A stretch of DNA of 64,000 nt from Gammaproteobacteria bacterium (GTDB taxonomy: Bacteria > Pseudomonadota > Gammaproteobacteria > Enterobacterales > Alteromonadaceae): positions 1-64,000 of the forward strand of contig JAHKAA010000038.1 of assembly GCA_018825965.1 (NCBI GenBank), read 5' to 3'. The notes beneath the pieces are model-generated. The model saw only the letters and a program-made list of their open reading frames with translations, searched no databases and had not been told where the DNA came from. Shown here in pieces: positions 1-64,000 of this stretch. How positions within the stretch are numbered: the first letter of the stretch is position 1; each line of letters begins with the position of its first letter. The position numbers and the translations under genes are program-made.

Positions 1-2
1 AT

Positions 3-89
3 CACTCTCACATCTTACAAATTAAAGGAGAAAGCTATCGGATCAAAGAAAAGAAACAAGCCGGATTAATGGATAAACCCAAGGAGTAG
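3..89 (+). CDS. istB: IstB-like transposition helper ATPase, C-terminal fragment
   Basis: An open frame enters from the left edge and stops at TAG 87-89. The 28 visible residues (HSHILQIKGESYRIKEKK and on) resemble the extreme C-terminus of IS21 IstB proteins, which ends in a His-x-Ile/Leu-x-Gly-Glu-Ser stretch followed by basic residues. IstB is the AAA+ partner that activates the IstA transposase. The AAA+ core lies outside the window, so the call rests on this short tail and on the terminal repeats that follow immediately. A second frame (1-69) is also open but resembles nothing I know. Confidence 0.5.
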   Translation, partial: HSHILQIKGESYRIKEKKQAGLMDKPKE

Positions 90-136
90 TGGATCACTTT
101 TAGATTGTTGCTGTGGATCACTTTTAGACTGTTGTT
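89..136. repeat. Two tandem 24-bp terminal repeats of the IS21-type end
   Basis: Copies at 89-112 and 113-136 share the core GTGGATCACTTTTAGA and differ at two positions. In IS21-family elements such repeats at the ends are binding sites for the IstA transposase. The first copy begins on the last base of the IstB stop codon. Confidence 0.7.
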
Positions 137-225
137 GACATCTTTTTGCCGGAGGCAGCTGCATCGACAAATCCACTGCTGTTAAACTCACTGTATTGAG
201 GTGTGATTTGGTCTTCACAAGGAAG

Positions 226-1221
226 ATGGCTGTGGTGAAAACGCTGCTTATAATGGTTGTGTTGTGGTGCACATGGTGTGAGGCGTCAACAGGACAAACT
301 ATTGTCGTATGGATGAAAAATGGTGACAGATTAACTGGCACTATCACTCAGCAAGACAAAAAGATTGTATTTCTGAACTTGCCTTATTCAGGGCAAGTAC
401 AATTGCCCAGAGCTCAGATTGATCGTATTGAGCTGCCAGAAATAGCGGCCATTGAAGTGAAGTCTGCTGCTGTCCCCTCAGAAGGGGGAGTGGTAAAAAA
501 CCAGCCCGTCAGGCAATCCAGTGTAGATTTAACAGCGGGCAAAAAGCGCAGTAGCAACAGCACGGATAATCTGGGCTTTAAAACTGCATTTGAGCAACGT
601 GATGATAATGTGCGACTGACCTTTGATGGAAAGTACGATTACGAAACCAGTAATTCGCTGAAGAAAACCCACAAATACCTGTTGAATCCCGGTGCAGACT
701 ATTTTTTTCAACCTGCGCTGTTTTGGCGTAATAAGCTGGATTACGCTCAGGATTTTATTGCTTCAGAATACAAAAATGTCGATTTAAGTTCTGGCCTGGG
801 GTACAGCTTTTACGACACAGCTGAGCTCAGGGTAGAGCTGATAGTTCTGGCCGGTATCAAACGAACTTACTTTAAAGACAGGGCCGGGCTGGAACTGGTG
901 CTGGGGGACAGGCAAAGTCTGGATTTTCGCCATATTCAGCTGGAGTGGGATTTGCGTTATGTATGGCCAGGCAGCAGTTTTGAGCTTTTTAACGAAGGCA
1001 GTTATTTAAAACCTGTGAATCAACCTGTGAGTTTTCTCAAATTTAAGCAGGATGTGAATTTGAGTACAGGTCTGAGTTATTACCTGACGGAGCGTATCCG
1101 TTTGTCATTTTCGGTGGATTTTGACTGGTCAAAAATTGATCTGGTATTGCCACCTGATCTGGTGATTCCTGTCGACAGTCGTGATTTACATCAAAAACTC
1201 AGCATAGGGGCTAAGTTTTGA
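226..1221 (+). CDS. DUF481-family outer-membrane protein
   Basis: A 331-residue exported protein. It has an N-terminal hydrophobic signal (VVKTLLIMVVLWCTW), a short domain near residues 25-65 with the sequence VWMKNGDRLTGTI, typical of the N-terminal part of DUF481 proteins, then a C-terminal half of alternating beta strands (YDYETSNSL, YFFQPALFWRNKLDYAQDF) ending in Phe, as in outer-membrane barrels. DUF481 proteins (YdiY-like) have no firm biochemical role. I chose ATG 226 because the signal peptide follows directly; an upstream TTG at 196 adds ten residues and has no ribosome site, and the site before 226 is unusually close. The gene starts about 85 bp after the IS21 end, so its native promoter may have been displaced. 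Confidence 0.75.
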   Translation: MAVVKTLLIMVVLWCTWCEASTGQTIVVWMKNGDRLTGTITQQDKKIVFLNLPYSGQVQLPRAQIDRIELPEIAAIEVKSAAVPSEGGVVKNQPVRQSSVDLTAGKKRSSNSTDNLGFKTAFEQRDDNVRLTFDGKYDYETSNSLKKTHKYLLNPGADYFFQPALFWRNKLDYAQDFIASEYKNVDLSSGLGYSFYDTAELRVELIVLAGIKRTYFKDRAGLELVLGDRQSLDFRHIQLEWDLRYVWPGSSFELFNEGSYLKPVNQPVSFLKFKQDVNLSTGLSYYLTERIRLSFSVDFDWSKIDLVLPPDLVIPVDSRDLHQKLSIGAKF

Positions 1222-1249
1222 AAAAGGGGCTGAGTTTTGACTCAGCCCC
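1221..1249 (-). terminator. Rho-independent terminator of the S8 protease gene
   Basis: A perfect 9-bp stem, GGGGCTGAG (1226-1234) with CTCAGCCCC (1241-1249), has a 6-nt loop. On the minus strand it is followed by TTTTT (1225-1221), so it is oriented for the gene ending at 1261. It probably also slows readthrough from the convergent DUF481 gene. Confidence 0.8.
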
Positions 1250-1260
1250 AATCCAGTGAT

Positions 1261-3066
1261 TTAAAGCTTGATAGACGCACTGGCACTGCACTTCGTTGTG
1301 CTTGCAGCTTCACAAACTTTGTAGCTATAAGTGCCACGGTTTAACGGGCCGTCGCGGTGTGCGCCGTCGTTAGCTGTGGTCAGTACTTTTACATTGTTGC
1401 GGTACAGGTCTACTGAACTGGTAGTAGCGCTTGCCCAGGTCAGGTCAACATAACTCTTACCTTTGTTTTTTACAGACTTTAACGTCAGGCTGATGTCAGG
1501 AGTTGGGGTACCGCCAGCACAACCATTGGTTGTCAGATACTGATGCGCTGCAGCAGCCTGAACAATACCGTAACCAAAGTACACATCTTTACCAGCAGCG
1601 CCTGCGTCTTTTGCAGTCGCTTTTAACGCATTACGGATTTGAGTACCGGTACAGCTTGGGTGGTTTGACCACACCAGAGCTGCGACACCAGCTACAGCCG
1701 GAGTTGCCATAGAAGTACCACTCATCAGGCCATAATCGCTGGTGCCAATGTGAATAGAAACAGTAGTTGCTGCCAGCAGAGCAGTTCTGTCTTCAAAAGC
1801 AGCACCTACAGCCGGGATGGATGTAGTGTTGGCTGAGCCTTCACCTAAAGTACCGTATAACATGCCTGCAGTGTTGTTGATCAATATCGCGCCAACGCCA
1901 CCAGAGTTCTGACAGTTTTTCACTTTATCGTGGAAAGAAATCACACCACGGTCAATCATACAGATTTTACCTGCAGCACCTGAGTTTATGCTTTCAGCTG
2001 TGCCCATAAAGAAAGTGGCTGCACTGGCAGACCCAGGGTTTTCCATCGCAGAAGTTGCATAAGGAGTACCGTTGGCGCTTAAGGTCGCGCTGGTTGCCAT
2101 ATCGGCTGGATAAGTAGATAAAGTATCAACACCACCAGCTGTGGCTTCCACGCAGAAAGTTTCGTTGGTCTGGCCATTCAGGGTGCAGCTTGGGAATTGG
2201 GAGAAGTCAGCAATGTTGTTGTTATTGTCGTTAGCGCCGATCATCATCACTGAAGGGTAACCAGCTGGGTAAGAACGTACGTTATTACCGTCGTTACCAG
2301 CTGCAGCTAAAACTAAACCACCGCCATCAGTAAAAGTTTTAAAGGCGTTAGATTCAGTAGTGTTAGAACCACCACCACCCAAGCTCATGCTGATAATATT
2401 TGAGCCTGCGTTTTTACATTTTTGTGCAGCAAAGGCCAGATCCGAAGAGTAACCCCAGCCTTCCGCGTTAAATACTTTGATGATATGCATGGCTACACCA
2501 GGTGCCATACCAATTACACCAAAACCGTTGTCAGCTGCACCTATAGTTCCTGCAACGTGAGTGCCGTGTGGGCCGCCGTTGACGTTCCAGTTACCTGTAC
2601 CTGAGTCGTTATCACCTGTGATACTACCCCAGTTAAAGTCTGGGTTAGACTGATCTAAACCTGAGTCAATCACACAAACTTTCATGCCTGCACCAGGGTT
2701 AAATTGCACCTGATTGGCCTGAGACTGATATACAGCATAAGGAGTAATTTGTTGCTGCATTGGATCGCCGGCGTCGTCGTTAAACAGCGCCATAGGTTTA
2801 CGCACTAAGTCTTCTTCAATCAGTTTGATATGTGGGTTCTTTAAAATACCTTTGATGTCATCTACAGATCTGCCGTTAAACTGAGCTGCGATAAAACCAT
2901 CTGCATCTACTTTTACTTCACCACCCAGCTGTTTTGTTAACGCAGTGATAATACCTTTGTTGGCATTGTCGACCTGAATGATCACTCGATCTGCTGCAGC
3001 TGCACTTCCACAACCTAAGGCTAATAAAGTTGCTAATGCAAGTGGATTTAACTTGTTGATTTTCAT
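1261..3066 (-). CDS. Secreted subtilisin-like S8 serine peptidase with PA insert
   Basis: A 601-residue secreted endopeptidase. A Sec signal peptide ends near residue 25 (GCGSAAAA-D). An I9-like propeptide spans about 26-90. The S8 catalytic triad is visible: Asp134 (VIDSGLD), His170 (GTHVAGT) and Ser452 (GTSMATP), with oxyanion Asn258 (AAAGND). A protease-associated domain is inserted at roughly 340-440 between the His and Ser parts. A C-terminal fibronectin-III-like domain covers about 522-601. Cysteines are frequent, as expected of an exported protein with disulphides. It likely digests external protein. The gene is monocistronic, with a terminator at 1221-1249 and a 287-bp upstream gap in which I see no clear operator. 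Confidence 0.93.
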   Translation of the reverse strand: MKINKLNPLALATLLALGCGSAAAADRVIIQVDNANKGIITALTKQLGGEVKVDADGFIAAQFNGRSVDDIKGILKNPHIKLIEEDLVRKPMALFNDDAGDPMQQQITPYAVYQSQANQVQFNPGAGMKVCVIDSGLDQSNPDFNWGSITGDNDSGTGNWNVNGGPHGTHVAGTIGAADNGFGVIGMAPGVAMHIIKVFNAEGWGYSSDLAFAAQKCKNAGSNIISMSLGGGGSNTTESNAFKTFTDGGGLVLAAAGNDGNNVRSYPAGYPSVMMIGANDNNNNIADFSQFPSCTLNGQTNETFCVEATAGGVDTLSTYPADMATSATLSANGTPYATSAMENPGSASAATFFMGTAESINSGAAGKICMIDRGVISFHDKVKNCQNSGGVGAILINNTAGMLYGTLGEGSANTTSIPAVGAAFEDRTALLAATTVSIHIGTSDYGLMSGTSMATPAVAGVAALVWSNHPSCTGTQIRNALKATAKDAGAAGKDVYFGYGIVQAAAAHQYLTTNGCAGGTPTPDISLTLKSVKNKGKSYVDLTWASATTSSVDLYRNNVKVLTTANDGAHRDGPLNRGTYSYKVCEAASTTKCSASASIKL

Positions 3067-3353
3067 TTAGTTGTTCCCATTATTTTTTATTATGTTCTCC
3101 ACTGCGGTTGAGCGTCTATTGTGCTTTGGTCGCAGCTATATGGAGTCTTGTCGCATTTGTGCTGTATATCAGCATCTTCTAAATGCCATTTTTCTGTAAG
3201 TGAATGCAACAGGTGGGTTAATAAATATTTTCAAATGTAATTAAGTGTAACCATTTTCATGTAAAACTATCTGTACAAAAAATGGCTGCAGGCTACAGAA
3301 TAAGCACAATACAAAGCGATCTGAAAAATTCAGCAAAAGATTACAAAAGAGAA

Positions 3354-4340
3354 CTAAGTAGCGATCAGCTCTGCAACGATTTTAAAGGAGTGCTGCCGTG
3401 CTTTTGGGTCGTGCATCATGCTGGTTAACATCAGTTCGTCCGGATGGCTTTGTTCGATAAAATCCAGCAGACCTTTTTTTACTTCAGCCGGATCGCCTAT
3501 CACTGAACAAGCCAGAGCTTTTTCAACATAAGCTTTTTCATGCGCTTGCCAGATGTGGTTCATATCGTCAACTGGCGCTGGTAATAAACCCGGCACACCC
3601 CTGACTAAATTGACAAACTGCTGTTGAGGTGAGGTAAAAAGATGCCGGGCTTCTGCTGTAGTTTCAGCGGCAAATACATTCAGTGCCAGCATCAGATAAG
3701 GTTTATCCAGTTGAGCCGAGGCTTTAAATTCTTTGCGGTATAAAGCAGCAGCCTGAAACATCATGGCCGGGGCAAAATGGGACGCAAAAGCAAAAGGTAA
3801 ACCCAAATGAGCGGCCAGTTGAGCTCCATATAAGCTTGAACCTAAAATCCATAAAGGCACATTCAGGTTTTGCCCCGGCACCGCCTGCACCACTTGATCG
3901 GCTTTTACCGGGCCAAAATACTGCTGCAACTCGAGTATATCTGTTGGGAATTGATCTTCAGTTTCCATTCTATTGCGCCGCAATGCCCGGGCGGTTTGCT
4001 GATCGCTGCCTGGAGCCCTGCCTACACCTAAATCGATGCGGTCCGGATACAGCGTAGCCAAAGTACCAAACTGTTCTGCAATGACTAAAGGTGAATGATT
4101 GGGCAGCATAATGCCACCAGCACCTAAACGAATACGTGAAGTCGCGGCAGCTAAGTGGCTAATGAGCAAAGACGTCGCAGCACTGGCAATGCCCGGCATA
4201 TTGTGATGTTCAGCCAGCCAGTACCTTTTGTAACCCAAAGTCTCTGCCAGTTGCGCTAAGGCTTTGCTGTTGGCAAAACTGTCGGCAACAGAACTGCCTG
4301 AAGAGACAGGGGCTAAATCTAAAATAGAAAAAGGGATCAT
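3354..4340 (-). CDS. LLM-class flavin-dependent oxidoreductase (YhbW-like)
   Basis: A 328-residue bacterial-luciferase-like TIM-barrel protein with FMN-dependent monooxygenase architecture. Motifs typical of the MsnO8/YhbW subfamily are visible: AEHHN at 43-47, [12 protein letters not shown] at 71-82 and [11 protein letters not shown] at 103-113. Length fits the family (about 330). There is no signal peptide, so it is cytosolic. Substrate cannot be told from sequence. The gene stands alone between two differently directed genes. Confidence 0.88.
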
Positions 4341-4563
4341 CAGTACTCCGCAAGGCTGTAATTATCTACATTCAATACCGTTTGGTATGAAACTAATGCA
4401 GCAATGGGTGCAGTACCTTGTGGATTCAAGTCATGTGGTCTATTTAGTCAGGTTTCGCCGCCCAATGCTTTATTTTTTGCGGTGAATAAAACTGAGAGTT
4501 GTGACAGATCAACGAACAACACAAAAATTCAGCTATGCTGAGATCAAATACCTAAGGCTATGA

Positions 4564-5844
4564 ATGATGGCTGGATTTGACCTCACACTGGCGCAGAACT
4601 TTTTGATTGCGCTGCTTATTGGTGCCTTGGTTGGCATTGAGCGGGAAAAACACAAACACAATGATCACCCCGGCTCTTTTGCCGGAGTGCGGACTTACAT
4701 TTTATTTGCTCAATTGGGGGCTGTCAGTGCCTGGTTGTCTGTGTTTTTGCAAACGCCATGGTTGTTTATTGCGGCTTTGTCGGCAGTGTCTGTGACAGTA
4801 CTCTGTGCTTATTATCTGGAAAACAAAGTCAAAGCTGTGGCTTTGGGATTAACCAGCGAGTTGTCTGCTATTACTGTGTGTTTATTAGGCGGTGCTGTCA
4901 TTTTTGGTTTTGCAGAAATAGCCGTCTCTCTGGCTATTTTCACTTCGGCTATTCTGGCGTTTCGGGAGCCTTTGCATGGCTTGATCAGCAAAATAGCTGC
5001 AGATGATCTGTATGCAGGCCTGAAATTGCTGATCGCCAGCTTTATTGTCTTGCCCTTGTTGCCGAATGAAACAATAGACCCCTGGCAGGCACTCAACCCT
5101 TATAAGCTCTGGTTGCTGGTGATTTTAATTTCTGCTTTGTCTTTAGTAGGTTATATAGCAGTACGCTCTTTAGGTTCAGTCAAAGGCACTATGATCACAG
5201 CTCTGACCGGTGGCCTGGTGTCATCTACAGCCATGACTTTAAGTTTTGCCCGCAGCAGTAAAACCGAAAATGATAGTGGGGCAGCTAACCGGCTGGCAGC
5301 TGGCATTTTAGTGTCCTGGCTGGTGATGTTTGGCCGGGTGATACTGATTGTAACTGCTATATCTGTGCCTTTAATGCAGCAACTGTTATGGCCTTTAGTG
5401 GGATTGGCTTTAGTCACCGCAGTACTGGCTATGGCTTTTTTTCTGGCCAGTCACAGACTGCAATCCGCCTCTGTTGCTACTGCTGTGCCTGTGAATAATC
5501 CTTTTAGTTTATGGTCGGCTATCCAGTTTGCTTTGTTGTTTGCGCTGGTACTGCTGCTGGTTAAACTGGCTGAGTATTATGCACCAGGTCAGGGGTTGTA
5601 TTGGCTGGCCGCTTTAGCGGGTTTAACTGATGTGGATGCTATTAGTTTATCCCTGGCCGATTATGCCAGTCGTGGTCAGTCTGTTCAGTTGGCGGCTACC
5701 GCTATCGGCATCGCTATCTTCAGTAATTCTTTGCTAAAAACAACCATGGTATGGGGGGCCGGGGCTCAACAGCTGGCACTGCGTATCTCTGCAGCTATGC
5801 TGGTGCTGAGTCTGGCAGGGCTGCTACTGTTTAGTTTTTCCTGA
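4564..5844 (+). CDS. MgtC/SapB family membrane protein with DUF4010 domain
   Basis: A 426-residue polytopic membrane protein. The N-terminal MgtC/SapB-type domain (about 10-135) carries LLIGALVGIEREK near residues 17-28, the family signature. The remainder (about 165-400) is a DUF4010 region with many hydrophobic helices (for example LWLLVILISALSLVGYIAV). MgtC proteins of pathogens affect ATP synthase and magnesium homeostasis; the long MgtC-DUF4010 form found in free-living bacteria is uncharacterised. Two adjacent ATGs (4564, 4567) follow a weak AAGG site. No partner gene is evident. Confidence 0.82.
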   Translation: MMAGFDLTLAQNFLIALLIGALVGIEREKHKHNDHPGSFAGVRTYILFAQLGAVSAWLSVFLQTPWLFIAALSAVSVTVLCAYYLENKVKAVALGLTSELSAITVCLLGGAVIFGFAEIAVSLAIFTSAILAFREPLHGLISKIAADDLYAGLKLLIASFIVLPLLPNETIDPWQALNPYKLWLLVILISALSLVGYIAVRSLGSVKGTMITALTGGLVSSTAMTLSFARSSKTENDSGAANRLAAGILVSWLVMFGRVILIVTAISVPLMQQLLWPLVGLALVTAVLAMAFFLASHRLQSASVATAVPVNNPFSLWSAIQFALLFALVLLLVKLAEYYAPGQGLYWLAALAGLTDVDAISLSLADYASRGQSVQLAATAIGIAIFSNSLLKTTMVWGAGAQQLALRISAAMLVLSLAGLLLFSFS

Positions 5845-6056
5845 GTGGTTTGCATCAGGTTGTCGGCTTGAAGTTGTCAGTGAAGCAGGCTGCGTCTTTA
5901 TTGCTTTAGATGTACCGGGTGCTTTGGCAGATCATTCCATTGCAAAAGACAATAGGTTAAAGCTTATGTTGCCCGCTTTATTCGGCACAAAAAGCTAAAA
6001 CAAGTTGACTCAAAGCGCCGAATTGTCTTAACTCAGGCCCTCTGACGTGAGGCTGT

Positions 6057-6980
6057 ATGAGCAAAGCAACAAAACCATCTGAAATTACCTTACCACCCAA
6101 AGATTTGGGCTGGGGGACAGTGCTGAATTTTCTGATTGAAAAATTTCATCGTATTGATGCTGCCACCTGGCAACAACGAGTTGCTGATGGCAAAGTTTAT
6201 TGGTTTGGTGGCGAAGCTATCGGTGCAACTACCGCATTTTTACCTAGCCGCCGCGTTTGTTATTACCGTGAAGTTGTGGCCGAGCCTGTGATTCCTTTTG
6301 CCCATCAGATTTTGTATCAGGATGAGCATATTGTTGTCGCCTGCAAACCACATTTTTTACCCGTGACGCCAGGCGGTGAATTTGTTAACGAATGTCTGCT
6401 GGAAAGAGTGAAACGTGATACGGGTTTGCATGATGTGGTGGCTGTGCACCGGCTGGATAAAGAAACAGCAGGTTTGGTGCTGTTTTCTGTCAATAGCCAA
6501 AGCAGGCCTTTGTATTATCAGCTTTTTGCACAAGGACATATCCGTAAAAGTTATCAGGCGGTGGCCCTGTTATCTGAAGAACTTCAGCAACCCGAATTAC
6601 CACAAAGCTGGCAGGTAAAAAACCGGCTGGAAAAATCAACGCCGGCTTTTTTAATGCAACAAGTGGATGGGGACGTGAATGCCTTTTCCAGCCTGACTCT
6701 GGTGGAAAAACGCGCTGAACTTGGATTGTTTGAACTTTGCCCCCATACAGGAAAAACCCACCAGTTGAGGTTACATATGTTGTCTGTGGGTTGCCCTATT
6801 TTATTTGATAAATATTACCCGGTGTTGCTGCCAAAGCAGCAGCTGGATTTTGCCGAACCTTTGCAATTATTGGCAAAACGCTTAAGTTTTGTTGATCCTG
6901 TGACAGGTCTGGAGCATCAGTTTGAATCACCTCGCCAGTTGCAAAGCTGGCCTGTTATTACCGAATCTAAGGAAAACTAA
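6057..6980 (+). CDS. RluA-family RNA pseudouridine synthase
   Basis: A 307-residue enzyme that isomerises uridine to pseudouridine in RNA. The catalytic loop VHRLDKETAGL (Asp134) matches the RluA signature HRLDxxTSG. The preceding YQDEHIVVACKPHFLPV is the family's typical strand and KP motif. An N-terminal stretch of about 70 residues may be a degenerate S4-like region. The RNA target cannot be assigned; it is not clearly RluA, RluC or RluD. The stop codon overlaps by one base the start of the following monooxygenase-like gene, implying translational coupling. Confidence 0.9.
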   Translation: MSKATKPSEITLPPKDLGWGTVLNFLIEKFHRIDAATWQQRVADGKVYWFGGEAIGATTAFLPSRRVCYYREVVAEPVIPFAHQILYQDEHIVVACKPHFLPVTPGGEFVNECLLERVKRDTGLHDVVAVHRLDKETAGLVLFSVNSQSRPLYYQLFAQGHIRKSYQAVALLSEELQQPELPQSWQVKNRLEKSTPAFLMQQVDGDVNAFSSLTLVEKRAELGLFELCPHTGKTHQLRLHMLSVGCPILFDKYYPVLLPKQQLDFAEPLQLLAKRLSFVDPVTGLEHQFESPRQLQSWPVITESKEN

Positions 6981-7330
6981 TGTCTAAAAAAGTGTATTGC
7001 ATCGCTCAGTTTTTACCAAAACCTGGCAAAGAGGCTGAACTCTTTAAAGTGCTGCAAGGTTTAGAAGCCAATACCTTGCGTGAAGACGGTTGCCTGCACT
7101 ATAGAGTGACCCGTCATATTGCAAGCCCTTTTGCACAAGGCAAAAGTTTTCCAATTGTCTTTAATGAAATCTGGGCCGATATCCAAAGCTTTGAAGCCCA
7201 TTGTCAGCGCAATGAAATTAAAGACTTTTTCCAGACCTGGTGTGTCGCTGAAACAGGCTTGGCTCAGGACTGGAATGTGTGTATTTACAGCGACGAGCCG
7301 GAAAACTTTGACGCGCCACAATTAGGTTAA
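6980..7330 (+). CDS. Antibiotic biosynthesis monooxygenase (ABM) domain protein
   Basis: A 116-residue single-domain protein of the dimeric alpha/beta ABM (YgiN-like) fold. Visible are KPGKEAELFKVLQGLEANTLREDGCLHY, the usual helix and strand, and FNEIWADIQSFEAHCQ, matching the ExWxd...FexH pattern. Members include quinol monooxygenases and many with no known substrate. Start overlaps the pseudouridine synthase stop (TAATG), so the two are co-translated; I see no functional reason for the pairing. Confidence 0.82.
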   Translation: MSKKVYCIAQFLPKPGKEAELFKVLQGLEANTLREDGCLHYRVTRHIASPFAQGKSFPIVFNEIWADIQSFEAHCQRNEIKDFFQTWCVAETGLAQDWNVCIYSDEPENFDAPQLG

Positions 7331-7333
7331 GCT

Positions 7334-8446
7334 CTACAAGGCTGAAGTGACAATCTGTTGCAGCAGTTGCATACCTTGTTGCTGCTGTTGAGTGCTGGTG
7401 CCTGAACTATGGTTTTGTAATAGCACCAGCGTCAGGTTTTTCTCTGGCAGAGTCAAAATAAACTGCCCACCAAAACCCCAGGCCAGTTGCGCCTGTTGTC
7501 CGGATATATCGCCCAACCACCATAAATAACCATAGTTGGTCAGGTTCAGGCTACTGAGTTGGTTTCTCGCTGTGCTGTGCGGGCTGGCAGCCAGTTGAAC
7601 CCAATTGGCAGGAATAAGCTGCTGCTGTTGCCAGCGTCCTTGTTGCTGCAACAATAAACCAATTTTAGCCAGGTCCCGCGCACTGATGGTTAAACCTGCT
7701 CCGCCGTTTATGTATCCGTCCTCAAGTAATTCCCAGCCCGCGTTGGAGATCCCCAAGGGGTCGAATAATTCCTGCTGTGCATAATCAGAAGTCGACATCG
7801 CTGTCGCTTTTTGCAAGATCACTGACAATAAGTGCACTGCTGCTGAGTTGTAGTTAAAACTGGTGCCAGCCGCGCTACTCATTGTTCGTTGCAGTACATA
7901 ACGAGTCGGATCCGCTGACAGTACCCAGTTGTTATAACCAGCAGTGGTGCTTTCATCCCAGCTAATGCCTGAAGTCATAGTTAATAAATGCCGGATCCGG
8001 ATATCCGCTTTATCAGTCAATAAAGTCGCATAGTCGTCACTCAGAAAATCTGTGATAGGTTGTTCGACACTTTGAATATGGCCTTGTGAGATGGCTTTAC
8101 CAATCAGTAACATCATCACAGTTTTGGTGATAGAACGGGTTTGTAATAAATCTGAGGCAGTTTTGCCATGGTAATAGGCTTCTCCGACTAACAAGCCATT
8201 ACGTACCACAGTCAGGGCATACAGAGAGGCTAAGTTTTGCCCATCCTGAAACGCCTGGTTTAAAGTGCTTCTGTCAAAGTGTTCTGCTTCGGCTGTACTG
8301 CCTGGCCAGCCATTGCCTGCTGTTACTTCCCATTCGACTCTGTTAGCTGCTGGAGGAGGGGGAGCGGGGGTTGTATTGTCTGAGGATCCACCGCCACAAC
8401 CGGATAGCAGCATTACAGCGAGGATGTTCAATACAGCTTTAAACAT
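7334..8446 (-). CDS. Serine hydrolase, beta-lactamase class C/PBP-like lipoprotein
   Basis: A 370-residue predicted lipoprotein; the lipobox is LLSGC (Cys17), followed by a Gly/Ser- and Pro-rich linker. The class C beta-lactamase-like fold is shown by SITK (Ser105, Lys108), the tyrosine motif FNYNSAAVHLL (Tyr199) and LLTMTSGISWD. Family members are esterases, D-aminopeptidases or penicillin-binding-like enzymes; true beta-lactamase activity is not implied. The stop lies 3 bp from the convergent ABM gene. Confidence 0.87.
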   Translation of the reverse strand: MFKAVLNILAVMLLSGCGGGSSDNTTPAPPPPAANRVEWEVTAGNGWPGSTAEAEHFDRSTLNQAFQDGQNLASLYALTVVRNGLLVGEAYYHGKTASDLLQTRSITKTVMMLLIGKAISQGHIQSVEQPITDFLSDDYATLLTDKADIRIRHLLTMTSGISWDESTTAGYNNWVLSADPTRYVLQRTMSSAAGTSFNYNSAAVHLLSVILQKATAMSTSDYAQQELFDPLGISNAGWELLEDGYINGGAGLTISARDLAKIGLLLQQQGRWQQQQLIPANWVQLAASPHSTARNQLSSLNLTNYGYLWWLGDISGQQAQLAWGFGGQFILTLPEKNLTLVLLQNHSSGTSTQQQQQGMQLLQQIVTSAL

Positions 8447-8755
8447 AAGGATACTCCTGTTGCAGTTGATGAGAGTCGGTTCATCAGAGGCGTGAACATG
8501 ATCAGTATGGCAAAGTTCATAGACACAGAAAAACTGTAGCAGGCAGAATTGCAGTCGTCATAACAGTTTTATGCGGCGTATTGTGCTGGGGGCGCTGAAA
8601 CTCATTGCGAATAGAGCCGCGATAAAATTAAAACGACTGAAACTGCCGTGCGTTTTTATGTTTTAGTCGCAAATCCATAGTGTAGGCTGGGGAAAGACAA
8701 AGTGGATTTTTAAAAAAAGCCGGTTATTACACCGGCTTTGTGTGTTCAAAGCGTT
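8447..8755. other. Intergenic gap between phoX and the serine hydrolase gene
   Basis: About 310 bp between the start of the minus-strand serine hydrolase and the stop of minus-strand phoX. It holds the phoX terminator (8712-8739) and the hydrolase promoter region. I see no convincing small gene or operator. Confidence 0.5.
8712..8739 (-). terminator. Rho-independent terminator of phoX
   Basis: AAAGCCGGT (8716-8724) pairs with ACCGGCTTT (8731-8739) around a 6-nt loop. On the minus strand the stem is followed by a run of seven T, directly downstream of the phoX stop at 8756. Confidence 0.85.
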
Positions 8756-10759
8756 TTAAGAACCTATTACGCCACCATCATCTTTGGTGACAATCACAGT
8801 CGCTGAACGTGGTCTGCTGCTGCCGTCATTCGCTGGCCAGTTACTGGTAAACTGGGTTGGCGTAGAGCGGTCGCCCGGGTGCTGGATATTCACAAACATG
8901 GTCTTTAAATCCGGGGTAAAAGCCAGGCCTGTGACTTCTGCATCCACAGGGCCAACAAAAAAGCGTTTTATAACACCTGTGGCAGGGTCTGCTACCAGCA
9001 TCTGATTATTGCCATAAGGGCCTTCACCTTGCTGAGATCCACTCATATCTGTTTGGATCCAGAGTAAACCGTTTGCACTGAACATTAATCCGTCCGGGCT
9101 TGCTAAATGGTTGTCTGCTGTTAAAGTCAGGTTGCTACCAGGTGTTGTGGTGCCCACATCACCTGCCAACAGGAAAATATCCCAACTAAAACTTAAACCC
9201 GAAGTTGCTGCATGTTCTTTCCAGCGAATGATATGGCCAGTGGCGTTATTCGCGCGTGGGTTCGGAGCGTCAATCTGTTCTATGGTACGACGGGTATTAT
9301 TGGTCAGCGTAAAATACACTTCACCCGTCGTTGGATGCACGGCTCCCCATTCAGGTCTGTCCATTTTTGTGGCACCGGCAATATCAGCGGCCAGACGGGT
9401 GTTTAACAAGATATCGGCCTGACTGTCGAAGCTAACGCCAGCAGCAGTGGCTTTGGTCATCAGGGTTTCGTTATTTATATCCAGAGCCAGCCATTCGCCT
9501 GAGCCGTCGGCGTTAAATTTAGCTGCATATAAAGTACCGTCATTCAATAAATGGCCGCCAGTCGTGGCTTTAAAATAAGCTGCATTGGACACGTACTTGT
9601 AAATATATTCGAAAGTGGAGTCATCACCTGAATAAACAGTAATAGGTTGACCTTCCGCCACTGGGCCAAAGATAACGCCTTCGTGGCCAAAACGGCCTAA
9701 AGCTGTGCGTTTTTGTGGCACGCTGTCCGGATTAAATGGATCAATTTCTACTATCCAGCCAAAAGTATTAGGCTCGTTGCGATAATCTTCTGAAGCATCT
9801 GCACCTATGCTTGACGCATTAAAACGCTGGTACTGATCAGCGCCTGAATCTGCAGTTTCCCAATAATAACGGCCATTTCTGCTGCCTACACCATAACGTT
9901 TATGCTCGCGTGGCTGGGTTGCATCTGCATTCATAAAATAACCAGCCCAGTTTTCTTCGCAGGTTAAATAAGTGCCCCAGGGGGTAAACCCATTACCACA
10001 GTTATTTAAAGTACCGCGGGTGCGGGTACCGTCCTGACTGTATTTAGTCACCACTTTGGCATCACCACGCACAGGGCCAGTGAGATCCATAGGAGTTGCG
10101 CCTGTGATACGGCGGTTGAGCGGGCTGCCTTGCACCAGTTGGAACTGGCCTTGTGCATCTTTTTTAACATGAGCCACAGTCACGCCATGGGCTGCTACTT
10201 CTTTACGAACTTCATCGGCAGGGCGCGGTAAACCTGTTGGACCCATAGGGTGCAATACGTCGGCATCGACGTATTCATGGTTAAATACCAGTACACCTTC
10301 GTTGCTATTTTGGTTGCTGCTACGCGCATCTAAAGGGAAAAAATGCATACCATCGTGGTGAGCGCCTACTTGCTGTTCCATTTCGGCACCCGTGTTGGTA
10401 CCGCCAGCCTGATAAGCAGGGTAGCTGCCCAAAAGGGGAGTCCCCATAGGTAAAAAAGGACGGGCTGTGTAGCCAGTTGGCACTGTAATATCATCCAGGC
10501 GGTTCGCTGCAATAGCGGCAAAACCTAATAACACAGGCGCCGGTTCTGGTTTGATGCCAACAGGGCCTGTGACTGGTTCAGCTGTATCACTGCTGCAGCC
10601 GACTAAAGCTGTGCCCATAATGGTCGCTATGGCTGCGCCTAAAGAACCTTTTAAGAAGCTACGGCGAGAGGCCAGTACAGACTGAAAATCAGGGTTATCT
10701 GAAAAGTTAGTTTGTGGATCTATACCCGAATTATCTATCTGGAAGTTTTTGTTCTGCAT
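8756..10759 (-). CDS. phoX: PhoX-family alkaline phosphatase, Tat-exported
   Basis: A 667-residue PhoX/DUF839 protein. PhoX enzymes are calcium- and iron-dependent phosphomonoesterases of the periplasm or cell surface that release phosphate from organic esters. The Tat signal SRRSFLKGSLGAAIA (twin Arg at 32-33) is preceded by an unusually long n-region, as is typical of PhoX. Further family hallmarks are VFNHEYVD, CEENWAGYF, GHEG and SPDGLMF. I moved the start to ATG 10759 because GGAG (10765-10768) sits five bases ahead; a longer frame to 10801 lacks a ribosome site. No Pho box was recognised upstream. It may be regulated separately from the multicopper oxidase gene behind it, which has its own terminator. 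Confidence 0.93.
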   Translation of the reverse strand: MQNKNFQIDNSGIDPQTNFSDNPDFQSVLASRRSFLKGSLGAAIATIMGTALVGCSSDTAEPVTGPVGIKPEPAPVLLGFAAIAANRLDDITVPTGYTARPFLPMGTPLLGSYPAYQAGGTNTGAEMEQQVGAHHDGMHFFPLDARSSNQNSNEGVLVFNHEYVDADVLHPMGPTGLPRPADEVRKEVAAHGVTVAHVKKDAQGQFQLVQGSPLNRRITGATPMDLTGPVRGDAKVVTKYSQDGTRTRGTLNNCGNGFTPWGTYLTCEENWAGYFMNADATQPREHKRYGVGSRNGRYYWETADSGADQYQRFNASSIGADASEDYRNEPNTFGWIVEIDPFNPDSVPQKRTALGRFGHEGVIFGPVAEGQPITVYSGDDSTFEYIYKYVSNAAYFKATTGGHLLNDGTLYAAKFNADGSGEWLALDINNETLMTKATAAGVSFDSQADILLNTRLAADIAGATKMDRPEWGAVHPTTGEVYFTLTNNTRRTIEQIDAPNPRANNATGHIIRWKEHAATSGLSFSWDIFLLAGDVGTTTPGSNLTLTADNHLASPDGLMFSANGLLWIQTDMSGSQQGEGPYGNNQMLVADPATGVIKRFFVGPVDAEVTGLAFTPDLKTMFVNIQHPGDRSTPTQFTSNWPANDGSSRPRSATVIVTKDDGGVIGS

Positions 10760-10892
10760 TTTGACTCCGATGTCGGTTGAATTAAAAATCTGCTGCGACA
10801 TTAGAGCTGTTGTTTGTTTCAGTAAGATTACTTTTTGTTAACGAAATAAAGGGTTGTATTTAACTTTATAGATAAAAGCGACTGAACGCAGG

Positions 10893-10924
10893 AAAAACGC
10901 GGTGTAAGCTGATTACACCGCGTT
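10893..10924 (-). terminator. Rho-independent terminator of the multicopper oxidase gene
   Basis: A perfect 12-bp stem, AACGCGGTGTAA (10896-10907) with TTACACCGCGTT (10913-10924), has a 5-nt loop and is followed by a T run on the minus strand. It lies 8 bp past the stop at 10932. Confidence 0.85.
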
Positions 10925-10931
10925 CTGGTTT

Positions 10932-12890
10932 TTAATGATGGCCCTTGCTGGCACCACCACTGCCGTCCGGCAAACTGATCCGCACATTCTGCATCATGCC
11001 CTGATCTTCATGATCCAAAATATGGCAATGCAAAACAAAGTCGCCTATATAACGCTGATATTTAGTACGCACTATCACTTTATAAGATTTCCCCAGAGCG
11101 TTTTTAACCCAGAGCGTGTCTTTCCATTTTCCTTTCATACCTCTGTATTGTGGATCGGGAAATTGTTTGCTGGTGTCAAAATCATCCACTGCATTGTATT
11201 CACTGACATCTTTACCATTAGGATCCAGCACTGCGACCACCTGAAACGGATTGACGTGAATATGAAATGGATGGCTGGCCAGTTTGGACGTTAAGATCCA
11301 CTCGTCGGTGTTGCCTAAAATCAACTCCCGGTCAATACGGCCAGGCTGATAAGGCTCACCATTGATTTCAAAGCGGGTGGGTTTCGCCTGTGTATCTATA
11401 TTAAACTCCAGCAGCTGCTTGTTTTCTGTTTCAGGCAGATCCTGATGTGGCACAAAGTTGCTCAGTTTCAGGCCTGCCTGCAAGTCGGAGATCACTGCAT
11501 TTTGCATATCCGGGCTGATATTTATTTTGGCGCTTTGAATGAGTTGCTGACCAATAGTTGAAGTGACAGGTCCTGAAGCTGCTGCTACCTGCACTATACC
11601 CAACAACTGCGGTTCAGAAGCTGTTTGATCCACATTGGCTGAAGCTGCTGCTGCATCGTCAATGACGCAGTATTGGCCGCCTTCAGGAAACATCATCAAA
11701 GTGTCCCAGCGATAACCAGGTTGAAGTACTGTCACTTCAGTGGAGTCAATTTCGGCCAGTGTTAAACCATCTGCAGCGATTTGATGTTGGGGGACCAGGG
11801 CTCCGGTACAGGATTTTTGCAGTAATTTTTGCTCATCAGCAGCAGAGATCTGGCCTTGTAAGGGGGAGCCTGTTAATTTCACTACTTTTAAATTGATACT
11901 GTCGCGTACACCGGCATGTACCATACGCCAGCGTTCAATCTGGCCCGCCTTGGCATCCGCAAAAAAGGGTTGAACCGCACCATTGATACTGGTGTAACGG
12001 CCTGAATTACTCCAGCCGCCCGGGCCAAATCCATCGTAATTCAGTATTTCACCTACATCACCCGGATCACAAATATAAGCACCATTGGCATCCATTTTCA
12101 GAACGGGTTCTTGCCCTGGCTTTTTGATGTAACAGCCATACTGGATTTGCTGGAACACCATAGTGCGTTCTTTAAAAGTCTGGTTTGCGGAACTGGTTAA
12201 CAACAGATCGATGTCGCCAGTGCGGTTTTTGGTGGGCTGACGAGTGCCCTGAATAATTAATGCACCAGCCATACCACTTGCCACCTGAATAGCAGTAGAG
12301 CCATGACGATGTGGGTGATACCAGAAGGTGCCTGCAGGATGGTCCGCCGGAATATTGTATTCGTATTGAAAAGACACTCCGGGATTGATAGAAATCAGCA
12401 CATTGTCGCTGTTACCTGCCGGATTAATCCACAAGCCATGGGTATGCATATTGGTGCCATTAAAGCAGTGGGGGTCATTCACGCCCTGACTGTGGCTGAT
12501 GCAACTGGGATCCGGATCCAGTTTGTTGTGTAAAGTGGCTCTGATGGTTTCACCCGGAAAAACCCGCAGAGTAGGAGCTACAAAAGGTGCCTTTGGATCA
12601 ACTTTACTGCCCTGATAACTGCGTAAATACACTTGATCCCAACTGCTGGTATTGGGGTTCCACAACTGATTGCGGGTGAACATAACGTTCCAGTCCAGGC
12701 TTGCTTCCTCTGGTTGAGGTGCTCCGGCTTGCTGTTGAGCTTTGGTCAATAGCGGCAGTACAGCTCTTTTTATTTCTAATAAAGGCGGGTCCTGCAAAGA
12801 ACGGGGTTGATCTGCGCTCAGTGCAAAACTGCTGGTTGCCATACTGGCTAAAGCCAGGCTTACAGCGTGGCGAAGTAAAAAATGCGACAT
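10932..12890 (-). CDS. Secreted multicopper oxidase (laccase-like)
   Basis: A 652-residue three-cupredoxin enzyme that oxidises phenols or metals with reduction of oxygen to water. All four copper-binding segments are present: HTHG (149-152), WYHPHRHG (His192, His194), HPFHIH, and near the C-terminus HCHILDHEDQGMM, which supplies the type 1 Cys, His and axial Met. A Sec signal (LRHAVSLALASMATSSFALS-A) starts at ATG 12890, chosen because AGGAG lies just upstream; a frame running on to 12998 has no such site. Bacterial relatives include spore-coat laccase and bilirubin oxidase types; the Met-rich insert of CueO is not obvious. No copper-resistance genes flank it. Confidence 0.92.
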   Translation of the reverse strand: MSHFLLRHAVSLALASMATSSFALSADQPRSLQDPPLLEIKRAVLPLLTKAQQQAGAPQPEEASLDWNVMFTRNQLWNPNTSSWDQVYLRSYQGSKVDPKAPFVAPTLRVFPGETIRATLHNKLDPDPSCISHSQGVNDPHCFNGTNMHTHGLWINPAGNSDNVLISINPGVSFQYEYNIPADHPAGTFWYHPHRHGSTAIQVASGMAGALIIQGTRQPTKNRTGDIDLLLTSSANQTFKERTMVFQQIQYGCYIKKPGQEPVLKMDANGAYICDPGDVGEILNYDGFGPGGWSNSGRYTSINGAVQPFFADAKAGQIERWRMVHAGVRDSINLKVVKLTGSPLQGQISAADEQKLLQKSCTGALVPQHQIAADGLTLAEIDSTEVTVLQPGYRWDTLMMFPEGGQYCVIDDAAAASANVDQTASEPQLLGIVQVAAASGPVTSTIGQQLIQSAKINISPDMQNAVISDLQAGLKLSNFVPHQDLPETENKQLLEFNIDTQAKPTRFEINGEPYQPGRIDRELILGNTDEWILTSKLASHPFHIHVNPFQVVAVLDPNGKDVSEYNAVDDFDTSKQFPDPQYRGMKGKWKDTLWVKNALGKSYKVIVRTKYQRYIGDFVLHCHILDHEDQGMMQNVRISLPDGSGGASKGHH

Positions 12891-13346
12891 AAAATCTCCT
12901 GTGTGGATTGAATACAACAAAACCCTGAGGCTTTGTCTGATGCTTAAACTAGTGGGCTGGTGCTGTATCCAGACGAATTTGAGTTGGAGTGACACCATGT
13001 TGTCTGTCGCTCCACTGCGGCGTATTGGTGAAAAAACATTTTAGGCTGACAGAATAAAACAGTCGGCTGCGGTGTGTTTTTGTGATCAGAGCGGGGGGAC
13101 ATACACAAATCCTTTTGAGTCATGGTGAACTAAGATCCTGAATAAAACCTCCGGATAAGAAGGTTTTTCGGAATTCGCTACAAAACCATAGTCCCTTTTT
13201 TTGATAAATCAAATGCAGATGAATTTATTTCAGTTGTTGCAGGCGAATGCCAGAGCAGTACGTCCTTCCATACCGGACTTGCTGTGGTTGGATCAACAGC
13301 TGTTGCTGAACTTGCTTTGTGATGGTGCAGAGCCCAGATGCTGTGT
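12891..13346. other. Intergenic region between cobB and the multicopper oxidase gene
   Basis: About 455 bp with no gene I can support. An imperfect hairpin (AAAACCT near 13145 with AAGGTTTTT near 13163) could act as a weak terminator. A 51-codon plus-strand frame at 13213-13368 lacks a ribosome site and overlaps the cobB end. The region should hold the promoter of the oxidase gene. Confidence 0.45.
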
Positions 13347-14051
13347 TCAGCTTAGCCTGGCCAGATAAGCCGGTACTATTTTAGCGGCAAGGCCATAATA
13401 ACCCTCGGCAAAATCACCACGGCTGGCTTCCATATTCAGCTCGACCGTATGAGCTCCCGCCTGCGCTGCTATTTGCACAAAACCTGCTGCAGGATAAACC
13501 TGACCTGAAGTGCCAATGGATAGAAATAAATCAGCTTGCATCAGTGCATCTGTGCATTGGTCCATTTGATAAGGCATTTCACCAAACCAGACAATGTCGG
13601 GGCGAAGTGGCTGTGGCGTTTTGCAGCAATGGCATAAATCTGTGGCTGTTACATCTTTTAACCAGCTCTGATTTTTGCCCGACAGAGGGCATTTTACTTT
13701 TTGCAACTGGCCGTGCATCGCAATGATATGTTCTGAGCCTGCTCTTTGATGCAGATTATCCACATTTTGTGTGATCAATAAAAAGTTGCCGCCTTTGGCT
13801 TTATGTTGCCGTTCAAATTGCGCCAACGCCAGATGAGCAGCATTGGGCTTTAATTTGGGGTCTAACAGTTGAGCACGACGTTGATTATAAAACTGCTGCA
13901 CCAGGGCCGGATTTCGGGCATAACCTTCAGGTGTAGCCACATCCTCTATCTGATGGTTTTCCCATAAACCATTCTGATCACGAAAGGTTTTAATACCAGA
14001 CTCCGCCGATATGCCAGCTCCTGTCAGCACTACTATGTTGTGAAATTGCAT
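13347..14051 (-). CDS. cobB: NAD-dependent protein deacylase, class III sirtuin (CobB)
   Basis: A 234-residue SIR2-family enzyme that removes acetyl and probably succinyl groups from lysines, using NAD. The NAD motif [15 protein letters not shown] starts at 11, QNVDN is at 95-99 and the catalytic base is His113. Zinc ligands are Cys121 with a second cluster CHCC at 140-143. Tyr55 and Arg58 in FYNQRR match the class III pair associated with desuccinylase activity. Length is normal for CobB of this group. The likely cellular role is regulation of acetyl-CoA synthetase and other metabolic enzymes. It is monocistronic. Confidence 0.93.
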
Positions 14052-14395
14052 AAATAAAAGCCTTTATTGCTACTAACATCAGTACGCTTTGTCAGTAGCT
14101 TATCCTGTTGTAAAGGAAGCGCAACTGAAAAGCAGATGAACAGCATCAGGTATCAGCACCTGATACTCAGCTTTTTTTATGATACGGCTCCCACTACTGT
14201 TTCACTTTTATCGTTTTTATTGTGTCCTGAGTTTGACTCTGTTATGTTTTGTTTCAGTACTGGCATACCAAAGCTATAGTAAAGAGGCTGTGGCTGGTTG
14301 TTTGCTTTGTTTGTAGCGAATAACCAGCTCCATATGGTAGCCAGGCGTGCAACAGTATCTGGTAGTGCAGTCCAACAGATCCAAGCAGGAGTCCT
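14052..14395. other. Divergent intergenic region, cobB/diguanylate cyclase
   Basis: About 340 bp between divergent genes. One small inverted repeat, ATCAGGT (14145-14151) with ACCTGAT (14158-14164), is followed by a T-rich stretch; it could be a weak terminator or nothing. Otherwise promoters only are expected, and none stands out. Confidence 0.4.
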
Positions 14396-15301
14396 ATGCC
14401 AAGCCCGTCGTTAGCCTCGTTAAGTGATTATATTGATCAGTTACTTGAAGCTATTTGTGTGGTGGATGCCAATGGCCGTTTTTTGTATCTGAGTTCTGGC
14501 TGTGAGCGGATCTTTGGCTACAAAAGCGCAGAAATGATTGGCCGGCCTATGATTGAATTAGTGCATCCGCAGGACAGAGAACGTACTTTATTAGCCGCCA
14601 GCGAAATTATGGCTGGGGATCAGAAAATTGATTTTGAAAACCGTTATATCCGCAGAGATGGTCAGATTGCTTATATCCAGTGGTCGGCCCGCTGGTCTGA
14701 AGATCAAAAAGTGCGGGTGGCTGTGGCCCGCGATATCACCAAACATAAACAACTGCTAGAGCAGTTGCAGCATATTGCCTTTTACGATCCTTTGACTCAA
14801 TTACCCAACAGAGCTTTGTTTGAAGACAGGCTGCAACAGTCATTAGCGCGCGCCAGGCGTGAGCAGGGCATGCTGGCTTTATGTTTTGTTGATTTAGATA
14901 AATTTAAAGAAGTGAACGACCAGCTTGGTCATGCAGCAGGTGATTTGTGTTTAAAAAAAGTGGCAGAACTTTTATTGTTTTCAGTACGTGAAACCGACAC
15001 TGTGGCCCGTTTAGGTGGCGATGAGTTTGTTATTGTGATGGATGCGGTGACGGATCAGGCGGCAGTATTAAGCGCTTTACAAAGCCTGCAGACTAAACTC
15101 CGGCAGCCGTTTTTATTTGAACAGCACCCACTGCAATTGTCCGCCAGTATTGGTATCGCATTTTTTCCACAGCATGGTCAGGATCAAAGCAGTTTGTTAG
15201 CGGCCGCTGACCGGGCTATGTACAGAGCCAAACATGCAGGCGGCAATCAGCTTTGGTGTGCCACAGAGTTACTGGATTCAGCGGGCAAAAATTTCGGTTA
15301 G
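14396..15301 (+). CDS. PAS-GGDEF diguanylate cyclase
   Basis: A 301-residue cytosolic signalling enzyme making cyclic di-GMP from two GTP. A PAS domain spans about 12-118 (DANGRFLYLSSGCERIFGY) with the usual PAC ending ARDITKHKQ. The GGDEF domain covers about 125-295: DPLTQLPNR at 131-139, intact active site GGDEF at 207-211 and an RETD inhibitory site at 198-201, five residues before it. No EAL domain is present, so it is a cyclase rather than a phosphodiesterase, with product inhibition expected from the RxxD site. The signal sensed by the PAS domain is unknown. Confidence 0.93.
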   Translation: MPSPSLASLSDYIDQLLEAICVVDANGRFLYLSSGCERIFGYKSAEMIGRPMIELVHPQDRERTLLAASEIMAGDQKIDFENRYIRRDGQIAYIQWSARWSEDQKVRVAVARDITKHKQLLEQLQHIAFYDPLTQLPNRALFEDRLQQSLARARREQGMLALCFVDLDKFKEVNDQLGHAAGDLCLKKVAELLLFSVRETDTVARLGGDEFVIVMDAVTDQAAVLSALQSLQTKLRQPFLFEQHPLQLSASIGIAFFPQHGQDQSSLLAAADRAMYRAKHAGGNQLWCATELLDSAGKNFG

Positions 15302-15359
15302 TTTCACTCTCATTGCTGTTAAACTTTTGTTTTTCCAACGAGTTTGAGTGTTCTGTTTC

Positions 15360-15959
15360 ATGTCCTTACCCCGTCGTCTTCACCGTTTTTTAGGCTGGTG
15401 TTTAATTTTGCCATTTTGTATCTGGGCTTTCACTGGCCTGGTATTTTTTATTAAACCTGGTTATCAGGCTGCTTTTTCTTACCTGAGCGTTAAAACTTAC
15501 CCTATCAGCACTACAATTCAGGTCCTTCCACAACCCGATTGGCAGGAAATTAAACTGCTGCAAAGCGTGTTGGGTGTGCATTTGTTAGTCAAACAACCGG
15601 ATGGCTGGCAGCAGCTGAACCTGCAAGACTTCACAGTCCGTCCCCAGCCTGCAGATGATGAAGTACAATTGCTGCTTCAGGACGCAATCAGCGTCGATCC
15701 TCAGCGTTATGGCGGGCAACTGCTAAAAACAGATCAAGGTTATGTGACAGATACCGGAGTGCAAATTCAACTGAACTGGGCCAGCTTAAGTCTGTCGCAA
15801 CAAGGTAAAGATACTGAGTTAATTAACAATTTATACAAAGCCCATTACCTGCAATGGACAGGACATAAAAGTCTGGATCAGGTAGTGGGTGTGTTTGGAT
15901 TACTCCTGCTGCTACTCACCACAGTGCTGGGGATCCGATTACTGATCCGCCGTCGTTAG
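15360..15959 (+). CDS. PepSY-associated membrane protein
   Basis: A 199-residue inner-membrane protein with a transmembrane segment at each end (WCLILPFCIWAFTGLVFFI and VVGVFGLLLLLLTTVLGIRLLI) and a periplasmic section of about 130 residues between them. The first helix with RRLHRFLGW preceding it, and the paired-helix layout, match PepSY-TM proteins often found with iron and siderophore uptake genes. I start at ATG 15360; a GTG at 15348 adds only four residues. The gene lies just upstream of the Fur-box-controlled tonB operon, consistent with a role in iron acquisition, though no Fur box precedes this gene itself. Confidence 0.72.
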   Translation: MSLPRRLHRFLGWCLILPFCIWAFTGLVFFIKPGYQAAFSYLSVKTYPISTTIQVLPQPDWQEIKLLQSVLGVHLLVKQPDGWQQLNLQDFTVRPQPADDEVQLLLQDAISVDPQRYGGQLLKTDQGYVTDTGVQIQLNWASLSLSQQGKDTELINNLYKAHYLQWTGHKSLDQVVGVFGLLLLLLTTVLGIRLLIRRR

Positions 15960-15971
15960 ATTTAAATCACT

Positions 15972-15992
15972 TGCAAATAAGAATGATTATCG
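15972..15992 (+). promoter_or_regulatory. Fur box upstream of tonB-exbB-exbD
   Basis: The site TGCAAATAAGAATGATTATC (15972-15991) contains the Fur core AAGAATGATTATC, matching GATAATNATTATC at 10 of 12 informative positions. A near-copy (18 of 20 bases) occurs at 47520-47539. The location about 190 bp before tonB fits iron repression of the TonB energising system. Confidence 0.75.
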
Positions 15993-16177
15993 ATAGCATA
16001 TTTGCTCTGTCAACAGAGTACGATAAACACTTTATTGTACTGCTGTGGTGGATCCTTGCCTCTTTGCTTTGACTCCACTTTGAATTTTTCAGATCAGAGT
16101 CTTCAATACTGACGATTTAAAACTCTCTGTTGAGTTTGCTCAGATCTGTTGTCTGGTTTTAGCCTGGTGGAAAAGCG

Positions 16178-16855
16178 GTGAAAGGATCTGTTGTGTTGTT
16201 TTTTCTGGTGCTGATGCTGCATTTAAGCTTAGTGGCTGCAGTCGTTACCAGTGCAACAGAACCACAGGCTACAGCTGTGGAAAAAGCCATTGAAGGCGTG
16301 ATTATTTCTGCTCCTGCAGCAGCTCCAGTGCCAGACAAGCCAAAACCCAGGCCTGTTTTACCTGAACCCGTAAAAAAGCCGGAGTCAAAGCCACTTCAAC
16401 AAAAACAGGCTGTCGCCAAAAAAGCAGTAGTTCAGCCAAAACCTGCTCCGATCAAACCTGCAGCTGTGGCAGAAGCTTCTCCTACTGCAGTCGGTGCGCC
16501 AGAACCTGTGGCGCAAGTAGCACAAAGCAAAGCAGTAACTGAAATTCCGGCACCCGAACCCCAGGCCAGTCCACCTGTAGCTTCAGCCAACAAAGCGGTA
16601 AATAAAGCACCACTTTATCCTATGTTGTCGCGCCGTCTGAAAGAACAGGGCACTGTGTATTTACAGGTACTGGTGCTTAAAAGCGGCAAAGTAGGGCAGT
16701 TAAAGCTGAAACAAAGTTCGGGTTTTTCCAGGCTGGATCAGTCGGCTTTAAATACGGTTCGCAGCTGGACTTACCAACCTGCTTTGAAACTGGGGCAGCC
16801 GATAGATTTCTGGTTTGTGCAGCCTGTGGTTTTTAACTTAAATTCAATTCAGTAG
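16178..16855 (+). CDS. tonB: Energy transducer TonB
   Basis: A 225-residue TonB protein that transmits proton-motive energy from ExbB/ExbD to outer-membrane receptors. An N-terminal membrane anchor (VVLFFLVLMLHLSLVAAVV) is followed by a proline- and lysine-rich periplasmic spacer (about 45-140, with repeats like KPKPRPVLPEPVKKPESKP), then a C-terminal TonB fold (about 145-225; YPMLSRRLKEQGTVYLQVLV and the SSGFSRLDQSAL segment). Translation starts at GTG 16178. It is first in a tonB-exbB-exbD operon preceded by a Fur box. The usual conserved SxxH in the anchor appears only as LMLHLS. Confidence 0.92.
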   Translation: MKGSVVLFFLVLMLHLSLVAAVVTSATEPQATAVEKAIEGVIISAPAAAPVPDKPKPRPVLPEPVKKPESKPLQQKQAVAKKAVVQPKPAPIKPAAVAEASPTAVGAPEPVAQVAQSKAVTEIPAPEPQASPPVASANKAVNKAPLYPMLSRRLKEQGTVYLQVLVLKSGKVGQLKLKQSSGFSRLDQSALNTVRSWTYQPALKLGQPIDFWFVQPVVFNLNSIQ

Positions 16856-16865
16856 AGAGTTCATC

Positions 16866-17594
16866 ATGCAAGAAAACCCCTATGGTATTGCCGCACTCTG
16901 GGCTCAGGGTGACTTTGTTATTAAAGCTGTGGCCGTGATGCTGTTGTTGATGTCCGTCGCCAGTTGGACTGTGATAGTGATCCGGGCCATCAGTTTATGG
17001 CGTTTAAAGCGCATCAGCAGAGCCAGCAATGATTTTTGGCATGCCCATAGTTTTGCTGAAGGGCTACGGATTTTAAGTTCGGCTGACTCGGCAGCAGGGC
17101 CTATGAATCCATTTCGTTATATGGCTGACGAAGGTCAGGCCGCTTTGGAGCATCATCAAAGTCATCAACAAGATTTACATGGCCACTTACCTTTGACGGA
17201 GTGGCTGGTGTCCTGTTTACGGGGCGCTATAGATGAAAGTGCTGAGCAGATGCAAAAGGGCTTGGCCATTTTGGCCTCTGTAGGTTCAACTGCACCTTTT
17301 GTCGGTTTATTTGGCACTGTCTGGGGCATTTATCATGCGCTGGTGGGCATTGGTGTTTCAGGTCAGGCCAGCATAGATAAAGTGGCAGGCCCAGTAGGTG
17401 AAGCACTGATCATGACGGCTTTTGGTCTGGCTGTGGCCATTCCGGCTGTACTGGGTTACAACGCTTTGCAACGTGGTAATAAAGAAGTGCTGAATAAAAT
17501 GCAGCGTTTTGCCCATCAGTTGCATGCCTATTTTCTGACTGGGGCAGCCCCCAAAAGCAGCAGAGTGGTGGTGCCATTAAAGGAGGCTAAATAG
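16866..17594 (+). CDS. exbB: Biopolymer transporter ExbB (MotA/TolQ/ExbB)
   Basis: A 242-residue inner-membrane proton-channel subunit. There are three predicted helices: VMLLLMSVASWTVIVIRAI near 20-40, then the family core GLAILASVGSTAPFVGLFGTVWGIYHALVGI, and EALIMTAFGLAVAIPAVLGYNAL. The GTVWGI and AIPA motifs are ExbB/TolQ signatures. With ExbD it drives TonB. It lies 10 bp after tonB and directly abuts exbD. Confidence 0.94.
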   Translation: MQENPYGIAALWAQGDFVIKAVAVMLLLMSVASWTVIVIRAISLWRLKRISRASNDFWHAHSFAEGLRILSSADSAAGPMNPFRYMADEGQAALEHHQSHQQDLHGHLPLTEWLVSCLRGAIDESAEQMQKGLAILASVGSTAPFVGLFGTVWGIYHALVGIGVSGQASIDKVAGPVGEALIMTAFGLAVAIPAVLGYNALQRGNKEVLNKMQRFAHQLHAYFLTGAAPKSSRVVVPLKEAK

Positions 17595-18008
17595 ATGGCT
17601 TTTGGTGGAGGTTTAGACTCAGACAACGAAGTGATGAGCGAAATTAATATGACGCCACTGGTGGACGTGATGCTGGTGTTGCTGATTATTTTTATTATCA
17701 CAGTGCCGGTGATCACTCACAGTGTGAAGGTCGATTTACCTCGTGTCAGCAATGAACAGCAGGAGATTAAACCTCAAACTCTGACTTTAACAGTCAAAGC
17801 CGATGGCGCTGTATTTTGGGACGATCAGCCTATTGATGCGGTTCAACTGCAGCTAAAGCTGGCTGACCAGGCAAAGCTTCAGCCACAACCTGAAGTCCAT
17901 ATTCGGGGGGATAAAGCAGCCCCTTATGAGCATGTACTCAAAACCATGGCTGCTGTTCAGCAATCGGGTTTGCTCAAGTTAGGTTTTATTAGCGAGCCTG
18001 CCAGCTAA
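17595..18008 (+). CDS. exbD: Biopolymer transporter ExbD
   Basis: A 137-residue ExbD/TolR protein with one N-terminal helix. MTPLVDVMLVLLIIFII carries the essential proton-conducting Asp24. The periplasmic domain continues to residue 137 (VHIRGDKAAPYEHVLKTM). It starts at the base following the exbB stop codon. Together with exbB and tonB this is a complete TonB motor, presumably serving the receptors at 24640 and 59356 among others. Confidence 0.94.
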   Translation: MAFGGGLDSDNEVMSEINMTPLVDVMLVLLIIFIITVPVITHSVKVDLPRVSNEQQEIKPQTLTLTVKADGAVFWDDQPIDAVQLQLKLADQAKLQPQPEVHIRGDKAAPYEHVLKTMAAVQQSGLLKLGFISEPAS

Positions 18009-18054
18009 CAGTGCTATTTCGCTGTTCGGTTTTTTGCATCAGTGACATCGATAA

Positions 18055-18078
18055 AATTAAATTGCATGCAATTTAATT
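18055..18078. promoter_or_regulatory. OhrR-type operator: perfect 24-bp palindrome before glutathione peroxidase
   Basis: A perfect palindrome with half-site AATTAAATTGCA followed by its exact inverse. It lies 60 bp ahead of the glutathione peroxidase start. A site matching at 19 of 24 positions sits immediately before the ohrR gene (49897-49920). The AATTGCA/TGCAATT core resembles known OhrR/MarR-type peroxide-sensor operators. Confidence 0.7.
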
Positions 18079-18137
18079 GTTGGGCATTATGTTTTTACTT
18101 TCAGCCTTCACTGAAAAGCCAAACAACAGAGGAGCAT

Positions 18138-18632
18138 ATGATGCCAAACCCAATTTTTGATTTAGCTGTGACTAACATTAAAGGCCAGCCAGTGCAATTA
18201 AAAGACTATCAGGGCAAAGTGCTGCTGGTGGTAAACACCGCCAGCAAATGTGGTTTTACGCCGCAATACAAAGGACTGGAAGAGTTGTATCAAAAGTACA
18301 AAGATCAGGGATTGGAAATTTTAGGTTTTCCATGTAACCAGTTTGGCAAGCAGGAGCAGGGCAATGAAACTGAAATCAGTGAGTTTTGTGAACTGAACTA
18401 TGGTGTGTCTTTCCCCATGTTCGCCAAAGTGGATGTCAATGGCCCGGACGCTTCGCCTTTATTTAAAAACCTGAAACAGCAAAAACCAGGTCTGTTAGGC
18501 TCAGAATCTATCAAGTGGAACTTCACTAAATTTCTGATTGGCCGCGATGGTAAAGCGATTTTACGTGCCGCACCACTGACCAAACCTCAGGATCTGGAAG
18601 CCGGAATTCAGCAGGCGTTAGCAGCAAAATAG
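18138..18632 (+). CDS. Glutathione peroxidase
   Basis: A 164-residue thioredoxin-fold peroxidase of the Cys-GPx type, reducing hydrogen or organic peroxides with thiol donors (glutathione or thioredoxin). The catalytic residues are seen: Cys38 in NTASKCGFTPQY (Cys instead of Sec), Gln68 context in GFPCNQFG, Trp127 and Asn128 in KWNFTKF. ATG 18138 is chosen because GAGGAG lies just upstream; the longer frame from 18042 runs through the palindromic operator. Regulation by OhrR is inferred from the operator shared with the ohrR promoter. Confidence 0.93.
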   Translation: MMPNPIFDLAVTNIKGQPVQLKDYQGKVLLVVNTASKCGFTPQYKGLEELYQKYKDQGLEILGFPCNQFGKQEQGNETEISEFCELNYGVSFPMFAKVDVNGPDASPLFKNLKQQKPGLLGSESIKWNFTKFLIGRDGKAILRAAPLTKPQDLEAGIQQALAAK

Positions 18633-18651
18633 ACCTAATCGAAATCGTCGG

Positions 18652-18680
18652 GGCGGCCTTCATGGTCGCCTTCTTGTTTT
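18652..18680 (+). terminator. Terminator of the glutathione peroxidase gene
   Basis: GGCGGCC (18652-18658) pairs with GGTCGCC (18664-18670), including one G-U pair, followed by TTCTTGTTTT. Confidence 0.6.
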
Positions 18681-18685
18681 CAGGC

Positions 18686-18721
18686 AAAAAAATCGCCTGA
18701 CGACAGAGGTGTAGTCAGGCG
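18686..18721 (-). terminator. Terminator of the glycosyltransferase gene
   Basis: CGCCTGAC (18694-18701) pairs perfectly with GTCAGGCG (18714-18721). On the minus strand the stem is followed by ATTTTTTTG. It lies about 155 bp past the glycosyltransferase stop. Confidence 0.65.
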
Positions 18722-18875
18722 CAAAATACACAAGGCTGGGAATGCTGAAGTAAAAGACCTGTTGCTTTTACAACCTGTTCAGTCTTACAACAAGAACGCA
18801 GCAGAGTGTGCACTTGTTTTGTTTTATGTGCCTTGATATAAAACAATAAAAGCCCAACTTTGCTGCCTTCTGCCC

Positions 18876-19841
18876 CTATCCGCTTTTAATTCTCTCCCAG
18901 CGGAAAAAAAATGGTGCAAAAGCCAGATTTAATTTTTTTCGTACTGAAAAATGTGGTGACCACCAAAACTGATAGATCAGTGCTTTTAGCTGTTGAGCAA
19001 GTTGGTCAGGAAAGCTTTGCTGATTTTTGTTATTTAACTGGAATTTGTACAGTAAATAAGCCAGATGAAACAGCAATAAATGACGCCAAAGCTCTGGCAT
19101 TGCAGGGTAAGAGTTCTTTAACTGAACCTCGGTAAAAAAGCGCTGTAATTGCTGCTGATGTTGTACTTTTACGTTAAAAGAAGCACTGGCACTATGCTCG
19201 CGGTAGCCGTAGAGCGGTAAACGCAAATGATAAATATGTTGTGCTGCATCATACAATGAAGGCATAGACATTAAATCCTCACAAAAGGCGATGCCCGCCG
19301 GAAACTGAAAATTGGGTGCCATTCTCCTGCGATATACCCTTAAGCAGGAAAACCAACGACTGGCTTTATACACTTCGGTGATGGCTTTATTTTTTAATAA
19401 CCAACCAGCGTTACGATGCAGATAACGTGGTTTGGCATGATGTAGTTCAGATGTTTCCTTAAAGCTTTTATAACCCAATTCAATCAAATCGGGTTTGTGC
19501 TGCTGGATCACACTCAGTAGCTGACTGATATAACCGGGCAGTAGTAAGTCGTCTGCATCAATAAAACCAATGTATTCTCCGGTTGCATGTTTTATCCCCT
19601 GATTTCTGGCGACACTGACACCGCTGTTTTGTTGGCACAACAACAGGTAACTTTGTGGTATGGCTGAAGTTCCTATATGCCGTTGTGCCAGTTCAAGGCT
19701 GCCATCTGTAGCACCATCACAGATCAGGATTACTTGTATTGTTTCTGTCAGCTGTACTTCAATAGACTGAAGTAGCTCAGAAAAATAGTGGGCTGCATTG
19801 TAAAAAGGCACAATAAGAGATAACAAAGGAGCAGATCGCAT
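18876..19841 (-). CDS. Family 2 glycosyltransferase
   Basis: A 321-residue GT-A fold transferase. The N-terminal SLIVPFYNAAHYFSELLQSIEVQ, ICDGATDGS and NSGVSVARNQGIKHATGEYIGFIDADD are standard GT2 features; DADD (near 95-98) is the metal and sugar-nucleotide site. No membrane helix is obvious, so it is probably a cytosolic enzyme modifying a surface polysaccharide or lipopolysaccharide. No other sugar genes are adjacent, so donor and acceptor are unknown. Confidence 0.88.
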   Translation of the reverse strand: MRSAPLLSLIVPFYNAAHYFSELLQSIEVQLTETIQVILICDGATDGSLELAQRHIGTSAIPQSYLLLCQQNSGVSVARNQGIKHATGEYIGFIDADDLLLPGYISQLLSVIQQHKPDLIELGYKSFKETSELHHAKPRYLHRNAGWLLKNKAITEVYKASRWFSCLRVYRRRMAPNFQFPAGIAFCEDLMSMPSLYDAAQHIYHLRLPLYGYREHSASASFNVKVQHQQQLQRFFTEVQLKNSYPAMPELWRHLLLFHLAYLLYKFQLNNKNQQSFPDQLAQQLKALIYQFWWSPHFSVRKKLNLAFAPFFFRWERIKSG

Positions 19842-20111
19842 ACAAGGCTACCTACAGGATAAGCATAGGGGAAATGCGAGTCTATCAGCAGGCTGGGGCG
19901 CTCAGAATAAGGGGTAACAGTTAGTCACTAAAGCGTTAAATCCTCTTACATTCAGACGCTTCCTGTAACAAAATCAGACGCGGTTTCAGTAGTGCGATCT
20001 GTGGAATCACAGTGTTTCCACTGCAGGCTTAATCTTTGCTGCTTTTGCACTTGCATTAGTCTGAGGATTTTTGAACACTAGCCCGCTGTTTTCTGCATTC
20101 ATCAGGTGATT

Positions 20112-20987
20112 ATGAAAAGTCTGTTTCATCCTGCGGTCGATCAGCCGACTAAAGGAATTTTGTGTATGTTGCTGGCCGTAGGCATGTTTTGCGCTATGGA
20201 TGCCTGTATGAAACAGCTGACGCAACATTATGGCCCTATGCAGATCACCAGTTTGCGAGCTTTGTTTGCCTGGCCCTTAATAGTCATCTGGTTAGTCACA
20301 ACCAACAGAGTGCAGCATTTACTCAATTCGCGCTGGTCTTTGCATCTGCTAAGGGCTGTGCTTGGCATAGTGATGTTGTCCGCTTTTATTTATGCCATTC
20401 AGACCTTATCGCTGGCCGATGCTTATGCCATCTTTTTTGCAGCCCCACTGTTAATAACCGCTATGTCGGTTTGGTTTTTAGGTGAACATGTGCAGCTGCG
20501 CCAATGGGTTGCTATAGGCATTGGCATGCTGGCTGTGCTTTTTATGCTTAAACCTGAAGGTGACCAACTGCTGAGTTTAGGCGCGCTGGCAGCTTTGGTT
20601 TCAGCGCTTTGTTACGCCATTTCCGCTATTACGGTTCGGGTATTATCCCGCACTGACAATAGCGGCAATATGGTGTTTTGGCTGATGACTATGATTGGCC
20701 TTGGGGCTGGTGCTTTAGCTTATCCCCAGTGGGTGTCTATTTCTTCGGATCATCTGTGGTTATTAGCGCTGATGGGGTTAAGTGGTGCTATAGGTCAGGT
20801 GTTTATTACTGAGGCTTTTCGTTTAGCGCCGGCTTCAGTGATAGCGCCTTTTGAATACACAGCACTGGTATGGGGTTTAGGCTTTGATATCCTGCTTTGG
20901 CAGTTATTTCCGGGTTTATCTATGTTGATTGGCGCTGGGGTAATTATGGCTTGTGGTTTGTATTTATGGGTACAGGAACGTCGTTGA
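20112..20987 (+). CDS. EamA/DMT-family transporter
   Basis: A 291-residue inner-membrane protein of the drug/metabolite transporter superfamily with about ten hydrophobic helices arranged as two EamA repeats. The first contains LAVGMFCAMDACMKQL and LRALFAWPLIVIWLV, the second GALAALVSALCYAISAITVRVL and APFEYTALVWGLGFD. Such proteins export metabolites; the substrate is unknown. An in-frame GTG at 20106 is an alternative start. It stands alone. Confidence 0.87.
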   Translation: MKSLFHPAVDQPTKGILCMLLAVGMFCAMDACMKQLTQHYGPMQITSLRALFAWPLIVIWLVTTNRVQHLLNSRWSLHLLRAVLGIVMLSAFIYAIQTLSLADAYAIFFAAPLLITAMSVWFLGEHVQLRQWVAIGIGMLAVLFMLKPEGDQLLSLGALAALVSALCYAISAITVRVLSRTDNSGNMVFWLMTMIGLGAGALAYPQWVSISSDHLWLLALMGLSGAIGQVFITEAFRLAPASVIAPFEYTALVWGLGFDILLWQLFPGLSMLIGAGVIMACGLYLWVQERR

Positions 20988-21110
20988 TCTAACCGTTATG
21001 GTACAGCTTTGAACACCAGAGGGGCAGGGCAAGCCCGCTCTTCCATTTTGTGTCATGCTATTGTCATTCTGTGGTTTTAGTATGAAGTTTTTGCAAAAGG
21101 TGTGAATAAT

Positions 21111-22325
21111 ATGCTGATTAAAAAAGGTTTTTCTCTGCTGCCTCTGAGCTTGTTGTCTGTAACTCTGCTGCCTGGTGTGGCCATGGCCGCTGATGCTTGT
21201 GTTACTGCACCTTTGGTTATAGCTCACAGAGGTGCCAGTGGTCACTTGCCTGAACATACGCTGGAGGCTTACCAACTGGCTATGCGGATGGGGGCTGATT
21301 TTATTGAACCCGATTTGGTGCCGACCAAAGACGGCCAACTTATCAGTCGCCATGAAAATGATCTAACCCATAGCACCAACGTGGCTGTATTGCCGCAATT
21401 TGCCGATCGAAAAACCACCAGGCGCATTGACGGTATTCCAATTACCGGCTGGTTTAGTGAAGATTTTACTCTGGCTGAAATAAAGCAGCTGAAAGCCCGC
21501 GAACCTTTGCCTGCGCTGCGCCCTCAGGGAGCAGATCACAACGATCAATACTCCATTGCTACTTTGTCTGAAATTATCAGTCTGGTAAAACAGTTTGAAG
21601 CAGATACAGGCCGCAAAGTGGGGCTTTATATTGAAACCAAACACCCGACTTACTTCCGGTATGAAGGAAAAACTGCAGCAGGTAAACCTATAGCGCTGGA
21701 TATCAGCAAAATGCTGGTGCAGCAATTAAAGCAGCTGCGATTTACTGATCCAGGCCGGGTATTTATTCAGTCTTTTGAAGTGCAGAACCTGCTGGAGCTT
21801 AAAACGCAGTGGATGCCGGGTCTAAAACTTCAACTGCCGCTGATCCAGCTGATTGGTGATACAGACAAAGCCTATTTACCCCCAAAAGACAGTTTTTCAG
21901 TACCTTATGATGTGTTTTATCATCAGCAACAAGGTGTTGATTTAGCTGTCATTTATAAAGATAGCAACTTTTTAGCCGCATTGTCTAAACCTTTGGATTA
22001 TTCGGTTTTACTGAACGACAAAGGCCTGAACTTTATGCAGAGCTATGCCGCTGGTATTGGCCCATGGCGCAGCAGTCTTTATCAAAAACATAGCCTGAAT
22101 TTAAAACCTTTTGTCAAAGCGGCTCAGCAGCAGGGCTTAAAGGTACACCCTTATACGTTCAGGGCTGAAGCAAATTATTTAATGCCCAAAGATGACAAAA
22201 CTGCATTCAGTTATAACGAAGAACTGCAGGCCCTGTTTAAGCAAGGTATAGATGGGATTTTTACCGATTATCCGGATTTAGCTTTGGAGCAACGAACTGT
22301 GTTCCTGCAAAGCTGTAAGCCTTAA
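21111..22325 (+). CDS. glpQ: Periplasmic glycerophosphodiester phosphodiesterase
   Basis: A 404-residue GlpQ-like enzyme that hydrolyses glycerophosphodiesters to glycerol 3-phosphate and an alcohol. The signal peptide (SLLPLSLLSVTLLPGVAMA) ends near residue 26. Catalytic motifs HRGASGHLPEHT (His39, Arg40), EPD (Glu66, Asp68) and SRHE (His81) are in place. Length fits periplasmic GlpQ rather than the shorter cytosolic UgpQ. I chose ATG 21111 because AAAAGG lies ten bases upstream. No glpT neighbour is present. Confidence 0.92.
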   Translation: MLIKKGFSLLPLSLLSVTLLPGVAMAADACVTAPLVIAHRGASGHLPEHTLEAYQLAMRMGADFIEPDLVPTKDGQLISRHENDLTHSTNVAVLPQFADRKTTRRIDGIPITGWFSEDFTLAEIKQLKAREPLPALRPQGADHNDQYSIATLSEIISLVKQFEADTGRKVGLYIETKHPTYFRYEGKTAAGKPIALDISKMLVQQLKQLRFTDPGRVFIQSFEVQNLLELKTQWMPGLKLQLPLIQLIGDTDKAYLPPKDSFSVPYDVFYHQQQGVDLAVIYKDSNFLAALSKPLDYSVLLNDKGLNFMQSYAAGIGPWRSSLYQKHSLNLKPFVKAAQQQGLKVHPYTFRAEANYLMPKDDKTAFSYNEELQALFKQGIDGIFTDYPDLALEQRTVFLQSCKP

Positions 22326-22394
22326 CCTGAGCTGGCAAGCTCTGTTGTGGCAGGATTTCCTTTAGATCAGAGCAGGTGCCGGATTAACTCTGAA

Positions 22395-22649
22395 CTAACC
22401 AATCAGTCGGGTGATCCAGCGAAAGCCCACCAGGCTACGCATCATTTTCACAGCGCTGTTGTGGCGAAGCTGAAACAGGCAACCGGCGCAAAAACTCAGC
22501 AGTAAACCCGGTGTTGAACCCATAAAACTAAGGCTTGCTTCTGATAATTGCTGTTTTCTTATCAGCAATAATTGCTGATTTAGCTGGCTTTGTGCTGTCA
22601 GCTCAGTCAGCTTTTGTTGCTGCTTAGTCAGTAGCCGTTGGATCAGCAT
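22395..22649 (-). CDS. YqjK-like small protein
   Basis: An 84-residue basic protein starting MLIQRLLTKQQQKL, with a glutamine-rich amphipathic helix and a short hydrophobic segment (STPGLLLSFCAGCLF). The position after yqjD- and yqjE-like genes, the basic N-terminal helix and the small size match YqjK of the enterobacterial yqjDEK cluster. Its start overlaps the yqjE-like gene by 26 bp. Function unknown. Confidence 0.6.
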   Translation of the reverse strand: MLIQRLLTKQQQKLTELTAQSQLNQQLLLIRKQQLSEASLSFMGSTPGLLLSFCAGCLFQLRHNSAVKMMRSLVGFRWITRLIG

Positions 22650-23121
22650 TGGTGTCTTCCTTCTGTGGCCTGAACAATAGCAATTGCAATTGCCGCCAGG
22701 TATTTGAAAAGCCAGCTTGTGACAGCACATAAGCTAAACTGCGCCAACACCAAAACAATAGAGCAAACTGCAACAGCAGCAAAGCCGTGGCTGTAATGGC
22801 GACTGAACTGCTTAGCTGAAATAGCACATAACCCAGCACAGCCAAAATACTGCCCCAGAGTAAAATCATACCCGCACCAAAACACAGGACTAAAGCTGCG
22901 GCTATGGTCAGGCTGCGGCCTGTGAGCTGCCATTCTGCTGTTGCTATTTGCCCTGTCAGTGTTAGCTGGCGGGCATAAGCTTGCCTGACAGAATTGCCAA
23001 GCGCGGCTATTTCAGCCAGTTGATCCAAAGCTTGCTCTGCTGATTTAGTCAGAGCAGCCTGTGGGGACAGGGGCTGCTCTGGTTGTTTTGCAACTGCTTC
23101 AGAGCTTTCATCAGGTTGCAT
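22624..23121 (-). CDS. yqjE: YqjE-like phage-holin-family membrane protein
   Basis: A 165-residue protein with two strong helices (LTIAAALVLCFGAGMILLWGSILAVLGYVLF and ITATALLLLQFALLFWCW) flanked by charged ends. This layout and its neighbours match YqjE (phage holin family, DUF1469-type) proteins, inner-membrane partners of YqjD. It sits 36 bp behind the YqjD-like gene. Confidence 0.7.
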   Translation of the reverse strand: MQPDESSEAVAKQPEQPLSPQAALTKSAEQALDQLAEIAALGNSVRQAYARQLTLTGQIATAEWQLTGRSLTIAAALVLCFGAGMILLWGSILAVLGYVLFQLSSSVAITATALLLLQFALLFWCWRSLAYVLSQAGFSNTWRQLQLLLFRPQKEDTNADPTATD

Positions 23122-23157
23122 AAATCCGCCCTGGTTGGTACTGCGTCAGTTGCAATC

Positions 23158-23481
23158 TTAATTACGACGTAACAGAGCGGTTAACAATACACCAGCAGCA
23201 AAGGCGATACCTGCAGCGGCCAGTGGGTTTTGCACTGCAAACTCACGGGTTTTACTGTAGGACAGTTGCAGTTGTTGTTTAATTTCTTCTTGTTTATGCG
23301 TCAGCGTTTCCTGAGAGCTGGCCGCTGTTTTACGTAATCTGTCTTCAGCTACTGCAGCTTTTTCTGCCACTGCGTCTACTGCATGATGTGCAGCTTCAAT
23401 AGCTTTTTCTGTAACAGGTGAATCTAACGCACTGTTGCTTTTACTTGTTGCTTGCTCTGTTGCACTTTGTGAAGCGGCCAT
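23158..23481 (-). CDS. yqjD: ElaB/YqjD (DUF883) family membrane-anchored protein
   Basis: A 107-residue tail-anchored protein: a long charged, alanine-rich helix (about 1-80), then the anchor NPLAAAGIAFAAGVLLTALLRRN, whose Gly-rich helix and terminal Arg-Arg are the family signature. E. coli YqjD and ElaB bind ribosomes at the inner membrane in stationary phase. ATG 23481 is preceded by GGGAGA. It heads a three-gene minus-strand operon with the yqjE- and yqjK-like genes. Confidence 0.83.
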   Translation of the reverse strand: MAASQSATEQATSKSNSALDSPVTEKAIEAAHHAVDAVAEKAAVAEDRLRKTAASSQETLTHKQEEIKQQLQLSYSKTREFAVQNPLAAAGIAFAAGVLLTALLRRN

Positions 23482-23737
23482 AATAAATCTCCCTGGTGAA
23501 CACTGTGACATGCAGCAATGGCTGCGCTTTGTATCTTACTCTTTGCATTCTACGTTTTGCGTTTTACTTTTAGGTTTAAATGAAAGCATGGGTTGTGCCA
23601 GATTGAGAAATATCAATAAAAACAGCGTTTTATCTGTTTTTTCCTTCAGCGAGCCTCCAGCCCTGCTGTAGAAGTTACCCGTTGCTGGTAATTTTTACAC
23701 AGCAGAACGCCATAGGTTGAAGTGTTTATGACATTCC

Positions 23738-24466
23738 TTACAACTTACTCAACCACTGTTTGATGTAGTGGCTAAGTAAAGCAGCTTGCTCTAAGGGCAA
23801 CATATGGCCCGAACCGGCTATGGTATGAAAAACAACCTGGCTGTTGGGCCGATGAGGTTTCTGACTGCTTTGCATAAAATCCTGCATCCAGTGGGTATTG
23901 ATCAGCGGGTCCTGTTCGCTGTACACAAAACAAAGCGGCACAGTCAGCCTGAGTAGTTCATCTTTCAGATCCCTGCGCTCTGAGGTCACTTCCAACTGGG
24001 CTTTTAACCTATCCTCGCCAAGCTCTGCATCCATCTGGCGAATAATGTTCACTATATGTTGCAATGCACCAGGGCTTAACTTAGTGCTGTCCACTAAGGC
24101 TTCTGCTTTTTTCTGACTGATGCCTTTGTAACCAAATTGAGTGATCAGCTGCAAGCTATGCTGGCGTGAAACCTGCTCTTGTGCACTTAAAGGGCAGGGG
24201 CTATTGGACACCAAGATCAAAGCTGCCACTTTTTCCGGATAACGCAGCGTTAATAATGTGGCTAAATAAGCACCTAATGAAAACCCGAGTAAGACTGATT
24301 TGTGCACGGGCAAAGCAGAAGCTAAATCTTCCACCAGATGTTCCGGATCCGCCCCTGAAGGAATAGGTAAATGCTCTGGTTCATAGTCGCTAAGATGAGG
24401 GGCAAGCTCAGACCAGAGCCTGGCATTACAGAGAGTGCCTGGTATTAAATACAGTTTGGTTTTCAT
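23738..24466 (-). CDS. Alpha/beta hydrolase
   Basis: A 242-residue hydrolase. The nucleophile elbow GFSLGAY (Ser63), acid YSEQDPLI and His in GSGHMLPLE are recognisable, and oxyanion strand YLIPGTLCNARLW is at the N-terminus. ATG 24466 is preferred; a longer frame reaching 24628 would read through the terminator of the neighbouring receptor gene. Substrate unknown. Confidence 0.85.
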   Translation of the reverse strand: MKTKLYLIPGTLCNARLWSELAPHLSDYEPEHLPIPSGADPEHLVEDLASALPVHKSVLLGFSLGAYLATLLTLRYPEKVAALILVSNSPCPLSAQEQVSRQHSLQLITQFGYKGISQKKAEALVDSTKLSPGALQHIVNIIRQMDAELGEDRLKAQLEVTSERRDLKDELLRLTVPLCFVYSEQDPLINTHWMQDFMQSSQKPHRPNSQVVFHTIAGSGHMLPLEQAALLSHYIKQWLSKL

Positions 24467-24590
24467 AGAGTCAGGCTTTTTACTATGATCATGGTCCACC
24501 AGCATAAAAGAAGTCAGGCCAAATACCAAACTATTGGTTGCTTGAAGCACAGCTGCTCCCGGACCACCCAAACTGGTGCGACATTCCAAT

Positions 24591-24623
24591 AAAAAAGCCG
24601 GAGTTGTGTAAACTCCGGCTTTT
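24591..24623 (-). terminator. Rho-independent terminator of the TonB receptor gene
   Basis: A 13-bp stem, AAAAGCCGGAGTT (24593-24605) with AACTCCGGCTTTT (24611-24623), has a 5-nt loop and a T run on the minus strand, 17 bp past the stop at 24640. Confidence 0.85.
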
Positions 24624-24639
24624 GTCACTCTGGATTAGA

Positions 24640-26991
24640 TCAAAAATCCAGTTTTAAAGTCACAGTCGCAGTGCGTTCTGCACCCAGGTAATAAGCGCCT
24701 TCCTGGCCACCGGCTAAATAATCTTCGTCTGTCAGGTTGTTCAGCACTAAGGACAGATCTATGCCTTTAAACATATCTTTTGATGACAAGTCTTTGCTGT
24801 AACCCAGATAAAAGTCCATCAGGGTGGATGCTGGAATTTCATCTTTATTGCCACCTAAAGCAGCACCAAAGTAGCTGTCTGTGCGTTTGGCTGTTAAACC
24901 TGCGCGGTACGCTTCGCCCTGATAACGCAATGAAAGGCTGAGCATAGTTTCAGGTGAACCTGCTACTTTGTCACCTGCAAAAATAGCAGCAGGGTTGATG
25001 ACAGGTTGTCCGTCCGGCCCCAGCACTAGATTGCCATCTTCATCCCGAACCACTGAGTTAATGGTCTGACTGTATTCAGCTGTATTGCTGGTCAGGGCGC
25101 TGTAAATACTCCAGCCTTTGGTAAACTCCCAGTTTAAGCTGGCTTCCAGACCATTAGATTCAATACCACCTACGTTGACATAAGTGCCGTCTAACTCATT
25201 CAGATAGTCAGGGCCACCCGCACTGGCTCCTGGTTGCAGGAAGGTGATACGGTTATCAAACTTTACATCGTAATAGGTCAATGACAGGCTCAGATCGTCG
25301 CCAAAATAACGTAAACCTAAGTCGATATTTTTTGCAGTTTCAGCGTCCAGAGTATCAAAATCCTGATCGGTTTCTAAGATGGCGTCGCCGATAGCTTTAA
25401 AGTTTTCAGCGTAACCACCAAATACTTCGTAGCTGTCGTTTAAGCGATAAACAAAACCCAGGCTTGGTAATACATCTGAATCGCTGTCGAGATTACCTGT
25501 ATTGGCTGTCACTATATTGTCTTTGCGGCTGACATCAACAAAAAACTTTTTCACACCCAAGGTAACTGTTAAGTCGTTCCAGTTGATTTGGTCCTGCAAA
25601 TAAATTTTCTGTGTATCAGTTTCATAGTTACGGTCGTAATGTACCCAGTATGGCTGGTTATTAAAGTAGTGATATTGTTTCGGGTCAATCACATTATGCC
25701 AGTCGCGGGTTTCGTTACGGTCTTGCTGTTCAATCCAGGCACCTAAACGCAGTTCATGATTGTCCATTGTCCATTTCAGCTCTGAAGTCAGGCCATAACG
25801 GTCTTTTTCATAGTGAGTATGACGGTAAGAGGCCACCCGTGTTGCATCTGTTAAATCTGCATTTGGATCCAGAATAGGCTGACCTGCCGCATTAACATAC
25901 TGATAACGAACTAAGTTGCCATTGCCCGTGCCACGGCTGACGCGATTACCTGCAGCGTCTTCTACATACACCTGATAAGGTGGCAACCAGTCACCACGGC
26001 CTGATTGCATATGCACATAAGGCGTGACGGTCAGGTTCAGGCTGTCGGTTAAATCGGTATCAATTTTGACGTAAGTGAAGCTGTTTTCCCGCAAGGTAGA
26101 CCAGGCTTCGGCGAAGTTCTGATCGATATCCGGGTTGCCTGTCCAGACGTTGGTCAGGCGATCCCAGTCCGGGTTATCAAAAAACTGTTGTAAAGACACA
26201 GTGTTGTAGTTGTCTTCTTCAGTATCGTCGTACGAAAAGCGAGCTGTGATGGTGGTATTGTCCAGTTCAGTCACTGTTTTCACTTCGCCGTGCAGACGAT
26301 CGCTAAACCCATTGCTGCCAGAACCTATCCATCTGTTGCTAAAGCTGTCGGATAAACTGATATAAGCTGTGGTATTTGCACCTATATCACCCGTATCAAA
26401 GCGGCTGTAGTAACGGCGGGCATTGTGATCACCACCTGTGACAGCGACAGCTAAGTTTTGCTCAGCCAAAGGGTTATTTGATACAAAATTTAAGGTGCCA
26501 CCTAAAGCGTCTAATGAAGCGGAGGCGATATCAGAGGTACCCTGGCCCACTTCAACATAAGCTGTGTTTTCTGTATCCAGGTAACGGTTGGCTTTACTGC
26601 CACCACCGTAAGCTGAACCACCATTAGGTAAACCATCGAGGGTAATACCCAATTGTTGCTCGTTCAGGTTCACGTTAAAACCACGCATTGAAATGGTAGT
26701 GGACCAGTCATCACCACCAAAAGCGTCACCCTGACCTACACTGATCCCCGGTAGCTGGCTGACTAAATCCAGCACGTTCCCTATAGGAGCTTTGGTGTTT
26801 TTAATCGCTTCATCTGTGCTGTTATTTGCATAACTAATGCGTTTGCCAGTAATAGCCAGCACTTCTACTTCCTGCTCGTCGGCTGCAGCAACTGCCGCTT
26901 CTTCTGCCATTGCAGGTGCCGATAAACCTAAGGCTGAACTCACTGCCAAAGCGAGCAGATGTTTGTGATGTAATGCCACGTGAAACTCCAT
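24640..26991 (-). CDS. TonB-dependent receptor, probably iron-regulated
   Basis: A 783-residue outer-membrane receptor. The signal peptide (LLALAVSSALGLSAPAMA) is followed by a TonB-box-like EVEVLAITGKR, the plug (about 60-190; APIGNVLDLVSQLPGISVGQG, MRGFNVNLNEQQLGITLDG) and a beta barrel ending in Phe (VTLKLDF). Length and plug resemble siderophore or catecholate receptors, but the ligand is not recognisable. I place the start at ATG 26991, where the signal peptide begins, although no clear ribosome site precedes it. A Fur palindrome lies at 27094-27108 between this gene and the divergent solute-binding gene. Confidence 0.9.
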   Translation of the reverse strand: MEFHVALHHKHLLALAVSSALGLSAPAMAEEAAVAAADEQEVEVLAITGKRISYANNSTDEAIKNTKAPIGNVLDLVSQLPGISVGQGDAFGGDDWSTTISMRGFNVNLNEQQLGITLDGLPNGGSAYGGGSKANRYLDTENTAYVEVGQGTSDIASASLDALGGTLNFVSNNPLAEQNLAVAVTGGDHNARRYYSRFDTGDIGANTTAYISLSDSFSNRWIGSGSNGFSDRLHGEVKTVTELDNTTITARFSYDDTEEDNYNTVSLQQFFDNPDWDRLTNVWTGNPDIDQNFAEAWSTLRENSFTYVKIDTDLTDSLNLTVTPYVHMQSGRGDWLPPYQVYVEDAAGNRVSRGTGNGNLVRYQYVNAAGQPILDPNADLTDATRVASYRHTHYEKDRYGLTSELKWTMDNHELRLGAWIEQQDRNETRDWHNVIDPKQYHYFNNQPYWVHYDRNYETDTQKIYLQDQINWNDLTVTLGVKKFFVDVSRKDNIVTANTGNLDSDSDVLPSLGFVYRLNDSYEVFGGYAENFKAIGDAILETDQDFDTLDAETAKNIDLGLRYFGDDLSLSLTYYDVKFDNRITFLQPGASAGGPDYLNELDGTYVNVGGIESNGLEASLNWEFTKGWSIYSALTSNTAEYSQTINSVVRDEDGNLVLGPDGQPVINPAAIFAGDKVAGSPETMLSLSLRYQGEAYRAGLTAKRTDSYFGAALGGNKDEIPASTLMDFYLGYSKDLSSKDMFKGIDLSLVLNNLTDEDYLAGGQEGAYYLGAERTATVTLKLDF

Positions 26992-27093
26992 ATTGTTGTT
27001 TGAATTGAAGAAAACGCGGCCATTCTGTGCTGGTCTGATGACAAAGAAATGAAAGGAAAGTGACAAAATGAAGTAATTAAAATGTGATTTTTA

Positions 27094-27108
27094 TGAAAAT
27101 TATTTTCA
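27094..27108. promoter_or_regulatory. Fur box (perfect 7-1-7 palindrome)
   Basis: TGAAAATTATTTTCA is a perfect inverted repeat of form 7-1-7, one substitution per half from the Fur consensus TGATAATNATTATCA. It lies in the divergent region between the TonB receptor and the solute-binding protein genes and could control either or both. Confidence 0.65.
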
Positions 27109-27194
27109 AGGGAATGGAGGGATCAAAAGAAAATAGTGGTGTTTTTTGTGAAGTCTGGCCTATGCTGAGTTCTGCTTCAGATGGAACCTGGTTA

Positions 27195-27923
27195 ATGAGA
27201 ACACTGTTGTGGTTGAGCTTATTCTGCATGAGTAGTTGTGTTGGTCTGGCGCAGGCGCAGCAATTACAGCTATTGGTGGGGGTAGAAAAACCTCCTTATA
27301 TTAAAGTGGCAACTCAAACCGGCTACGAGTTGGATTTGCTGAAAGCTGTGGTGAAGCGTATGGGCTTTGACAGCCAGTTTATTCATGTGCCAAACGGCCG
27401 TTTGCTTTCCTTATTCAGCGATGGCCAGGCCGATTTAGTTTCGTTGCAGCGCAGCACCCCGGCTGGCTTTTATGCCACAGAGTCTTATATCAGTTATCAG
27501 AATATTTTGATTGTGCGTAAGGACTTATATAAAGAGATCTTAAGCCTGCAAGACCTTGCAGGTCTAAGAGTGATGGCCTTTCAAAATGCCCGCCAGTTTT
27601 TATCACCTGACTATACAGCAGCCATAGCCAAAGCCAGTAGTTATCTGGAAGTGGTAGAGCAAAATAAAATGCCTGAGTTGTTGTTAAAAAACCGGGTCGA
27701 TGTACTGGTGATGGACAGAAATATTTTTTGGCATTATTACCATCAAACTGCACCTGACGACAGCAGTCTGAAACTTCTGAGTTTTTTCCAGCCGAATCAT
27801 TACCATGTACTGGCCCGCACCCCTGAAGTTGCACAAAGGTTTAATAATGCCTTGGCTGAGGTAAAACAGTCTGAGCTATTTAGCCAATTGCAGCTGAGCT
27901 ATTTTGCGGAGTTGAATCAGTAG
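27195..27923 (+). CDS. Orphan periplasmic solute-binding protein (SBP family 3-like)
   Basis: A 242-residue exported protein. The signal (LLWLSLFCMSSCVGLAQA) is followed by QLLVGVEKPPYIK and TGYELDLLKAVVKRMGF, the opening of the bacterial extracellular solute-binding family 3. The rest follows the two-lobe plan (DGQADLVSLQRS, LAGLRVMAF). No ABC permease or ATPase is near, so it may be a sensor or uptake accessory rather than a transporter part. The start is uncertain: in-frame ATGs at 27114 and 27162 are alternatives, none with a good ribosome site. Confidence 0.72.
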   Translation: MRTLLWLSLFCMSSCVGLAQAQQLQLLVGVEKPPYIKVATQTGYELDLLKAVVKRMGFDSQFIHVPNGRLLSLFSDGQADLVSLQRSTPAGFYATESYISYQNILIVRKDLYKEILSLQDLAGLRVMAFQNARQFLSPDYTAAIAKASSYLEVVEQNKMPELLLKNRVDVLVMDRNIFWHYYHQTAPDDSSLKLLSFFQPNHYHVLARTPEVAQRFNNALAEVKQSELFSQLQLSYFAELNQ

Positions 27924-27992
27924 GGCAGGAGGCTGGATTTGTTATTTGCTGTGGTATAGTTCCTCACAATATATGTTATGCAGGCTTACAAT

Positions 27993-29318
27993 ATGAGAAT
28001 TGACAGAATCCGAATGACTAACTTTCGTTGTTTTAAAGAAGTTGAATTCGAATTTGATGCCAAAATGACCTTGATTATAGGCAACAATACTGCAGGTAAG
28101 AGTTCACTGCTTGACGCTGTTGCTGTTGCACTAGGCGGCTTTATGTTGGGTATTCCCGCACCGATGAAAAATAAATCGGTCGCGCTGCAATCTCATACCC
28201 GTGCCATAGCAAAAGATGATATTCGCAGAGTGTTCGCAAAGAATCGGGAAATTTCGACGCCTGAACTTGAGTCAGATTGTATGGTAGAAGCCTTAGCATC
28301 AATGGATTCTCATGGGCCGTCTTTCGTAACTGAGTGGCGACGATTTATAAAAGGGGCCAATGGTCGAACGAACAATAGCAGGGCATCTAAGATTCGTGAT
28401 TATGCTGCTGAGTTGTATAGAAATGCGGTTGATGGGAAAGGGTTGTTACCATTAATAGCATATTACGGCACAGGCAGATTGTGGTCTGGTATGAAAAATT
28501 CAGCGAAGCTGGCTGAAGCGAACACTGCATTGGGATATTACTATTGCCTGGCTCCCGACCAACAAAATAAAATTCTGCATGAATGGATCAGACATTTTGC
28601 TGAAATCGAGTTTGTCAAAGGCATGCATTCTCCAGCCTTACGTGGTGTTTACGCAACTATATGTAAAGTCATTCCGGGGGCAACAGCCGCATATTTCTCA
28701 CCGCCTCACGGAGAACTTTTTATTGAGTTTGAGTCAGGTGAAGCGTTCCCTTTTTCCTTATTGAGCGATGGTCAACGTAGTATTGTGTCGCTTGTAGGAG
28801 ACATGGCGGTACGTTGTGCTCATCTTAATCAAGGCCTGGGTTTAGAAGCGGGTCAATTAACTTCAGGTATTGTATTGATAGATGAAATAGATTTGAATGT
28901 TCATCCGTCATGGCAACAGACCATGTTACCCGCACTTCAGGATTGTTTTCCCAAAGTACAGTTTATTGTGACAACACATTCCCCTTTTATTATTCAGTCC
29001 TTAGCAAAAGGTTGCATTATCAATTTAGATGACTTTCCTGCTCAATCAGATGCAGTTACTCTGACTAAAGAGCAGGGAATCGAAGAGATCAGTGAAGAGG
29101 TAATGGGGGTCGAGCACACCAGTCACAGTGTTTGGTTTCTGCAGCGTGTTGAGCTGGCTAAAAAGTATTACCAATTACTGGATAGCGGCAAATCCGAATC
29201 TGATCCTGTGGTTGAAGCTATTGCTACGCAACTCGATGATATTGAAGAGCGATTTGCAGATAATCCGGCGTGGCTGGCGTTGTTGAAAACTGAGAGAAAA
29301 GCTTCGCTGAAAAGATAA
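27993..29318 (+). CDS. ptuA: PtuA-like ATPase of a Septu-type defence system
   Basis: A 441-residue ABC/SMC-like (RecF/OLD-type, COG3950-like) ATPase. Visible: N-terminal IRMTNFRCFKEVEFEF, Walker A GNNTAGKS at 30-37, signature LSDGQRS at 257-263, Walker B GIVLIDEIDLNVHP at 292-304 and switch His in TTHSPF at 327-332. No C-terminal TOPRIM domain is present, and an HNH gene follows ten bases later, the hallmark of Septu, where PtuA and PtuB form an anti-phage complex. ATG 27993 has AGG eight bases ahead; ATG 27978 adds five residues. The DNA looks AT-richer than its flanks (18 G/C in the 60 bases at 28021-28080), fitting horizontal gain. Confidence 0.82.
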   Translation: MRIDRIRMTNFRCFKEVEFEFDAKMTLIIGNNTAGKSSLLDAVAVALGGFMLGIPAPMKNKSVALQSHTRAIAKDDIRRVFAKNREISTPELESDCMVEALASMDSHGPSFVTEWRRFIKGANGRTNNSRASKIRDYAAELYRNAVDGKGLLPLIAYYGTGRLWSGMKNSAKLAEANTALGYYYCLAPDQQNKILHEWIRHFAEIEFVKGMHSPALRGVYATICKVIPGATAAYFSPPHGELFIEFESGEAFPFSLLSDGQRSIVSLVGDMAVRCAHLNQGLGLEAGQLTSGIVLIDEIDLNVHPSWQQTMLPALQDCFPKVQFIVTTHSPFIIQSLAKGCIINLDDFPAQSDAVTLTKEQGIEEISEEVMGVEHTSHSVWFLQRVELAKKYYQLLDSGKSESDPVVEAIATQLDDIEERFADNPAWLALLKTERKASLKR

Positions 29319-29328
29319 GGATGTCACA

Positions 29329-29934
29329 ATGAGACCTGTTGCAAGACCCGTCTGTCCTATACCTCAGCCTCGAGACTATCATGCTTACCTTGAGCCTCTC
29401 CGCTTGGCATTTGGCGCATATTGTAGTTACTGCGAACGCCCTGATAAGCTGGACGTAGAACATGTTGTTCCGACAAGCAGGCAAGCTGCATTGAAATTGG
29501 ACTGGAATAATGTATTGCTTGGTTGTGCGAGATGTAACAGAGATTTCAAGAGGGCAAATAATCTCAGCCGTCCTGGTTACATTTGGCCTGATACTCACGA
29601 TACCTACCATGCATTTGAATATCTTGTTGATGGTCGGGTGAAAGCCGTTACAGGTCCTGCTCAATTGGAGGCTAATGCTACAGCCGATTTGGTCAGGCTT
29701 GAAGATAGTCAACATCAATCAGTGTTAAATCTAGGGAGAAGAAAAACGTTTAGAATCGCCCAATATATGCTGCAAAGCTACCGCAATGGGCATGCCGACC
29801 TGGATAACATAGTGCTGCAAGTGCAACAAGGGTATTGGTCTGTTTGGATGACTGTTTTTGTTAATGAACAGGCTGTAGTTGCAGCTCTTATCGATCCTCA
29901 ATATTTTCCAGGTACTGCTGTTCAGTACTTTTGA
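29329..29934 (+). CDS. ptuB: PtuB-like HNH endonuclease of a Septu-type defence system
   Basis: A 201-residue HNH nuclease. Zinc-binding pairs YCSYC (Cys32, Cys35) and CARC (Cys66, Cys69) frame the motif DVEHVVP (His45) and the Asn-rich WNNVLLGC; Asn70 follows the second pair. This is the beta-beta-alpha metal fold of PtuB. AAGGA precedes ATG 29329, and the gene lies 10 bp behind ptuA, so the two form an operon. In Septu the ATPase is thought to gate the nuclease on infection. No reverse transcriptase is nearby, so it is not a retron-linked version. Confidence 0.82.
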   Translation: MRPVARPVCPIPQPRDYHAYLEPLRLAFGAYCSYCERPDKLDVEHVVPTSRQAALKLDWNNVLLGCARCNRDFKRANNLSRPGYIWPDTHDTYHAFEYLVDGRVKAVTGPAQLEANATADLVRLEDSQHQSVLNLGRRKTFRIAQYMLQSYRNGHADLDNIVLQVQQGYWSVWMTVFVNEQAVVAALIDPQYFPGTAVQYF

Positions 29935-29964
29935 AAACAGCTTAGCCAATCACTGATGATCTGT

Positions 29965-30147
29965 TTGAGCGTAAACAAAAGCAAAGCCACTGACGCCAGC
30001 GTCTGAGATTACATCATCTCAAGAGCCAATGAGCAGCAAAGCGACGATTGCCGGGACTTGATGGGGCTGCTTGAAAAAGTAACAGCCTAATCAGCAACCA
30101 TATTGGGGCCGGGCATAGCAGGTTTTGGCTCCTACCGTTTTCGCGGC
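29965..30147 (+). pseudogene. Decayed DUF1801 (YdhG-like) gene remnant
   Basis: Translated from TTG 29965, the stretch reads SVNKSKATDASV, stop (30004-30006), DYIISRANEQQSDDCRDL, MGLLEKVTA, stop (30088-30090), then ILGPGIAGFGSYRFRG. This follows the order of DUF1801 proteins (N-terminal DASV..., NEQQ..DC..LM.L..KVTG, then MWG.SIVGFGSY.Y), but with two in-frame stops and no C-terminal half. It sits between ptuB and the S10 peptidase gene. The similarity is from memory of the family. Confidence 0.6.
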
Positions 30148-30169
30148 GATCGCACCCTACAGCAGACAT

Positions 30170-30195
30170 AAAAAAGGACCCGAAGGTCCTTTTTT
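30170..30195. terminator. Bidirectional terminator after the S10 peptidase gene
   Basis: AAAAAAGGACC (30170-30180) pairs with GGTCCTTTTTT (30185-30195) around a CGAA tetraloop. T runs follow on both strands. It serves the minus-strand gene ending at 30209 and can stop readthrough from ptuAB. Confidence 0.85.
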
Positions 30196-30208
30196 ACACT
30201 CACTCACA

Positions 30209-31747
30209 TCAATACTTAGCGGCTTGATCCGGCTTAGGTAAAGTGGCTTTGATAAAGTCACGTAAATCCTGATTCGACTGGCGTAAGTCGTCGTAACGCA
30301 GGTACATCATATGACCGCTGCGATAGCCTTTGAAGCTTAATCTGTCTTTCATTTTGCCACTTGGGTCTAACTGCCACATATTGTATTTGGCATCAAAATA
30401 GTTGGTCGCGCCGTCGTAGTAACCCGACTGAGTCATCACATGCAGGTAGGGGTTTTGTGCCATGGCCTGACGCAGGTTTTCACCTGTATTGTCATCGCTT
30501 CTGTCCCAGGGGTGCACGTTGCCAAACATATTGTATTTAATGTCAGTTTTGTACTTCAGCTCGTTTTTCAGGTAATGATTAATAGCCGGAGTAAAAGAGT
30601 GCAGCCATGAGGTGAGCTCGGCGTTGTAATCCGGCGCTGAGCCTGCCTCTTTTTTATCTATGCCTAAGTAACGGGAATCTAAACGACCGACGGTCTGGCC
30701 GCGTTCACGTAGTAATTCTTTCCAGAAGAAGTTGTTATCAATATCTAAGTTATTTTGCAGCACAGTTTTGACTGATAAACCTGAATACTTCGCTACCTGT
30801 TCTGCAACTTTTTGTTTCTCAGCTTCAGGTAATGAATTGCCTTTAGCCAAAGCGGGCAGGTAAGTGTCTAACGTAAAAGCTTCTACTTCAGGTAAAAAAT
30901 CCAGTAAGTCTTTTTGCTGAAATTCGCTGCTGAGCGCCTTGTGATACCAGGCTGTCGCCGCAAAATACGGCAGGCGGTTGGCTACATCAACAGGGCCTTC
31001 ACGTTTAATACCTATATCAGTGGGAGACACCAGCACCACGCCGTTTAAATACATCCACTGCTGGTTTTGCAGCGCCAGAGCTAAACCCGAAACCCTTGTA
31101 GTACCATAGCTTTCACCAATCAGATACTTAGGTGATTCCCATCTGTTGTAGCGGCTAACAAAGGTATTGACCCACTCGGCCAGGTATTTGATATCGGCGT
31201 TTACGCCAAAAAACATTTTTTGCTGCTCATCACGGCCTGGCATCTTGCCATCTTTGCCTGGCAATACGCGGGAGTAGGCGGTGTTCACCGGATTGACAAA
31301 CACAATGTCAGCCGTATCCAGCACTGAATAAGGGTTTTGTTTTACGCCATAAGGCTGCAGTGGGTAACCTTCGCTATCTACATTCAGGGCTTTAGGGCCA
31401 CTGTATGCAATTTGCATCCAGACCGAAGCAGAGCCAGGGCCACCGTTAAATGAAATCAGTAAAGGACGGCTTTTTCTGTCTTTTACATTCTGACGTTCAT
31501 AGTAGGTATAAAAAATAGCAGCAGTAGGCTCGCCTTGTTCATTCCATACCGGCTGAGTGCCAGTGTAAGCTTTGTAGTTAAAGCTTTGATCCAAGACTGT
31601 GGTTTTGTGGTCTGTCACCACCACTGAGTCTGCATCTATTTGAATCGACGCATTTTTTGCGGTTTTAGCTTCGCCTGCCAGAACAACTGAGCTTAAACTG
31701 ATGGTACTCAGGCACAGGCCGAGCACCAGGAGTGGACTAATTTTCAT
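30209..31747 (-). CDS. Secreted S10 serine carboxypeptidase
   Basis: A 512-residue exocarboxypeptidase of the S10 family, removing C-terminal residues from peptides. The signal peptide ends near residue 24 (LSSVVLAG). Motifs: oxyanion ISFNGGPGSASVWM (about 98-111), nucleophile GESYG (Ser213), and late in the chain Asp in YYDGATNYFD and His in RSGHMMYL. Bacterial S10 enzymes are mainly found in proteolytic marine and freshwater gammaproteobacteria. It forms part of a peptide-degrading group with the S9 and S41 genes to the right. Confidence 0.92.
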   Translation of the reverse strand: MKISPLLVLGLCLSTISLSSVVLAGEAKTAKNASIQIDADSVVVTDHKTTVLDQSFNYKAYTGTQPVWNEQGEPTAAIFYTYYERQNVKDRKSRPLLISFNGGPGSASVWMQIAYSGPKALNVDSEGYPLQPYGVKQNPYSVLDTADIVFVNPVNTAYSRVLPGKDGKMPGRDEQQKMFFGVNADIKYLAEWVNTFVSRYNRWESPKYLIGESYGTTRVSGLALALQNQQWMYLNGVVLVSPTDIGIKREGPVDVANRLPYFAATAWYHKALSSEFQQKDLLDFLPEVEAFTLDTYLPALAKGNSLPEAEKQKVAEQVAKYSGLSVKTVLQNNLDIDNNFFWKELLRERGQTVGRLDSRYLGIDKKEAGSAPDYNAELTSWLHSFTPAINHYLKNELKYKTDIKYNMFGNVHPWDRSDDNTGENLRQAMAQNPYLHVMTQSGYYDGATNYFDAKYNMWQLDPSGKMKDRLSFKGYRSGHMMYLRYDDLRQSNQDLRDFIKATLPKPDQAAKY

Positions 31748-31971
31748 AAATTTCCTGATTTTACTCTTGTTATTTTAGTTCAGCCTACTGTTTAACTCAG
31801 AGCAAGAAAAATAACCACCCGGCTTGAGACTAATTCACCTGAACCCGGGATGCTGTGCTTTGTCTGTTGCTCCAGACTTCTTGCCTGAAAGTCCAGCGGC
31901 CAGCTTTGACTGATGCAGCTGTACAACTTTGCTTTTATACTGGCTTTACAGAGGTTCAGAGGAGTTTTAGT

Positions 31972-32874
31972 GTGAGCAATTTAATAGAGCAACAACTTGA
32001 GCAACTAAAAGCTCAGGTTTTACCTCATATGCCAGGCTATGGCGGCATAGAAACTCCAATTCCAGAGCTGTTTTTATACCGTACCGACGTGACCACAGAA
32101 GTCACTCCTGTGGTCTATGAACCCTCTTTATGCCTGATGCTGCAGGGTGAAAAAGAGGTGTATCTGAACAATGAGCGTATTGTGTATGACCCTTTAAGTT
32201 ATTTATTGGTGCCTGTAACAGTGCCTGTCAGCGGCAAAGTGACAAAAGCCAGTACCGACAAACCTTATCTTGCCATTCGTATGACCATCGACTTAAAAGA
32301 GCTGGCAGATTTAGTTATAGATTTAGGTGGCAGGGTAGAACGCAGCAAGGCGCAGGTAAAGGCCATGAGTGTTGGCCGGGTAGATGAAAGCTTATTATCA
32401 GCCTTTAGCCGTTTGGTGCAGTTACTGGATAAGCCCGCCGATATTCCAGTCTTGTATCCACTCTTGAAGCGCGAGATTTTATATCGTTTATTGCTGGGTG
32501 ATTCTGGCAGTCAGTTACGTGACTTTATGCTGCTGGACAGTCAGGGCCATCGCATCAGTAAAGTGATAGAAATACTGCGGAAAAAATACAACGAGCCTTT
32601 GCGGATCAAAGATTTAGCCGATGAAGTGCATCTAAGTGAGTCGGCTTTGTTTCAGGCATTTAAAGCGGTCACTGCCATGTCTCCTTTGCAGTATCAGAAA
32701 AAACTAAGGCTCAATGAAGCGCGCCGTATTATGTTGTACGAAGGAGTAGAAGCGGCCACCGCCAGTTATAAAGTGGGTTATGAAAGCCCGTCGCAGTTTA
32801 GCCGTGAGTACAGCCGTTTATTTGGTGCACCACCTAAAGCAGATATCGAAAGAGTACGTTTGCAAAGTGGTTAA
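31972..32874 (+). CDS. AraC-family transcriptional regulator
   Basis: A 300-residue regulator. The N-terminal AraC_N-type cupin (about 20-165; YEPSLCLMLQGEKEVYLNNERIVYDPLSYLLVPV) binds an unknown effector. The C-terminal AraC helix-turn-helix pair (about 205-295) includes IKDLADEVHLSESALFQAFKAVTAMSPLQYQKKLRLNEAR and VGYESPSQFSREYSRLFG. I place the start at GTG 31972 because AGAGGAG ends eight bases before it; a longer frame to 31855 has none. It converges on the alpha-amylase gene and is divergent from the S10 peptidase; targets are unknown. Confidence 0.88.
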   Translation: MSNLIEQQLEQLKAQVLPHMPGYGGIETPIPELFLYRTDVTTEVTPVVYEPSLCLMLQGEKEVYLNNERIVYDPLSYLLVPVTVPVSGKVTKASTDKPYLAIRMTIDLKELADLVIDLGGRVERSKAQVKAMSVGRVDESLLSAFSRLVQLLDKPADIPVLYPLLKREILYRLLLGDSGSQLRDFMLLDSQGHRISKVIEILRKKYNEPLRIKDLADEVHLSESALFQAFKAVTAMSPLQYQKKLRLNEARRIMLYEGVEAATASYKVGYESPSQFSREYSRLFGAPPKADIERVRLQSG

Positions 32875-32899
32875 TGGGCCAGAGCTGACAGCTCTGACC
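32875..32899. terminator. Hairpin between the araC-type and amylase genes
   Basis: GGGCCAGAGCT and AGCTCTGACCC form a stem with one mismatch and a GAC loop between convergent genes. It lacks a clear T run, so termination is likely but not certain. Confidence 0.4.
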
Positions 32900-32908
32900 C
32901 TGATCCAC

Positions 32909-34306
32909 TTATTGCTGTAACCACATACGGGCGCTGCGGGCTGGTATTGTGACTTTTAACCACTGTGTATTGACCTGAAAAGTATTGCCGCTAATCACAT
33001 CGGTGTAATTCACATACCAGTTCAGTTCATTGGCGTAGGTATCAACCCAGTACTCTTGCGCTGTGTCGCATTTGTTAATGCCCACTATGCCTTTTTTATC
33101 CCGCTTAAACAGCAGGAAACACTGGCCGCTGCCGAGCACCTGCATACCGCTGCCCTGGGTGCTGTTATGAAAACGGATCATGTTTTTAATATCGGCTCTT
33201 TTATAAAAATCCTGCCAGCGATAGCCATCTAAATTAGCGGTTTCACCGTGATCCGAATAAATCATCGGAGTGCCGCCGTTGCGGCCCAGAATATAAGCAT
33301 GCGCCAGGGTTTCATCTGTGCTGTTCATGATCTGATAACGAAAGCCATCATTGGTTGGAATATCGTGGGTAATGGCAAAAGTGACGGCTTTATTCCAGGC
33401 CAATGCCTGACCATAAGCACCAGGGTCGACCAGCACATTCATCGAACCGCCAAAACTAAAGGCATTACGCATAGAGGCAAACAACGGGAAGTCGTAAGCA
33501 CTGTGGCTGGTATTGTCCAGATAAGGTTTTAAAAATAGCTCATATTCCTGATTACCTGAACCGCCAGAGGTAATGACTTCACCAAATACATGCATGCCGC
33601 TGATGATGGCTGGCGTAAACACTGAGTTGATATGGGCATTGCTCATATGTTTGACTGCATCCACCCGAAAACCTTTAATGCCCATATTTTTCAGGGCTTG
33701 CAAGTAAGCTTGTTGCTGGCTGATCACCCAGTTGTTATTGTCCAGATCGGGTAAACCTGCGTCACCGCCACCACCACATAAACGGTAATTCTGCACTTGC
33801 CAGACATCCAGGTAATTACTGATACAAGCCGGAGCGTGAAAGTCTGAGCCGGACAGGAAGTTTTGGCTTAAATCGCCAAATAACTTCTGGTTATTGGCAT
33901 AGGTCCAGTTTGCCTGATAACTGCTTAACACAGCTGAACCCGGATAATTCAGATCGCTGCGTTGTGCACTTTCGTTTGCCATATGATTCAGCACCACATC
34001 GGCGTACACCTGAATGCCTTTGCTGGTCATGGTTTGAATTAGCGTTTGCAACTGTTGTTTATTGCCGCGTGGATGGTCAATTAAGCGCAAATCCTGTGGC
34101 TGATACCTGGCCCACCACTCATTACCGCTGGATTTCATCGGCGGCGCTATCAACACCTTTTTATAACCAGCTTGCTGAATTTCAGTGGCTTTAGCTGTGA
34201 TTTCGCTGTAGTTCCAGTTAAATGCATGCAAAATTACGTCGGCATGAGCTGAGCTTGCTGCCAGTAAGCCTGAGCCCACCAACAATACTTGTAGTGATAA
34301 TTTCAT
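32909..34306 (-). CDS. Secreted alpha-amylase (GH13)
   Basis: A 465-residue glycoside hydrolase cutting internal alpha-1,4 bonds in starch or glycogen. The signal peptide ends at Ala-His-Ala (residue 22). GH13 regions are present: DVVLNHMAN (103-111), GFRVDAVKH with nucleophile Asp216, acid/base Glu243 in VFGEVI, and HD (314-315) in the third catalytic segment. The chain ends in a beta-sandwich domain. Length and motifs match the short Aeromonas/Alteromonas-type amylases. Its gene converges with the AraC-type regulator. Confidence 0.92.
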   Translation of the reverse strand: MKLSLQVLLVGSGLLAASSAHADVILHAFNWNYSEITAKATEIQQAGYKKVLIAPPMKSSGNEWWARYQPQDLRLIDHPRGNKQQLQTLIQTMTSKGIQVYADVVLNHMANESAQRSDLNYPGSAVLSSYQANWTYANNQKLFGDLSQNFLSGSDFHAPACISNYLDVWQVQNYRLCGGGGDAGLPDLDNNNWVISQQQAYLQALKNMGIKGFRVDAVKHMSNAHINSVFTPAIISGMHVFGEVITSGGSGNQEYELFLKPYLDNTSHSAYDFPLFASMRNAFSFGGSMNVLVDPGAYGQALAWNKAVTFAITHDIPTNDGFRYQIMNSTDETLAHAYILGRNGGTPMIYSDHGETANLDGYRWQDFYKRADIKNMIRFHNSTQGSGMQVLGSGQCFLLFKRDKKGIVGINKCDTAQEYWVDTYANELNWYVNYTDVISGNTFQVNTQWLKVTIPARSARMWLQQ

Positions 34307-34524
34307 TCGTTTTACCCTGTCATTGTCTTCTTTTTTGTAGTCATGCTCATCGCCCTCAACCTGAACGGCTTTGGGTGTATGGCTGCTTTTTATTTGTTGT
34401 ACACCGGTGACAGATAAAAGTTATGAGTAGTTGATGGTTTTGTAAACAAAATGACATGGTTGTTTAATAAATGCATACGTATTCAGTGCAAAATGGCACT
34501 TTTTTGGTGCTAAACCGCACTGTT

Positions 34525-35622
34525 TTAGTGCTGTTTTTGCCATTGTTCCAGCCATAACCAGACTTGCTGTTGCTGTTTTTGGTTAAATTCGTGGCGGGCT
34601 TCAGTCCAGATCTCAGTGCGTAATGCCTGTTCAGCCCGATGTGCTTGCCAGACTTTTTTCAGTTGGCTGTGGCCTTTTATCACCCCTTGCACCGGCATCA
34701 GTGGATCTTGTCCGCCATTGATTAAGTACAAGGTTTTTGGCGCCATTAAACTCAGCTGATCCGGAATGTCGAGCTGACGGGCTAAACCAGGATGCAGTAA
34801 ATAAAAGGATGACTGGCCTTTGGTCAGGTTTTGTCCTGGCTGCACTAAGTGCTGATAAGTGTTAAACCAGCAAATAGCCGCTGCTGATTGAATATGCTCC
34901 GACAAAGCCGCCACCTGCCAGGCACGGTAAGCGCCCATGGAAAAGCCGATAGCAGCAATTTTGCCTTTGGGCACATGGGGCCTTTGCGCTAAAAATTGAG
35001 CTAACTGCATATCTTCATAGGCCGACAAACCAGCAAGCGAATGGCCTGTAACCAGCAAATTAGCGGCTAACTGCTGTTGTTGTTCGTACAACACAGGCCC
35101 ACGTTCGCCAAAACCTAAAGTATCAGCGGCCAGCACCAGATAACCTTGTTCCGCCAGTTCATCACCAATAAATCGGCCACCATAGTATTTGTCGACCCAG
35201 TGTTGTGCTTCCGTTTTAACAGCGGAACCGGCAAAAGGCCGGATCATTTTTTCTTTGCCAATGACAAAATAAGCACCGTGGTCATGCAGTAACAGCACAG
35301 CTGCTTTAATCGGCTGATGTTTAGGTGTGAGCAACAAGGCTTTGCTATGACTGATACGGCTTAACGGGATTTGCCATAGTTCTGCCTGGTAATTGCCTCT
35401 GTCTTCCTGCTGCAGCATTTGTGCCTCAGCCAGAGGCGTTGCTGCCGGGGCAAGCAAGGCATTGAGATAAAATTGTCGTTGCTGCTGTTGCCAGTGCTGC
35501 ACTGGTATTGAAGCTTGCCAACTGCCCGGATAAGTGGGGGCAGGGCTTACTGGCACTGTGATATCGGCATTAACAAAAAATACAGCTAAACCCAGCCACA
35601 ACAACGCACTTATTCTGAACAT
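34525..35622 (-). CDS. Exported alpha/beta hydrolase (dienelactone-hydrolase-like)
   Basis: A 365-residue protein with a signal peptide (ALLWLGLAVFFVNA). The nucleophile elbow is GFSMGAY (Ser228), the oxyanion strand AAVLLLHDHGAYFV is near 108-120, the acid lies in NGGQDPLMP and His in ARHEFN. It resembles the acetyl xylan esterase/dienelactone hydrolase group. Glutamine-rich stretches (QQQQRQ, KQQQQQ) occur at both ends. Substrate unknown. Confidence 0.8.
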   Translation of the reverse strand: MFRISALLWLGLAVFFVNADITVPVSPAPTYPGSWQASIPVQHWQQQQRQFYLNALLAPAATPLAEAQMLQQEDRGNYQAELWQIPLSRISHSKALLLTPKHQPIKAAVLLLHDHGAYFVIGKEKMIRPFAGSAVKTEAQHWVDKYYGGRFIGDELAEQGYLVLAADTLGFGERGPVLYEQQQQLAANLLVTGHSLAGLSAYEDMQLAQFLAQRPHVPKGKIAAIGFSMGAYRAWQVAALSEHIQSAAAICWFNTYQHLVQPGQNLTKGQSSFYLLHPGLARQLDIPDQLSLMAPKTLYLINGGQDPLMPVQGVIKGHSQLKKVWQAHRAEQALRTEIWTEARHEFNQKQQQQVWLWLEQWQKQH

Positions 35623-35872
35623 TAGTAGTACCCCGCCCGTCTTTTATTCAGCATAAAACAAAGCTGAACATCAAACCGATATTCTGTTTATTTATTCCAT
35701 AAACCGCACAGCGCTGGTGATTGGTCGCGTCTTTTGAACGCCTTGGTTCAAAGGGGTGCTTTGATCTGGCAGTTTTGTTATGCTCGGCATCGAATTTTAT
35801 TAACACTCACCCATTTGTCAGTGAAGCAGTTGCTGCTACTGCAAAGGGTATAACATCCGGGGAACAGGATAG

Positions 35873-38038
35873 ATGAGATACGCATTAAGCGCAGTGGCAC
35901 TGGTTTTGTTAACAGCCTGCGGCCAACCAGGTGACACCACAAAAACGCAAGATACCCTTATGACTGAAACTCAGGCCGCTCACCCTTTTACTTACCCTGT
36001 GACCAATAAAGGTGACGTGGTAGATACCTATTTTGAAGAAAAAGTAGCAGACCCTTACCGCTGGCTGGAAGATGACCGCAGCAGCGAGACAGGCAACTGG
36101 GTCAAAGAGCAAAATAAAGTGACTTTTGCTTACCTGGAGCAGATTAGTTACCGCGACCAGATTAAACAACGTTTAGAAGCACTGTGGAACTACGAAAAAG
36201 TAGGCGCACCTTTTATTGAAGGCGAATACACTTACTTCTTTAAAAATAACGGCTTACAAAATCAGTCCGTGTTGTACCGTAAAAAAGGTGAGGGCGAAGC
36301 TGAAGTCTTTTTAGATCCAAATACCTTCAGCACTGATGCCACAACCTCTTTGGCTGATGTGTCTTTTTCTGATGACGGTAAAACTCTGGCTTACTCCATC
36401 TCTGAAGGTGGCAGTGACTGGCGAAAAATTATTATCATCGATACTGAAACTAAAAAACCAATTGAAGAAACACTGGTGGACGTGAAGTTCAGCGGCGTAT
36501 CCTGGAAAGGTAACGAAGGTTTTTATTACTCCAGTTATGACAAACCTGAAGGCAGCGAGCTGTCTGCAAAAACTGATCAACACAAGCTGTATTACCACAA
36601 GTTAGGCACGGCACAAAAAGACGACCCTGTAGTCTTTGGTGGTGTTGACGCTGAAAAACACCGTTATGTTGGTGGTGGTGTAACGGATGACGGCAAATAC
36701 CTGATTGTTTCTGCGGCCAACGCAACCTCTGGTAATAAAGTCTTCCTGAAAGACTTAACCAAAGCCGATAGCGCTTTTGTCACTCTGTACGCAGATGGTA
36801 ATGCCGACTTTGAGTTTGTCGACAGCCTCGGTGATGCCTTGTATTTTGTCACCAACTTAAATGCGCCTAACAAAAAGCTGATCAAAATTGACGCGACTGC
36901 ACCTGAAGCTGATAAGTGGACAGAAGTGATCCCGGAAACGGCCAATGTGCTGGATGTCAGCAAAGGTGCAGGTTTCTTATTCGCCAACTACATGGTGGAT
37001 GCAATTTCTCAGATTAAACAGTATGACTATGACGGCAAACTGGTACGTGATGTGACGTTGCCGGGCTTAGGCACTGTGTCTGGTTTTGGTGGCAAAACTA
37101 AAGACACCACCTTGTACTATAGCTTCACGAACTACAACACTGCCCCCAGTACTTTTGCCTTTGAGCCAAAATCCGGCGAAACCAGTACTTATTACAAAGC
37201 TGCTGTGAAGTTTAACAGTGACGATTATGAGTCGAAGCAGGTGTTTTATACCTCTAAAGACGGTACTAAAGTGCCGATGATGATCACCCACAAAAAAGGC
37301 ATCAAACTGGATGGCTCTAACCCAACTATGTTGTACGGTTATGGCGGTTTTAACGTCAGCCTGACGCCAGCCTTCAGCGTCGCCAACCTGGTATGGATGG
37401 AAATGGGCGGCGTGTATGCTGTGCCTAACCTGCGTGGTGGTGGTGAATACGGCAAAGCCTGGCATAACGCTGGTATTCAACTGAAAAAGCAAAATGTGTT
37501 TGATGACTTTATTGCTGCTGGTGAATACCTGATCGCAGAAAAATACACCTCCAGCAACAAACTGGCGATCCGTGGTGGTTCTAACGGTGGTTTGTTAGTT
37601 GGTGCTGTGATGACTCAAAGGCCTGATTTGGTGAAAGTTGCCATTCCTCAGGTCGGTGTACTGGATATGCTGCGTTACCACACGTTCACCGCTGGTGCAG
37701 GTTGGGCGTACGACTACGGCACGTCAGAGCAAAGCAAAGAGATGTACCACTACATCAAAGGCTACTCGCCAGTGCACAACGTCAAAGAGGGCGTGGCTTA
37801 TCCGGCCACATTGGTGACTACTGGTGATCACGATGACCGTGTAGTACCAGCGCACTCCTTTAAGTTTGCCGCTGAACTACAAGCTAAAGCCACTGGCCCT
37901 AACCCGCAGATGATCCGCATTGAAACTAATGCAGGTCACGGTGCTGGTGTGCCAGTATCCAAGCAAATCGAGTTAGCTGCGGATATCTTTGGTTTTACGT
38001 TGTTTAATATGGGTGTGAAAGAGTTACCTAAGCAGTAA
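35873..38038 (+). CDS. Prolyl oligopeptidase (S9A), lipoprotein
   Basis: A 721-residue peptidase cleaving after proline in short peptides. The N-terminus is a lipobox signal (LLTACGQ, Cys16), so it is anchored facing the periplasm or outside. A seven-bladed propeller (about 90-430) precedes the hydrolase domain: Ser570 in [10 protein letters not shown], the Asp in DHDDRV (652-656) and His689 in NAGHGAG. AYRWLEDD near residue 60 is the family's N-terminal signature. It is monocistronic. Confidence 0.94.
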
Positions 38039-38047
38039 TGTTCTGTG

Positions 38048-38082
38048 GCCGGATCAACCTTGAAGTTTAAGGTTGATCCGGC
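38048..38082. terminator. Long hairpin between convergent genes
   Basis: A perfect 14-bp stem, GCCGGATCAACCTT (38048-38061) with AAGGTTGATCCGGC (38069-38082). It lies between the prolyl oligopeptidase stop and overlaps the last codons of the convergent solute-binding gene. It lacks a strong T run. Confidence 0.6.
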
Positions 38083-38771
38083 TTGAACTCATGTTCACCC
38101 TGAGGATCGGCTGCCTTTTTTGCTATTAATCTTTCCAGTTCTGCGCTGATCAGAGGAATTAGTTCCGCTTGTGATTCATGTAATACATGATAGATATCCA
38201 ATGGTTGTGTTTTAATCATAAAACTGTTGGTTTTTGGCGTTTTATGATTTTGCAGTAAATTCCCTTCCAACCAGAAAAAACGATCCAGCTTGCCTGCATA
38301 GTACATTTCGGTGATCTGTGACCAATCACGTACAGTATAAATTTTGGCTTTGTAATTCAGCTGCAAAAAGCTGAATACCTGAGTTTGAGCTGGTATAAAG
38401 ATAATGTTTTTCGGGTTATCCAGATCTGCCTCTTCACAACTGATGCCAGGTCTGCAACGTAAGGTCATGCTAATCTCGTCAAATTTATAAACCAACCGCA
38501 TAAAGGGAAGTAAGCCAGTAAGCTGATTGAGGCGGGCTACATCTCCATCTAAAGATCCAGACTCAAATTGCTGGATGAATCTGTCGCTGGGCATATTCAC
38601 AAAGCTGGTTTCATAACCAAGATTACGATAGGCTTCAGTGAGCAAAGGTATAAGATCCCGCTCAATAATTGGATGACTGGTGTAACTGAACAACAAAGGT
38701 TTCATCTGCCCGGCACCGGGACTTGAGCAGAAAAGTGCCAAACACAGGCTGTACAACAAGAGGTGTTTCAT
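38067..38771 (-). CDS. Orphan periplasmic solute-binding-like protein
   Basis: A 234-residue exported protein with a signal peptide (LLLYSLCLALFCSSPGAG). The LLFSYTSHPIIERDLIPLLTEAYRNLGYETSFVNMPSDRFI opening and FESGSLDGDVARL match the solute-binding family 3 pattern in weakened form. Two cysteines (RCRPGISCEE) may form a disulphide. No transport genes flank it. The stop codon lies within the shared hairpin. Confidence 0.65.
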   Translation of the reverse strand: MKHLLLYSLCLALFCSSPGAGQMKPLLFSYTSHPIIERDLIPLLTEAYRNLGYETSFVNMPSDRFIQQFESGSLDGDVARLNQLTGLLPFMRLVYKFDEISMTLRCRPGISCEEADLDNPKNIIFIPAQTQVFSFLQLNYKAKIYTVRDWSQITEMYYAGKLDRFFWLEGNLLQNHKTPKTNSFMIKTQPLDIYHVLHESQAELIPLISAELERLIAKKAADPQGEHEFKPDQP

Positions 38772-39022
38772 AAGTGATGTGCTCTGCAGATGTACTGTAC
38801 TTTGTGGGGCATCTCTTTTGGGCTAAGTAAAGACTAATTACTGATACTGCACAACCTGAATTGCAACTGCACTAAGGGGCAATCCGATGCTGACGGTATG
38901 TTTACTGTTCCTGCTGCTCTGATTGTCGAACAGCACAGTCAATTCAGCGTTTTTAGTTGTAGTACAGTTTTGGCTGGGTTCAGATAGGCCTACACAGATA
39001 AATATAATTCACAGGACACAGG

Positions 39023-40099
39023 ATGACAGACTTTCGTAGCGATACGGTCACCCAACCCAGCGAAGCAATGAAAGCCGCTATGCTGGCTGCGCCTTTGGGG
39101 GATGATGTATTTCAGGATGACCCAACGGTGAACCAACTGCAGCGTTATGCAGCTGAGCTGCTGGGTTTTGAGGCGGCTTTATTTGCGCCAAGTGGCACTC
39201 AAACTAATTTAATAGCCCTGATGGCGCATTGCCAACGTGGTGATGAAGCCATAGTAGGGCAGCAATGGCATACCTATCGCTGGGAAGGCGGTGGTATGGC
39301 GGTGTTAGGTTCTATTCAGCCACAACCTATAGAGCATCAAGCCGATGGTACTTTAGCGCTTGAGCATATTCGTGCTGCGGTAAAACCTGATGATCCACAT
39401 TTTGCCCGCACCAAATTGATTGTGATGGAAAACACCACAGGCGGTAAGGTGTTGCCGCTGGCCTATATGAATTCAGTCGCGGCTTTGGCTGAAGAGCTGG
39501 GATTAAAGTGCCATATAGATGGTGCCCGTTTAATGAACGCAGCAGTGGCTTTAGCGACGGCAGATGGTTCAGATCCGATCCAAAAAGCGCGGCAACTCTG
39601 TGCTGGTTTTGATTCACTCTCTTTATGTTTATCCAAAGGTTTAGGTGCACCTGTTGGCTCTTTACTTTTAGGCAGTCATACCTTTATTCAGCAGGCAAGA
39701 CGACTTCGGAAAATGCTGGGCGGCGGCATGCGACAGGCCGGTGTATTGGCGGCAGCTGGTTTGTATGCATTGCAACATAATATTCAGCGTCTGGCAGAGG
39801 ACCACCAGCATGCACAACAACTGGCAGATGGTTTACAGCATATTGCCGCTGAGCATCCACTGCTTAAAGGCAAGCTGGAACTGGTGTCCGTTCATACCAA
39901 TATTTTGTTTACCGATATAGCTGTTGAAGTTGCAGAGCCTTTATTGGCTTATTTGGCAGCACAAAACATAAAATTGACCAGCAGTAATTACAACAAAGCC
40001 GATCAATACTACAAAAGAGTGCGTTGGGTGACTCATCTGGATATCAAAACAATAGATATTGAACAGACCTTGGCTGCGGTAAAAAATTTCAGCGGCTGA
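39023..40099 (+). CDS. ltaE: Low-specificity L-threonine aldolase
   Basis: A 358-residue PLP enzyme splitting L-threonine or allo-threonine to glycine and acetaldehyde. Visible: N-terminal DFRSDTVTQPSEAM, stacking His83 in QQWHTY, Asp166 in HIDGARL and the PLP lysine Lys205 in CLSKGLGAP. Length is slightly above E. coli LtaE (333), within family range. It is preceded by AGGACACAGG and followed by a possible terminator. Confidence 0.93.
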   Translation: MTDFRSDTVTQPSEAMKAAMLAAPLGDDVFQDDPTVNQLQRYAAELLGFEAALFAPSGTQTNLIALMAHCQRGDEAIVGQQWHTYRWEGGGMAVLGSIQPQPIEHQADGTLALEHIRAAVKPDDPHFARTKLIVMENTTGGKVLPLAYMNSVAALAEELGLKCHIDGARLMNAAVALATADGSDPIQKARQLCAGFDSLSLCLSKGLGAPVGSLLLGSHTFIQQARRLRKMLGGGMRQAGVLAAAGLYALQHNIQRLAEDHQHAQQLADGLQHIAAEHPLLKGKLELVSVHTNILFTDIAVEVAEPLLAYLAAQNIKLTSSNYNKADQYYKRVRWVTHLDIKTIDIEQTLAAVKNFSG

Positions 40100-40121
40100 C
40101 TGGGATTAACAGACGGATTTC

Positions 40122-40149
40122 TGAGGCGGCCCCCTCTGCTTTTTTTTGG
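40122..40149 (+). terminator. Possible terminator after threonine aldolase
   Basis: A short weak stem (GAGG with CCTC around a GC-rich loop) is followed by a nine-T run. The T run is clear; the stem is marginal. Confidence 0.4.
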
Positions 40150-40201
40150 TTGAAGCTGATAAGGTAAAGCCAAACTAAAAACAAAAACTCCGGGGCCATC
40201 T

Positions 40202-43200
40202 ATGAAACTCAGTTTAGTCGCTTGTCTGACCGCCGCTCTTTTTGCCAGCAGTTATGCCGATGCTGCTTATTACCGCTCACCCGCTTTGCAAAACGATCAA
40301 CTGGTATTTACTGCCGAAGGTGATTTATGGCTAAGCCAACTTAGCGGTGGCGATGCTAAACGTTTGACCACACATCCGGCGGAAGAAACTCAGGCGCTAT
40401 TTACCCCTGACGGTAAAGCCGTAGTTTATGTGGCGGCTTATGACGATACCCCGGATATTTATTATTTATCTTTAACAGGCGGCTCGCCGAAGCGTTTAAC
40501 AGCACACAATGCCAAAGTAAAACTACAAGGCTGGAGTCTGGATGGCAAATTGCTATACAGCACTGATGCCATGACAGGCCCGGTCAACAGCTGGGTGCTG
40601 AAGCTGATGGATATAGACAGTCAGCAAACTGAAACCTTGCCGCTTTTGGATGCAGTTGAAGCTGTGCTGGATCACCAAAATGGTTATGTTTATTTTATCC
40701 GCTACGGTTTGCAACTGACAGGCGATAACGCCCGTCAGTATCAGGGCGGAGCCAAAGGTCAGTTATGGCGCTGGAAGCTGGGTTCGGTGCTTGAAGCAGA
40801 ACGCTTATTAACAGATCATCAGGGCTCGTTACGCAATCCTATGCTTTGGCAAGGGCAACTGGTGCTGGTCAGTGACGCGGGTGGCAACGCCAATTTATGG
40901 TCTTACGATCCTGTCTCTGCACAGCTTAAAGAGCTGACCACACATCAGGATTTTGCCGTACGTTCAGCCCGTCTTGACCAGGGCAAAGTGGCCTATCAGT
41001 TAGGGGCAGATATTCAACTGCTGGATTTAAGCTCAGGCCAAAACAGCACACAAACTCCTGCTTTGGTGACAGACTCACCGCAGCAACGTCAGCGTTTATT
41101 AACTGAACCTCTGAAGTATTTAACCTCCAGCTCTGTTGGCTTTGCCAAGGAAAAACTTATCCTGACGCTTCGAAGCAAAGTGCAGGTGTTATCCCGTTCG
41201 CCACAACGTAGTGTTGAACTGGCTGTGCCTGAAACAGCAAGGGCCCGCAGCGCTGTGATCAGTCAGGATGGCAACTGGGTGTATTTAATCTCTGATCAAT
41301 CCGGTGAACCTGAAATTTGGCAATATGCGGCCGATGGTTCAGATAAAGGCAAACAACTGACCAAAGATGGCCGTGGTTTTCGCTGGAATTTAGCCTTGTC
41401 GCCGGATGGCCGTTATCTGGCCCATGATGATAAGCAAGGCCAGCTTTGGGTGTTCGATCTGAAAACCCAAAGCAACCAACTGGTCCACAAAACTGGTTTT
41501 GGCTTAGGCCCTTACAGCGATATGGTCTGGAACAATTCCAGCACTGTATTGGCTTTTACTGCAGAAAAAGATGGCACAGGCCGTCAGCAAATTGGTCTGT
41601 ATTCGCTGAAAGAGCAACAGGCAAAACTGCTGACTACAGATAAATACAATTCCTACAGCCCGGCTTTTCACCCTGATGGTGACTGGTTGTACTTTTTATC
41701 CGAACGCGAGTTAAAAGCTACCCCGGGTTCACCTTGGGGGGATAGAAATATGGGGCCTGCATTTGATAAAAGATCCCAGGTATTTGCTTATGCGTTAACC
41801 AGCTCTGCACAGTTTCCTTTTGAAGCGGAAACTGAATTAACAGCCGGGCTTGAAAGCCAGGGGAAAGCGGTTTCATTGAAAGACTTACCAGGGCAGTTAT
41901 GGCAAGTACCGGTGGTCGCAGGAAATTATCAGAAACTGCAGGTCAGCTCTGATTATGTATACCTGCATGAATTTGAACAGAGTGGGGATACGGGTTCAGT
42001 GCGGGCCTTAAAAATAGAGCCTGAAAATAAAAAACTCTTGAGTTTTGCCGGTAAAGTTCGGGCCATACAAAGCAGTGCTGATGGTAAACGGCTGTTTTTA
42101 CAGTACGAAACTGAGCCCGGGAAGTATAGATTTTTCTTAGGTTCTGCCGCAGCTAAAGCGCCGGAAGGTGAAGAGGCTGAACCCTGGGCCATTGATAAAA
42201 TCAGCCTGACCGTCACGCCAAAAGCCGAATGGCAACAAATGTTCCACGATGCCTGGCTGATGCATAGGGAGTTTTTATTTGACCCGGCCATGCGTGGTGT
42301 GGACTGGGGCACCACCAAAAGGCGTTATCAGCCTTTACTGGAAAGGGTGACCGACAGATTTGAGCTGGATGATTTACTGGCGCAGCTGATTGGCGAGTTG
42401 TCTGTATTGCACTCACAGGTGCGGGGTGGCGATTATGCCAAAGCCAGTGAAAGCAGCAAAGCGGCCAGTCTGGGGGGAGAATTTGTCAGCCGGGATGGCA
42501 AGTTAATACTGCAGACTATTTATCAAACCGACCCTGACTTACCTTCGATGGCCAGTCCGCTGAACAAAGCCGGAGTGGGACTGAAAACCGGCGATCACTT
42601 GCTTGCCGTGAATGGTAAAGCTGTAGCTTCAGTGCTGGATTTACATCAGGTTTTACAGCAACAGCAAGGTCAGCAAGTGCTGTTGCAGCTGGAGCGAAAT
42701 GGCAAAGCCCTGAAAAAAGTTGTAGTGCCAGTCAGCCCGCAACAAGAGCAAATGTTGCGTTATCAGCATTGGGTGCAGCAGAAAAAACAACAGGTGGAGC
42801 AGCAAGGCAAGCAGCAACTGGGTTATCTGCATCTGTATGCCATGACAGCCAGCGACATCAGCAACTTTGCCCGCGAGTTTTATGCCAATGTGGATAAACC
42901 CGGCCTGATCATTGATGTGCGCCGCAACAGGGGCGGCAATATCGACAGCTGGGTGATAGAAAAGTTATTACGCCGGGTCTGGGCCTTCTGGCAACCCACT
43001 CAGGGCAAAGCTTATAGCAATATGCAACAAAGTTTCCGTGGCCAGCTGGTGGTGCTGACTGATCCTCTGACTTATTCAGATGGCGAAACTTTTGCCGCTG
43101 GTATTAAAAGTTTGGGTTTAGGCCCTGTAGTTGGGCAGCAAACCGCAGGAGCAGGGGTTTGGTTATCAGGTCGTAATTTATTGGCTGATATGGGGGTGGC

Positions 43201-43441
43201 CCGTGTGGCTGAAACCGCACAGTTTGATAAAGATGGCCGCTGGATTATCGAAGGCAGAGGGGTGAGCCCGGATCTGCTGGTCGATAATTTACCTTATGCC
43301 AGCTTCAATGGTCAGGACGCGCAGTTGTCCTATGCCATCAGCTTGCTGCAAAAACAACTGCAGGAAAAGGCTGTGCCTGAATTAAAAGCAGAACCTGTAA
43401 CGCCGGGTATAGCCAAAGATGCACAAAAGCTGAACTGGTAA
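40202..43441 (+). CDS. Exported tricorn-like S41 peptidase
   Basis: A 1079-residue protease homologous to the tricorn core. After a signal peptide (CLTAALFASSYADA) come two beta-propeller regions (about 25-670) with TolB/PD40-type repeats such as PDGKAVVYVAAYDD. A tricorn C1-like helical segment follows (about 680-745) with His737 in VLHSQVRGGD, then a PDZ domain (about 760-840; VGLKTGDHLLAVNGKAV) and the S41 catalytic domain with Ser959 in YSDGETFAAG. It probably trims peptides in the periplasm. It is one of four large peptidase genes in this window, and a gap of only 102 bp separates it from ltaE. Confidence 0.92.
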   Translation: MKLSLVACLTAALFASSYADAAYYRSPALQNDQLVFTAEGDLWLSQLSGGDAKRLTTHPAEETQALFTPDGKAVVYVAAYDDTPDIYYLSLTGGSPKRLTAHNAKVKLQGWSLDGKLLYSTDAMTGPVNSWVLKLMDIDSQQTETLPLLDAVEAVLDHQNGYVYFIRYGLQLTGDNARQYQGGAKGQLWRWKLGSVLEAERLLTDHQGSLRNPMLWQGQLVLVSDAGGNANLWSYDPVSAQLKELTTHQDFAVRSARLDQGKVAYQLGADIQLLDLSSGQNSTQTPALVTDSPQQRQRLLTEPLKYLTSSSVGFAKEKLILTLRSKVQVLSRSPQRSVELAVPETARARSAVISQDGNWVYLISDQSGEPEIWQYAADGSDKGKQLTKDGRGFRWNLALSPDGRYLAHDDKQGQLWVFDLKTQSNQLVHKTGFGLGPYSDMVWNNSSTVLAFTAEKDGTGRQQIGLYSLKEQQAKLLTTDKYNSYSPAFHPDGDWLYFLSERELKATPGSPWGDRNMGPAFDKRSQVFAYALTSSAQFPFEAETELTAGLESQGKAVSLKDLPGQLWQVPVVAGNYQKLQVSSDYVYLHEFEQSGDTGSVRALKIEPENKKLLSFAGKVRAIQSSADGKRLFLQYETEPGKYRFFLGSAAAKAPEGEEAEPWAIDKISLTVTPKAEWQQMFHDAWLMHREFLFDPAMRGVDWGTTKRRYQPLLERVTDRFELDDLLAQLIGELSVLHSQVRGGDYAKASESSKAASLGGEFVSRDGKLILQTIYQTDPDLPSMASPLNKAGVGLKTGDHLLAVNGKAVASVLDLHQVLQQQQGQQVLLQLERNGKALKKVVVPVSPQQEQMLRYQHWVQQKKQQVEQQGKQQLGYLHLYAMTASDISNFAREFYANVDKPGLIIDVRRNRGGNIDSWVIEKLLRRVWAFWQPTQGKAYSNMQQSFRGQLVVLTDPLTYSDGETFAAGIKSLGLGPVVGQQTAGAGVWLSGRNLLADMGVARVAETAQFDKDGRWIIEGRGVSPDLLVDNLPYASFNGQDAQLSYAISLLQKQLQEKAVPELKAEPVTPGIAKDAQKLNW

Positions 43442-43526
43442 CGATATTTTTTTATCGCTTTAAGGGCTGAGGCAAGACTTAACCCTTATTGCTAAAAAAC
43501 GTAACAGCTTTTGCTTCTGATGTAAA

Positions 43527-43542
43527 ATGTAAGCCTTTACAT
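43527..43542. promoter_or_regulatory. LacI-type palindromic operator candidate
   Basis: ATGTAAGCCTTTACAT has perfect 6-bp arms (ATGTAA/TTACAT) around four central bases, the shape of LacI-family sugar-regulator operators. It lies about 50 bp before the DUF1080 start. No LacI gene is in the window. Confidence 0.4.
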
Positions 43543-43594
43543 CCCCCGCTTAAACTGGTATCCAATTGAAATCGTTCACTATTGGATAAAAGCT

Positions 43595-44467
43595 ATGAAA
43601 CTTAAACTCCTGTGTTTTTCTATCGTCTTGTGTAGCTATTCAGCTGTCGCTGCTGACTGGCAACCCTTACTGGATAAAAACCTCAGCCAATGGGATACCT
43701 ACTTAAGCTATAAGCATAAAGAGTCTTATGATGGTTCCGTGCCTAAAGATGATCAGGGACATCCTATAGCTCCTATAGGTTTAAATAAGGGCAATGACGA
43801 GCATCAGGTTTTTACTATGCAGCAAGAAAACAACGAGCCAGTGCTGAGAGTCAGTGGTGAAATTTATGGTGCTGTGACCAGTAAAAAAACCTATAAAAAT
43901 TATCACTTAAAACTGCAATTTCGTTGGGGTGATAAAAAGTGGCCCCCACGTCTGAATAAACTCAAAGACAGCGGTATTTTGTATCATGCCAATGGTGAAC
44001 ATGGCCAGGAGTATTTCCGCACCTGGATGTTGTCGCAGGAATTTCAAATCATGGAAGGTCATAACGGAGATTATTGGCAACAAGCCACGTCAGCTATTGA
44101 TGTCAGAGCTTTTTTACCTGAGTCCATTATGAATGCGGTGGCCGATGAGACTCAGCCCTTTATAAAAGTGGGCAAAGGCGAAGAGCTGCAGGGGTTTGTA
44201 TTGCGTAAAGACAATCACGAAAAACCTGCAGGGCAGTGGAACACACTGGAACTGATCACTTTTGAAGGTCAAAGCCTGCATATAGTGAATGGTCATGTGG
44301 TGATGGTGTTGCGTAATTCCAGATATGTCACACCAGAGGGCAGCACTGAACCTTTAACTGAAGGCAAAATCCAGCTGCAAAGTGAAGCCGCAGAACTGTT
44401 CTACAAAGCCATACTGATCAAACCTATAGAGCAAATGCCAGCAGAATACAGCAAGCTGTTTTTATAA
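43595..44467 (+). CDS. DUF1080 (3-keto-disaccharide hydrolase-like) exported protein
   Basis: A 290-residue secreted protein. The signal peptide (LLCFSIVLCSYSAVAA) is followed by DWQPLLDKNLSQWDTYLS, the typical DUF1080 opening, then the concanavalin-like beta-sandwich strands NYHLKLQFRWGDKKWPP, SGILYHANG and EFQIMEGHNGDYW. Some DUF1080 proteins hydrolyse 3-keto-glucosides; many are untested. The palindrome upstream suggests sugar-responsive control. Confidence 0.87.
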   Translation: MKLKLLCFSIVLCSYSAVAADWQPLLDKNLSQWDTYLSYKHKESYDGSVPKDDQGHPIAPIGLNKGNDEHQVFTMQQENNEPVLRVSGEIYGAVTSKKTYKNYHLKLQFRWGDKKWPPRLNKLKDSGILYHANGEHGQEYFRTWMLSQEFQIMEGHNGDYWQQATSAIDVRAFLPESIMNAVADETQPFIKVGKGEELQGFVLRKDNHEKPAGQWNTLELITFEGQSLHIVNGHVVMVLRNSRYVTPEGSTEPLTEGKIQLQSEAAELFYKAILIKPIEQMPAEYSKLFL

Positions 44468-44669
44468 TTCCCTTATCAAAGGCAGGCTTGAAAAAGAATG
44501 GAAAAGGCTGTTGAAAAAACAGGCATTCAGTTCAGCTTAGGCTCATCTTGACAGGCGCAAACTAAAAATCCGCCTGCCAGTGGGCTCTGTAATGAAGTTT
44601 AGATTTTGCCCTCTGGCACTCTCAATACCACAAGGTATTAGCTTTAGTAAAAAGACAGGAGAGCATCCT

Positions 44670-44858
44670 ATGAGTGCAATCAAACAACAGAAAAGTGTGC
44701 AGCCCTTTACTTTTGATGCCAGCAAAGACAATACAGATTTAACTCAGCAAGAGCGCCGGGCTTTAAGTTTGGTCTGGTGTGATACAGAGTCTGAGGTAGT
44801 GAAAGCCAAAAGTCCTGACTTCACTACAGATCACTGTGCTGAGCTTGGTTATAACTAA
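44670..44858 (+). CDS. Small hypothetical protein
   Basis: A 62-residue acidic, soluble protein beginning MSAIKQQKSVQPFTFDA. The start at ATG 44670 has AGGAGA just upstream, which is good evidence for translation; a longer frame from 44580 lacks this. Two cysteines are present; no signal, membrane segment or recognised domain. Function unknown. Confidence 0.55.
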   Translation: MSAIKQQKSVQPFTFDASKDNTDLTQQERRALSLVWCDTESEVVKAKSPDFTTDHCAELGYN

Positions 44859-44967
44859 GCTGCGGTGTTGTCACTCATCTGTAGTTGCTTTAGTCAGTAC
44901 TCAGGCAAGGCAGTCGACGGTTTTATATGAACCCGCAGCCATCTTCTGCTTTGCTTGTTTTTTGATG

Positions 44968-45564
44968 TCAGTTTTTTTGATACAAAGCCAGCTGTTGCAT
45001 CAGTTGCCAGACGCTTTGAGGCTGCTCCGTCGCCTCTAAATAAGCTCCGACTTTTTGCCGCTGTTCTGCTGATTTATTCTGCGAGAGTTTCATTTTCCCA
45101 AGGATGCTGCTGATCTCTATCCGCACCCCACAAATGCCGTTCACCAGCTTTTGCTGATAATCCGCAGATTGCAGCATGCCGGGTGCGGAAAAACTTTCCT
45201 GCCTTCGTACTAAAGCCAGAGTTTGTTTTGTATCTAAAGTAAAAGCTGTGCCTTTGAGCTCAACCAGGCTGTAGTTCCAGGTTGAAACGGCCTGTTTATC
45301 GCCATAACAGTCAGCTGCGACAAAAGCATGAGGGCCCATAATCACAATTTGCACCTGCTGTTCATTGAGCTGCTTTAACTGTGGATTATTTCGGGCCAGA
45401 TGACAAAATACAGTCAGATGATCCTCCTGCCAGTCCATTAAAAATGGCAAAGGGCTGTAATACAAATCCGGGCTGTTACTCAGCAGCAAACCAAAATAAT
45501 GCTGTTGTAAAAAAGAGCGGATCTGATCTAAATCTTCGCTCTGAAAGTGGTTAGGTAAATACAT
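44968..45564 (-). CDS. PaiB-like FMN-binding protein
   Basis: A 198-residue protein of the FMN-binding split-barrel (PaiB) family. The opening MYLPNHFQSEDLDQIRSFL, the central SPLPFLMDW and the CHLARNNPQ stretch are characteristic. B. subtilis PaiB was described as a transcriptional repressor; other members are haem or flavin-binding enzymes. It lies six bases behind a GNAT acetyltransferase gene, so the two form an operon like paiAB, divergent from a MocR regulator. Confidence 0.85.
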   Translation of the reverse strand: MYLPNHFQSEDLDQIRSFLQQHYFGLLLSNSPDLYYSPLPFLMDWQEDHLTVFCHLARNNPQLKQLNEQQVQIVIMGPHAFVAADCYGDKQAVSTWNYSLVELKGTAFTLDTKQTLALVRRQESFSAPGMLQSADYQQKLVNGICGVRIEISSILGKMKLSQNKSAEQRQKVGAYLEATEQPQSVWQLMQQLALYQKN

Positions 45565-45570
45565 AGTGTT

Positions 45571-45972
45571 TTAGCTTTCCCTTCTGACGACAAAAGCATT
45601 GTGGCATAACTGATAACCCACCTTGGGGTAATAACTCATCGCACTTTCGGCGCTGTGCAATAACTGCTGCACTTGTGGTCCTGTCACTACTTGCACCTGA
45701 CGTAACAACTCTTTACCTATGCCTTGCTGTTGCAGGCTTTTATCGACTAATAAATCGCAGATATAGACTACCCATGCTTTGTCCGTCATGCAGCGCGCTA
45801 AGCCCACCAATTGACCATTTTGCCGCGCTGTCACCAGCAAGTTTGCACTGGAGAGCAAGATCGCCATCCGGTTTTTATCCTCTATGGGCCTGTTGATGCC
45901 GGATGTTTGATACAAGGTCAGCATTTCTTCTAAATCAAAACTGGATTCCACCTGATAACTCAGCATATACAT
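45571..45972 (-). CDS. GNAT-family N-acetyltransferase
   Basis: A 133-residue acetyltransferase. The acetyl-CoA motif A is seen as LLVDKSLQQQGIGKELLRQV (QxxGIG), preceded by the beta strand VVYICDL. An N-terminal segment SGINRPIEDKNRM is typical of small GNAT proteins near YjgM/PaiA-like genes. The substrate may be a polyamine, by analogy to paiA, but this is not proven by sequence. It is divergent from the MocR gene (84-bp gap). Confidence 0.83.
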   Translation of the reverse strand: MYMLSYQVESSFDLEEMLTLYQTSGINRPIEDKNRMAILLSSANLLVTARQNGQLVGLARCMTDKAWVVYICDLLVDKSLQQQGIGKELLRQVQVVTGPQVQQLLHSAESAMSYYPKVGYQLCHNAFVVRRES

Positions 45973-46007
45973 TCCTCTTCGCTTGTAGAAGACGCTGTTT
46001 TATCGCT

Positions 46008-46058
46008 AAACTGGTTCTATAGAAAGCGCCAGTTTTATTAAAATGAGAGATCCAGTTT
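46008..46058. promoter_or_regulatory. Candidate MocR binding repeats in the divergent promoter region
   Basis: Three copies of a 7-bp half-site: AAACTGG (46008-46014, inverted), CCAGTTT (46029-46035) and CCAGTTT (46052-46058). The two direct copies are spaced 23 bp apart. MocR regulators commonly bind direct and inverted half-sites between themselves and a divergent target operon. Confidence 0.45.
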
Positions 46059-47517
46059 GCGTATAGAACTTGGAAGTTTTTTTCTGAGCGGTGAAGGCAC
46101 TTTGCAGCAGCAGTTGTATCAGGCATTACGCGAAAAGCTGCTGACAGCGCAGTGGCCTGCAGAGGCCTTATTGCCCTCCAGCAGGCAATTGGCTGTGGAT
46201 TTAAAGTTAAGCCGCAATACGGTCAATCAGGTGTTGCAACAACTGGTGGCTGAAGGTTATTTGTTGGGCCAACCAGGCCGGGGTTATCAGGTGCTTGCTG
46301 TGGCTCCGGATCAATTTTTTAAGGCAAGCAAACATGCACAAGTGGCGTTGGCACCAGACCAAATCATAGTATTTGACTATGGGGTCACAGCTAAAACCGG
46401 ACCAGCTTCGGGTTTGCTGCAAACCGGAGTGCCTGATTTGTCGGCCTTTCCTTTTGCCTTGTGGCAAAAGTTAACTCAACGCCATAGTGGCAGAAGTGCT
46501 TTAGCCGGTATGGCAGATGCTATGGGTTATTTGCCACTGCGCCAGGCGCTGAACCATTATGTACGCCAGTCCCGTCAGGTGGTGTGTGATGAAGATTGTA
46601 TTGTGATCACTCCTGGCGCACAGGCTGCTTTATTTATTGCCGCTAAGCTGGTGAGTCAGGCAGGGGATAAAGTGGCGATGGAATCCCCTGGTTATCCCCG
46701 TTTACGTCAGGCTTTGCAGTTATCCGAAGCCGATATTCATTACATTGACGCCAGTTCAGACACCGGGCTTGCCACTGCTGATCTCCCTCGCCTGAACGGC
46801 TGTAAAGCCTTGTTTGTGACTCCGGCTCACCAATACCCCATGGGTGGCATTATGCCGCTGTCAGAACGGTTGCAGTTACTTGAATGGGCCAGGCAGCAGC
46901 ACTGCGTTTTGGTCGAAGACGACTACGATAGTGAGTTTCAATTTAAACACAGACCAATTGCCAGTCTACAAGGCCTGGCGCAAGGACAAGGGGTGATCTA
47001 TGTCGGCTCCTTTAGTAAAACCTTATTTCCGGCGCTGCGTTTAGGTTATCTGGTGTTACCCAAAAAATGGGTCGCTAAAGCTGCTGCTTTATTACAGGCT
47101 CTGTATGGTGACGTTGCTTTGTTGCCTCAGGCGGTGACGGCAGATTTTATGCTTGAAGGGCATTTTGGCCGGCATTTGCGAAAAATGCGCCAGCTGTACC
47201 AGCACAAACAACAGTTTTGCCTGCAACTTCTTGCAAAGTTTCTGCCAGAGGCGAAGCTACACGCCCGTTATGCCGGTTTACATATCAGCCTTGAGTTTCC
47301 TTATGAAGTGGCAGATCAGCAGCTAACGGCTGAATTATTAAAAGCTGGTTACAGAGTGCAGCCTTTGAGTCGTTATGTCTTTGCAGGGCCTGCGCGTACA
47401 GGTCTGGTGATAGGCTTAGCCAACAGTTCAGAGCAGCAACTGTTATCAGGTGTACAGTTTATTGCGCGGTTATTGCCTTTGTATAAAAAAGGATGTGCAA
47501 CAGAAATTATTGTTTAA
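46057..47517 (+). CDS. MocR-family regulator (GntR HTH fused to aminotransferase fold)
   Basis: A 486-residue PLP-dependent regulator of the PdxR/MocR type. A winged helix of GntR type (about 12-80; LPSSRQLAVDLKLSRNTVNQVLQQLVAEGYL) is joined to an inactive fold-I aminotransferase domain (about 110-480), with DDYDSEF at 288-294 and the PLP lysine Lys321 in SFSKTLFPALRLGY. Translation starts at TTG 46057 with GAGAG upstream. Divergent orientation suggests it controls the GNAT/PaiB operon. It resembles PdxR but no pdxST genes are present. Confidence 0.9.
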   Translation: MRIELGSFFLSGEGTLQQQLYQALREKLLTAQWPAEALLPSSRQLAVDLKLSRNTVNQVLQQLVAEGYLLGQPGRGYQVLAVAPDQFFKASKHAQVALAPDQIIVFDYGVTAKTGPASGLLQTGVPDLSAFPFALWQKLTQRHSGRSALAGMADAMGYLPLRQALNHYVRQSRQVVCDEDCIVITPGAQAALFIAAKLVSQAGDKVAMESPGYPRLRQALQLSEADIHYIDASSDTGLATADLPRLNGCKALFVTPAHQYPMGGIMPLSERLQLLEWARQQHCVLVEDDYDSEFQFKHRPIASLQGLAQGQGVIYVGSFSKTLFPALRLGYLVLPKKWVAKAAALLQALYGDVALLPQAVTADFMLEGHFGRHLRKMRQLYQHKQQFCLQLLAKFLPEAKLHARYAGLHISLEFPYEVADQQLTAELLKAGYRVQPLSRYVFAGPARTGLVIGLANSSEQQLLSGVQFIARLLPLYKKGCATEIIV

Positions 47518-47519
47518 TT

Positions 47520-47540
47520 TGCAAATAGGAATTATTATCA
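47520..47540 (+). promoter_or_regulatory. Fur box upstream of a small membrane-peptide gene
   Basis: TGCAAATAGGAATTATTATC differs at only two of twenty positions from the Fur box before tonB. It lies three bases after the MocR stop and 34 bp before the 43-residue frame at 47574. Confidence 0.7.
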
Positions 47541-47573
47541 TCTTAGTTGTTTTTACTGAAGCCCATATATCTG

Positions 47574-47705
47574 ATGACAGAACCCAAGCGACAAACCACA
47601 GCCAACAAACTATTTAAAACTATTCGGCAATGGCTGGGCTTTGCCGTTGTGCTGACTGGTGCCCTTGTATTGCTGCTTGAAAGTTTTACCGTGATCCCTG
47701 GTTGA
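47574..47705 (+). CDS. Small membrane peptide under a Fur box
   Basis: A 43-residue frame with a basic N-terminus (TEPKRQTTANKLFKTIRQ) and one hydrophobic helix (WLGFAVVLTGALVLLLESF), the form of a small inner-membrane protein. Support for its reality comes from the Fur box just ahead and from the amphipathic-then-hydrophobic design; the ribosome site is weak. The helix resembles the first helix of PepSY-type proteins, so it may alternatively be a truncated gene. It could be co-transcribed with the DUF445 gene, 105 bp downstream. Confidence 0.5.
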   Translation: MTEPKRQTTANKLFKTIRQWLGFAVVLTGALVLLLESFTVIPG

Positions 47706-47810
47706 ATTTAGTTTTTTGTTGCTGATCCTGCTGTACAGTTTTTGTCTCTTGTTGTTCTTCTGCACACTGATTACAATCGCTGCCATTTCCGCTGTTTGTA
47801 TGGAGTTCTG

Positions 47811-48524
47811 ATGAATAAAAGTCTTGTAACCAATCTGTTGTCTTTGATTGTGATGGCTGCTGGCTGGTTTTTTGCCTTGCCCTGGTTATGGGCTATAGGT
47901 CTGTTTGCCTTTTCCGGTGCTGTGACCAACTGGCTGGCTATTCATATGTTGTTCGAAAAAGTGCCCTTGTTGTACGGATCCGGGGTCATACCGGCGCGTT
48001 TCAGCGAATTTAAACAAGGTATTTATGATCTGATCATGGGGCAGTTTTTCAGCAAAGAAAATCTGCAGCGTTTGCTTGCTGAGCAACATGAGCAAGACGC
48101 TGTCAGTTTAAAACTTGCACCTGTGATTGAAGTTATCGACTTATCACCCGCCTTTGATGCTTTGCTGGAGACAGTGCAAAAATCATCCTTAGGTGGCATG
48201 CTGGCGATGTTTGGTGGTGCTCAGATGTTAGTGCCGTTAAAAGAGTCTTTTATCGAAAACCTGAGCCGTTCTTTAGTGGAACTGGCTGATAGTCCAGAAG
48301 TGCAACAACAGATTAAAAATCAGCTGCATCAGGGCGATACCATCGATCTGTTGCAGCCTAAAATTGCCGCTGTAGTGGAAGGTCGTTTGGCTGAGCTGAC
48401 ACCTGAAATGGTAAAAGACATAGTGCAGCAGATGATCCGTCAGCATTTAGGCTGGCTGGTGGTTTGGGGCGGCGTCTTTGGTGGCCTTATTGGTTTATTA
48501 AGCAGCTTTATTCCTGCGATTTGA
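47811..48524 (+). CDS. DUF445 family membrane protein
   Basis: A 237-residue protein with N-terminal helices (LLSLIVMAAGWFFALPWLWAIGLFAFSGAVTNWLAI), a soluble central part and a C-terminal helix (WLVVWGGVFGGLIGLLSSF). The VTNWLAIHMLFE stretch and the GVIPARFSEFKQGIYDLI segment are DUF445 hallmarks. Function is unknown. Start ATG 47811 has GGAG five bases upstream; the longer frame to 47742 lacks one. Confidence 0.82.
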   Translation: MNKSLVTNLLSLIVMAAGWFFALPWLWAIGLFAFSGAVTNWLAIHMLFEKVPLLYGSGVIPARFSEFKQGIYDLIMGQFFSKENLQRLLAEQHEQDAVSLKLAPVIEVIDLSPAFDALLETVQKSSLGGMLAMFGGAQMLVPLKESFIENLSRSLVELADSPEVQQQIKNQLHQGDTIDLLQPKIAAVVEGRLAELTPEMVKDIVQQMIRQHLGWLVVWGGVFGGLIGLLSSFIPAI

Positions 48525-48538
48525 TTAAAACAAGAGGA

Positions 48539-48563
48539 AGGGGCAGAGTTATCTGCCTCTTAT
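48539..48563. terminator. Terminator between DUF445 and phzF-like genes
   Basis: AGGGGCAGA (48539-48547) and TCTGCCTCT (48552-48560) form a stem with one G-U pair and a 4-nt loop, followed by TATTAT. It serves convergent genes. Confidence 0.5.
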
Positions 48564-48578
48564 TATCAAGATGAGGGG

Positions 48579-49367
48579 TTAAGCTAAAAAAATCTCACCC
48601 TGTAAATAGAGTTTGGCCTGACCCGAAACCAGTACTCTTTCTCCCGCCAATTCACAGCGCAATACACCACCTCGTGCCGACGCCTGACAGGCCATCAACT
48701 GAGTTTTACCAAGCTGTTCTGCCCAATAAGGCACTAAACCCGCATGAATGGAACCTGTTACCGGATCTTCATCGCCGCCATTGGCTGGCCAGAAATAACG
48801 TGAAACAAAGTCGTAATTTGTGCCAGGTGCAGTGGCCACCACATCATAAGGCGCCAGCTTTTTCAGTTCATGGCTGTTGGTCTTTAGCTGCTTGACCTGC
48901 TCTTCATCGGTATAAATGGCAAAATAGGCCTGAGCACTTTGCAACACGCTAGCCGGAGCTATGGATAATCCTGCCATCAGGGCATCTGGTGCTATGACCA
49001 TACTGGCAGGGCGCTGAGGGAAATCCATTTGGATCCAGCCATCAGCCTGTTGGCTCACCATTAAATCACCTACTTCCAGGGTACTGAAGCTAAGGGTTGT
49101 ACTGTTGTTTTGAGCAAACAAGACAAAAGCAGCAGCTAAGGTGGCATGACCACAAAAATCAATTTCAGTGACAGGAGAAAACCAGCGGATCTGGTAATGA
49201 TCTTTCGCCAAAGGCAATACAAAAGCGGTTTCAGATAAGTTATTTTCGGTGGCGATCTGTTGCATCAGTTCATCACTAATGGCCTGTTGCAAAGGCACAA
49301 CGGCGGCATAATTGCCTTTAAATAGCTGATCGGTAAAAGCATCTACCTGATAAATCGGAAGTTTCAT
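48579..49367 (-). CDS. PhzF-family isomerase/epimerase
   Basis: A 262-residue protein of the diaminopimelate-epimerase-like PhzF fold. Characteristic: N-terminal MKLPIYQVDAFTDQLFKGNYAAVV, active-site Glu in ATENNLSETAFVL, and FCGHATLAA. The second half contains DPVTGSIHAGLVPYW. Phenazine genes are absent, so this is one of the many PhzF members of unknown substrate. An alternative start at 49376 adds three residues. Confidence 0.9.
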   Translation of the reverse strand: MKLPIYQVDAFTDQLFKGNYAAVVPLQQAISDELMQQIATENNLSETAFVLPLAKDHYQIRWFSPVTEIDFCGHATLAAAFVLFAQNNSTTLSFSTLEVGDLMVSQQADGWIQMDFPQRPASMVIAPDALMAGLSIAPASVLQSAQAYFAIYTDEEQVKQLKTNSHELKKLAPYDVVATAPGTNYDFVSRYFWPANGGDEDPVTGSIHAGLVPYWAEQLGKTQLMACQASARGGVLRCELAGERVLVSGQAKLYLQGEIFLA

Positions 49368-49476
49368 AGGCGTCATTCCTCTGTCTAACCTTAAGTTGCT
49401 GCATCATAGCTCAGAAATACACAGCAGAAGGACTGAACTTGCTTATAATACCTCAGCATTTTTTTGAGGATTTTTG

Positions 49477-49866
49477 ATGAAAACGGTAATTTCTGTGGTG
49501 GTCACTGGCCTGTTGTTTTGTGGTTTTGCTTTTGCGAATGAAGTGGATATGGAAAAAACCATGAAGCAAATGGCGCTGAACTTTAAACAAGCTAAAGAAG
49601 CGCAGTCTTTGGAACAGATGGCGCTGGCACTGGCCGGTTTTGAAACTCAATTGCAGCAGGCGCAGCAAGGCAAATTTCAGGCGGACAAAGCACAGCTGTA
49701 CCAGCAAGGTTTAAAAGAACTGGCTGTTGAAGTGGATCAGGCCCAATTGTTCGTAGAGCAGCAGGATCTGCAAGGGGCGAAGCAGCACCTGCTGAAAATG
49801 GATGAACTGCGAAAAAAGTACCATAAACATCGGAAACCCAGCTTTTGGCAGCTGATTTTTGGTTAA
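49477..49866 (+). CDS. Cytochrome b562-like periplasmic protein
   Basis: A 129-residue exported four-helix protein. The signal peptide ends at AFA (20). The mature start NEVDMEKTMKQMALNFKQAKEA parallels cytochrome b562 (axial Met29 equivalent), and the C-terminal helix LRKKYHKHRK holds His116, at the place of the second haem ligand. No CxxCH motif is present, so any haem would be non-covalent. Length is near that of b562 after the signal. It is followed by ohrR. ATG 49477 has GAGGA upstream. Confidence 0.62.
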   Translation: MKTVISVVVTGLLFCGFAFANEVDMEKTMKQMALNFKQAKEAQSLEQMALALAGFETQLQQAQQGKFQADKAQLYQQGLKELAVEVDQAQLFVEQQDLQGAKQHLLKMDELRKKYHKHRKPSFWQLIFG

Positions 49867-49896
49867 GTTCTCAAGCTCGATTTCATAGTGGGATTG

Positions 49897-49920
49897 AAGT
49901 ATATTGCACACAATTCAATT
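49897..49920. promoter_or_regulatory. OhrR-type operator before ohrR
   Basis: The 24-bp site AAGTATATTGCA followed by CACAATTCAATT matches the palindrome at 18055-18078 in 19 of 24 positions, and ends 15 bp before the ohrR start. It is expected to give autoregulation. Confidence 0.68.
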
Positions 49921-49935
49921 GAGTCCGGCTATCTG

Positions 49936-50379
49936 ATGATGACAGAAAACGACGATTATTTAGTATTAGAGAAACAGCTGTGTTTTTCACTTTACAGCGC
50001 CAGCCACAGGCTGGTGCGTAGTTATCGCTTATTGCTGGACCCTTTAGATCTGACCTATCCGCAGTATCTGGCCATGTTGGTGTTGTGGCAGCAACCTGAA
50101 CTTAACGTCAAAGATTTAGGTGAAAAACTGCATTTAGACTCAGGAACTTTAACACCTTTGTTAAAACGGCTGGAGAATAAGGGGTTCGTCAGCCGGACCC
50201 GCAGCCAGCAGGATGAGCGGGTGGTGCATATTCGCCTGACTGAGCAGGGGCAGTTGTTAAAGGCTCAGGCCAGCCATATCCCAAAAACTATTTTTCAGCA
50301 ATCTGGTTTGCCGTTAGAGCAGTTGCAGCAGTTAAAACACAACTGTGATTTGTTATTTCAGCAACTCGAAGCCTTGTAA
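49936..50379 (+). CDS. ohrR: OhrR, organic-peroxide-sensing MarR-family repressor
   Basis: A 147-residue MarR-family regulator. LEKQLCFSLYSASHRLVRSYRLLLDPLDLTYPQY holds the reactive Cys16 in the OhrR position, and LHLDSGTLTPLLKRLENKGFVSRTRSQQDERVVHIRLT is the winged-helix DNA-binding part in its characteristic OhrR form. Oxidation of the Cys by organic hydroperoxide releases DNA. Two ATGs (49936, 49939) are adjacent. No ohr peroxidase gene is next to it; the linked target here appears to be the glutathione peroxidase gene. Confidence 0.92.
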   Translation: MMTENDDYLVLEKQLCFSLYSASHRLVRSYRLLLDPLDLTYPQYLAMLVLWQQPELNVKDLGEKLHLDSGTLTPLLKRLENKGFVSRTRSQQDERVVHIRLTEQGQLLKAQASHIPKTIFQQSGLPLEQLQQLKHNCDLLFQQLEAL

Positions 50380-50451
50380 TCACTTTTTGCATCCCCATTT
50401 CAATCATCAGATCCTTGCAAAGGGCAGGATGGTTTCAATGAGGCAAAAAGC

Positions 50452-50961
50452 ATGAGTTTATCTTTTTACAGCGCGTCAGTTCCGGTCTTTAAGCAGTTCC
50501 TCACCAGTTTAAAAGACTTATTGGTTAAAGCTGAACAATTTAGCCAGCAAAAAGATTTAGCCGATGCAGTGCTGCTGCAATCGCGTTTATACCCTGATAT
50601 GTTTCCGCTGCTGCGTCAGGTACAAATTGCTGCTGATTTTGCTAAAAGTGTGTCTGCCCGTTTAGCTGGTGTTGAAGTTCCGGGTTATGAAGATACTGAG
50701 CAGAGCTTCGCTGAACTGCAGCAACGTCTGGATAAAACTCTGGCTTTTCTTGATAGCTTAAGTGCAGAGCAATTTGAAAATGCGGCAGAAAAAGAAATTG
50801 TATTGCGTGCTGGTACTCCAAAAGAAAAACGTTTTACCGGTACTCAATATTTAGCTCAATACGGTTTGCCGCAGTTTTATTTCCACGTCACCACCAGTTA
50901 CGCTTTATTGCGTCACAATGGTGTTGAAGTAGGTAAAAAAGACTATATGGGCCAAATGTAA
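50452..50961 (+). CDS. DUF1993 family protein
   Basis: A 169-residue helical protein beginning MSLSFYSASVPVFKQFLTSLKDLLVKAEQF, the DUF1993 opening, with LYPDMFPLLRQVQIAADFAK and FYFHVTTSYALLRHNGVEVGKKDYMG at the C-terminus. The four-helix DinB-like fold is inferred from family knowledge. It follows ohrR by 72 bp and may belong to the peroxide-response operon. Function is unknown. Confidence 0.86.
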   Translation: MSLSFYSASVPVFKQFLTSLKDLLVKAEQFSQQKDLADAVLLQSRLYPDMFPLLRQVQIAADFAKSVSARLAGVEVPGYEDTEQSFAELQQRLDKTLAFLDSLSAEQFENAAEKEIVLRAGTPKEKRFTGTQYLAQYGLPQFYFHVTTSYALLRHNGVEVGKKDYMGQM

Positions 50962-50968
50962 ATGTGAA

Positions 50969-51004
50969 CAGAAACAGCGGTCATTTTAGATACCGCTGTT
51001 TCTG
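50969..51004. terminator. Strong bidirectional hairpin between DUF1993 and SBP genes
   Basis: A 13-bp perfect stem, CAGAAACAGCGGT (50969-50981) with ACCGCTGTTTCTG (50992-51004), and a 10-nt loop. It lies between convergent genes; the T content sits inside the stem. Confidence 0.65.
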
Positions 51005-51007
51005 TAG

Positions 51008-51793
51008 TTACCCGAAGTGCAAAATACCGTCGCGAGCTTCAGTATTCATATTGTGATAATGCTTTAAAATCATCTGCCATTTTTCCGCAATAAACTGCTG
51101 CTGACCACTTTGACGGAATTTTTCTGCAGCTGATTTCCAGCTTTGCATCAGTTTTGGATCTGTGCCTGACCTGGACATCAGCAGGTAAACATCCGAAGTT
51201 CTGAGTCTATACACAGCTTTAATGTCGTCTGACTGCAGGCCTTCTTCCCATAACAAATGCTGAATTCCCTGACTTTCGTAAGCTATTAAATCCAGCCGGC
51301 CTGATCGCAATCTTTGAATATTTTGTTGATGGTTGACTGAAGGATGCAGGTTGTTAAAGTTTTGCTCCAGTAACCATTCTTCTCTGATATCACCCCGTAC
51401 CACTCCTATGGCTTTGACCTTCCGCAACTGATCCAGCCTTTGAATTTGCAAAGGATTTGAACTCAGAGCATAAGCTGACCAGGTTTTAACCACCAGTTGC
51501 CCTATCCAATAAAACTCATTTTCTCTTTGTTTCGTTCTGGAAAAGCTGAACAGCAGGACATTAGGTTCTGTGCGGGCAATATGAATAGCACGGGCTTCAG
51601 GCATAACTTCGATTTCGGTTTTGTCATTCAGGCTGCGTTGAATAGCTTGTACCACCTCCACAGAAAAACCCGTTAACTGGCCGTGGCTACCCAGATAACT
51701 GGCCGGAGGTTCTACTACTGTGATGATCCGCAACGCCTGACTTTGAGCAGTGAAACCGGCAAGAAAAAATAAAACACCCACAATCCATCGCAT
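51008..51793 (-). CDS. Orphan periplasmic solute-binding protein (SBP family 3-like)
   Basis: A 261-residue exported protein. The signal MRWIVGVLFFLAGFTAQSQA is followed by LRIITVVEPPASYLGSHGQLTGFSVEVVQAIQRSLND, the standard opening of family 3 solute-binding proteins. No permease genes are nearby. ATG 51793 places the signal at the N-terminus; the frame extends to 51820 without it. It is the third such orphan in this window. Confidence 0.75.
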   Translation of the reverse strand: MRWIVGVLFFLAGFTAQSQALRIITVVEPPASYLGSHGQLTGFSVEVVQAIQRSLNDKTEIEVMPEARAIHIARTEPNVLLFSFSRTKQRENEFYWIGQLVVKTWSAYALSSNPLQIQRLDQLRKVKAIGVVRGDIREEWLLEQNFNNLHPSVNHQQNIQRLRSGRLDLIAYESQGIQHLLWEEGLQSDDIKAVYRLRTSDVYLLMSRSGTDPKLMQSWKSAAEKFRQSGQQQFIAEKWQMILKHYHNMNTEARDGILHFG

Positions 51794-51876
51794 GGTCTGA
51801 TTTCTCTGATTAAGAAACACTGTATTAGGTATAGTCAGGTTTCACAGGGCTGACAACAAAGAGTTTTCACAAGTGC

Positions 51877-52779
51877 TTAAAGACGAACAAGGCGTTTTAA
51901 CTTAGCCGCTGGCAACAAAATAATTAAATTGCCCAAAGCCACAACACCAACACCAATAAGGGCTGACCAGCTCCAGTGGTAGTTTTCAAACCAGGTGGAA
52001 ATGCCTAAAGCAACAATAGGGAATAACACCATAGTGTAAGCCGCTTTTGCCGGGCCTATGCGCCCCACTAAAGTTAAATAGGCACCAAAAGCCAGTACAG
52101 ATCCAAACAAGGACAAATACAGCAAGGACAAGCTAAAACTGACTGAGGTGTTAAAGACCGGCATAATGCCTTGGGTTAAAGCCACTATGGCCATCACGCC
52201 AGCGCCATAAGCCATACCAAAGACATTAGTCTGAACTACAGGCAACTGTTGTTGCTGGTTTTTGGACGACAACATATTACCAAGCGAGGCGATGTAAGTA
52301 CCGGCAATACTAAGGATTAATCCCCAAAAGGCTGAGCCGTTAGTCTCAAGGCCCGCCAACTCTGGCCAGAATACAAAAGCTATACCCACAATACCTAATA
52401 AAGCACCCAGCAAGGTTTTTGTGTCCACAGGCCGGCCAAAAAACAAGGCGCCGTTAAGAATATTCATCAGCACTATACTGGAAAACACCACAGCTATCAG
52501 GCCACTGGTTAAATCAGAAGTGGCCAGATAAATCAGCAGGTAGTTTAAACAAAATAAAAACAAACCTTGCAATGCCATCCAGCCGTGTTGGCGGCGGTTA
52601 AAACTCAAAGGCAATTTACGCCATAAACACCAGAACCAGAGCAATAAAGCTGCCAGGCCAAAACGATAGGCGATAGACCACATCTCTGGTACATCGCCGA
52701 GTTGAAACTTAATGGCAAAAAAAGTAGAACCCCAAATCAGCACTGTCGCCAGATACAAGGTCATAGAATGGGTCAGCAT
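51877..52779 (-). CDS. EamA/DMT-family transporter
   Basis: A 300-residue polytopic protein with ten predicted helices in two EamA repeats: LATVLIWGSTFFAIKFQLGD opens the first, GLILSIAGTYIASLGNMLSSK the second. WGSTFFAIK is the usual first-helix motif. Substrate unknown. It is 70 bp from the solute-binding gene and could share its transcript. Confidence 0.88.
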   Translation of the reverse strand: MLTHSMTLYLATVLIWGSTFFAIKFQLGDVPEMWSIAYRFGLAALLLWFWCLWRKLPLSFNRRQHGWMALQGLFLFCLNYLLIYLATSDLTSGLIAVVFSSIVLMNILNGALFFGRPVDTKTLLGALLGIVGIAFVFWPELAGLETNGSAFWGLILSIAGTYIASLGNMLSSKNQQQQLPVVQTNVFGMAYGAGVMAIVALTQGIMPVFNTSVSFSLSLLYLSLFGSVLAFGAYLTLVGRIGPAKAAYTMVLFPIVALGISTWFENYHWSWSALIGVGVVALGNLIILLPAAKLKRLVRL

Positions 52780-52803
52780 AAAGCCTCATGAAAATTACGG
52801 TAT

Positions 52804-53007
52804 TTAATCAGTCTCTGCCGGAGTTTTGCTTAATCTGGTGTGAAAATCACTTTGTGCTTTCTTTTTAAAGTCACGCTGCACTATCTCGAGGGCGGCAAGC
52901 ACAGTGTTGGGTGGCAAATCCTGTTGCTCCAGCAACAGGATCAGTTCTACAGCCAATTGCACCTCAAGTGGTGCTTCTGATAAAACAGGAGTCTTAGTTT
53001 TTGTCAC
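52804..53007 (-). CDS. ybaM: YbaM-like (DUF2496) small protein
   Basis: A 67-residue soluble protein. The core LEVQLAVELILLLEQQDLPPNTVLAALEIVQRDFKKK closely follows E. coli YbaM (VKLAVDLI.LLEEN.IP..TVL.ALDIVKRDYEKK). Function unknown. It overlaps the ComFB-like gene by 14 bp, so the two are translated together. Confidence 0.78.
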   Translation of the reverse strand: MTKTKTPVLSEAPLEVQLAVELILLLEQQDLPPNTVLAALEIVQRDFKKKAQSDFHTRLSKTPAETD

Positions 53008-53263
53008 GTTGGGTGTCTAAAAAACCTTTGGCCTTGGCAACAGCTTCACGCACTTTCATCACCATTTCAAAACGTTCAGTCTGAGGCAGATAAAAGGCCA
53101 TATCTACTTCATAACGAATATACTTAGGCGGCAACTGATTCAGCACTATGCAGCATAAGTCAGCCAAATATTCGGTGTCGTGCTCATCATCTAAACGTAA
53201 CTCAACCAGATGGTCCAACAGAAGTTTTTCGTAATAGTTATGGATATCGTCATCTAACTTCAT
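52994..53263 (-). CDS. ComFB-family (late competence) protein
   Basis: An 89-residue protein with the pattern DDIHNYYEKLLLDHLVELRL, YLADLCCIVLNQLPPKYIRYEVDMAFYLP, which is the ComFB core (a conserved Cys within CxxxxLNxLPPxY). ComFB proteins of cyanobacteria and others have been reported as cyclic-dinucleotide receptors; the diguanylate cyclase in this window is a possible but unproven partner. It overlaps ybaM. Confidence 0.75.
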   Translation of the reverse strand: MKLDDDIHNYYEKLLLDHLVELRLDDEHDTEYLADLCCIVLNQLPPKYIRYEVDMAFYLPQTERFEMVMKVREAVAKAKGFLDTQRDKN

Positions 53264-53425
53264 CTGTTACTCCTTGTGTGGCTGAACTTTATGTTCTGGC
53301 CGCTTATGACTTTTGCCTAAGCATAATCAGTTCGGACATAAAACGCTACTGACTGCTGTGAACTTCGGGTTGTACTGATAGAATACAGCGGTCAAAACAA
53401 CAGGCTAAAGCCTAAGATTAAAAAA

Positions 53426-54529
53426 ATGCAAAAGAATACAATTCCTTGTTACTACGGTGACTACCTGCAACTGGACAAAATTTTAACGGCCCAGGCACCT
53501 GAAAGTGCAAAGTATGCCAACGAAGCTCATGATGAAACACTTTTTATTGTGGTGCATCAGGTGTACGAATTATGGTTTAAACAAGTGCTGCATGAACTCA
53601 AAGCTGTGCTTGGCGTTTTTGCCGCAGATGAAGTGAAAGATCAGCAACTGACAGGGGTAGTGCATAAACTCAAGCGGGTTATTACCATTCAACAACTGAT
53701 GAACCAGCAAATTGGTGTGATGGAAACCATGACGCCTCAGGATTTTATGTCATTCCGCGACTACCTGGTGCCTGCCTCTGGTTTTCAGAGTGTGCAGTTT
53801 AAGATGCTGGAAATTGGCCTGGGTTTAAAAAGCGAATACCGCATCGACTTTGACAAAAACTCTTTTTACAGCAGGTTAAATGAAAAAGACCGGATCTTTT
53901 TAGAAGGTCTGGAAACTCAGCCAAGTTTATTTGAGCAAGTAGAGAAATGGCTGGAACGTATGCCATTTTTACAATTTGGTGATTTCAGCTTTTGGCAAAT
54001 GTACCAAAGCGCGACAGAAAAAATGCTGAACGAAGATGAAAGCACAGTGCTGGCTATTCAACAAATTGCTGAACATGAACGTGAATTGCAGCTCAAAGAA
54101 ATCGTCAACACCAGAGCTAAGTTTGCCGCTTTGCTGGATAAGGATAAGTACGCTGAACTGCAACAGCAAGGGAGCTTCCGCTTAAGCCAGCGCGCTATGC
54201 TGGCCGCTTTGTTTATCACTTTGTATCAGGAAGAACCTGTGTTCAACCTGCCATTCCAGGTCTTAACCTGTCTGACTGAAATTGATGAAAATATGACCAT
54301 CTGGCGCTATAAGCACGCCATGATGGTGCAGCGTATGTTGGGAACTAAAATTGGCACTGGCGGATCTTCAGGCCATGATTATTTAAAACGTACGACAGAA
54401 AAAAACCGCATTTTTACCGATTTATTCCATATGGCAACTTTCCTGCTGCCAAAATCGGATTTGCCGGAATTGCCTCTGACAGTGCGTAAACAACTGGGAT
54501 TTTACTTCGCAGGCGCCCAGCAGATTTAA
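53426..54529 (+). CDS. kynA: Tryptophan 2,3-dioxygenase
   Basis: A 367-residue haem enzyme opening the indole ring of tryptophan to N-formylkynurenine. Strong signature regions: CYYGDYLQLDKIL, HDETLFIVVHQVYELWFKQVLHEL, and late in the chain RYKHAMMVQRMLGTKIGTGGSSGHDYLKRT (His in the haem-proximal region). Length is a little above bacterial TDO (about 280-300) and nearer eukaryotic forms. The neighbouring kynurenine-pathway genes are not adjacent. Confidence 0.93.
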   Translation: MQKNTIPCYYGDYLQLDKILTAQAPESAKYANEAHDETLFIVVHQVYELWFKQVLHELKAVLGVFAADEVKDQQLTGVVHKLKRVITIQQLMNQQIGVMETMTPQDFMSFRDYLVPASGFQSVQFKMLEIGLGLKSEYRIDFDKNSFYSRLNEKDRIFLEGLETQPSLFEQVEKWLERMPFLQFGDFSFWQMYQSATEKMLNEDESTVLAIQQIAEHERELQLKEIVNTRAKFAALLDKDKYAELQQQGSFRLSQRAMLAALFITLYQEEPVFNLPFQVLTCLTEIDENMTIWRYKHAMMVQRMLGTKIGTGGSSGHDYLKRTTEKNRIFTDLFHMATFLLPKSDLPELPLTVRKQLGFYFAGAQQI

Positions 54530-54530
54530 A

Positions 54531-55490
54531 TTACCCGGGAAAAACATGAAACCAGCGGTTTGTGTCTGGCAAGGACAAACCGCTGACTTTAAAGGCCGCA
54601 TAAAACAGCTGTAAATGGATTTGAGTTAAGGCCTCGAGATCACGCTGATAACCTCCGCCTATCACAGCTGCAACCGGAATACCGCGTTTGTGGCATTCGT
54701 TGAGTACATACCAGTCGCGTTCTGCCACTCCGGCAGTGCTGATATGCAACAACCCTAAATCGTCCTGCTGATGAATGTCGATGCCCGCGTCAAAAATCAC
54801 CAAATCAGGTTGATGAATACGTAATAAATACTCCAGGCTTTGCTCTACTGCGGCCAGATATTCATCATCAGTGCAGGCGGTAGGTAAGCCTAAATCCCAG
54901 CTTGATTGCTGCTTGCGGGAAGGGAAGTTTTTTTCACCATGTAAAGAGGCAGTAATGATAGCGGGTTCATCAGCAAAAATGGCGGCAGTGCCGTCGCCCT
55001 GATGCACATCACAATCAAAAATCAGCACTTTGTCCACACCCTGAGTTAAGGAGTAGCGTGCTGCCACTGCTAAATCATTAAACAAACAAAACCCGCTGCC
55101 CTCAGCTGCAAAAGCATGGTGATAACCGCCACTTAAATGCAAAGCTAAACCTTGCTGCAAAGCAAGCTGAACCGTCTGCACTGTGCCACCTACAGAGGTT
55201 AAAGAGCGGGTCACTAATTGTTCAGACCAGGGAAAACCTATACGGCGCATGGCTTTACTATCGAGCTGACCGGAGATGAGCTGTTCTGCATAAAACGCCT
55301 GATGTACTGATAATAATTGTTCAGTGCTGGCGATTTGAGATGAAGTAAACTGACCAACAGGCACACCCAACTCTAATAAGGCCTGATACAAAGCCTGATA
55401 TTTACCTATGGGGTAACGGTGTTTAAAGGGCAGTTCCAACTGACTGTAAATAGGGTGATAAATCAGCCCCGGCGATTTTGTTCGGACCAC
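54531..55490 (-). CDS. Histone-deacetylase-family (class II-like) amidohydrolase
   Basis: A 319-residue zinc enzyme of the arginase-deacetylase fold. Motifs: GGYHHAF (His124, His125), FDCDVHQGDGTA (Asp159, Asp161, His163), and the third zinc Asp in FDAGIDIHQQD; Tyr in GGGYQRD completes the site. Bacterial members act on acetylpolyamines or similar substrates. The start is GTG 55490, overlapping the end of priC by 28 bp. Its 3' end contains an 11-bp inverted repeat (CAGCGGTTTGT, 54553-54563; ACAAACCGCTG, 54575-54585). Confidence 0.9.
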   Translation of the reverse strand: MVRTKSPGLIYHPIYSQLELPFKHRYPIGKYQALYQALLELGVPVGQFTSSQIASTEQLLSVHQAFYAEQLISGQLDSKAMRRIGFPWSEQLVTRSLTSVGGTVQTVQLALQQGLALHLSGGYHHAFAAEGSGFCLFNDLAVAARYSLTQGVDKVLIFDCDVHQGDGTAAIFADEPAIITASLHGEKNFPSRKQQSSWDLGLPTACTDDEYLAAVEQSLEYLLRIHQPDLVIFDAGIDIHQQDDLGLLHISTAGVAERDWYVLNECHKRGIPVAAVIGGGYQRDLEALTQIHLQLFYAAFKVSGLSLPDTNRWFHVFPG

Positions 55491-56074
55491 TGAATTTCGA
55501 CCTCTAATTCGCTTAAGGCTTTACGGCAACGGCCTAAACGGGCATGAATAGCCAGCACTCTGTCGGCACTGGTATCCACTGAACCACCGGACAACTGGCG
55601 CTGTTCCAGTTCGAGCATATCCAATAAACGTCTTTCAAAGCCCTGATATTCAGAGAGCTGTTGATACAACTCCTGAGTGGATCGGCGCAATTGCCCTACC
55701 ATAGCCTGGGCTTGCTCTGACGCTTTAGGGGAAACAGGGCGTTTTTTGCCTTTACCAGGTAAATACCGTAAATCTTTGGTTTGAAAAGCCCGGCTTAAGG
55801 CCTGAATTTGTGCGCTGAGTTTAGCCGCTAAGGCCTGAGCTGAGCTGGTGCGTTGCTCAGTACTCGCTTTCAGGCGTTTAAGCATAGCTTCAGCTTCCAG
55901 CACATAGTCGGTGAGAAAAGGCGAATGGGATTGAAACAAGTCGCTGTCAAACCAGGCTTTTTGTTGCCAGCTGCTTTGTTTACCATCTATTACTTTGGCT
56001 TGTTGTGTCAGTTGCTTGAGTTGTTGCTCAAGTGCAGCCAATAAGTCTTTCATCCATTGCTCCAGGCTTGCCAT
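55463..56074 (-). CDS. priC: Primosomal replication protein PriC
   Basis: A 203-residue helical protein. LFQSHSPFLTDYVLEAEAMLKRLK, the RL/AQIQALSRAFQT segment and LYQQLSEYQGFERRLLDMLELEQRQL match PriC, the DnaA-independent replication-restart loader of DnaB. Location next to dinG, as in other alteromonads, supports the call. It overlaps the TSUP gene by 25 bp at its start and the HDAC-like gene at its end. Confidence 0.78.
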   Translation of the reverse strand: MASLEQWMKDLLAALEQQLKQLTQQAKVIDGKQSSWQQKAWFDSDLFQSHSPFLTDYVLEAEAMLKRLKASTEQRTSSAQALAAKLSAQIQALSRAFQTKDLRYLPGKGKKRPVSPKASEQAQAMVGQLRRSTQELYQQLSEYQGFERRLLDMLELEQRQLSGGSVDTSADRVLAIHARLGRCRKALSELEVEIQWSEQNRRG

Positions 56075-56829
56075 AACAAGCGGGCTGTAATAGCTAATAC
56101 CATAGTTAAAAATATCGGCCTGATAAACTTACTGCCAAAACGAATGGCTGAACGGGCACCAAAATAGGATCCAAGCATTAAACAAGCGCCCATCGCCAGC
56201 CCTAGTGCCCAATAAATATGGCCAAGCCAGGCAAAAGTCACCAACGCAAATACATTGCTGACACAGTTCATCGAACGGGCCACACCGCTGGTCAGTAATA
56301 AGTTGATTTTATACAGTGCCATGGTCGACACCATCCAGAAAGCGCCAGTGCCAGGGCCGGCTAAACCATCATAAAAACCTAAAGTAAAACCCTGAACTCT
56401 TTGTTGCCAGAAATGTTGGGGCGTCTGTTCTGGTAAAGTTAATTGATCGTCAGGCTGCATTTTTGCAAACAAGCTGTATAAAGCGGCTATAACAATAAAA
56501 AACGGAATAATACGTTCCAGCCATTCTTTACTGATTAAATCAACCACTAAAGTGCCACAAATAGCCCCAATGGCAGTACATATTAAAGCTGTGCGCCAAA
56601 ATGCCGGGTCAAAAAGCCTGCGTCTGTAATAGGTGACTGAAGCGGTTATGGAGCCAAAAGTTGATGCCAGTTTATTGGTGCCTAATACCAGATGCGGCGG
56701 TAAACCTGCAGTCAACAACGCAGGTACAGTTAATAAACCTCCGCCTCCGGCTATGGCATCAATAAAACCTGCGATTAAAGCGACAGCACATAAAGCGGCG
56801 ACGACCCAAAGTTCTAAACCTAATTCCAT
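56050..56829 (-). CDS. TSUP (TauE/SafE) family membrane transporter
   Basis: A 259-residue membrane protein with about eight helices. The AGFIDAIAGGGGLLTVPALL motif near residue 20 and GLAGPGTGAFWMV in the second half are the TauE/SafE repeats. Members export sulfite, sulfoacetate or related anions; the substrate is not known. It lies three bases behind dinG and overlaps priC. Confidence 0.9.
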   Translation of the reverse strand: MELGLELWVVAALCAVALIAGFIDAIAGGGGLLTVPALLTAGLPPHLVLGTNKLASTFGSITASVTYYRRRLFDPAFWRTALICTAIGAICGTLVVDLISKEWLERIIPFFIVIAALYSLFAKMQPDDQLTLPEQTPQHFWQQRVQGFTLGFYDGLAGPGTGAFWMVSTMALYKINLLLTSGVARSMNCVSNVFALVTFAWLGHIYWALGLAMGACLMLGSYFGARSAIRFGSKFIRPIFLTMVLAITARLLWQAWSNG

Positions 56830-56831
56830 TG

Positions 56832-58880
56832 TTAGTCTTCAATAGTTTGTGAAAAGGGAGGTAATGCTTTTAGCATGGCTTTGCCATAAGTTTTGGTGAC
56901 TAAGCGTCTGTCTAAAATCACAATGCGGCCATGGTCTTGTTCCTGGCGTAGCAGTCTACCACAGGCCTGCACCAGTTTTCGTGCTGTGGCAGGTACTGTC
57001 ATTTGCAAAAACGGATTTCCACCTTTTTTAGTGATGGCTTCAGATAAAGCTTCTTCCAAAGGCGAGGAGGGCACAGCAAAAGGTAATTTGGTGATCACCA
57101 GATTGGTTAATAAAGCACCTGGCAAATCCAGACCTTCAGAAAAACTTTGAGTGCCACATAAGATACTGCCTTCACCTGCTTTTACTTTCATGCCATGAAG
57201 CTCCAGCAAAGACTGACGGGATGCTTCGCCTTGTACTAAAAAAGACCAGCCTTCCGCCCGTAAAGCTTCGACGACTTTTTGCATTTGCCAATAGGAGGCA
57301 AACAGCAGCAGGTTGCCGGCTTTTTTATCCAGGTATTTTGGTAATTTATCGATCAATTCGTCAGTAAAGGCATCACTGCCGGGGTCGGTCTGCATCTTGG
57401 GCAACAACAAACTGGCTTTGTTTTGATAATCAAAAGGCGAGTCGACTTTTAATGTTTGTACACCCGGGTGCTGAGTAAGCCCTAATTCCTGTTTTATATA
57501 GTCAAAACTATTTAGCGTGGTTAAAGTGGCAGAACAAAGCACAGTGGCAAAGGCCTGACTAAATAATAAGTCGTCCAGCAAAAAACTGACTGACAAAGGG
57601 CTGGCATAAGCGCTGTAGAGTTGATTATCTCTGTCCATAGCCACCCAACGTGCCTGATTCACATGCTTTTGTTGTGGCACTGAATACAGCCGCCAGAGTT
57701 CAGACTGTTGTTCAAATCTGTGTTCTATCGCCGTAAGTTCAAATTGCAGAGGTAGCACCAGTTTGGTGGCTACTTTATGTTCTGTAGTGGCTTCAGATAA
57801 AAATTGTTGTAATTTTTCTACACAAGACAAAGCTTTACCACTTAATTCGGCCAGTTGATCGGCATAAGATGCAAAAGTCTCTGGTAATACAGCATCGGCA
57901 AAACGGTAATGGGGCTCTTTTGCAAACCAGCTCTGCTGATTCAGTTCAATCTGATGTTGCACAGGTTTAAGCTGTTTTAAAAAGTCAGTGGCCAGCTCAT
58001 CCAGTTTTAACACTTCGGTCATAGCGCCATGTTGCGGTAATACACCTGCTAACTGCTGGGTGGTTTTTTTCAGTTTTTCCAGATACTGGGCCGGGAAACT
58101 CAAAGGCGCATGAGCTGAAAAAAAATCACGACCACTGTCGGGTAAATGATGGGCTTCATCTATCACGTAAATACAATCCGCAGGTTCAGGCAATATTTGT
58201 GAGCCTGCATCTAAATCAGCCAACAACAACGCATGATTAACCACCAATACTGTGCTGCCTTCTATTTCAGCCCGGGCTAAATGAAAAGGACAGTGATGGT
58301 GAACTGAGTTGGCTTTGCTGCAATGCGCCGGGTCGGAGGCTATTGCATACCAATGCTCATCTGCTACCGGCTCTTTTAAGCTGTCTCTGTCACCCAGCCA
58401 GTGACGCTGCTGCCAGTTGGTTAATAACTGCTGTAGTAAGGCTGCCGGGGCAGTACTTTGAAATAAAGGCAACAAATCTGGTTGTTGCAATTGCTGGCGG
58501 ATTTTTTCGACACAGGCGTAACGCTGTCGGCCTTTCACTAAACAGAATTCAAATTTAAGGCCGCTGTGTTTAAGAAAAAAAGGTAAATCTTTTTGCACCA
58601 GCTGTTCTTGTAAAGCCACAGTCGCTGTGGCTATCACCAGTGTTTTTTTCTGTTTTAATGCAAAAGGAATGGCAGCCATCAGATAAGCCAGAGATTTACC
58701 AGTACCAGTTCCAGCTTCCACTAATAAGGTTCTGTCATAACTGTGGTAACTGCCTGCCAGGGTGTTGGCAATTTCAGCCACCATCTTGTTTTGGCCGGGC
58801 CTGGGCTGGTAATTCGTCAGATTGCTTTTCAGCTGCTGGTGAATTTCACGGATTTGGTCTTTTAAGGCATCAGTAAGCAT
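56832..58880 (-). CDS. dinG: ATP-dependent DNA helicase DinG
   Basis: A 682-residue XPD-like 5'-3' helicase. Walker A AGTGTGKS is at 56-63, DEAH box DEAHHL follows after the iron-sulfur cysteine region (CVEKIRQQ... HCSKANSVHHHCPF), and motifs GTQSFSEGLDLPG and QACGRLLRQ are in the second RecA domain. The C-terminal HGRIVILDRRLVTKTYGKAMLKALPP matches DinG rather than YoaA. It resolves R-loops and forked structures. It heads the dinG-TSUP-priC-HDAC chain. Confidence 0.92.
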   Translation of the reverse strand: MLTDALKDQIREIHQQLKSNLTNYQPRPGQNKMVAEIANTLAGSYHSYDRTLLVEAGTGTGKSLAYLMAAIPFALKQKKTLVIATATVALQEQLVQKDLPFFLKHSGLKFEFCLVKGRQRYACVEKIRQQLQQPDLLPLFQSTAPAALLQQLLTNWQQRHWLGDRDSLKEPVADEHWYAIASDPAHCSKANSVHHHCPFHLARAEIEGSTVLVVNHALLLADLDAGSQILPEPADCIYVIDEAHHLPDSGRDFFSAHAPLSFPAQYLEKLKKTTQQLAGVLPQHGAMTEVLKLDELATDFLKQLKPVQHQIELNQQSWFAKEPHYRFADAVLPETFASYADQLAELSGKALSCVEKLQQFLSEATTEHKVATKLVLPLQFELTAIEHRFEQQSELWRLYSVPQQKHVNQARWVAMDRDNQLYSAYASPLSVSFLLDDLLFSQAFATVLCSATLTTLNSFDYIKQELGLTQHPGVQTLKVDSPFDYQNKASLLLPKMQTDPGSDAFTDELIDKLPKYLDKKAGNLLLFASYWQMQKVVEALRAEGWSFLVQGEASRQSLLELHGMKVKAGEGSILCGTQSFSEGLDLPGALLTNLVITKLPFAVPSSPLEEALSEAITKKGGNPFLQMTVPATARKLVQACGRLLRQEQDHGRIVILDRRLVTKTYGKAMLKALPPFSQTIED

Positions 58881-59355
58881 TAAAACATCTGGATAAAAAA
58901 ACAGGGTTTTATGATAAGTCAGCCTTTAGTTCAGCGCAATATCGATATTGACGATAAAAAACAGCACTTCAAGCGGCGAATAAATGAAAAAAATTGACTT
59001 ATAGACTGTAGAGTTAAGTTTACAGATTTCAGAGTTAAATTTGTCTGATATCTCGAGTTGATTGAAAAGTGTACTAAAAAAGGTTTTTTTGTGGGTTAAA
59101 TAGGGATAAAGGTGGCAAATCTATCCGCTCTATTGACCGCGCTGACTGGAAAAGGTGGGGTTTGCCGCACAGGTTGACAACGTTCGATGAAATTTGTTCC
59201 GTAAAAGCTGTTGACCGTGTTGAAAAATTGCGTTTATTATCGGGGCGTTGTTTTCGGGGTCACCCCGATTGCGAAAAATCCGGAGTTCCAATCGCCGTAA
59301 AGGTTGGTCATCGTAAAAATATAGAATCACTAGATAGTGGTCCAGGGAGAAAAAC
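58881..59355. other. 475-bp divergent region upstream of the TonB receptor gene
   Basis: No gene is supported. It contains two 12-bp direct repeats, AGAGTTAAGTTT (59010-59021) and AGAGTTAAATTT (59031-59042), 21 bp apart, a good sigma-70 promoter (59211-59240) and overlapping GC-rich hairpins at 59239-59269 near the predicted transcript start. Confidence 0.55.
59211..59240 (+). promoter_or_regulatory. Sigma-70-type promoter of the large TonB receptor gene
   Basis: TTGACC (59211-59216) and TATTAT (59235-59240) each differ by one base from consensus and are separated by 18 bp. The transcript would begin near 59247 with a leader of about 110 nt. Confidence 0.55.
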
Positions 59356-62022
59356 ATGTTTACAAATAATAAATTATCAAAGGCAGTGCGTTTAGCTGTT
59401 GCTTTTGGTGCAGCTTCAGTTGCCTTTTCATCTGTAGCTCAGGAAGCTGCATCAGAAGAGGAAGCAAAAGACGTAGAGCGTATCGAAGTAACTGGTTCAC
59501 GTATCAAACGTACTGACTTGGAAGGTTCATTACCAATCACTACTATTGACCGTGCTGCTATTGACATGTCAGGCCAGCTGTCAGTGACTGACTTGTTACG
59601 TAACACCACTTTTAACTCTTTTGGTTCTAACCGTACTACCTCTGGTAGCTCTGCTCAGGGCGTGTCTGAAATCAGTTTACGTGGTTTAGGCGCCAACAGA
59701 ACATTAATTCTGATCGACGGCAAACGTGTACCTAAGTCACCTTTAACAGGTAGCTCACAGGATTTAAACCAGTTGCCACTGGCTGCTGTAGAGCGTATTG
59801 AAGTACTGCAGGATGGTGCATCAGCAGTTTATGGTTCAGACGCTATTGGTGGTGTTGTCAACATTATCACCCGTAAAGACTACGAAGGTGCTGAAATTAA
59901 AGTGGGTGCCTCACGTATAGGCATTCCTTCAGAAGGCGGTGACCGTGAAGAAGGTAGTTTCCTGATTGGTTCTGCCAACGATAAAACCAACCTGATGGCT
60001 GGTTTCTCCTGGAACAACAGTGACATTGTTTTTGAACGTGCTTTCCCATGGAATGTGGGAAACCGTGGTTTATCTCCATACGGTAACAACTGGGCTGATT
60101 TAACATCAACTGGTCGTGCTCCGGGCGCTACTCAGGTCAAGTCATTAACTCAGGCTTGTGATTTTGAATTATTCTATACAGCTCAAAGTCCTTGGATTCC
60201 AGCAAATCAGATCTGTAGTTATGACTTCCGGCAAACCAACGCCAACGATTCATCTACAGGTAACCAGTCGCTGTTTTTACGTGGTACTCATGAATTTACA
60301 GACAACTGGAAAGTTTATGGTAATGCTAATGTGGCTAAAACCAAATCTTTTGGCCGTTATGCTGCTTCTTTGAACGATCCTGGCAGTATCATTGCTGCAG
60401 ATAGCCCAAATAACCCAACGAATCCAAACAGTCCATTGTATGATCAGGCTGCATTTGATGCAGGCCCTGGTGGTCAGCGCCGTGTTGCAGTATTCCACCG
60501 TTTTGCTGCTTTAGGAACCCGGGATAATCAGGTTGATAACTACGCTAATGACGTGATGGTTGGTTTGGAAGGTAATGTAAACGACATCGATATCGACTTC
60601 GGTGTACGTAAAGCTAAAACTAAATCCTATGAAAGAGGTACTGGCTACCTGCTGCGTTCTGCTGCAGATATTGCAATGGACAGCGGTGCCTACATGTTAA
60701 ACGATCCTTTTGGTGAGCGTTTTACTACTGCTACAGACCAGGCGGCTTACCGCGCACTGTTAAACTCAATGAACGTCACTACTTCTCGCGTCAGCCAGTT
60801 TGATCAGGAAGAAGTGTTTGCTTCTGCTGCTTTTGATGTAATGGAGTTAGACGCTGGCGCTATTCAGGCTGTAGTAGGTGCTGAGTACCGTAAAGAGGAG
60901 TACAGCGACAAGTATGACTCTCTGTCAGAAGCTGGTGTGGTTGGTGGTTCAGCCGGTGCTTCTGCTGGTGGTGGCCGTGATGTGAAGTCAGCTTACTTTG
61001 AAGCTTTAGTACCTGTTGCTGAGCAGTTTGAACTGAACTTTGCCGGTCGTTACGAGAAGTACTCAGACTACGGTAATGACTTTGCACCTAAAGTATCAGC
61101 CCGTTACGAGCCGTTAGAAGGCCTGGTATTACGTGCTTCAGTAGGTAAAGGTTTTAACGCCCCAAGCCTGGATATTCTGACGCAACAACCTGCTTCACGT
61201 AACGATACAGTGCAAGATTTTGTATTGTGTGACCGAAATGGTACACCTGTCGCCAGTTGCCCATCCAGTCAAATTCGCTCTACAGATATAGCTAACCCTG
61301 AACTGGAATCAGAGCAATCTGATCAAATGTCTTTTGGTGTAGCTTATCAGCCAACAGACTGGTTAAACTTTGCTGTTGACTACTACAATATCAAAATTGA
61401 AGACTCAATCCGTTATATCAGCTTGCAAACCCAGATTGACCGTCAACGTGCTGGCGATAATATCCCTGCTGGTTTAGGTATAGTTCGTGACCCTGTGAAT
61501 GGCGCTATCCTTGAAGCTACTACAGGTTCTGCCAACGATGGTACTCTGGAAACTTCAGGTATCGACTTAAATATCGCGACTAACTTTGATTTTGGTAACT
61601 TCGGTAAGCTGAAATCAACTTTCCAGGCCAGCCATGCATTTGACTACAAAGAAGATGGTGACCGTAACCAGGTGAAAGATCCTGGCCAGCCACAACGCCG
61701 TATGTCATTAAACCATGCCTGGAGCATCAGCGACTTTGACGTGTCTTTCACGACTAACCTGATTGGTGATCAGTTCAACAACGTAGTGAAAGATGCACAG
61801 GGTGTAGTGACTCGCTCTGGTCATATCGCTACATGGACTACGCATGACCTGCAAGTGGTTTACCACACTGGCTGGAATGCAGATATCACTGTAGGTGCTC
61901 AGAACCTGTTTGAGAAGTTCCCACAACTTGGTGTTTCAAGCGCTTCAGGTCGTGGTTTAGACTACACCTTGTATAACGCTTACGGCCGTATCAGCTACGT
62001 TCGTTACACTCAACGTTTCTGA
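59356..62022 (+). CDS. TonB-dependent outer-membrane receptor
   Basis: An 888-residue receptor. The signal peptide (LAVAFGAASVAFSSVAQ) precedes a TonB-box-like VERIEVTGSRIKR (about 40-52), the plug domain (about 58-175; LPLAAVERIEVLQDGASAVYGSDAIGGVVNIITRKDYEG) and a long barrel ending YTQRF. The IKRTDLEGSLPITTI plug type belongs to the large receptors of Alteromonadales and Caulobacterales linked with sugar, peptide or iron uptake, so the ligand is not predicted. GGGAGA lies ahead of ATG 59356. No Fur box was recognised; the flanking genes give no hint. Confidence 0.93.
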   Translation: MFTNNKLSKAVRLAVAFGAASVAFSSVAQEAASEEEAKDVERIEVTGSRIKRTDLEGSLPITTIDRAAIDMSGQLSVTDLLRNTTFNSFGSNRTTSGSSAQGVSEISLRGLGANRTLILIDGKRVPKSPLTGSSQDLNQLPLAAVERIEVLQDGASAVYGSDAIGGVVNIITRKDYEGAEIKVGASRIGIPSEGGDREEGSFLIGSANDKTNLMAGFSWNNSDIVFERAFPWNVGNRGLSPYGNNWADLTSTGRAPGATQVKSLTQACDFELFYTAQSPWIPANQICSYDFRQTNANDSSTGNQSLFLRGTHEFTDNWKVYGNANVAKTKSFGRYAASLNDPGSIIAADSPNNPTNPNSPLYDQAAFDAGPGGQRRVAVFHRFAALGTRDNQVDNYANDVMVGLEGNVNDIDIDFGVRKAKTKSYERGTGYLLRSAADIAMDSGAYMLNDPFGERFTTATDQAAYRALLNSMNVTTSRVSQFDQEEVFASAAFDVMELDAGAIQAVVGAEYRKEEYSDKYDSLSEAGVVGGSAGASAGGGRDVKSAYFEALVPVAEQFELNFAGRYEKYSDYGNDFAPKVSARYEPLEGLVLRASVGKGFNAPSLDILTQQPASRNDTVQDFVLCDRNGTPVASCPSSQIRSTDIANPELESEQSDQMSFGVAYQPTDWLNFAVDYYNIKIEDSIRYISLQTQIDRQRAGDNIPAGLGIVRDPVNGAILEATTGSANDGTLETSGIDLNIATNFDFGNFGKLKSTFQASHAFDYKEDGDRNQVKDPGQPQRRMSLNHAWSISDFDVSFTTNLIGDQFNNVVKDAQGVVTRSGHIATWTTHDLQVVYHTGWNADITVGAQNLFEKFPQLGVSSASGRGLDYTLYNAYGRISYVRYTQRF

Positions 62023-62071
62023 TAAGCCTTTACTGGTCAGTTGTGATCACAACTGCAGTATAAGCTGACGT

Positions 62072-62100
62072 AAAACCCCACTTTGGTGGGGTTTTTTTTT
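62072..62100 (+). terminator. Rho-independent terminator of the TonB receptor gene
   Basis: CCCCAC (62076-62081) pairs with GTGGGG (62086-62091), extended by A/T pairs, and is followed by nine T. Confidence 0.9.
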
Positions 62101-62157
62101 AATGCAAAGTAGTGCTTATTTAAAGCAACTGCTGATGAGTAGATAAAAGAGTGGATT

Positions 62158-63114
62158 ATGGAACACTGGAACAATCTCTGGAGTACGACAGAAGCTTTAA
62201 GCAGTTTTGCTGAAGGCGAAATGGCGTTTGGATACAAAGGGGCTGTAGCCGACTATTGGTTGTCAGTGTTTGAAACTCTGGGCGAACAGGCGGTGCTTGC
62301 CGATTTGTGTTGTGGTAATGGGGTTTTGCTTTTAGCTGCCGCCAGTTATGCAAGCTCAGCAGAAAAAGATCTTGTGTTATATGGCATCGATGCTGCTCAG
62401 GTGAATTTCTCTGCGGTAAAGCAACAATTAGCAAAACTAACTCCTAAGGTAAAATCAGAGTTTCTCGATAATACATCAATAGAGAAGTTACCACTGGCTG
62501 ATCAATCTTTGGATTTAGCTATTTCTCAGTTTGGTTTTGAGTACACGGACTTGGATCTGTCGTTAGCTGAAGTGCACAGAGTATTAAAATCAGGCGCTTC
62601 ACTTTGTTTTATTGCTCATCACCCAGACTCTTTTATTTCCAAAGACTGCCAGTTAGGAGTGAATATTTTGCGCTCGCTATTGGATCAGTGTTTGTATTTT
62701 GATTTGGCTATATCTCTGATTGAATTAACTCTTCAGCTCAAGCAAAAAGCTATATCCCCTGAAAAGGTGCCTGCCTTTGCCCAGGTCAATCGGGCGTTAT
62801 TGTCCATCATGCAAAAGTTTAATCAGAGCTATCAGTCCGATGAAGCACAAGAGTGGTTTTCCGATCTGTTCCGCCAAACAGCTCAGGCGGTTATGAAATC
62901 GGATGCTGCAGCTTTAGAGACAATCAAAACCTTAAAAATGAATACCGGCTTTCATCTGCAACGTTTACTGCAACAGCAGGCCGTAGTGTTAACCCAGGAA
63001 CAACTTGATGCTAAGCTGGCAGCTAAGCCCGGGCTTTTTACTGCTGCAGTTTATACAGAGATCCGAAGCGACGATGGGCTAATAGGTCTGGCTGTGAAAC
63101 TGACAAAAATGTGA
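62158..63114 (+). CDS. Class I SAM-dependent methyltransferase
   Basis: A 318-residue methyltransferase. Motif I VLADLCCGNGVLLL (about 39-52), the acidic residue in YGIDAAQ, the post-I motif and LDLAISQFGFEY, then AEVHRVLKSGASLCFIAHH match the UbiE/BioC-like fold. A helical C-terminal extension (about 165-318) is unlike typical UbiE. The substrate is unknown. It lies 178 bp before the hvfA-like gene and shares its direction, so a functional link is possible, though nothing in the sequence demands it. Confidence 0.8.
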   Translation: MEHWNNLWSTTEALSSFAEGEMAFGYKGAVADYWLSVFETLGEQAVLADLCCGNGVLLLAAASYASSAEKDLVLYGIDAAQVNFSAVKQQLAKLTPKVKSEFLDNTSIEKLPLADQSLDLAISQFGFEYTDLDLSLAEVHRVLKSGASLCFIAHHPDSFISKDCQLGVNILRSLLDQCLYFDLAISLIELTLQLKQKAISPEKVPAFAQVNRALLSIMQKFNQSYQSDEAQEWFSDLFRQTAQAVMKSDAAALETIKTLKMNTGFHLQRLLQQQAVVLTQEQLDAKLAAKPGLFTAAVYTEIRSDDGLIGLAVKLTKM

Positions 63115-63250
63115 GCTTTATGACTCAGAAGCCAGGATTATAGCTTCTGCGTTTATTTGCTGAATTGCTAAAACCAACCTATGGTGTGCTGTGTTCTGAT
63201 AAATTTTTAGCAAAACGAAATTTTTTTTGTGTAGTACAGGTCTACTGAAC

Positions 63251-63280
63251 GCAACTTATTGCAACTTAACGCAACTACAA
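63251..63280 (+). repeat. Three phased 10-bp direct repeats upstream of hvfA
   Basis: GCAACTTATT, GCAACTTAAC and GCAACTACAA begin at 63251, 63261 and 63271, exactly ten bases apart. They lie directly before the ribosome site (AAGGA, 63279-63283) of the RiPP precursor gene, so they fall in its 5' leader or promoter. Confidence 0.7.
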
Positions 63281-63291
63281 GGAACATCAAT

Positions 63292-63624
63292 ATGAAAACG
63301 AATAAAACTACTGCTGTTGCCGTCAGCGCTTTGGTACTGGGTTCTTTATCCACTTTGAGTTTAACTGCTCATGCGAATCCGTTTTCAGCTGAACAGTTGA
63401 ATGCCGGTTACCAGTTAGCCTCAGCAGAAGCCTCTTGTGGCGCTGATAAAGCCAAAGATAAAGAAGCTAAATGTGGTGAAGGCAAATGTGGTGAAGACAA
63501 AGCCAAAGATAAAGAAGCCAAATGTGGTGAAGGCAAATGTGGTGGCGATAAAAAAGACGGCAAAGACAAAGAAAAAACCAAAGAAGCTAAATGTGGTGAA
63601 GGCAAGTGCGGTGGCGCTGTATAA
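63292..63624 (+). CDS. hvfA: HvfA-type RiPP metallophore precursor peptide
   Basis: A 110-residue exported precursor. After a signal peptide (AVSALVLGSLSTLSLTAHA) comes a short leader region (FSAEQLNAGYQLASAEA) and a lysine-rich core with Cys49, 61, 66, 78, 83, 101 and 106. The block EAKCGEGKCG occurs three times (EGKCG at 63-67, 80-84, 103-107). Two complete 17-residue units, DKAKDKEAKCGEGKCG+E/G, are encoded by a 51-bp tandem repeat (63445-63495, 63496-63546). EGKCG repeats define HvfA-type precursors, in which a DUF692 enzyme converts Cys to copper-binding oxazolone-thioamide groups. ATG 63292 has AAGGA eight bases upstream. Confidence 0.85.
   Translation: MKTNKTTAVAVSALVLGSLSTLSLTAHANPFSAEQLNAGYQLASAEASCGADKAKDKEAKCGEGKCGEDKAKDKEAKCGEGKCGGDKKDGKDKEKTKEAKCGEGKCGGAV
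63445..63546 (+). repeat. Two tandem 51-bp coding repeats within hvfA
   Basis: Two near-identical 51-bp units encode DKAKDKEAKCGEGKCG plus one residue, differing in a few third positions (GAT/GAC, GCT/GCC) and in the last codon. A diverged third unit follows (63547 onward) with the EAKCGEGKCG core. Confidence 0.8.
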
Positions 63625-63635
63625 CACCGAAGAAT

Positions 63636-63666
63636 GTCAGCCTGCCAGTGCAGGCTGACTGCTTTT
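63636..63666 (+). terminator. Intercistronic hairpin between hvfA and hvfB
   Basis: A perfect 10-bp stem, GTCAGCCTGC (63636-63645) and GCAGGCTGAC (63650-63659) with CAGT loop, then TGCTTTT. It lies 12 bp after the hvfA stop and 12 bp before the hvfB start, so it could act as a partial terminator or RNA-stabilising element. Confidence 0.65.
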
Positions 63667-63677
63667 AAGGAGAGCTT

Positions 63678-64000
63678 ATGTCTGATGTCCCTTTGGGTTT
63701 AACTGCTACAGAAGTCGGCTTGGGTTTACGACGTGAAATGCTCTCTACTGTGCTGGAACAGCCTCAAACCGACATCGACTTTTTTGAAGTAGCGCCGGAA
63801 AACTGGTTGCCTTATGGTGGCACCTATCAGAAAAAATTCCGTCAGTTAACCGAACGTTACCCCTTTATATGCCATGGTTTGTCTTTATCTTTAGGCAGCC
63901 CTGATCCATTGGATCTGGATTTTGTTCACCAGATCAAAGCTTTTTTAAAAGAACATCAAATTCAGCTTTACAGCGAACATTTAAGTTATTGCTCTGCTCA
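63678..64000 (+). CDS. hvfB: DUF692/MNIO enzyme (HvfB-type), partial at the window edge
   Basis: The first 107 residues of a DUF692 protein: VGLGLRREMLSTVLEQ, DIDFFEVAPENWLPYGG, the metal-binding CHGLSLSLGSPDPLDLDFVHQI and YSEHLSYCS, all typical of the MNIO family (multinuclear iron oxidases such as MbnB). It follows the hvfA-like gene and has AAGGAG upstream. The enzyme would modify the EGKCG cysteines. The rest and any partner gene (HvfC) lie past the window. Confidence 0.85.
   Translation, partial: MSDVPLGLTATEVGLGLRREMLSTVLEQPQTDIDFFEVAPENWLPYGGTYQKKFRQLTERYPFICHGLSLSLGSPDPLDLDFVHQIKAFLKEHQIQLYSEHLSYCSA

Follow-up and report, generated by a model that had tools for sequence, protein, structure and literature searches.

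The end of the window, by which we mean the whole 64,000-nucleotide stretch analysed here, carries a precursor gene and the start of the gene for a modifying enzyme, and we assign these with high confidence, together with the next gene on the contig, to a captophorin (Buf_EGKCG/oxazolin) operon, hvfABC. The locus is an ordinary further example of a published class, Buf_EGKCG/oxazolin, now called the captophorins. The locus by itself adds little, since one study already collected about 2,000 precursors of the EGKCG group and a second one over 24,000 MNIO-PME1 loci; the added value of the analysis is a predicted scattered regulon. We lean towards the view that an ECF sigma factor and a DUF3379 protein acting as its anti-sigma factor control hvfABC and the distant gene hvfX through the promoter-like element GAAA-N19-GTCT. 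This regulatory lead matters more than the locus as a captophorin, offering a candidate function for the DUF3379 family. If true, it would raise the testable question of which signal turns captophorins on, and a form working through DUF3379 would be new among the known cases of ECF control of such operons. Published captophorin, MNIO and ECF-controlled systems are cited below from the available portions of PMC13097082, the preprint PMC12668002, PMC12452194, PMC13419390, PMC7907618, PMC3511200 and PMC12538549.

Table 1. Features of the hvfABC locus and of the hvfX operon. Positions above 64,000 lie beyond the window on the same contig; from hvfC to the DUF3379 gene, open reading frame starts are as mechanically listed.
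Feature	Position	Strand	Remarks
Proposed ECF-type promoter of hvfABC	63217..63243	+	GAAA 63217-63220, 19 nt, GTCT 63240-63243; spacing conserved in relatives
hvfA-like precursor gene	63292..63624	+	ATG start, stop codon included; 110 aa; very probable captophorin, EGKCG (Lys-Cys) group; NF050137 61.9 bits, cut-off 19.5
Probable Sec signal peptide, aa 1-28	63292..63375	+	by eye, from translation
Leader stretch NPFSAEQLNAGYQLAS after signal peptide	63376..63423	+	similar F..x..L..GY stretch in relatives' precursors, by eye
EASCG site, possible seventh modified Cys	63427..63441	+	conserved in relatives
Core block 1 EAKCGEGKCG, aa 58-67	63463..63492	+	its 15-bp EGKCG missing here in 11/11 closest relatives
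Core block 2 EAKCGEGKCG, aa 75-84	63514..63543	+	translation
Core block 3 EAKCGEGKCG, aa 98-107	63583..63612	+	translation
hvfB, MNIO (DUF692), first 107 codons in window	63678..64000 (gene end 64526)	+	282 aa; PF05114
hvfC	64528-65265		PF09836, PF22106, NF050145 over cut-off
Proposed hvfX promoter	71591-71617		element GAAA-N19-GTCT
hvfX	71635-72291		HvfX model over cut-off
ECF sigma gene	72288-72950		behind hvfX
DUF3379 gene	72919-73653		behind ECF sigma gene

The initial annotation had described a secreted peptide with three EAKCGEGKCG blocks beside a DUF692/MNIO gene, and this description is confirmed. A probable signal peptide (..LTAHA/NP) stands out by eye, and the seven cysteines of the precursor lie at residues 49 (in EASCG), 61, 66, 78, 83, 101 and 106. 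The EAKCGEGKCG repeat is not due to chance: when the residues after position 27 of the precursor were shuffled 20,000 times, no 10-mer ever occurred three times. TRF gave a period of 51 bp with 1.9 copies and 97% matches in the gene, and positions 63448-63498 and 63499-63549 are identical, ungapped, at 47 of 51 bases. The 51-bp tandem repeat described earlier is thus real in its period, but covers blocks 1 and 2 only; one pair of blocks is exactly 17 residues apart and the third stands at 23, after a longer, different spacer.

Profile models bear out the earlier placement of the locus among the HvfA/HvfB-type RiPPs. The precursor exceeds the cut-off of the HvfA-family repeat domain in NCBIfam (Table 1), as do the other products those of HvfB (438.1 bits, cut-off 360), HvfC (258.1 bits, cut-off 142) and HvfX (208.6 bits, cut-off 80). 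The hvfB product scores 352 bits on PF05114 (cut-off 25), and Pfam matches in the gene set comprise MNIO, DUF2063, NGO1945_C and DoxX. The precursor itself has no Pfam match at an E-value of 0.01 and falls below the narrower HvfA equivalog NF050188 (51.1 bits, cut-off 95); going by these scores it is a member of the HvfA family that is not filed as an HvfA ortholog. Three marks of a captophorin were found at the locus, namely repeated EGKCG-type 5-mers, an adjacent MNIO with iron ligands and an adjacent PME1 partner (DUF2063 with an RRE domain), and published members of the EGKCG/Lys-Cys group (Buf_EGKCG/oxazolin) are described as carrying such 5-mers in 17-residue repeats. Two other classes were tried and rejected, methanobactin (MbnB equivalog TIGR04159, 38.3 bits for a cut-off of 325) and DUF2282 bufferin, Buf1 (MNIO_BufB, 267.5 bits for a cut-off of 310).

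To judge the iron ligands of the hvfB product we mapped site 3 through the MNIO structure 3BWW, which aligns at an E-value of 1.7e-68, and judged the other ligands from conservation. N180, D222 and H224 align to chain positions 175, 241 and 243 of 3BWW and are probably the counterparts of the HvfB site-3 ligands N175, D242 and H244, two of these numbers differing by one; alanine variants of these ligands are reported to be inactive. None of the three residues varies among the 14 MNIOs aligned, and the initial annotation's reservation that the DUF692 protein might lack metal ligands falls away with these apparent matches. R18, R19, D253 and F254 are likewise invariant in all 14 and correspond by motif to R15-R16 and D249-F250 of FonB, of which only D249 is reported to be essential on mutation.

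The hvfB gene starts 53 nt after the precursor stop and continues beyond the window end, on a contig that reaches position 134,586 in a genome of 4.65 Mb. The initial annotation had proposed extending the contig and had named a missing partner gene as an argument against its reading; the extension showed hvfC adjoining hvfB, and hvfX about 6 kb further downstream in a separate operon. The gene next after hvfC is apt, by an NCBIfam match. We take the genes between apt and hvfX to be dnaX, ybaB, recR and htpG, and those after the DUF3379 gene are presumably adk and hemH. An open reading frame containing KCG repeats lies close to hvfB in 27 of the 30 loci from this genome and its relatives and in 68 of 80 loci of a second, overlapping set. 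The host genus is Rheinheimera; the MNIO is 89-90% identical to those of Rheinheimera faecalis, R. sp. 1928-s and R. soli. Among the first ten of 147 matches of a joint literature search for the genus with captophorin, oxazolin, bufferin and MNIO were five MNIO papers, none of which mentions Rheinheimera. Upstream on the same strand are a TonB-dependent receptor gene (59356-62022) and a SAM methyltransferase gene (62158-63114), with no sign that they belong to the operon.

Upstream of hvfA the 12 closest loci have little in common beyond a block, GAAATTT...GGTCT, and the short untranslated leader from there to the start. We scanned GAAA-Nx-GTCT with x from 10 to 30 in the hvfA and hvfX regions, the MAFFT alignment upstream of hvfX being too diverged to read. 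With a spacer of 19 nucleotides the element precedes hvfA in 24 of the 25 loci and hvfX in 16 of 22, this genome being counted in both, and is missing from the remaining one and six; any other spacing occurred at most twice. The hvfA scan covered 25 of 27 loci, leaving out L028 (no usable start) and L029 (cut by the contig end), and the hvfX scan 22 of the 24 loci over the cut-off, leaving out L035 and L049, which are truncated at contig ends and whose match falls away from its normal position. In the second set, which comprised 61 of the 80 loci after removal of 12 without a KCG open reading frame and seven with less than 150 nt upstream, the element preceded hvfA at N19 in 27 and at N18 in eight, with other spacings from 8 to 32 at no more than three; the two sets share at least six contigs and their counts are not independent. 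By genus, N19 was found in 9 of 10 Rheinheimera, 9 of 15 Shewanella, 6 of 14 Pseudoalteromonas and 0 of 2 Alishewanella loci, and its background elsewhere in 68 loci was 0.0033 per 300-nt window. We rejected a genome-wide short pattern as a definition of the regulon: TGAAA-N18-GGTCT gave nine sites against 27 for the reversed control, no enrichment, and missed the hvfA site (CGAAA), and the spacing control with a pattern one base longer gave 20 against 79. A stricter pattern matched a single site in the whole genome, the hvfA promoter, with three for the reversed control.

The element occurs together with the ECF-DUF3379 pair. DUF3379 was surveyed for 50 of the 61 loci of the second set (L079, L088, L089, L101, L105, L118, L124, L130, L131, L138 and L143 were left out, six of them with the N19 element) and is present in 35 of the 50 genomes. 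The element, at N18 or N19, was found in 26 of the 35 genomes with DUF3379, being absent from nine even with N18 allowed, and in none of the 15 without (Fisher p 5.8e-7, with kinship ignored and some MAGs perhaps incomplete). In the first set all 24 element-bearing hvfA regions come from genomes with DUF3379, and L027 (genome G029) has neither. An ECF gene directly precedes the DUF3379 gene in all 30 loci read, out of 36 places. Before these ecf operons, which include hvfX loci already counted in the 16 of 22, the N19 element was found in 16 cases and not in 14, any other spacing from 8 to 32 in at most four; hvfX lies inside the ecf-DUF3379 operon in four of the 30. It is possible, though in our judgement rather unlikely, that a different sigma factor reads the element or a different regulator binds it, and that the link to DUF3379 reflects shared ancestry only. 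In favour of this, the association statistics ignore phylogeny, and 11 of the 15 genomes without both are Methylococcales-type or Nitrosomonas. Against it, 16 of the 30 loci have the same element ahead of the ecf(-hvfX) operon, as expected for self-control, and two genomes of Alishewanella, which we take to be nearer kin of Rheinheimera, are also without both.

An alignment of 31 DUF3379 sequences shows H122, C166 and H175 to be invariant (numbering from the listed open reading frame start), with histidine at position 125 in 26 sequences and at position 118 in 24, where this genome has asparagine. By eye there is one hydrophobic helix near residues 86-110, and if the N-terminus is inside, as we assume, the histidines and cysteine would sit outside the membrane. 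The predicted structure (four sequences) is of low confidence, with a mean pLDDT of 63.6, and consists of an N-terminal helical part, a long helix and an alpha/beta domain. No match reached E <= 0.001 in a PDB fold search with this model; RseB/MucB turn up repeatedly among the 50 matches listed (E 0.07-0.5, probability 0.75-0.98), which may serve as a lead only. The sole anti-sigma sequence match of DUF3379 is weak (NF047528, E 2.2e-4, 20.5 bits for a cut-off of 200), and the family is named in no paper of the literature searched. On balance we think it somewhat more likely than not that a dedicated ECF sigma factor of the PRK12517 group, held by DUF3379, governs the captophorin operons of Rheinheimera and of many Shewanella and Pseudoalteromonas, that DUF3379 is an anti-sigma factor of a new type, sensing copper or another thiol-reactive stress through periplasmic H122, C166 and H175 (with the mostly conserved His125 and His118), and that GAAA-N19-GTCT joins the pair, hvfX and hvfABC into one scattered regulon.

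Under ECF-DUF3379 control, the ECF factor would act at GAAA-N19-GTCT and be held by DUF3379, a membrane anti-sigma factor with conserved His and Cys outside, and the ECF factor would switch on hvfABC and hvfX-ecf-DUF3379 together. HvfA would be made with a Sec signal peptide and held by HvfC (DUF2063 with an RRE-type partner), and the multi-iron MNIO HvfB would, by analogy with studied relatives, convert each Lys-Cys-Gly cysteine into a 5-thiooxazole by an oxidation that removes 4 H, at the six motif cysteines and possibly at that of EASCG as a seventh. HvfX, of the DoxX family, would assist from its second operon about 6 kb downstream. As its relatives suggest, the product would be exported and bind Cu(I), either within the periplasm or outside the cell, and it would buffer copper or oxidative stress. 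The same operon and chemistry might serve mainly in defence against hypochlorite, other oxidants or other metals and not in copper buffering, a tentative explanation that we consider the less probable one. In published work, the ECF factor RpoE2, a regulator of the hypochlorite response, is reported to control a Haemophilus influenzae operon of the same composition (DoxX, periplasmic protein, UPF0276, DUF2063), and a DUF2282/DUF692/DUF2063/DoxX operon of Caulobacter is under sigmaF, which responds to chromium and cadmium; against this, copper binding is described for fontiphorin and gonophorin, and bufferins are reported to aid growth under copper stress. The first ten of 147 papers matching the Rheinheimera search yielded no comparable evidence for that genus.

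Four published systems come nearest to this locus. Fontiphorin (FonABC, Fontimonas thermophila) has the same core 10-mer, an MNIO with a PME1 partner and the Lys-Cys group residues. It differs in that seven sites of FonA are modified, recovered in peptides carrying two, three and two of them, and in that the fon cluster is minimal and without DoxX. Oxazolin (HvfABC with HvfX, nontypeable H. influenzae) likewise has three two-cysteine blocks, HvfB, HvfC and HvfX, and a signal peptide comparable to the probable one here. Its blocks read AEGKCGEGKCG, so that the first half-block is EGKCG there and EAKCG here, and the Rheinheimera locus differs further in its extra conserved EASCG, in having hvfX in a separate operon and in a precursor below the HvfA equivalog cut-off. 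MmrABC/bulbicupramide (Microbulbifer), reported to bind copper, also combines three two-cysteine cassettes with Lys-rich flanks, an MNIO and DUF2063; the flanks differ from those here, and DoxX is unmentioned in the main text of the MmrABC paper. As to regulation, the ECF control reported in H. influenzae uses RpoE2 with an HrsE-type anti-sigma factor, in contrast to the DUF3379 type proposed here. In Caulobacter, sigmaF and NrsF, a membrane anti-sigma factor whose conserved outward-facing cysteines matter, control an MNIO-DUF2063-DoxX operon; NrsF is unlike the DUF3379 locus in its six predicted membrane segments, its family, DUF1109, and the DUF2282 precursor.

The initial annotation had suggested two kinds of modified cysteine per unit. 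The pairing of AKC and GKC that it noted is real, EAKCG and EGKCG alternating in all three blocks, and 11 of the 12 closest loci, this one included, retain all three copies of EAKCG. FonA 67-80, SGEAKCGEGKCGEK, contains the same 10-mer, however, and both of its cysteines are reported to lose 4 H, to be alkylated and to show identical NMR signals of a 5-thiooxazole. A paired motif therefore need not mean two chemistries; FonBC is also reported to tolerate changes at position 2 other than Pro, and EGKCG occurs alone in several more distant relatives (L022, L023, L025-L028). By analogy, two different modifications within each block are very improbable. We give equally little credence to an unmodified, metallothionein-like metal binder beside an MNIO acting on another target: cysteine-rich repeats could bind metal without modification, and precursor genes unlinked to MNIO genes are reported in the Buf1 and Buf2 subfamilies, but here the precursor lies directly 5' of hvfB-hvfC, KCG repeats accompany hvfB in most loci of both sets, and the hvfB product keeps the residues with which MNIOs of the Lys-Cys group read their substrate.

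The EASCG sequence, read earlier as a degenerate site, is kept in 18 of 18 loci (L003-L020), as EASCG in 16 and EAACG in two. FonBC is reported to accept EAACG or Thr at the Lys position, Ser not being among the substitutions in the available part of that report. The EASCG cysteine is possibly a seventh modified site, and EASCG/EAACG offers a natural test case for whether a site without Lys is accepted by these enzymes. The initial annotation also took the 51-bp unit to be the one that recombines. Close species differ instead by 15 bp: EGKCG in block 1 is unique to this genome among the 12 closest loci, the 15 bp being absent from all 11 others, and L006 is additionally without EGKCG in block 2. 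By this comparison the lineage has gained a single EGKCG unit of 15 bp, a core-unit gain caught between close species. Repeat counts in relatives, which had been proposed as a check, range from 2 to 24 KCG over the 68 loci with a KCG open reading frame (best frame only, some clipped by contig ends), and with six KCG here and up to 58 cysteines in published relatives, the core is not unusually amplified.

Several minor observations concern the relatives and the hvfX region. The captophorin operons of Alishewanella L072 and L129 have no GAAA-N18/19-GTCT, DUF3379 was not found in those genomes, and another regulator probably acts on them. Between htpG and hvfX there is a long palindrome, GGGGTCAGATCAC.../...GTGATCTGACCCC, at contig positions 71520-71569 (14521-14570 of L002); L045 has a similar one, and several other relatives have a different sequence there. 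Five relatives (G004:C175, G008:C378, G013:C1, G016:C39 and G021:C1) carry a second hvfB-hvfC pair, with 56% MNIO identity, and beside it a shorter hvfX-family gene on the opposite strand.
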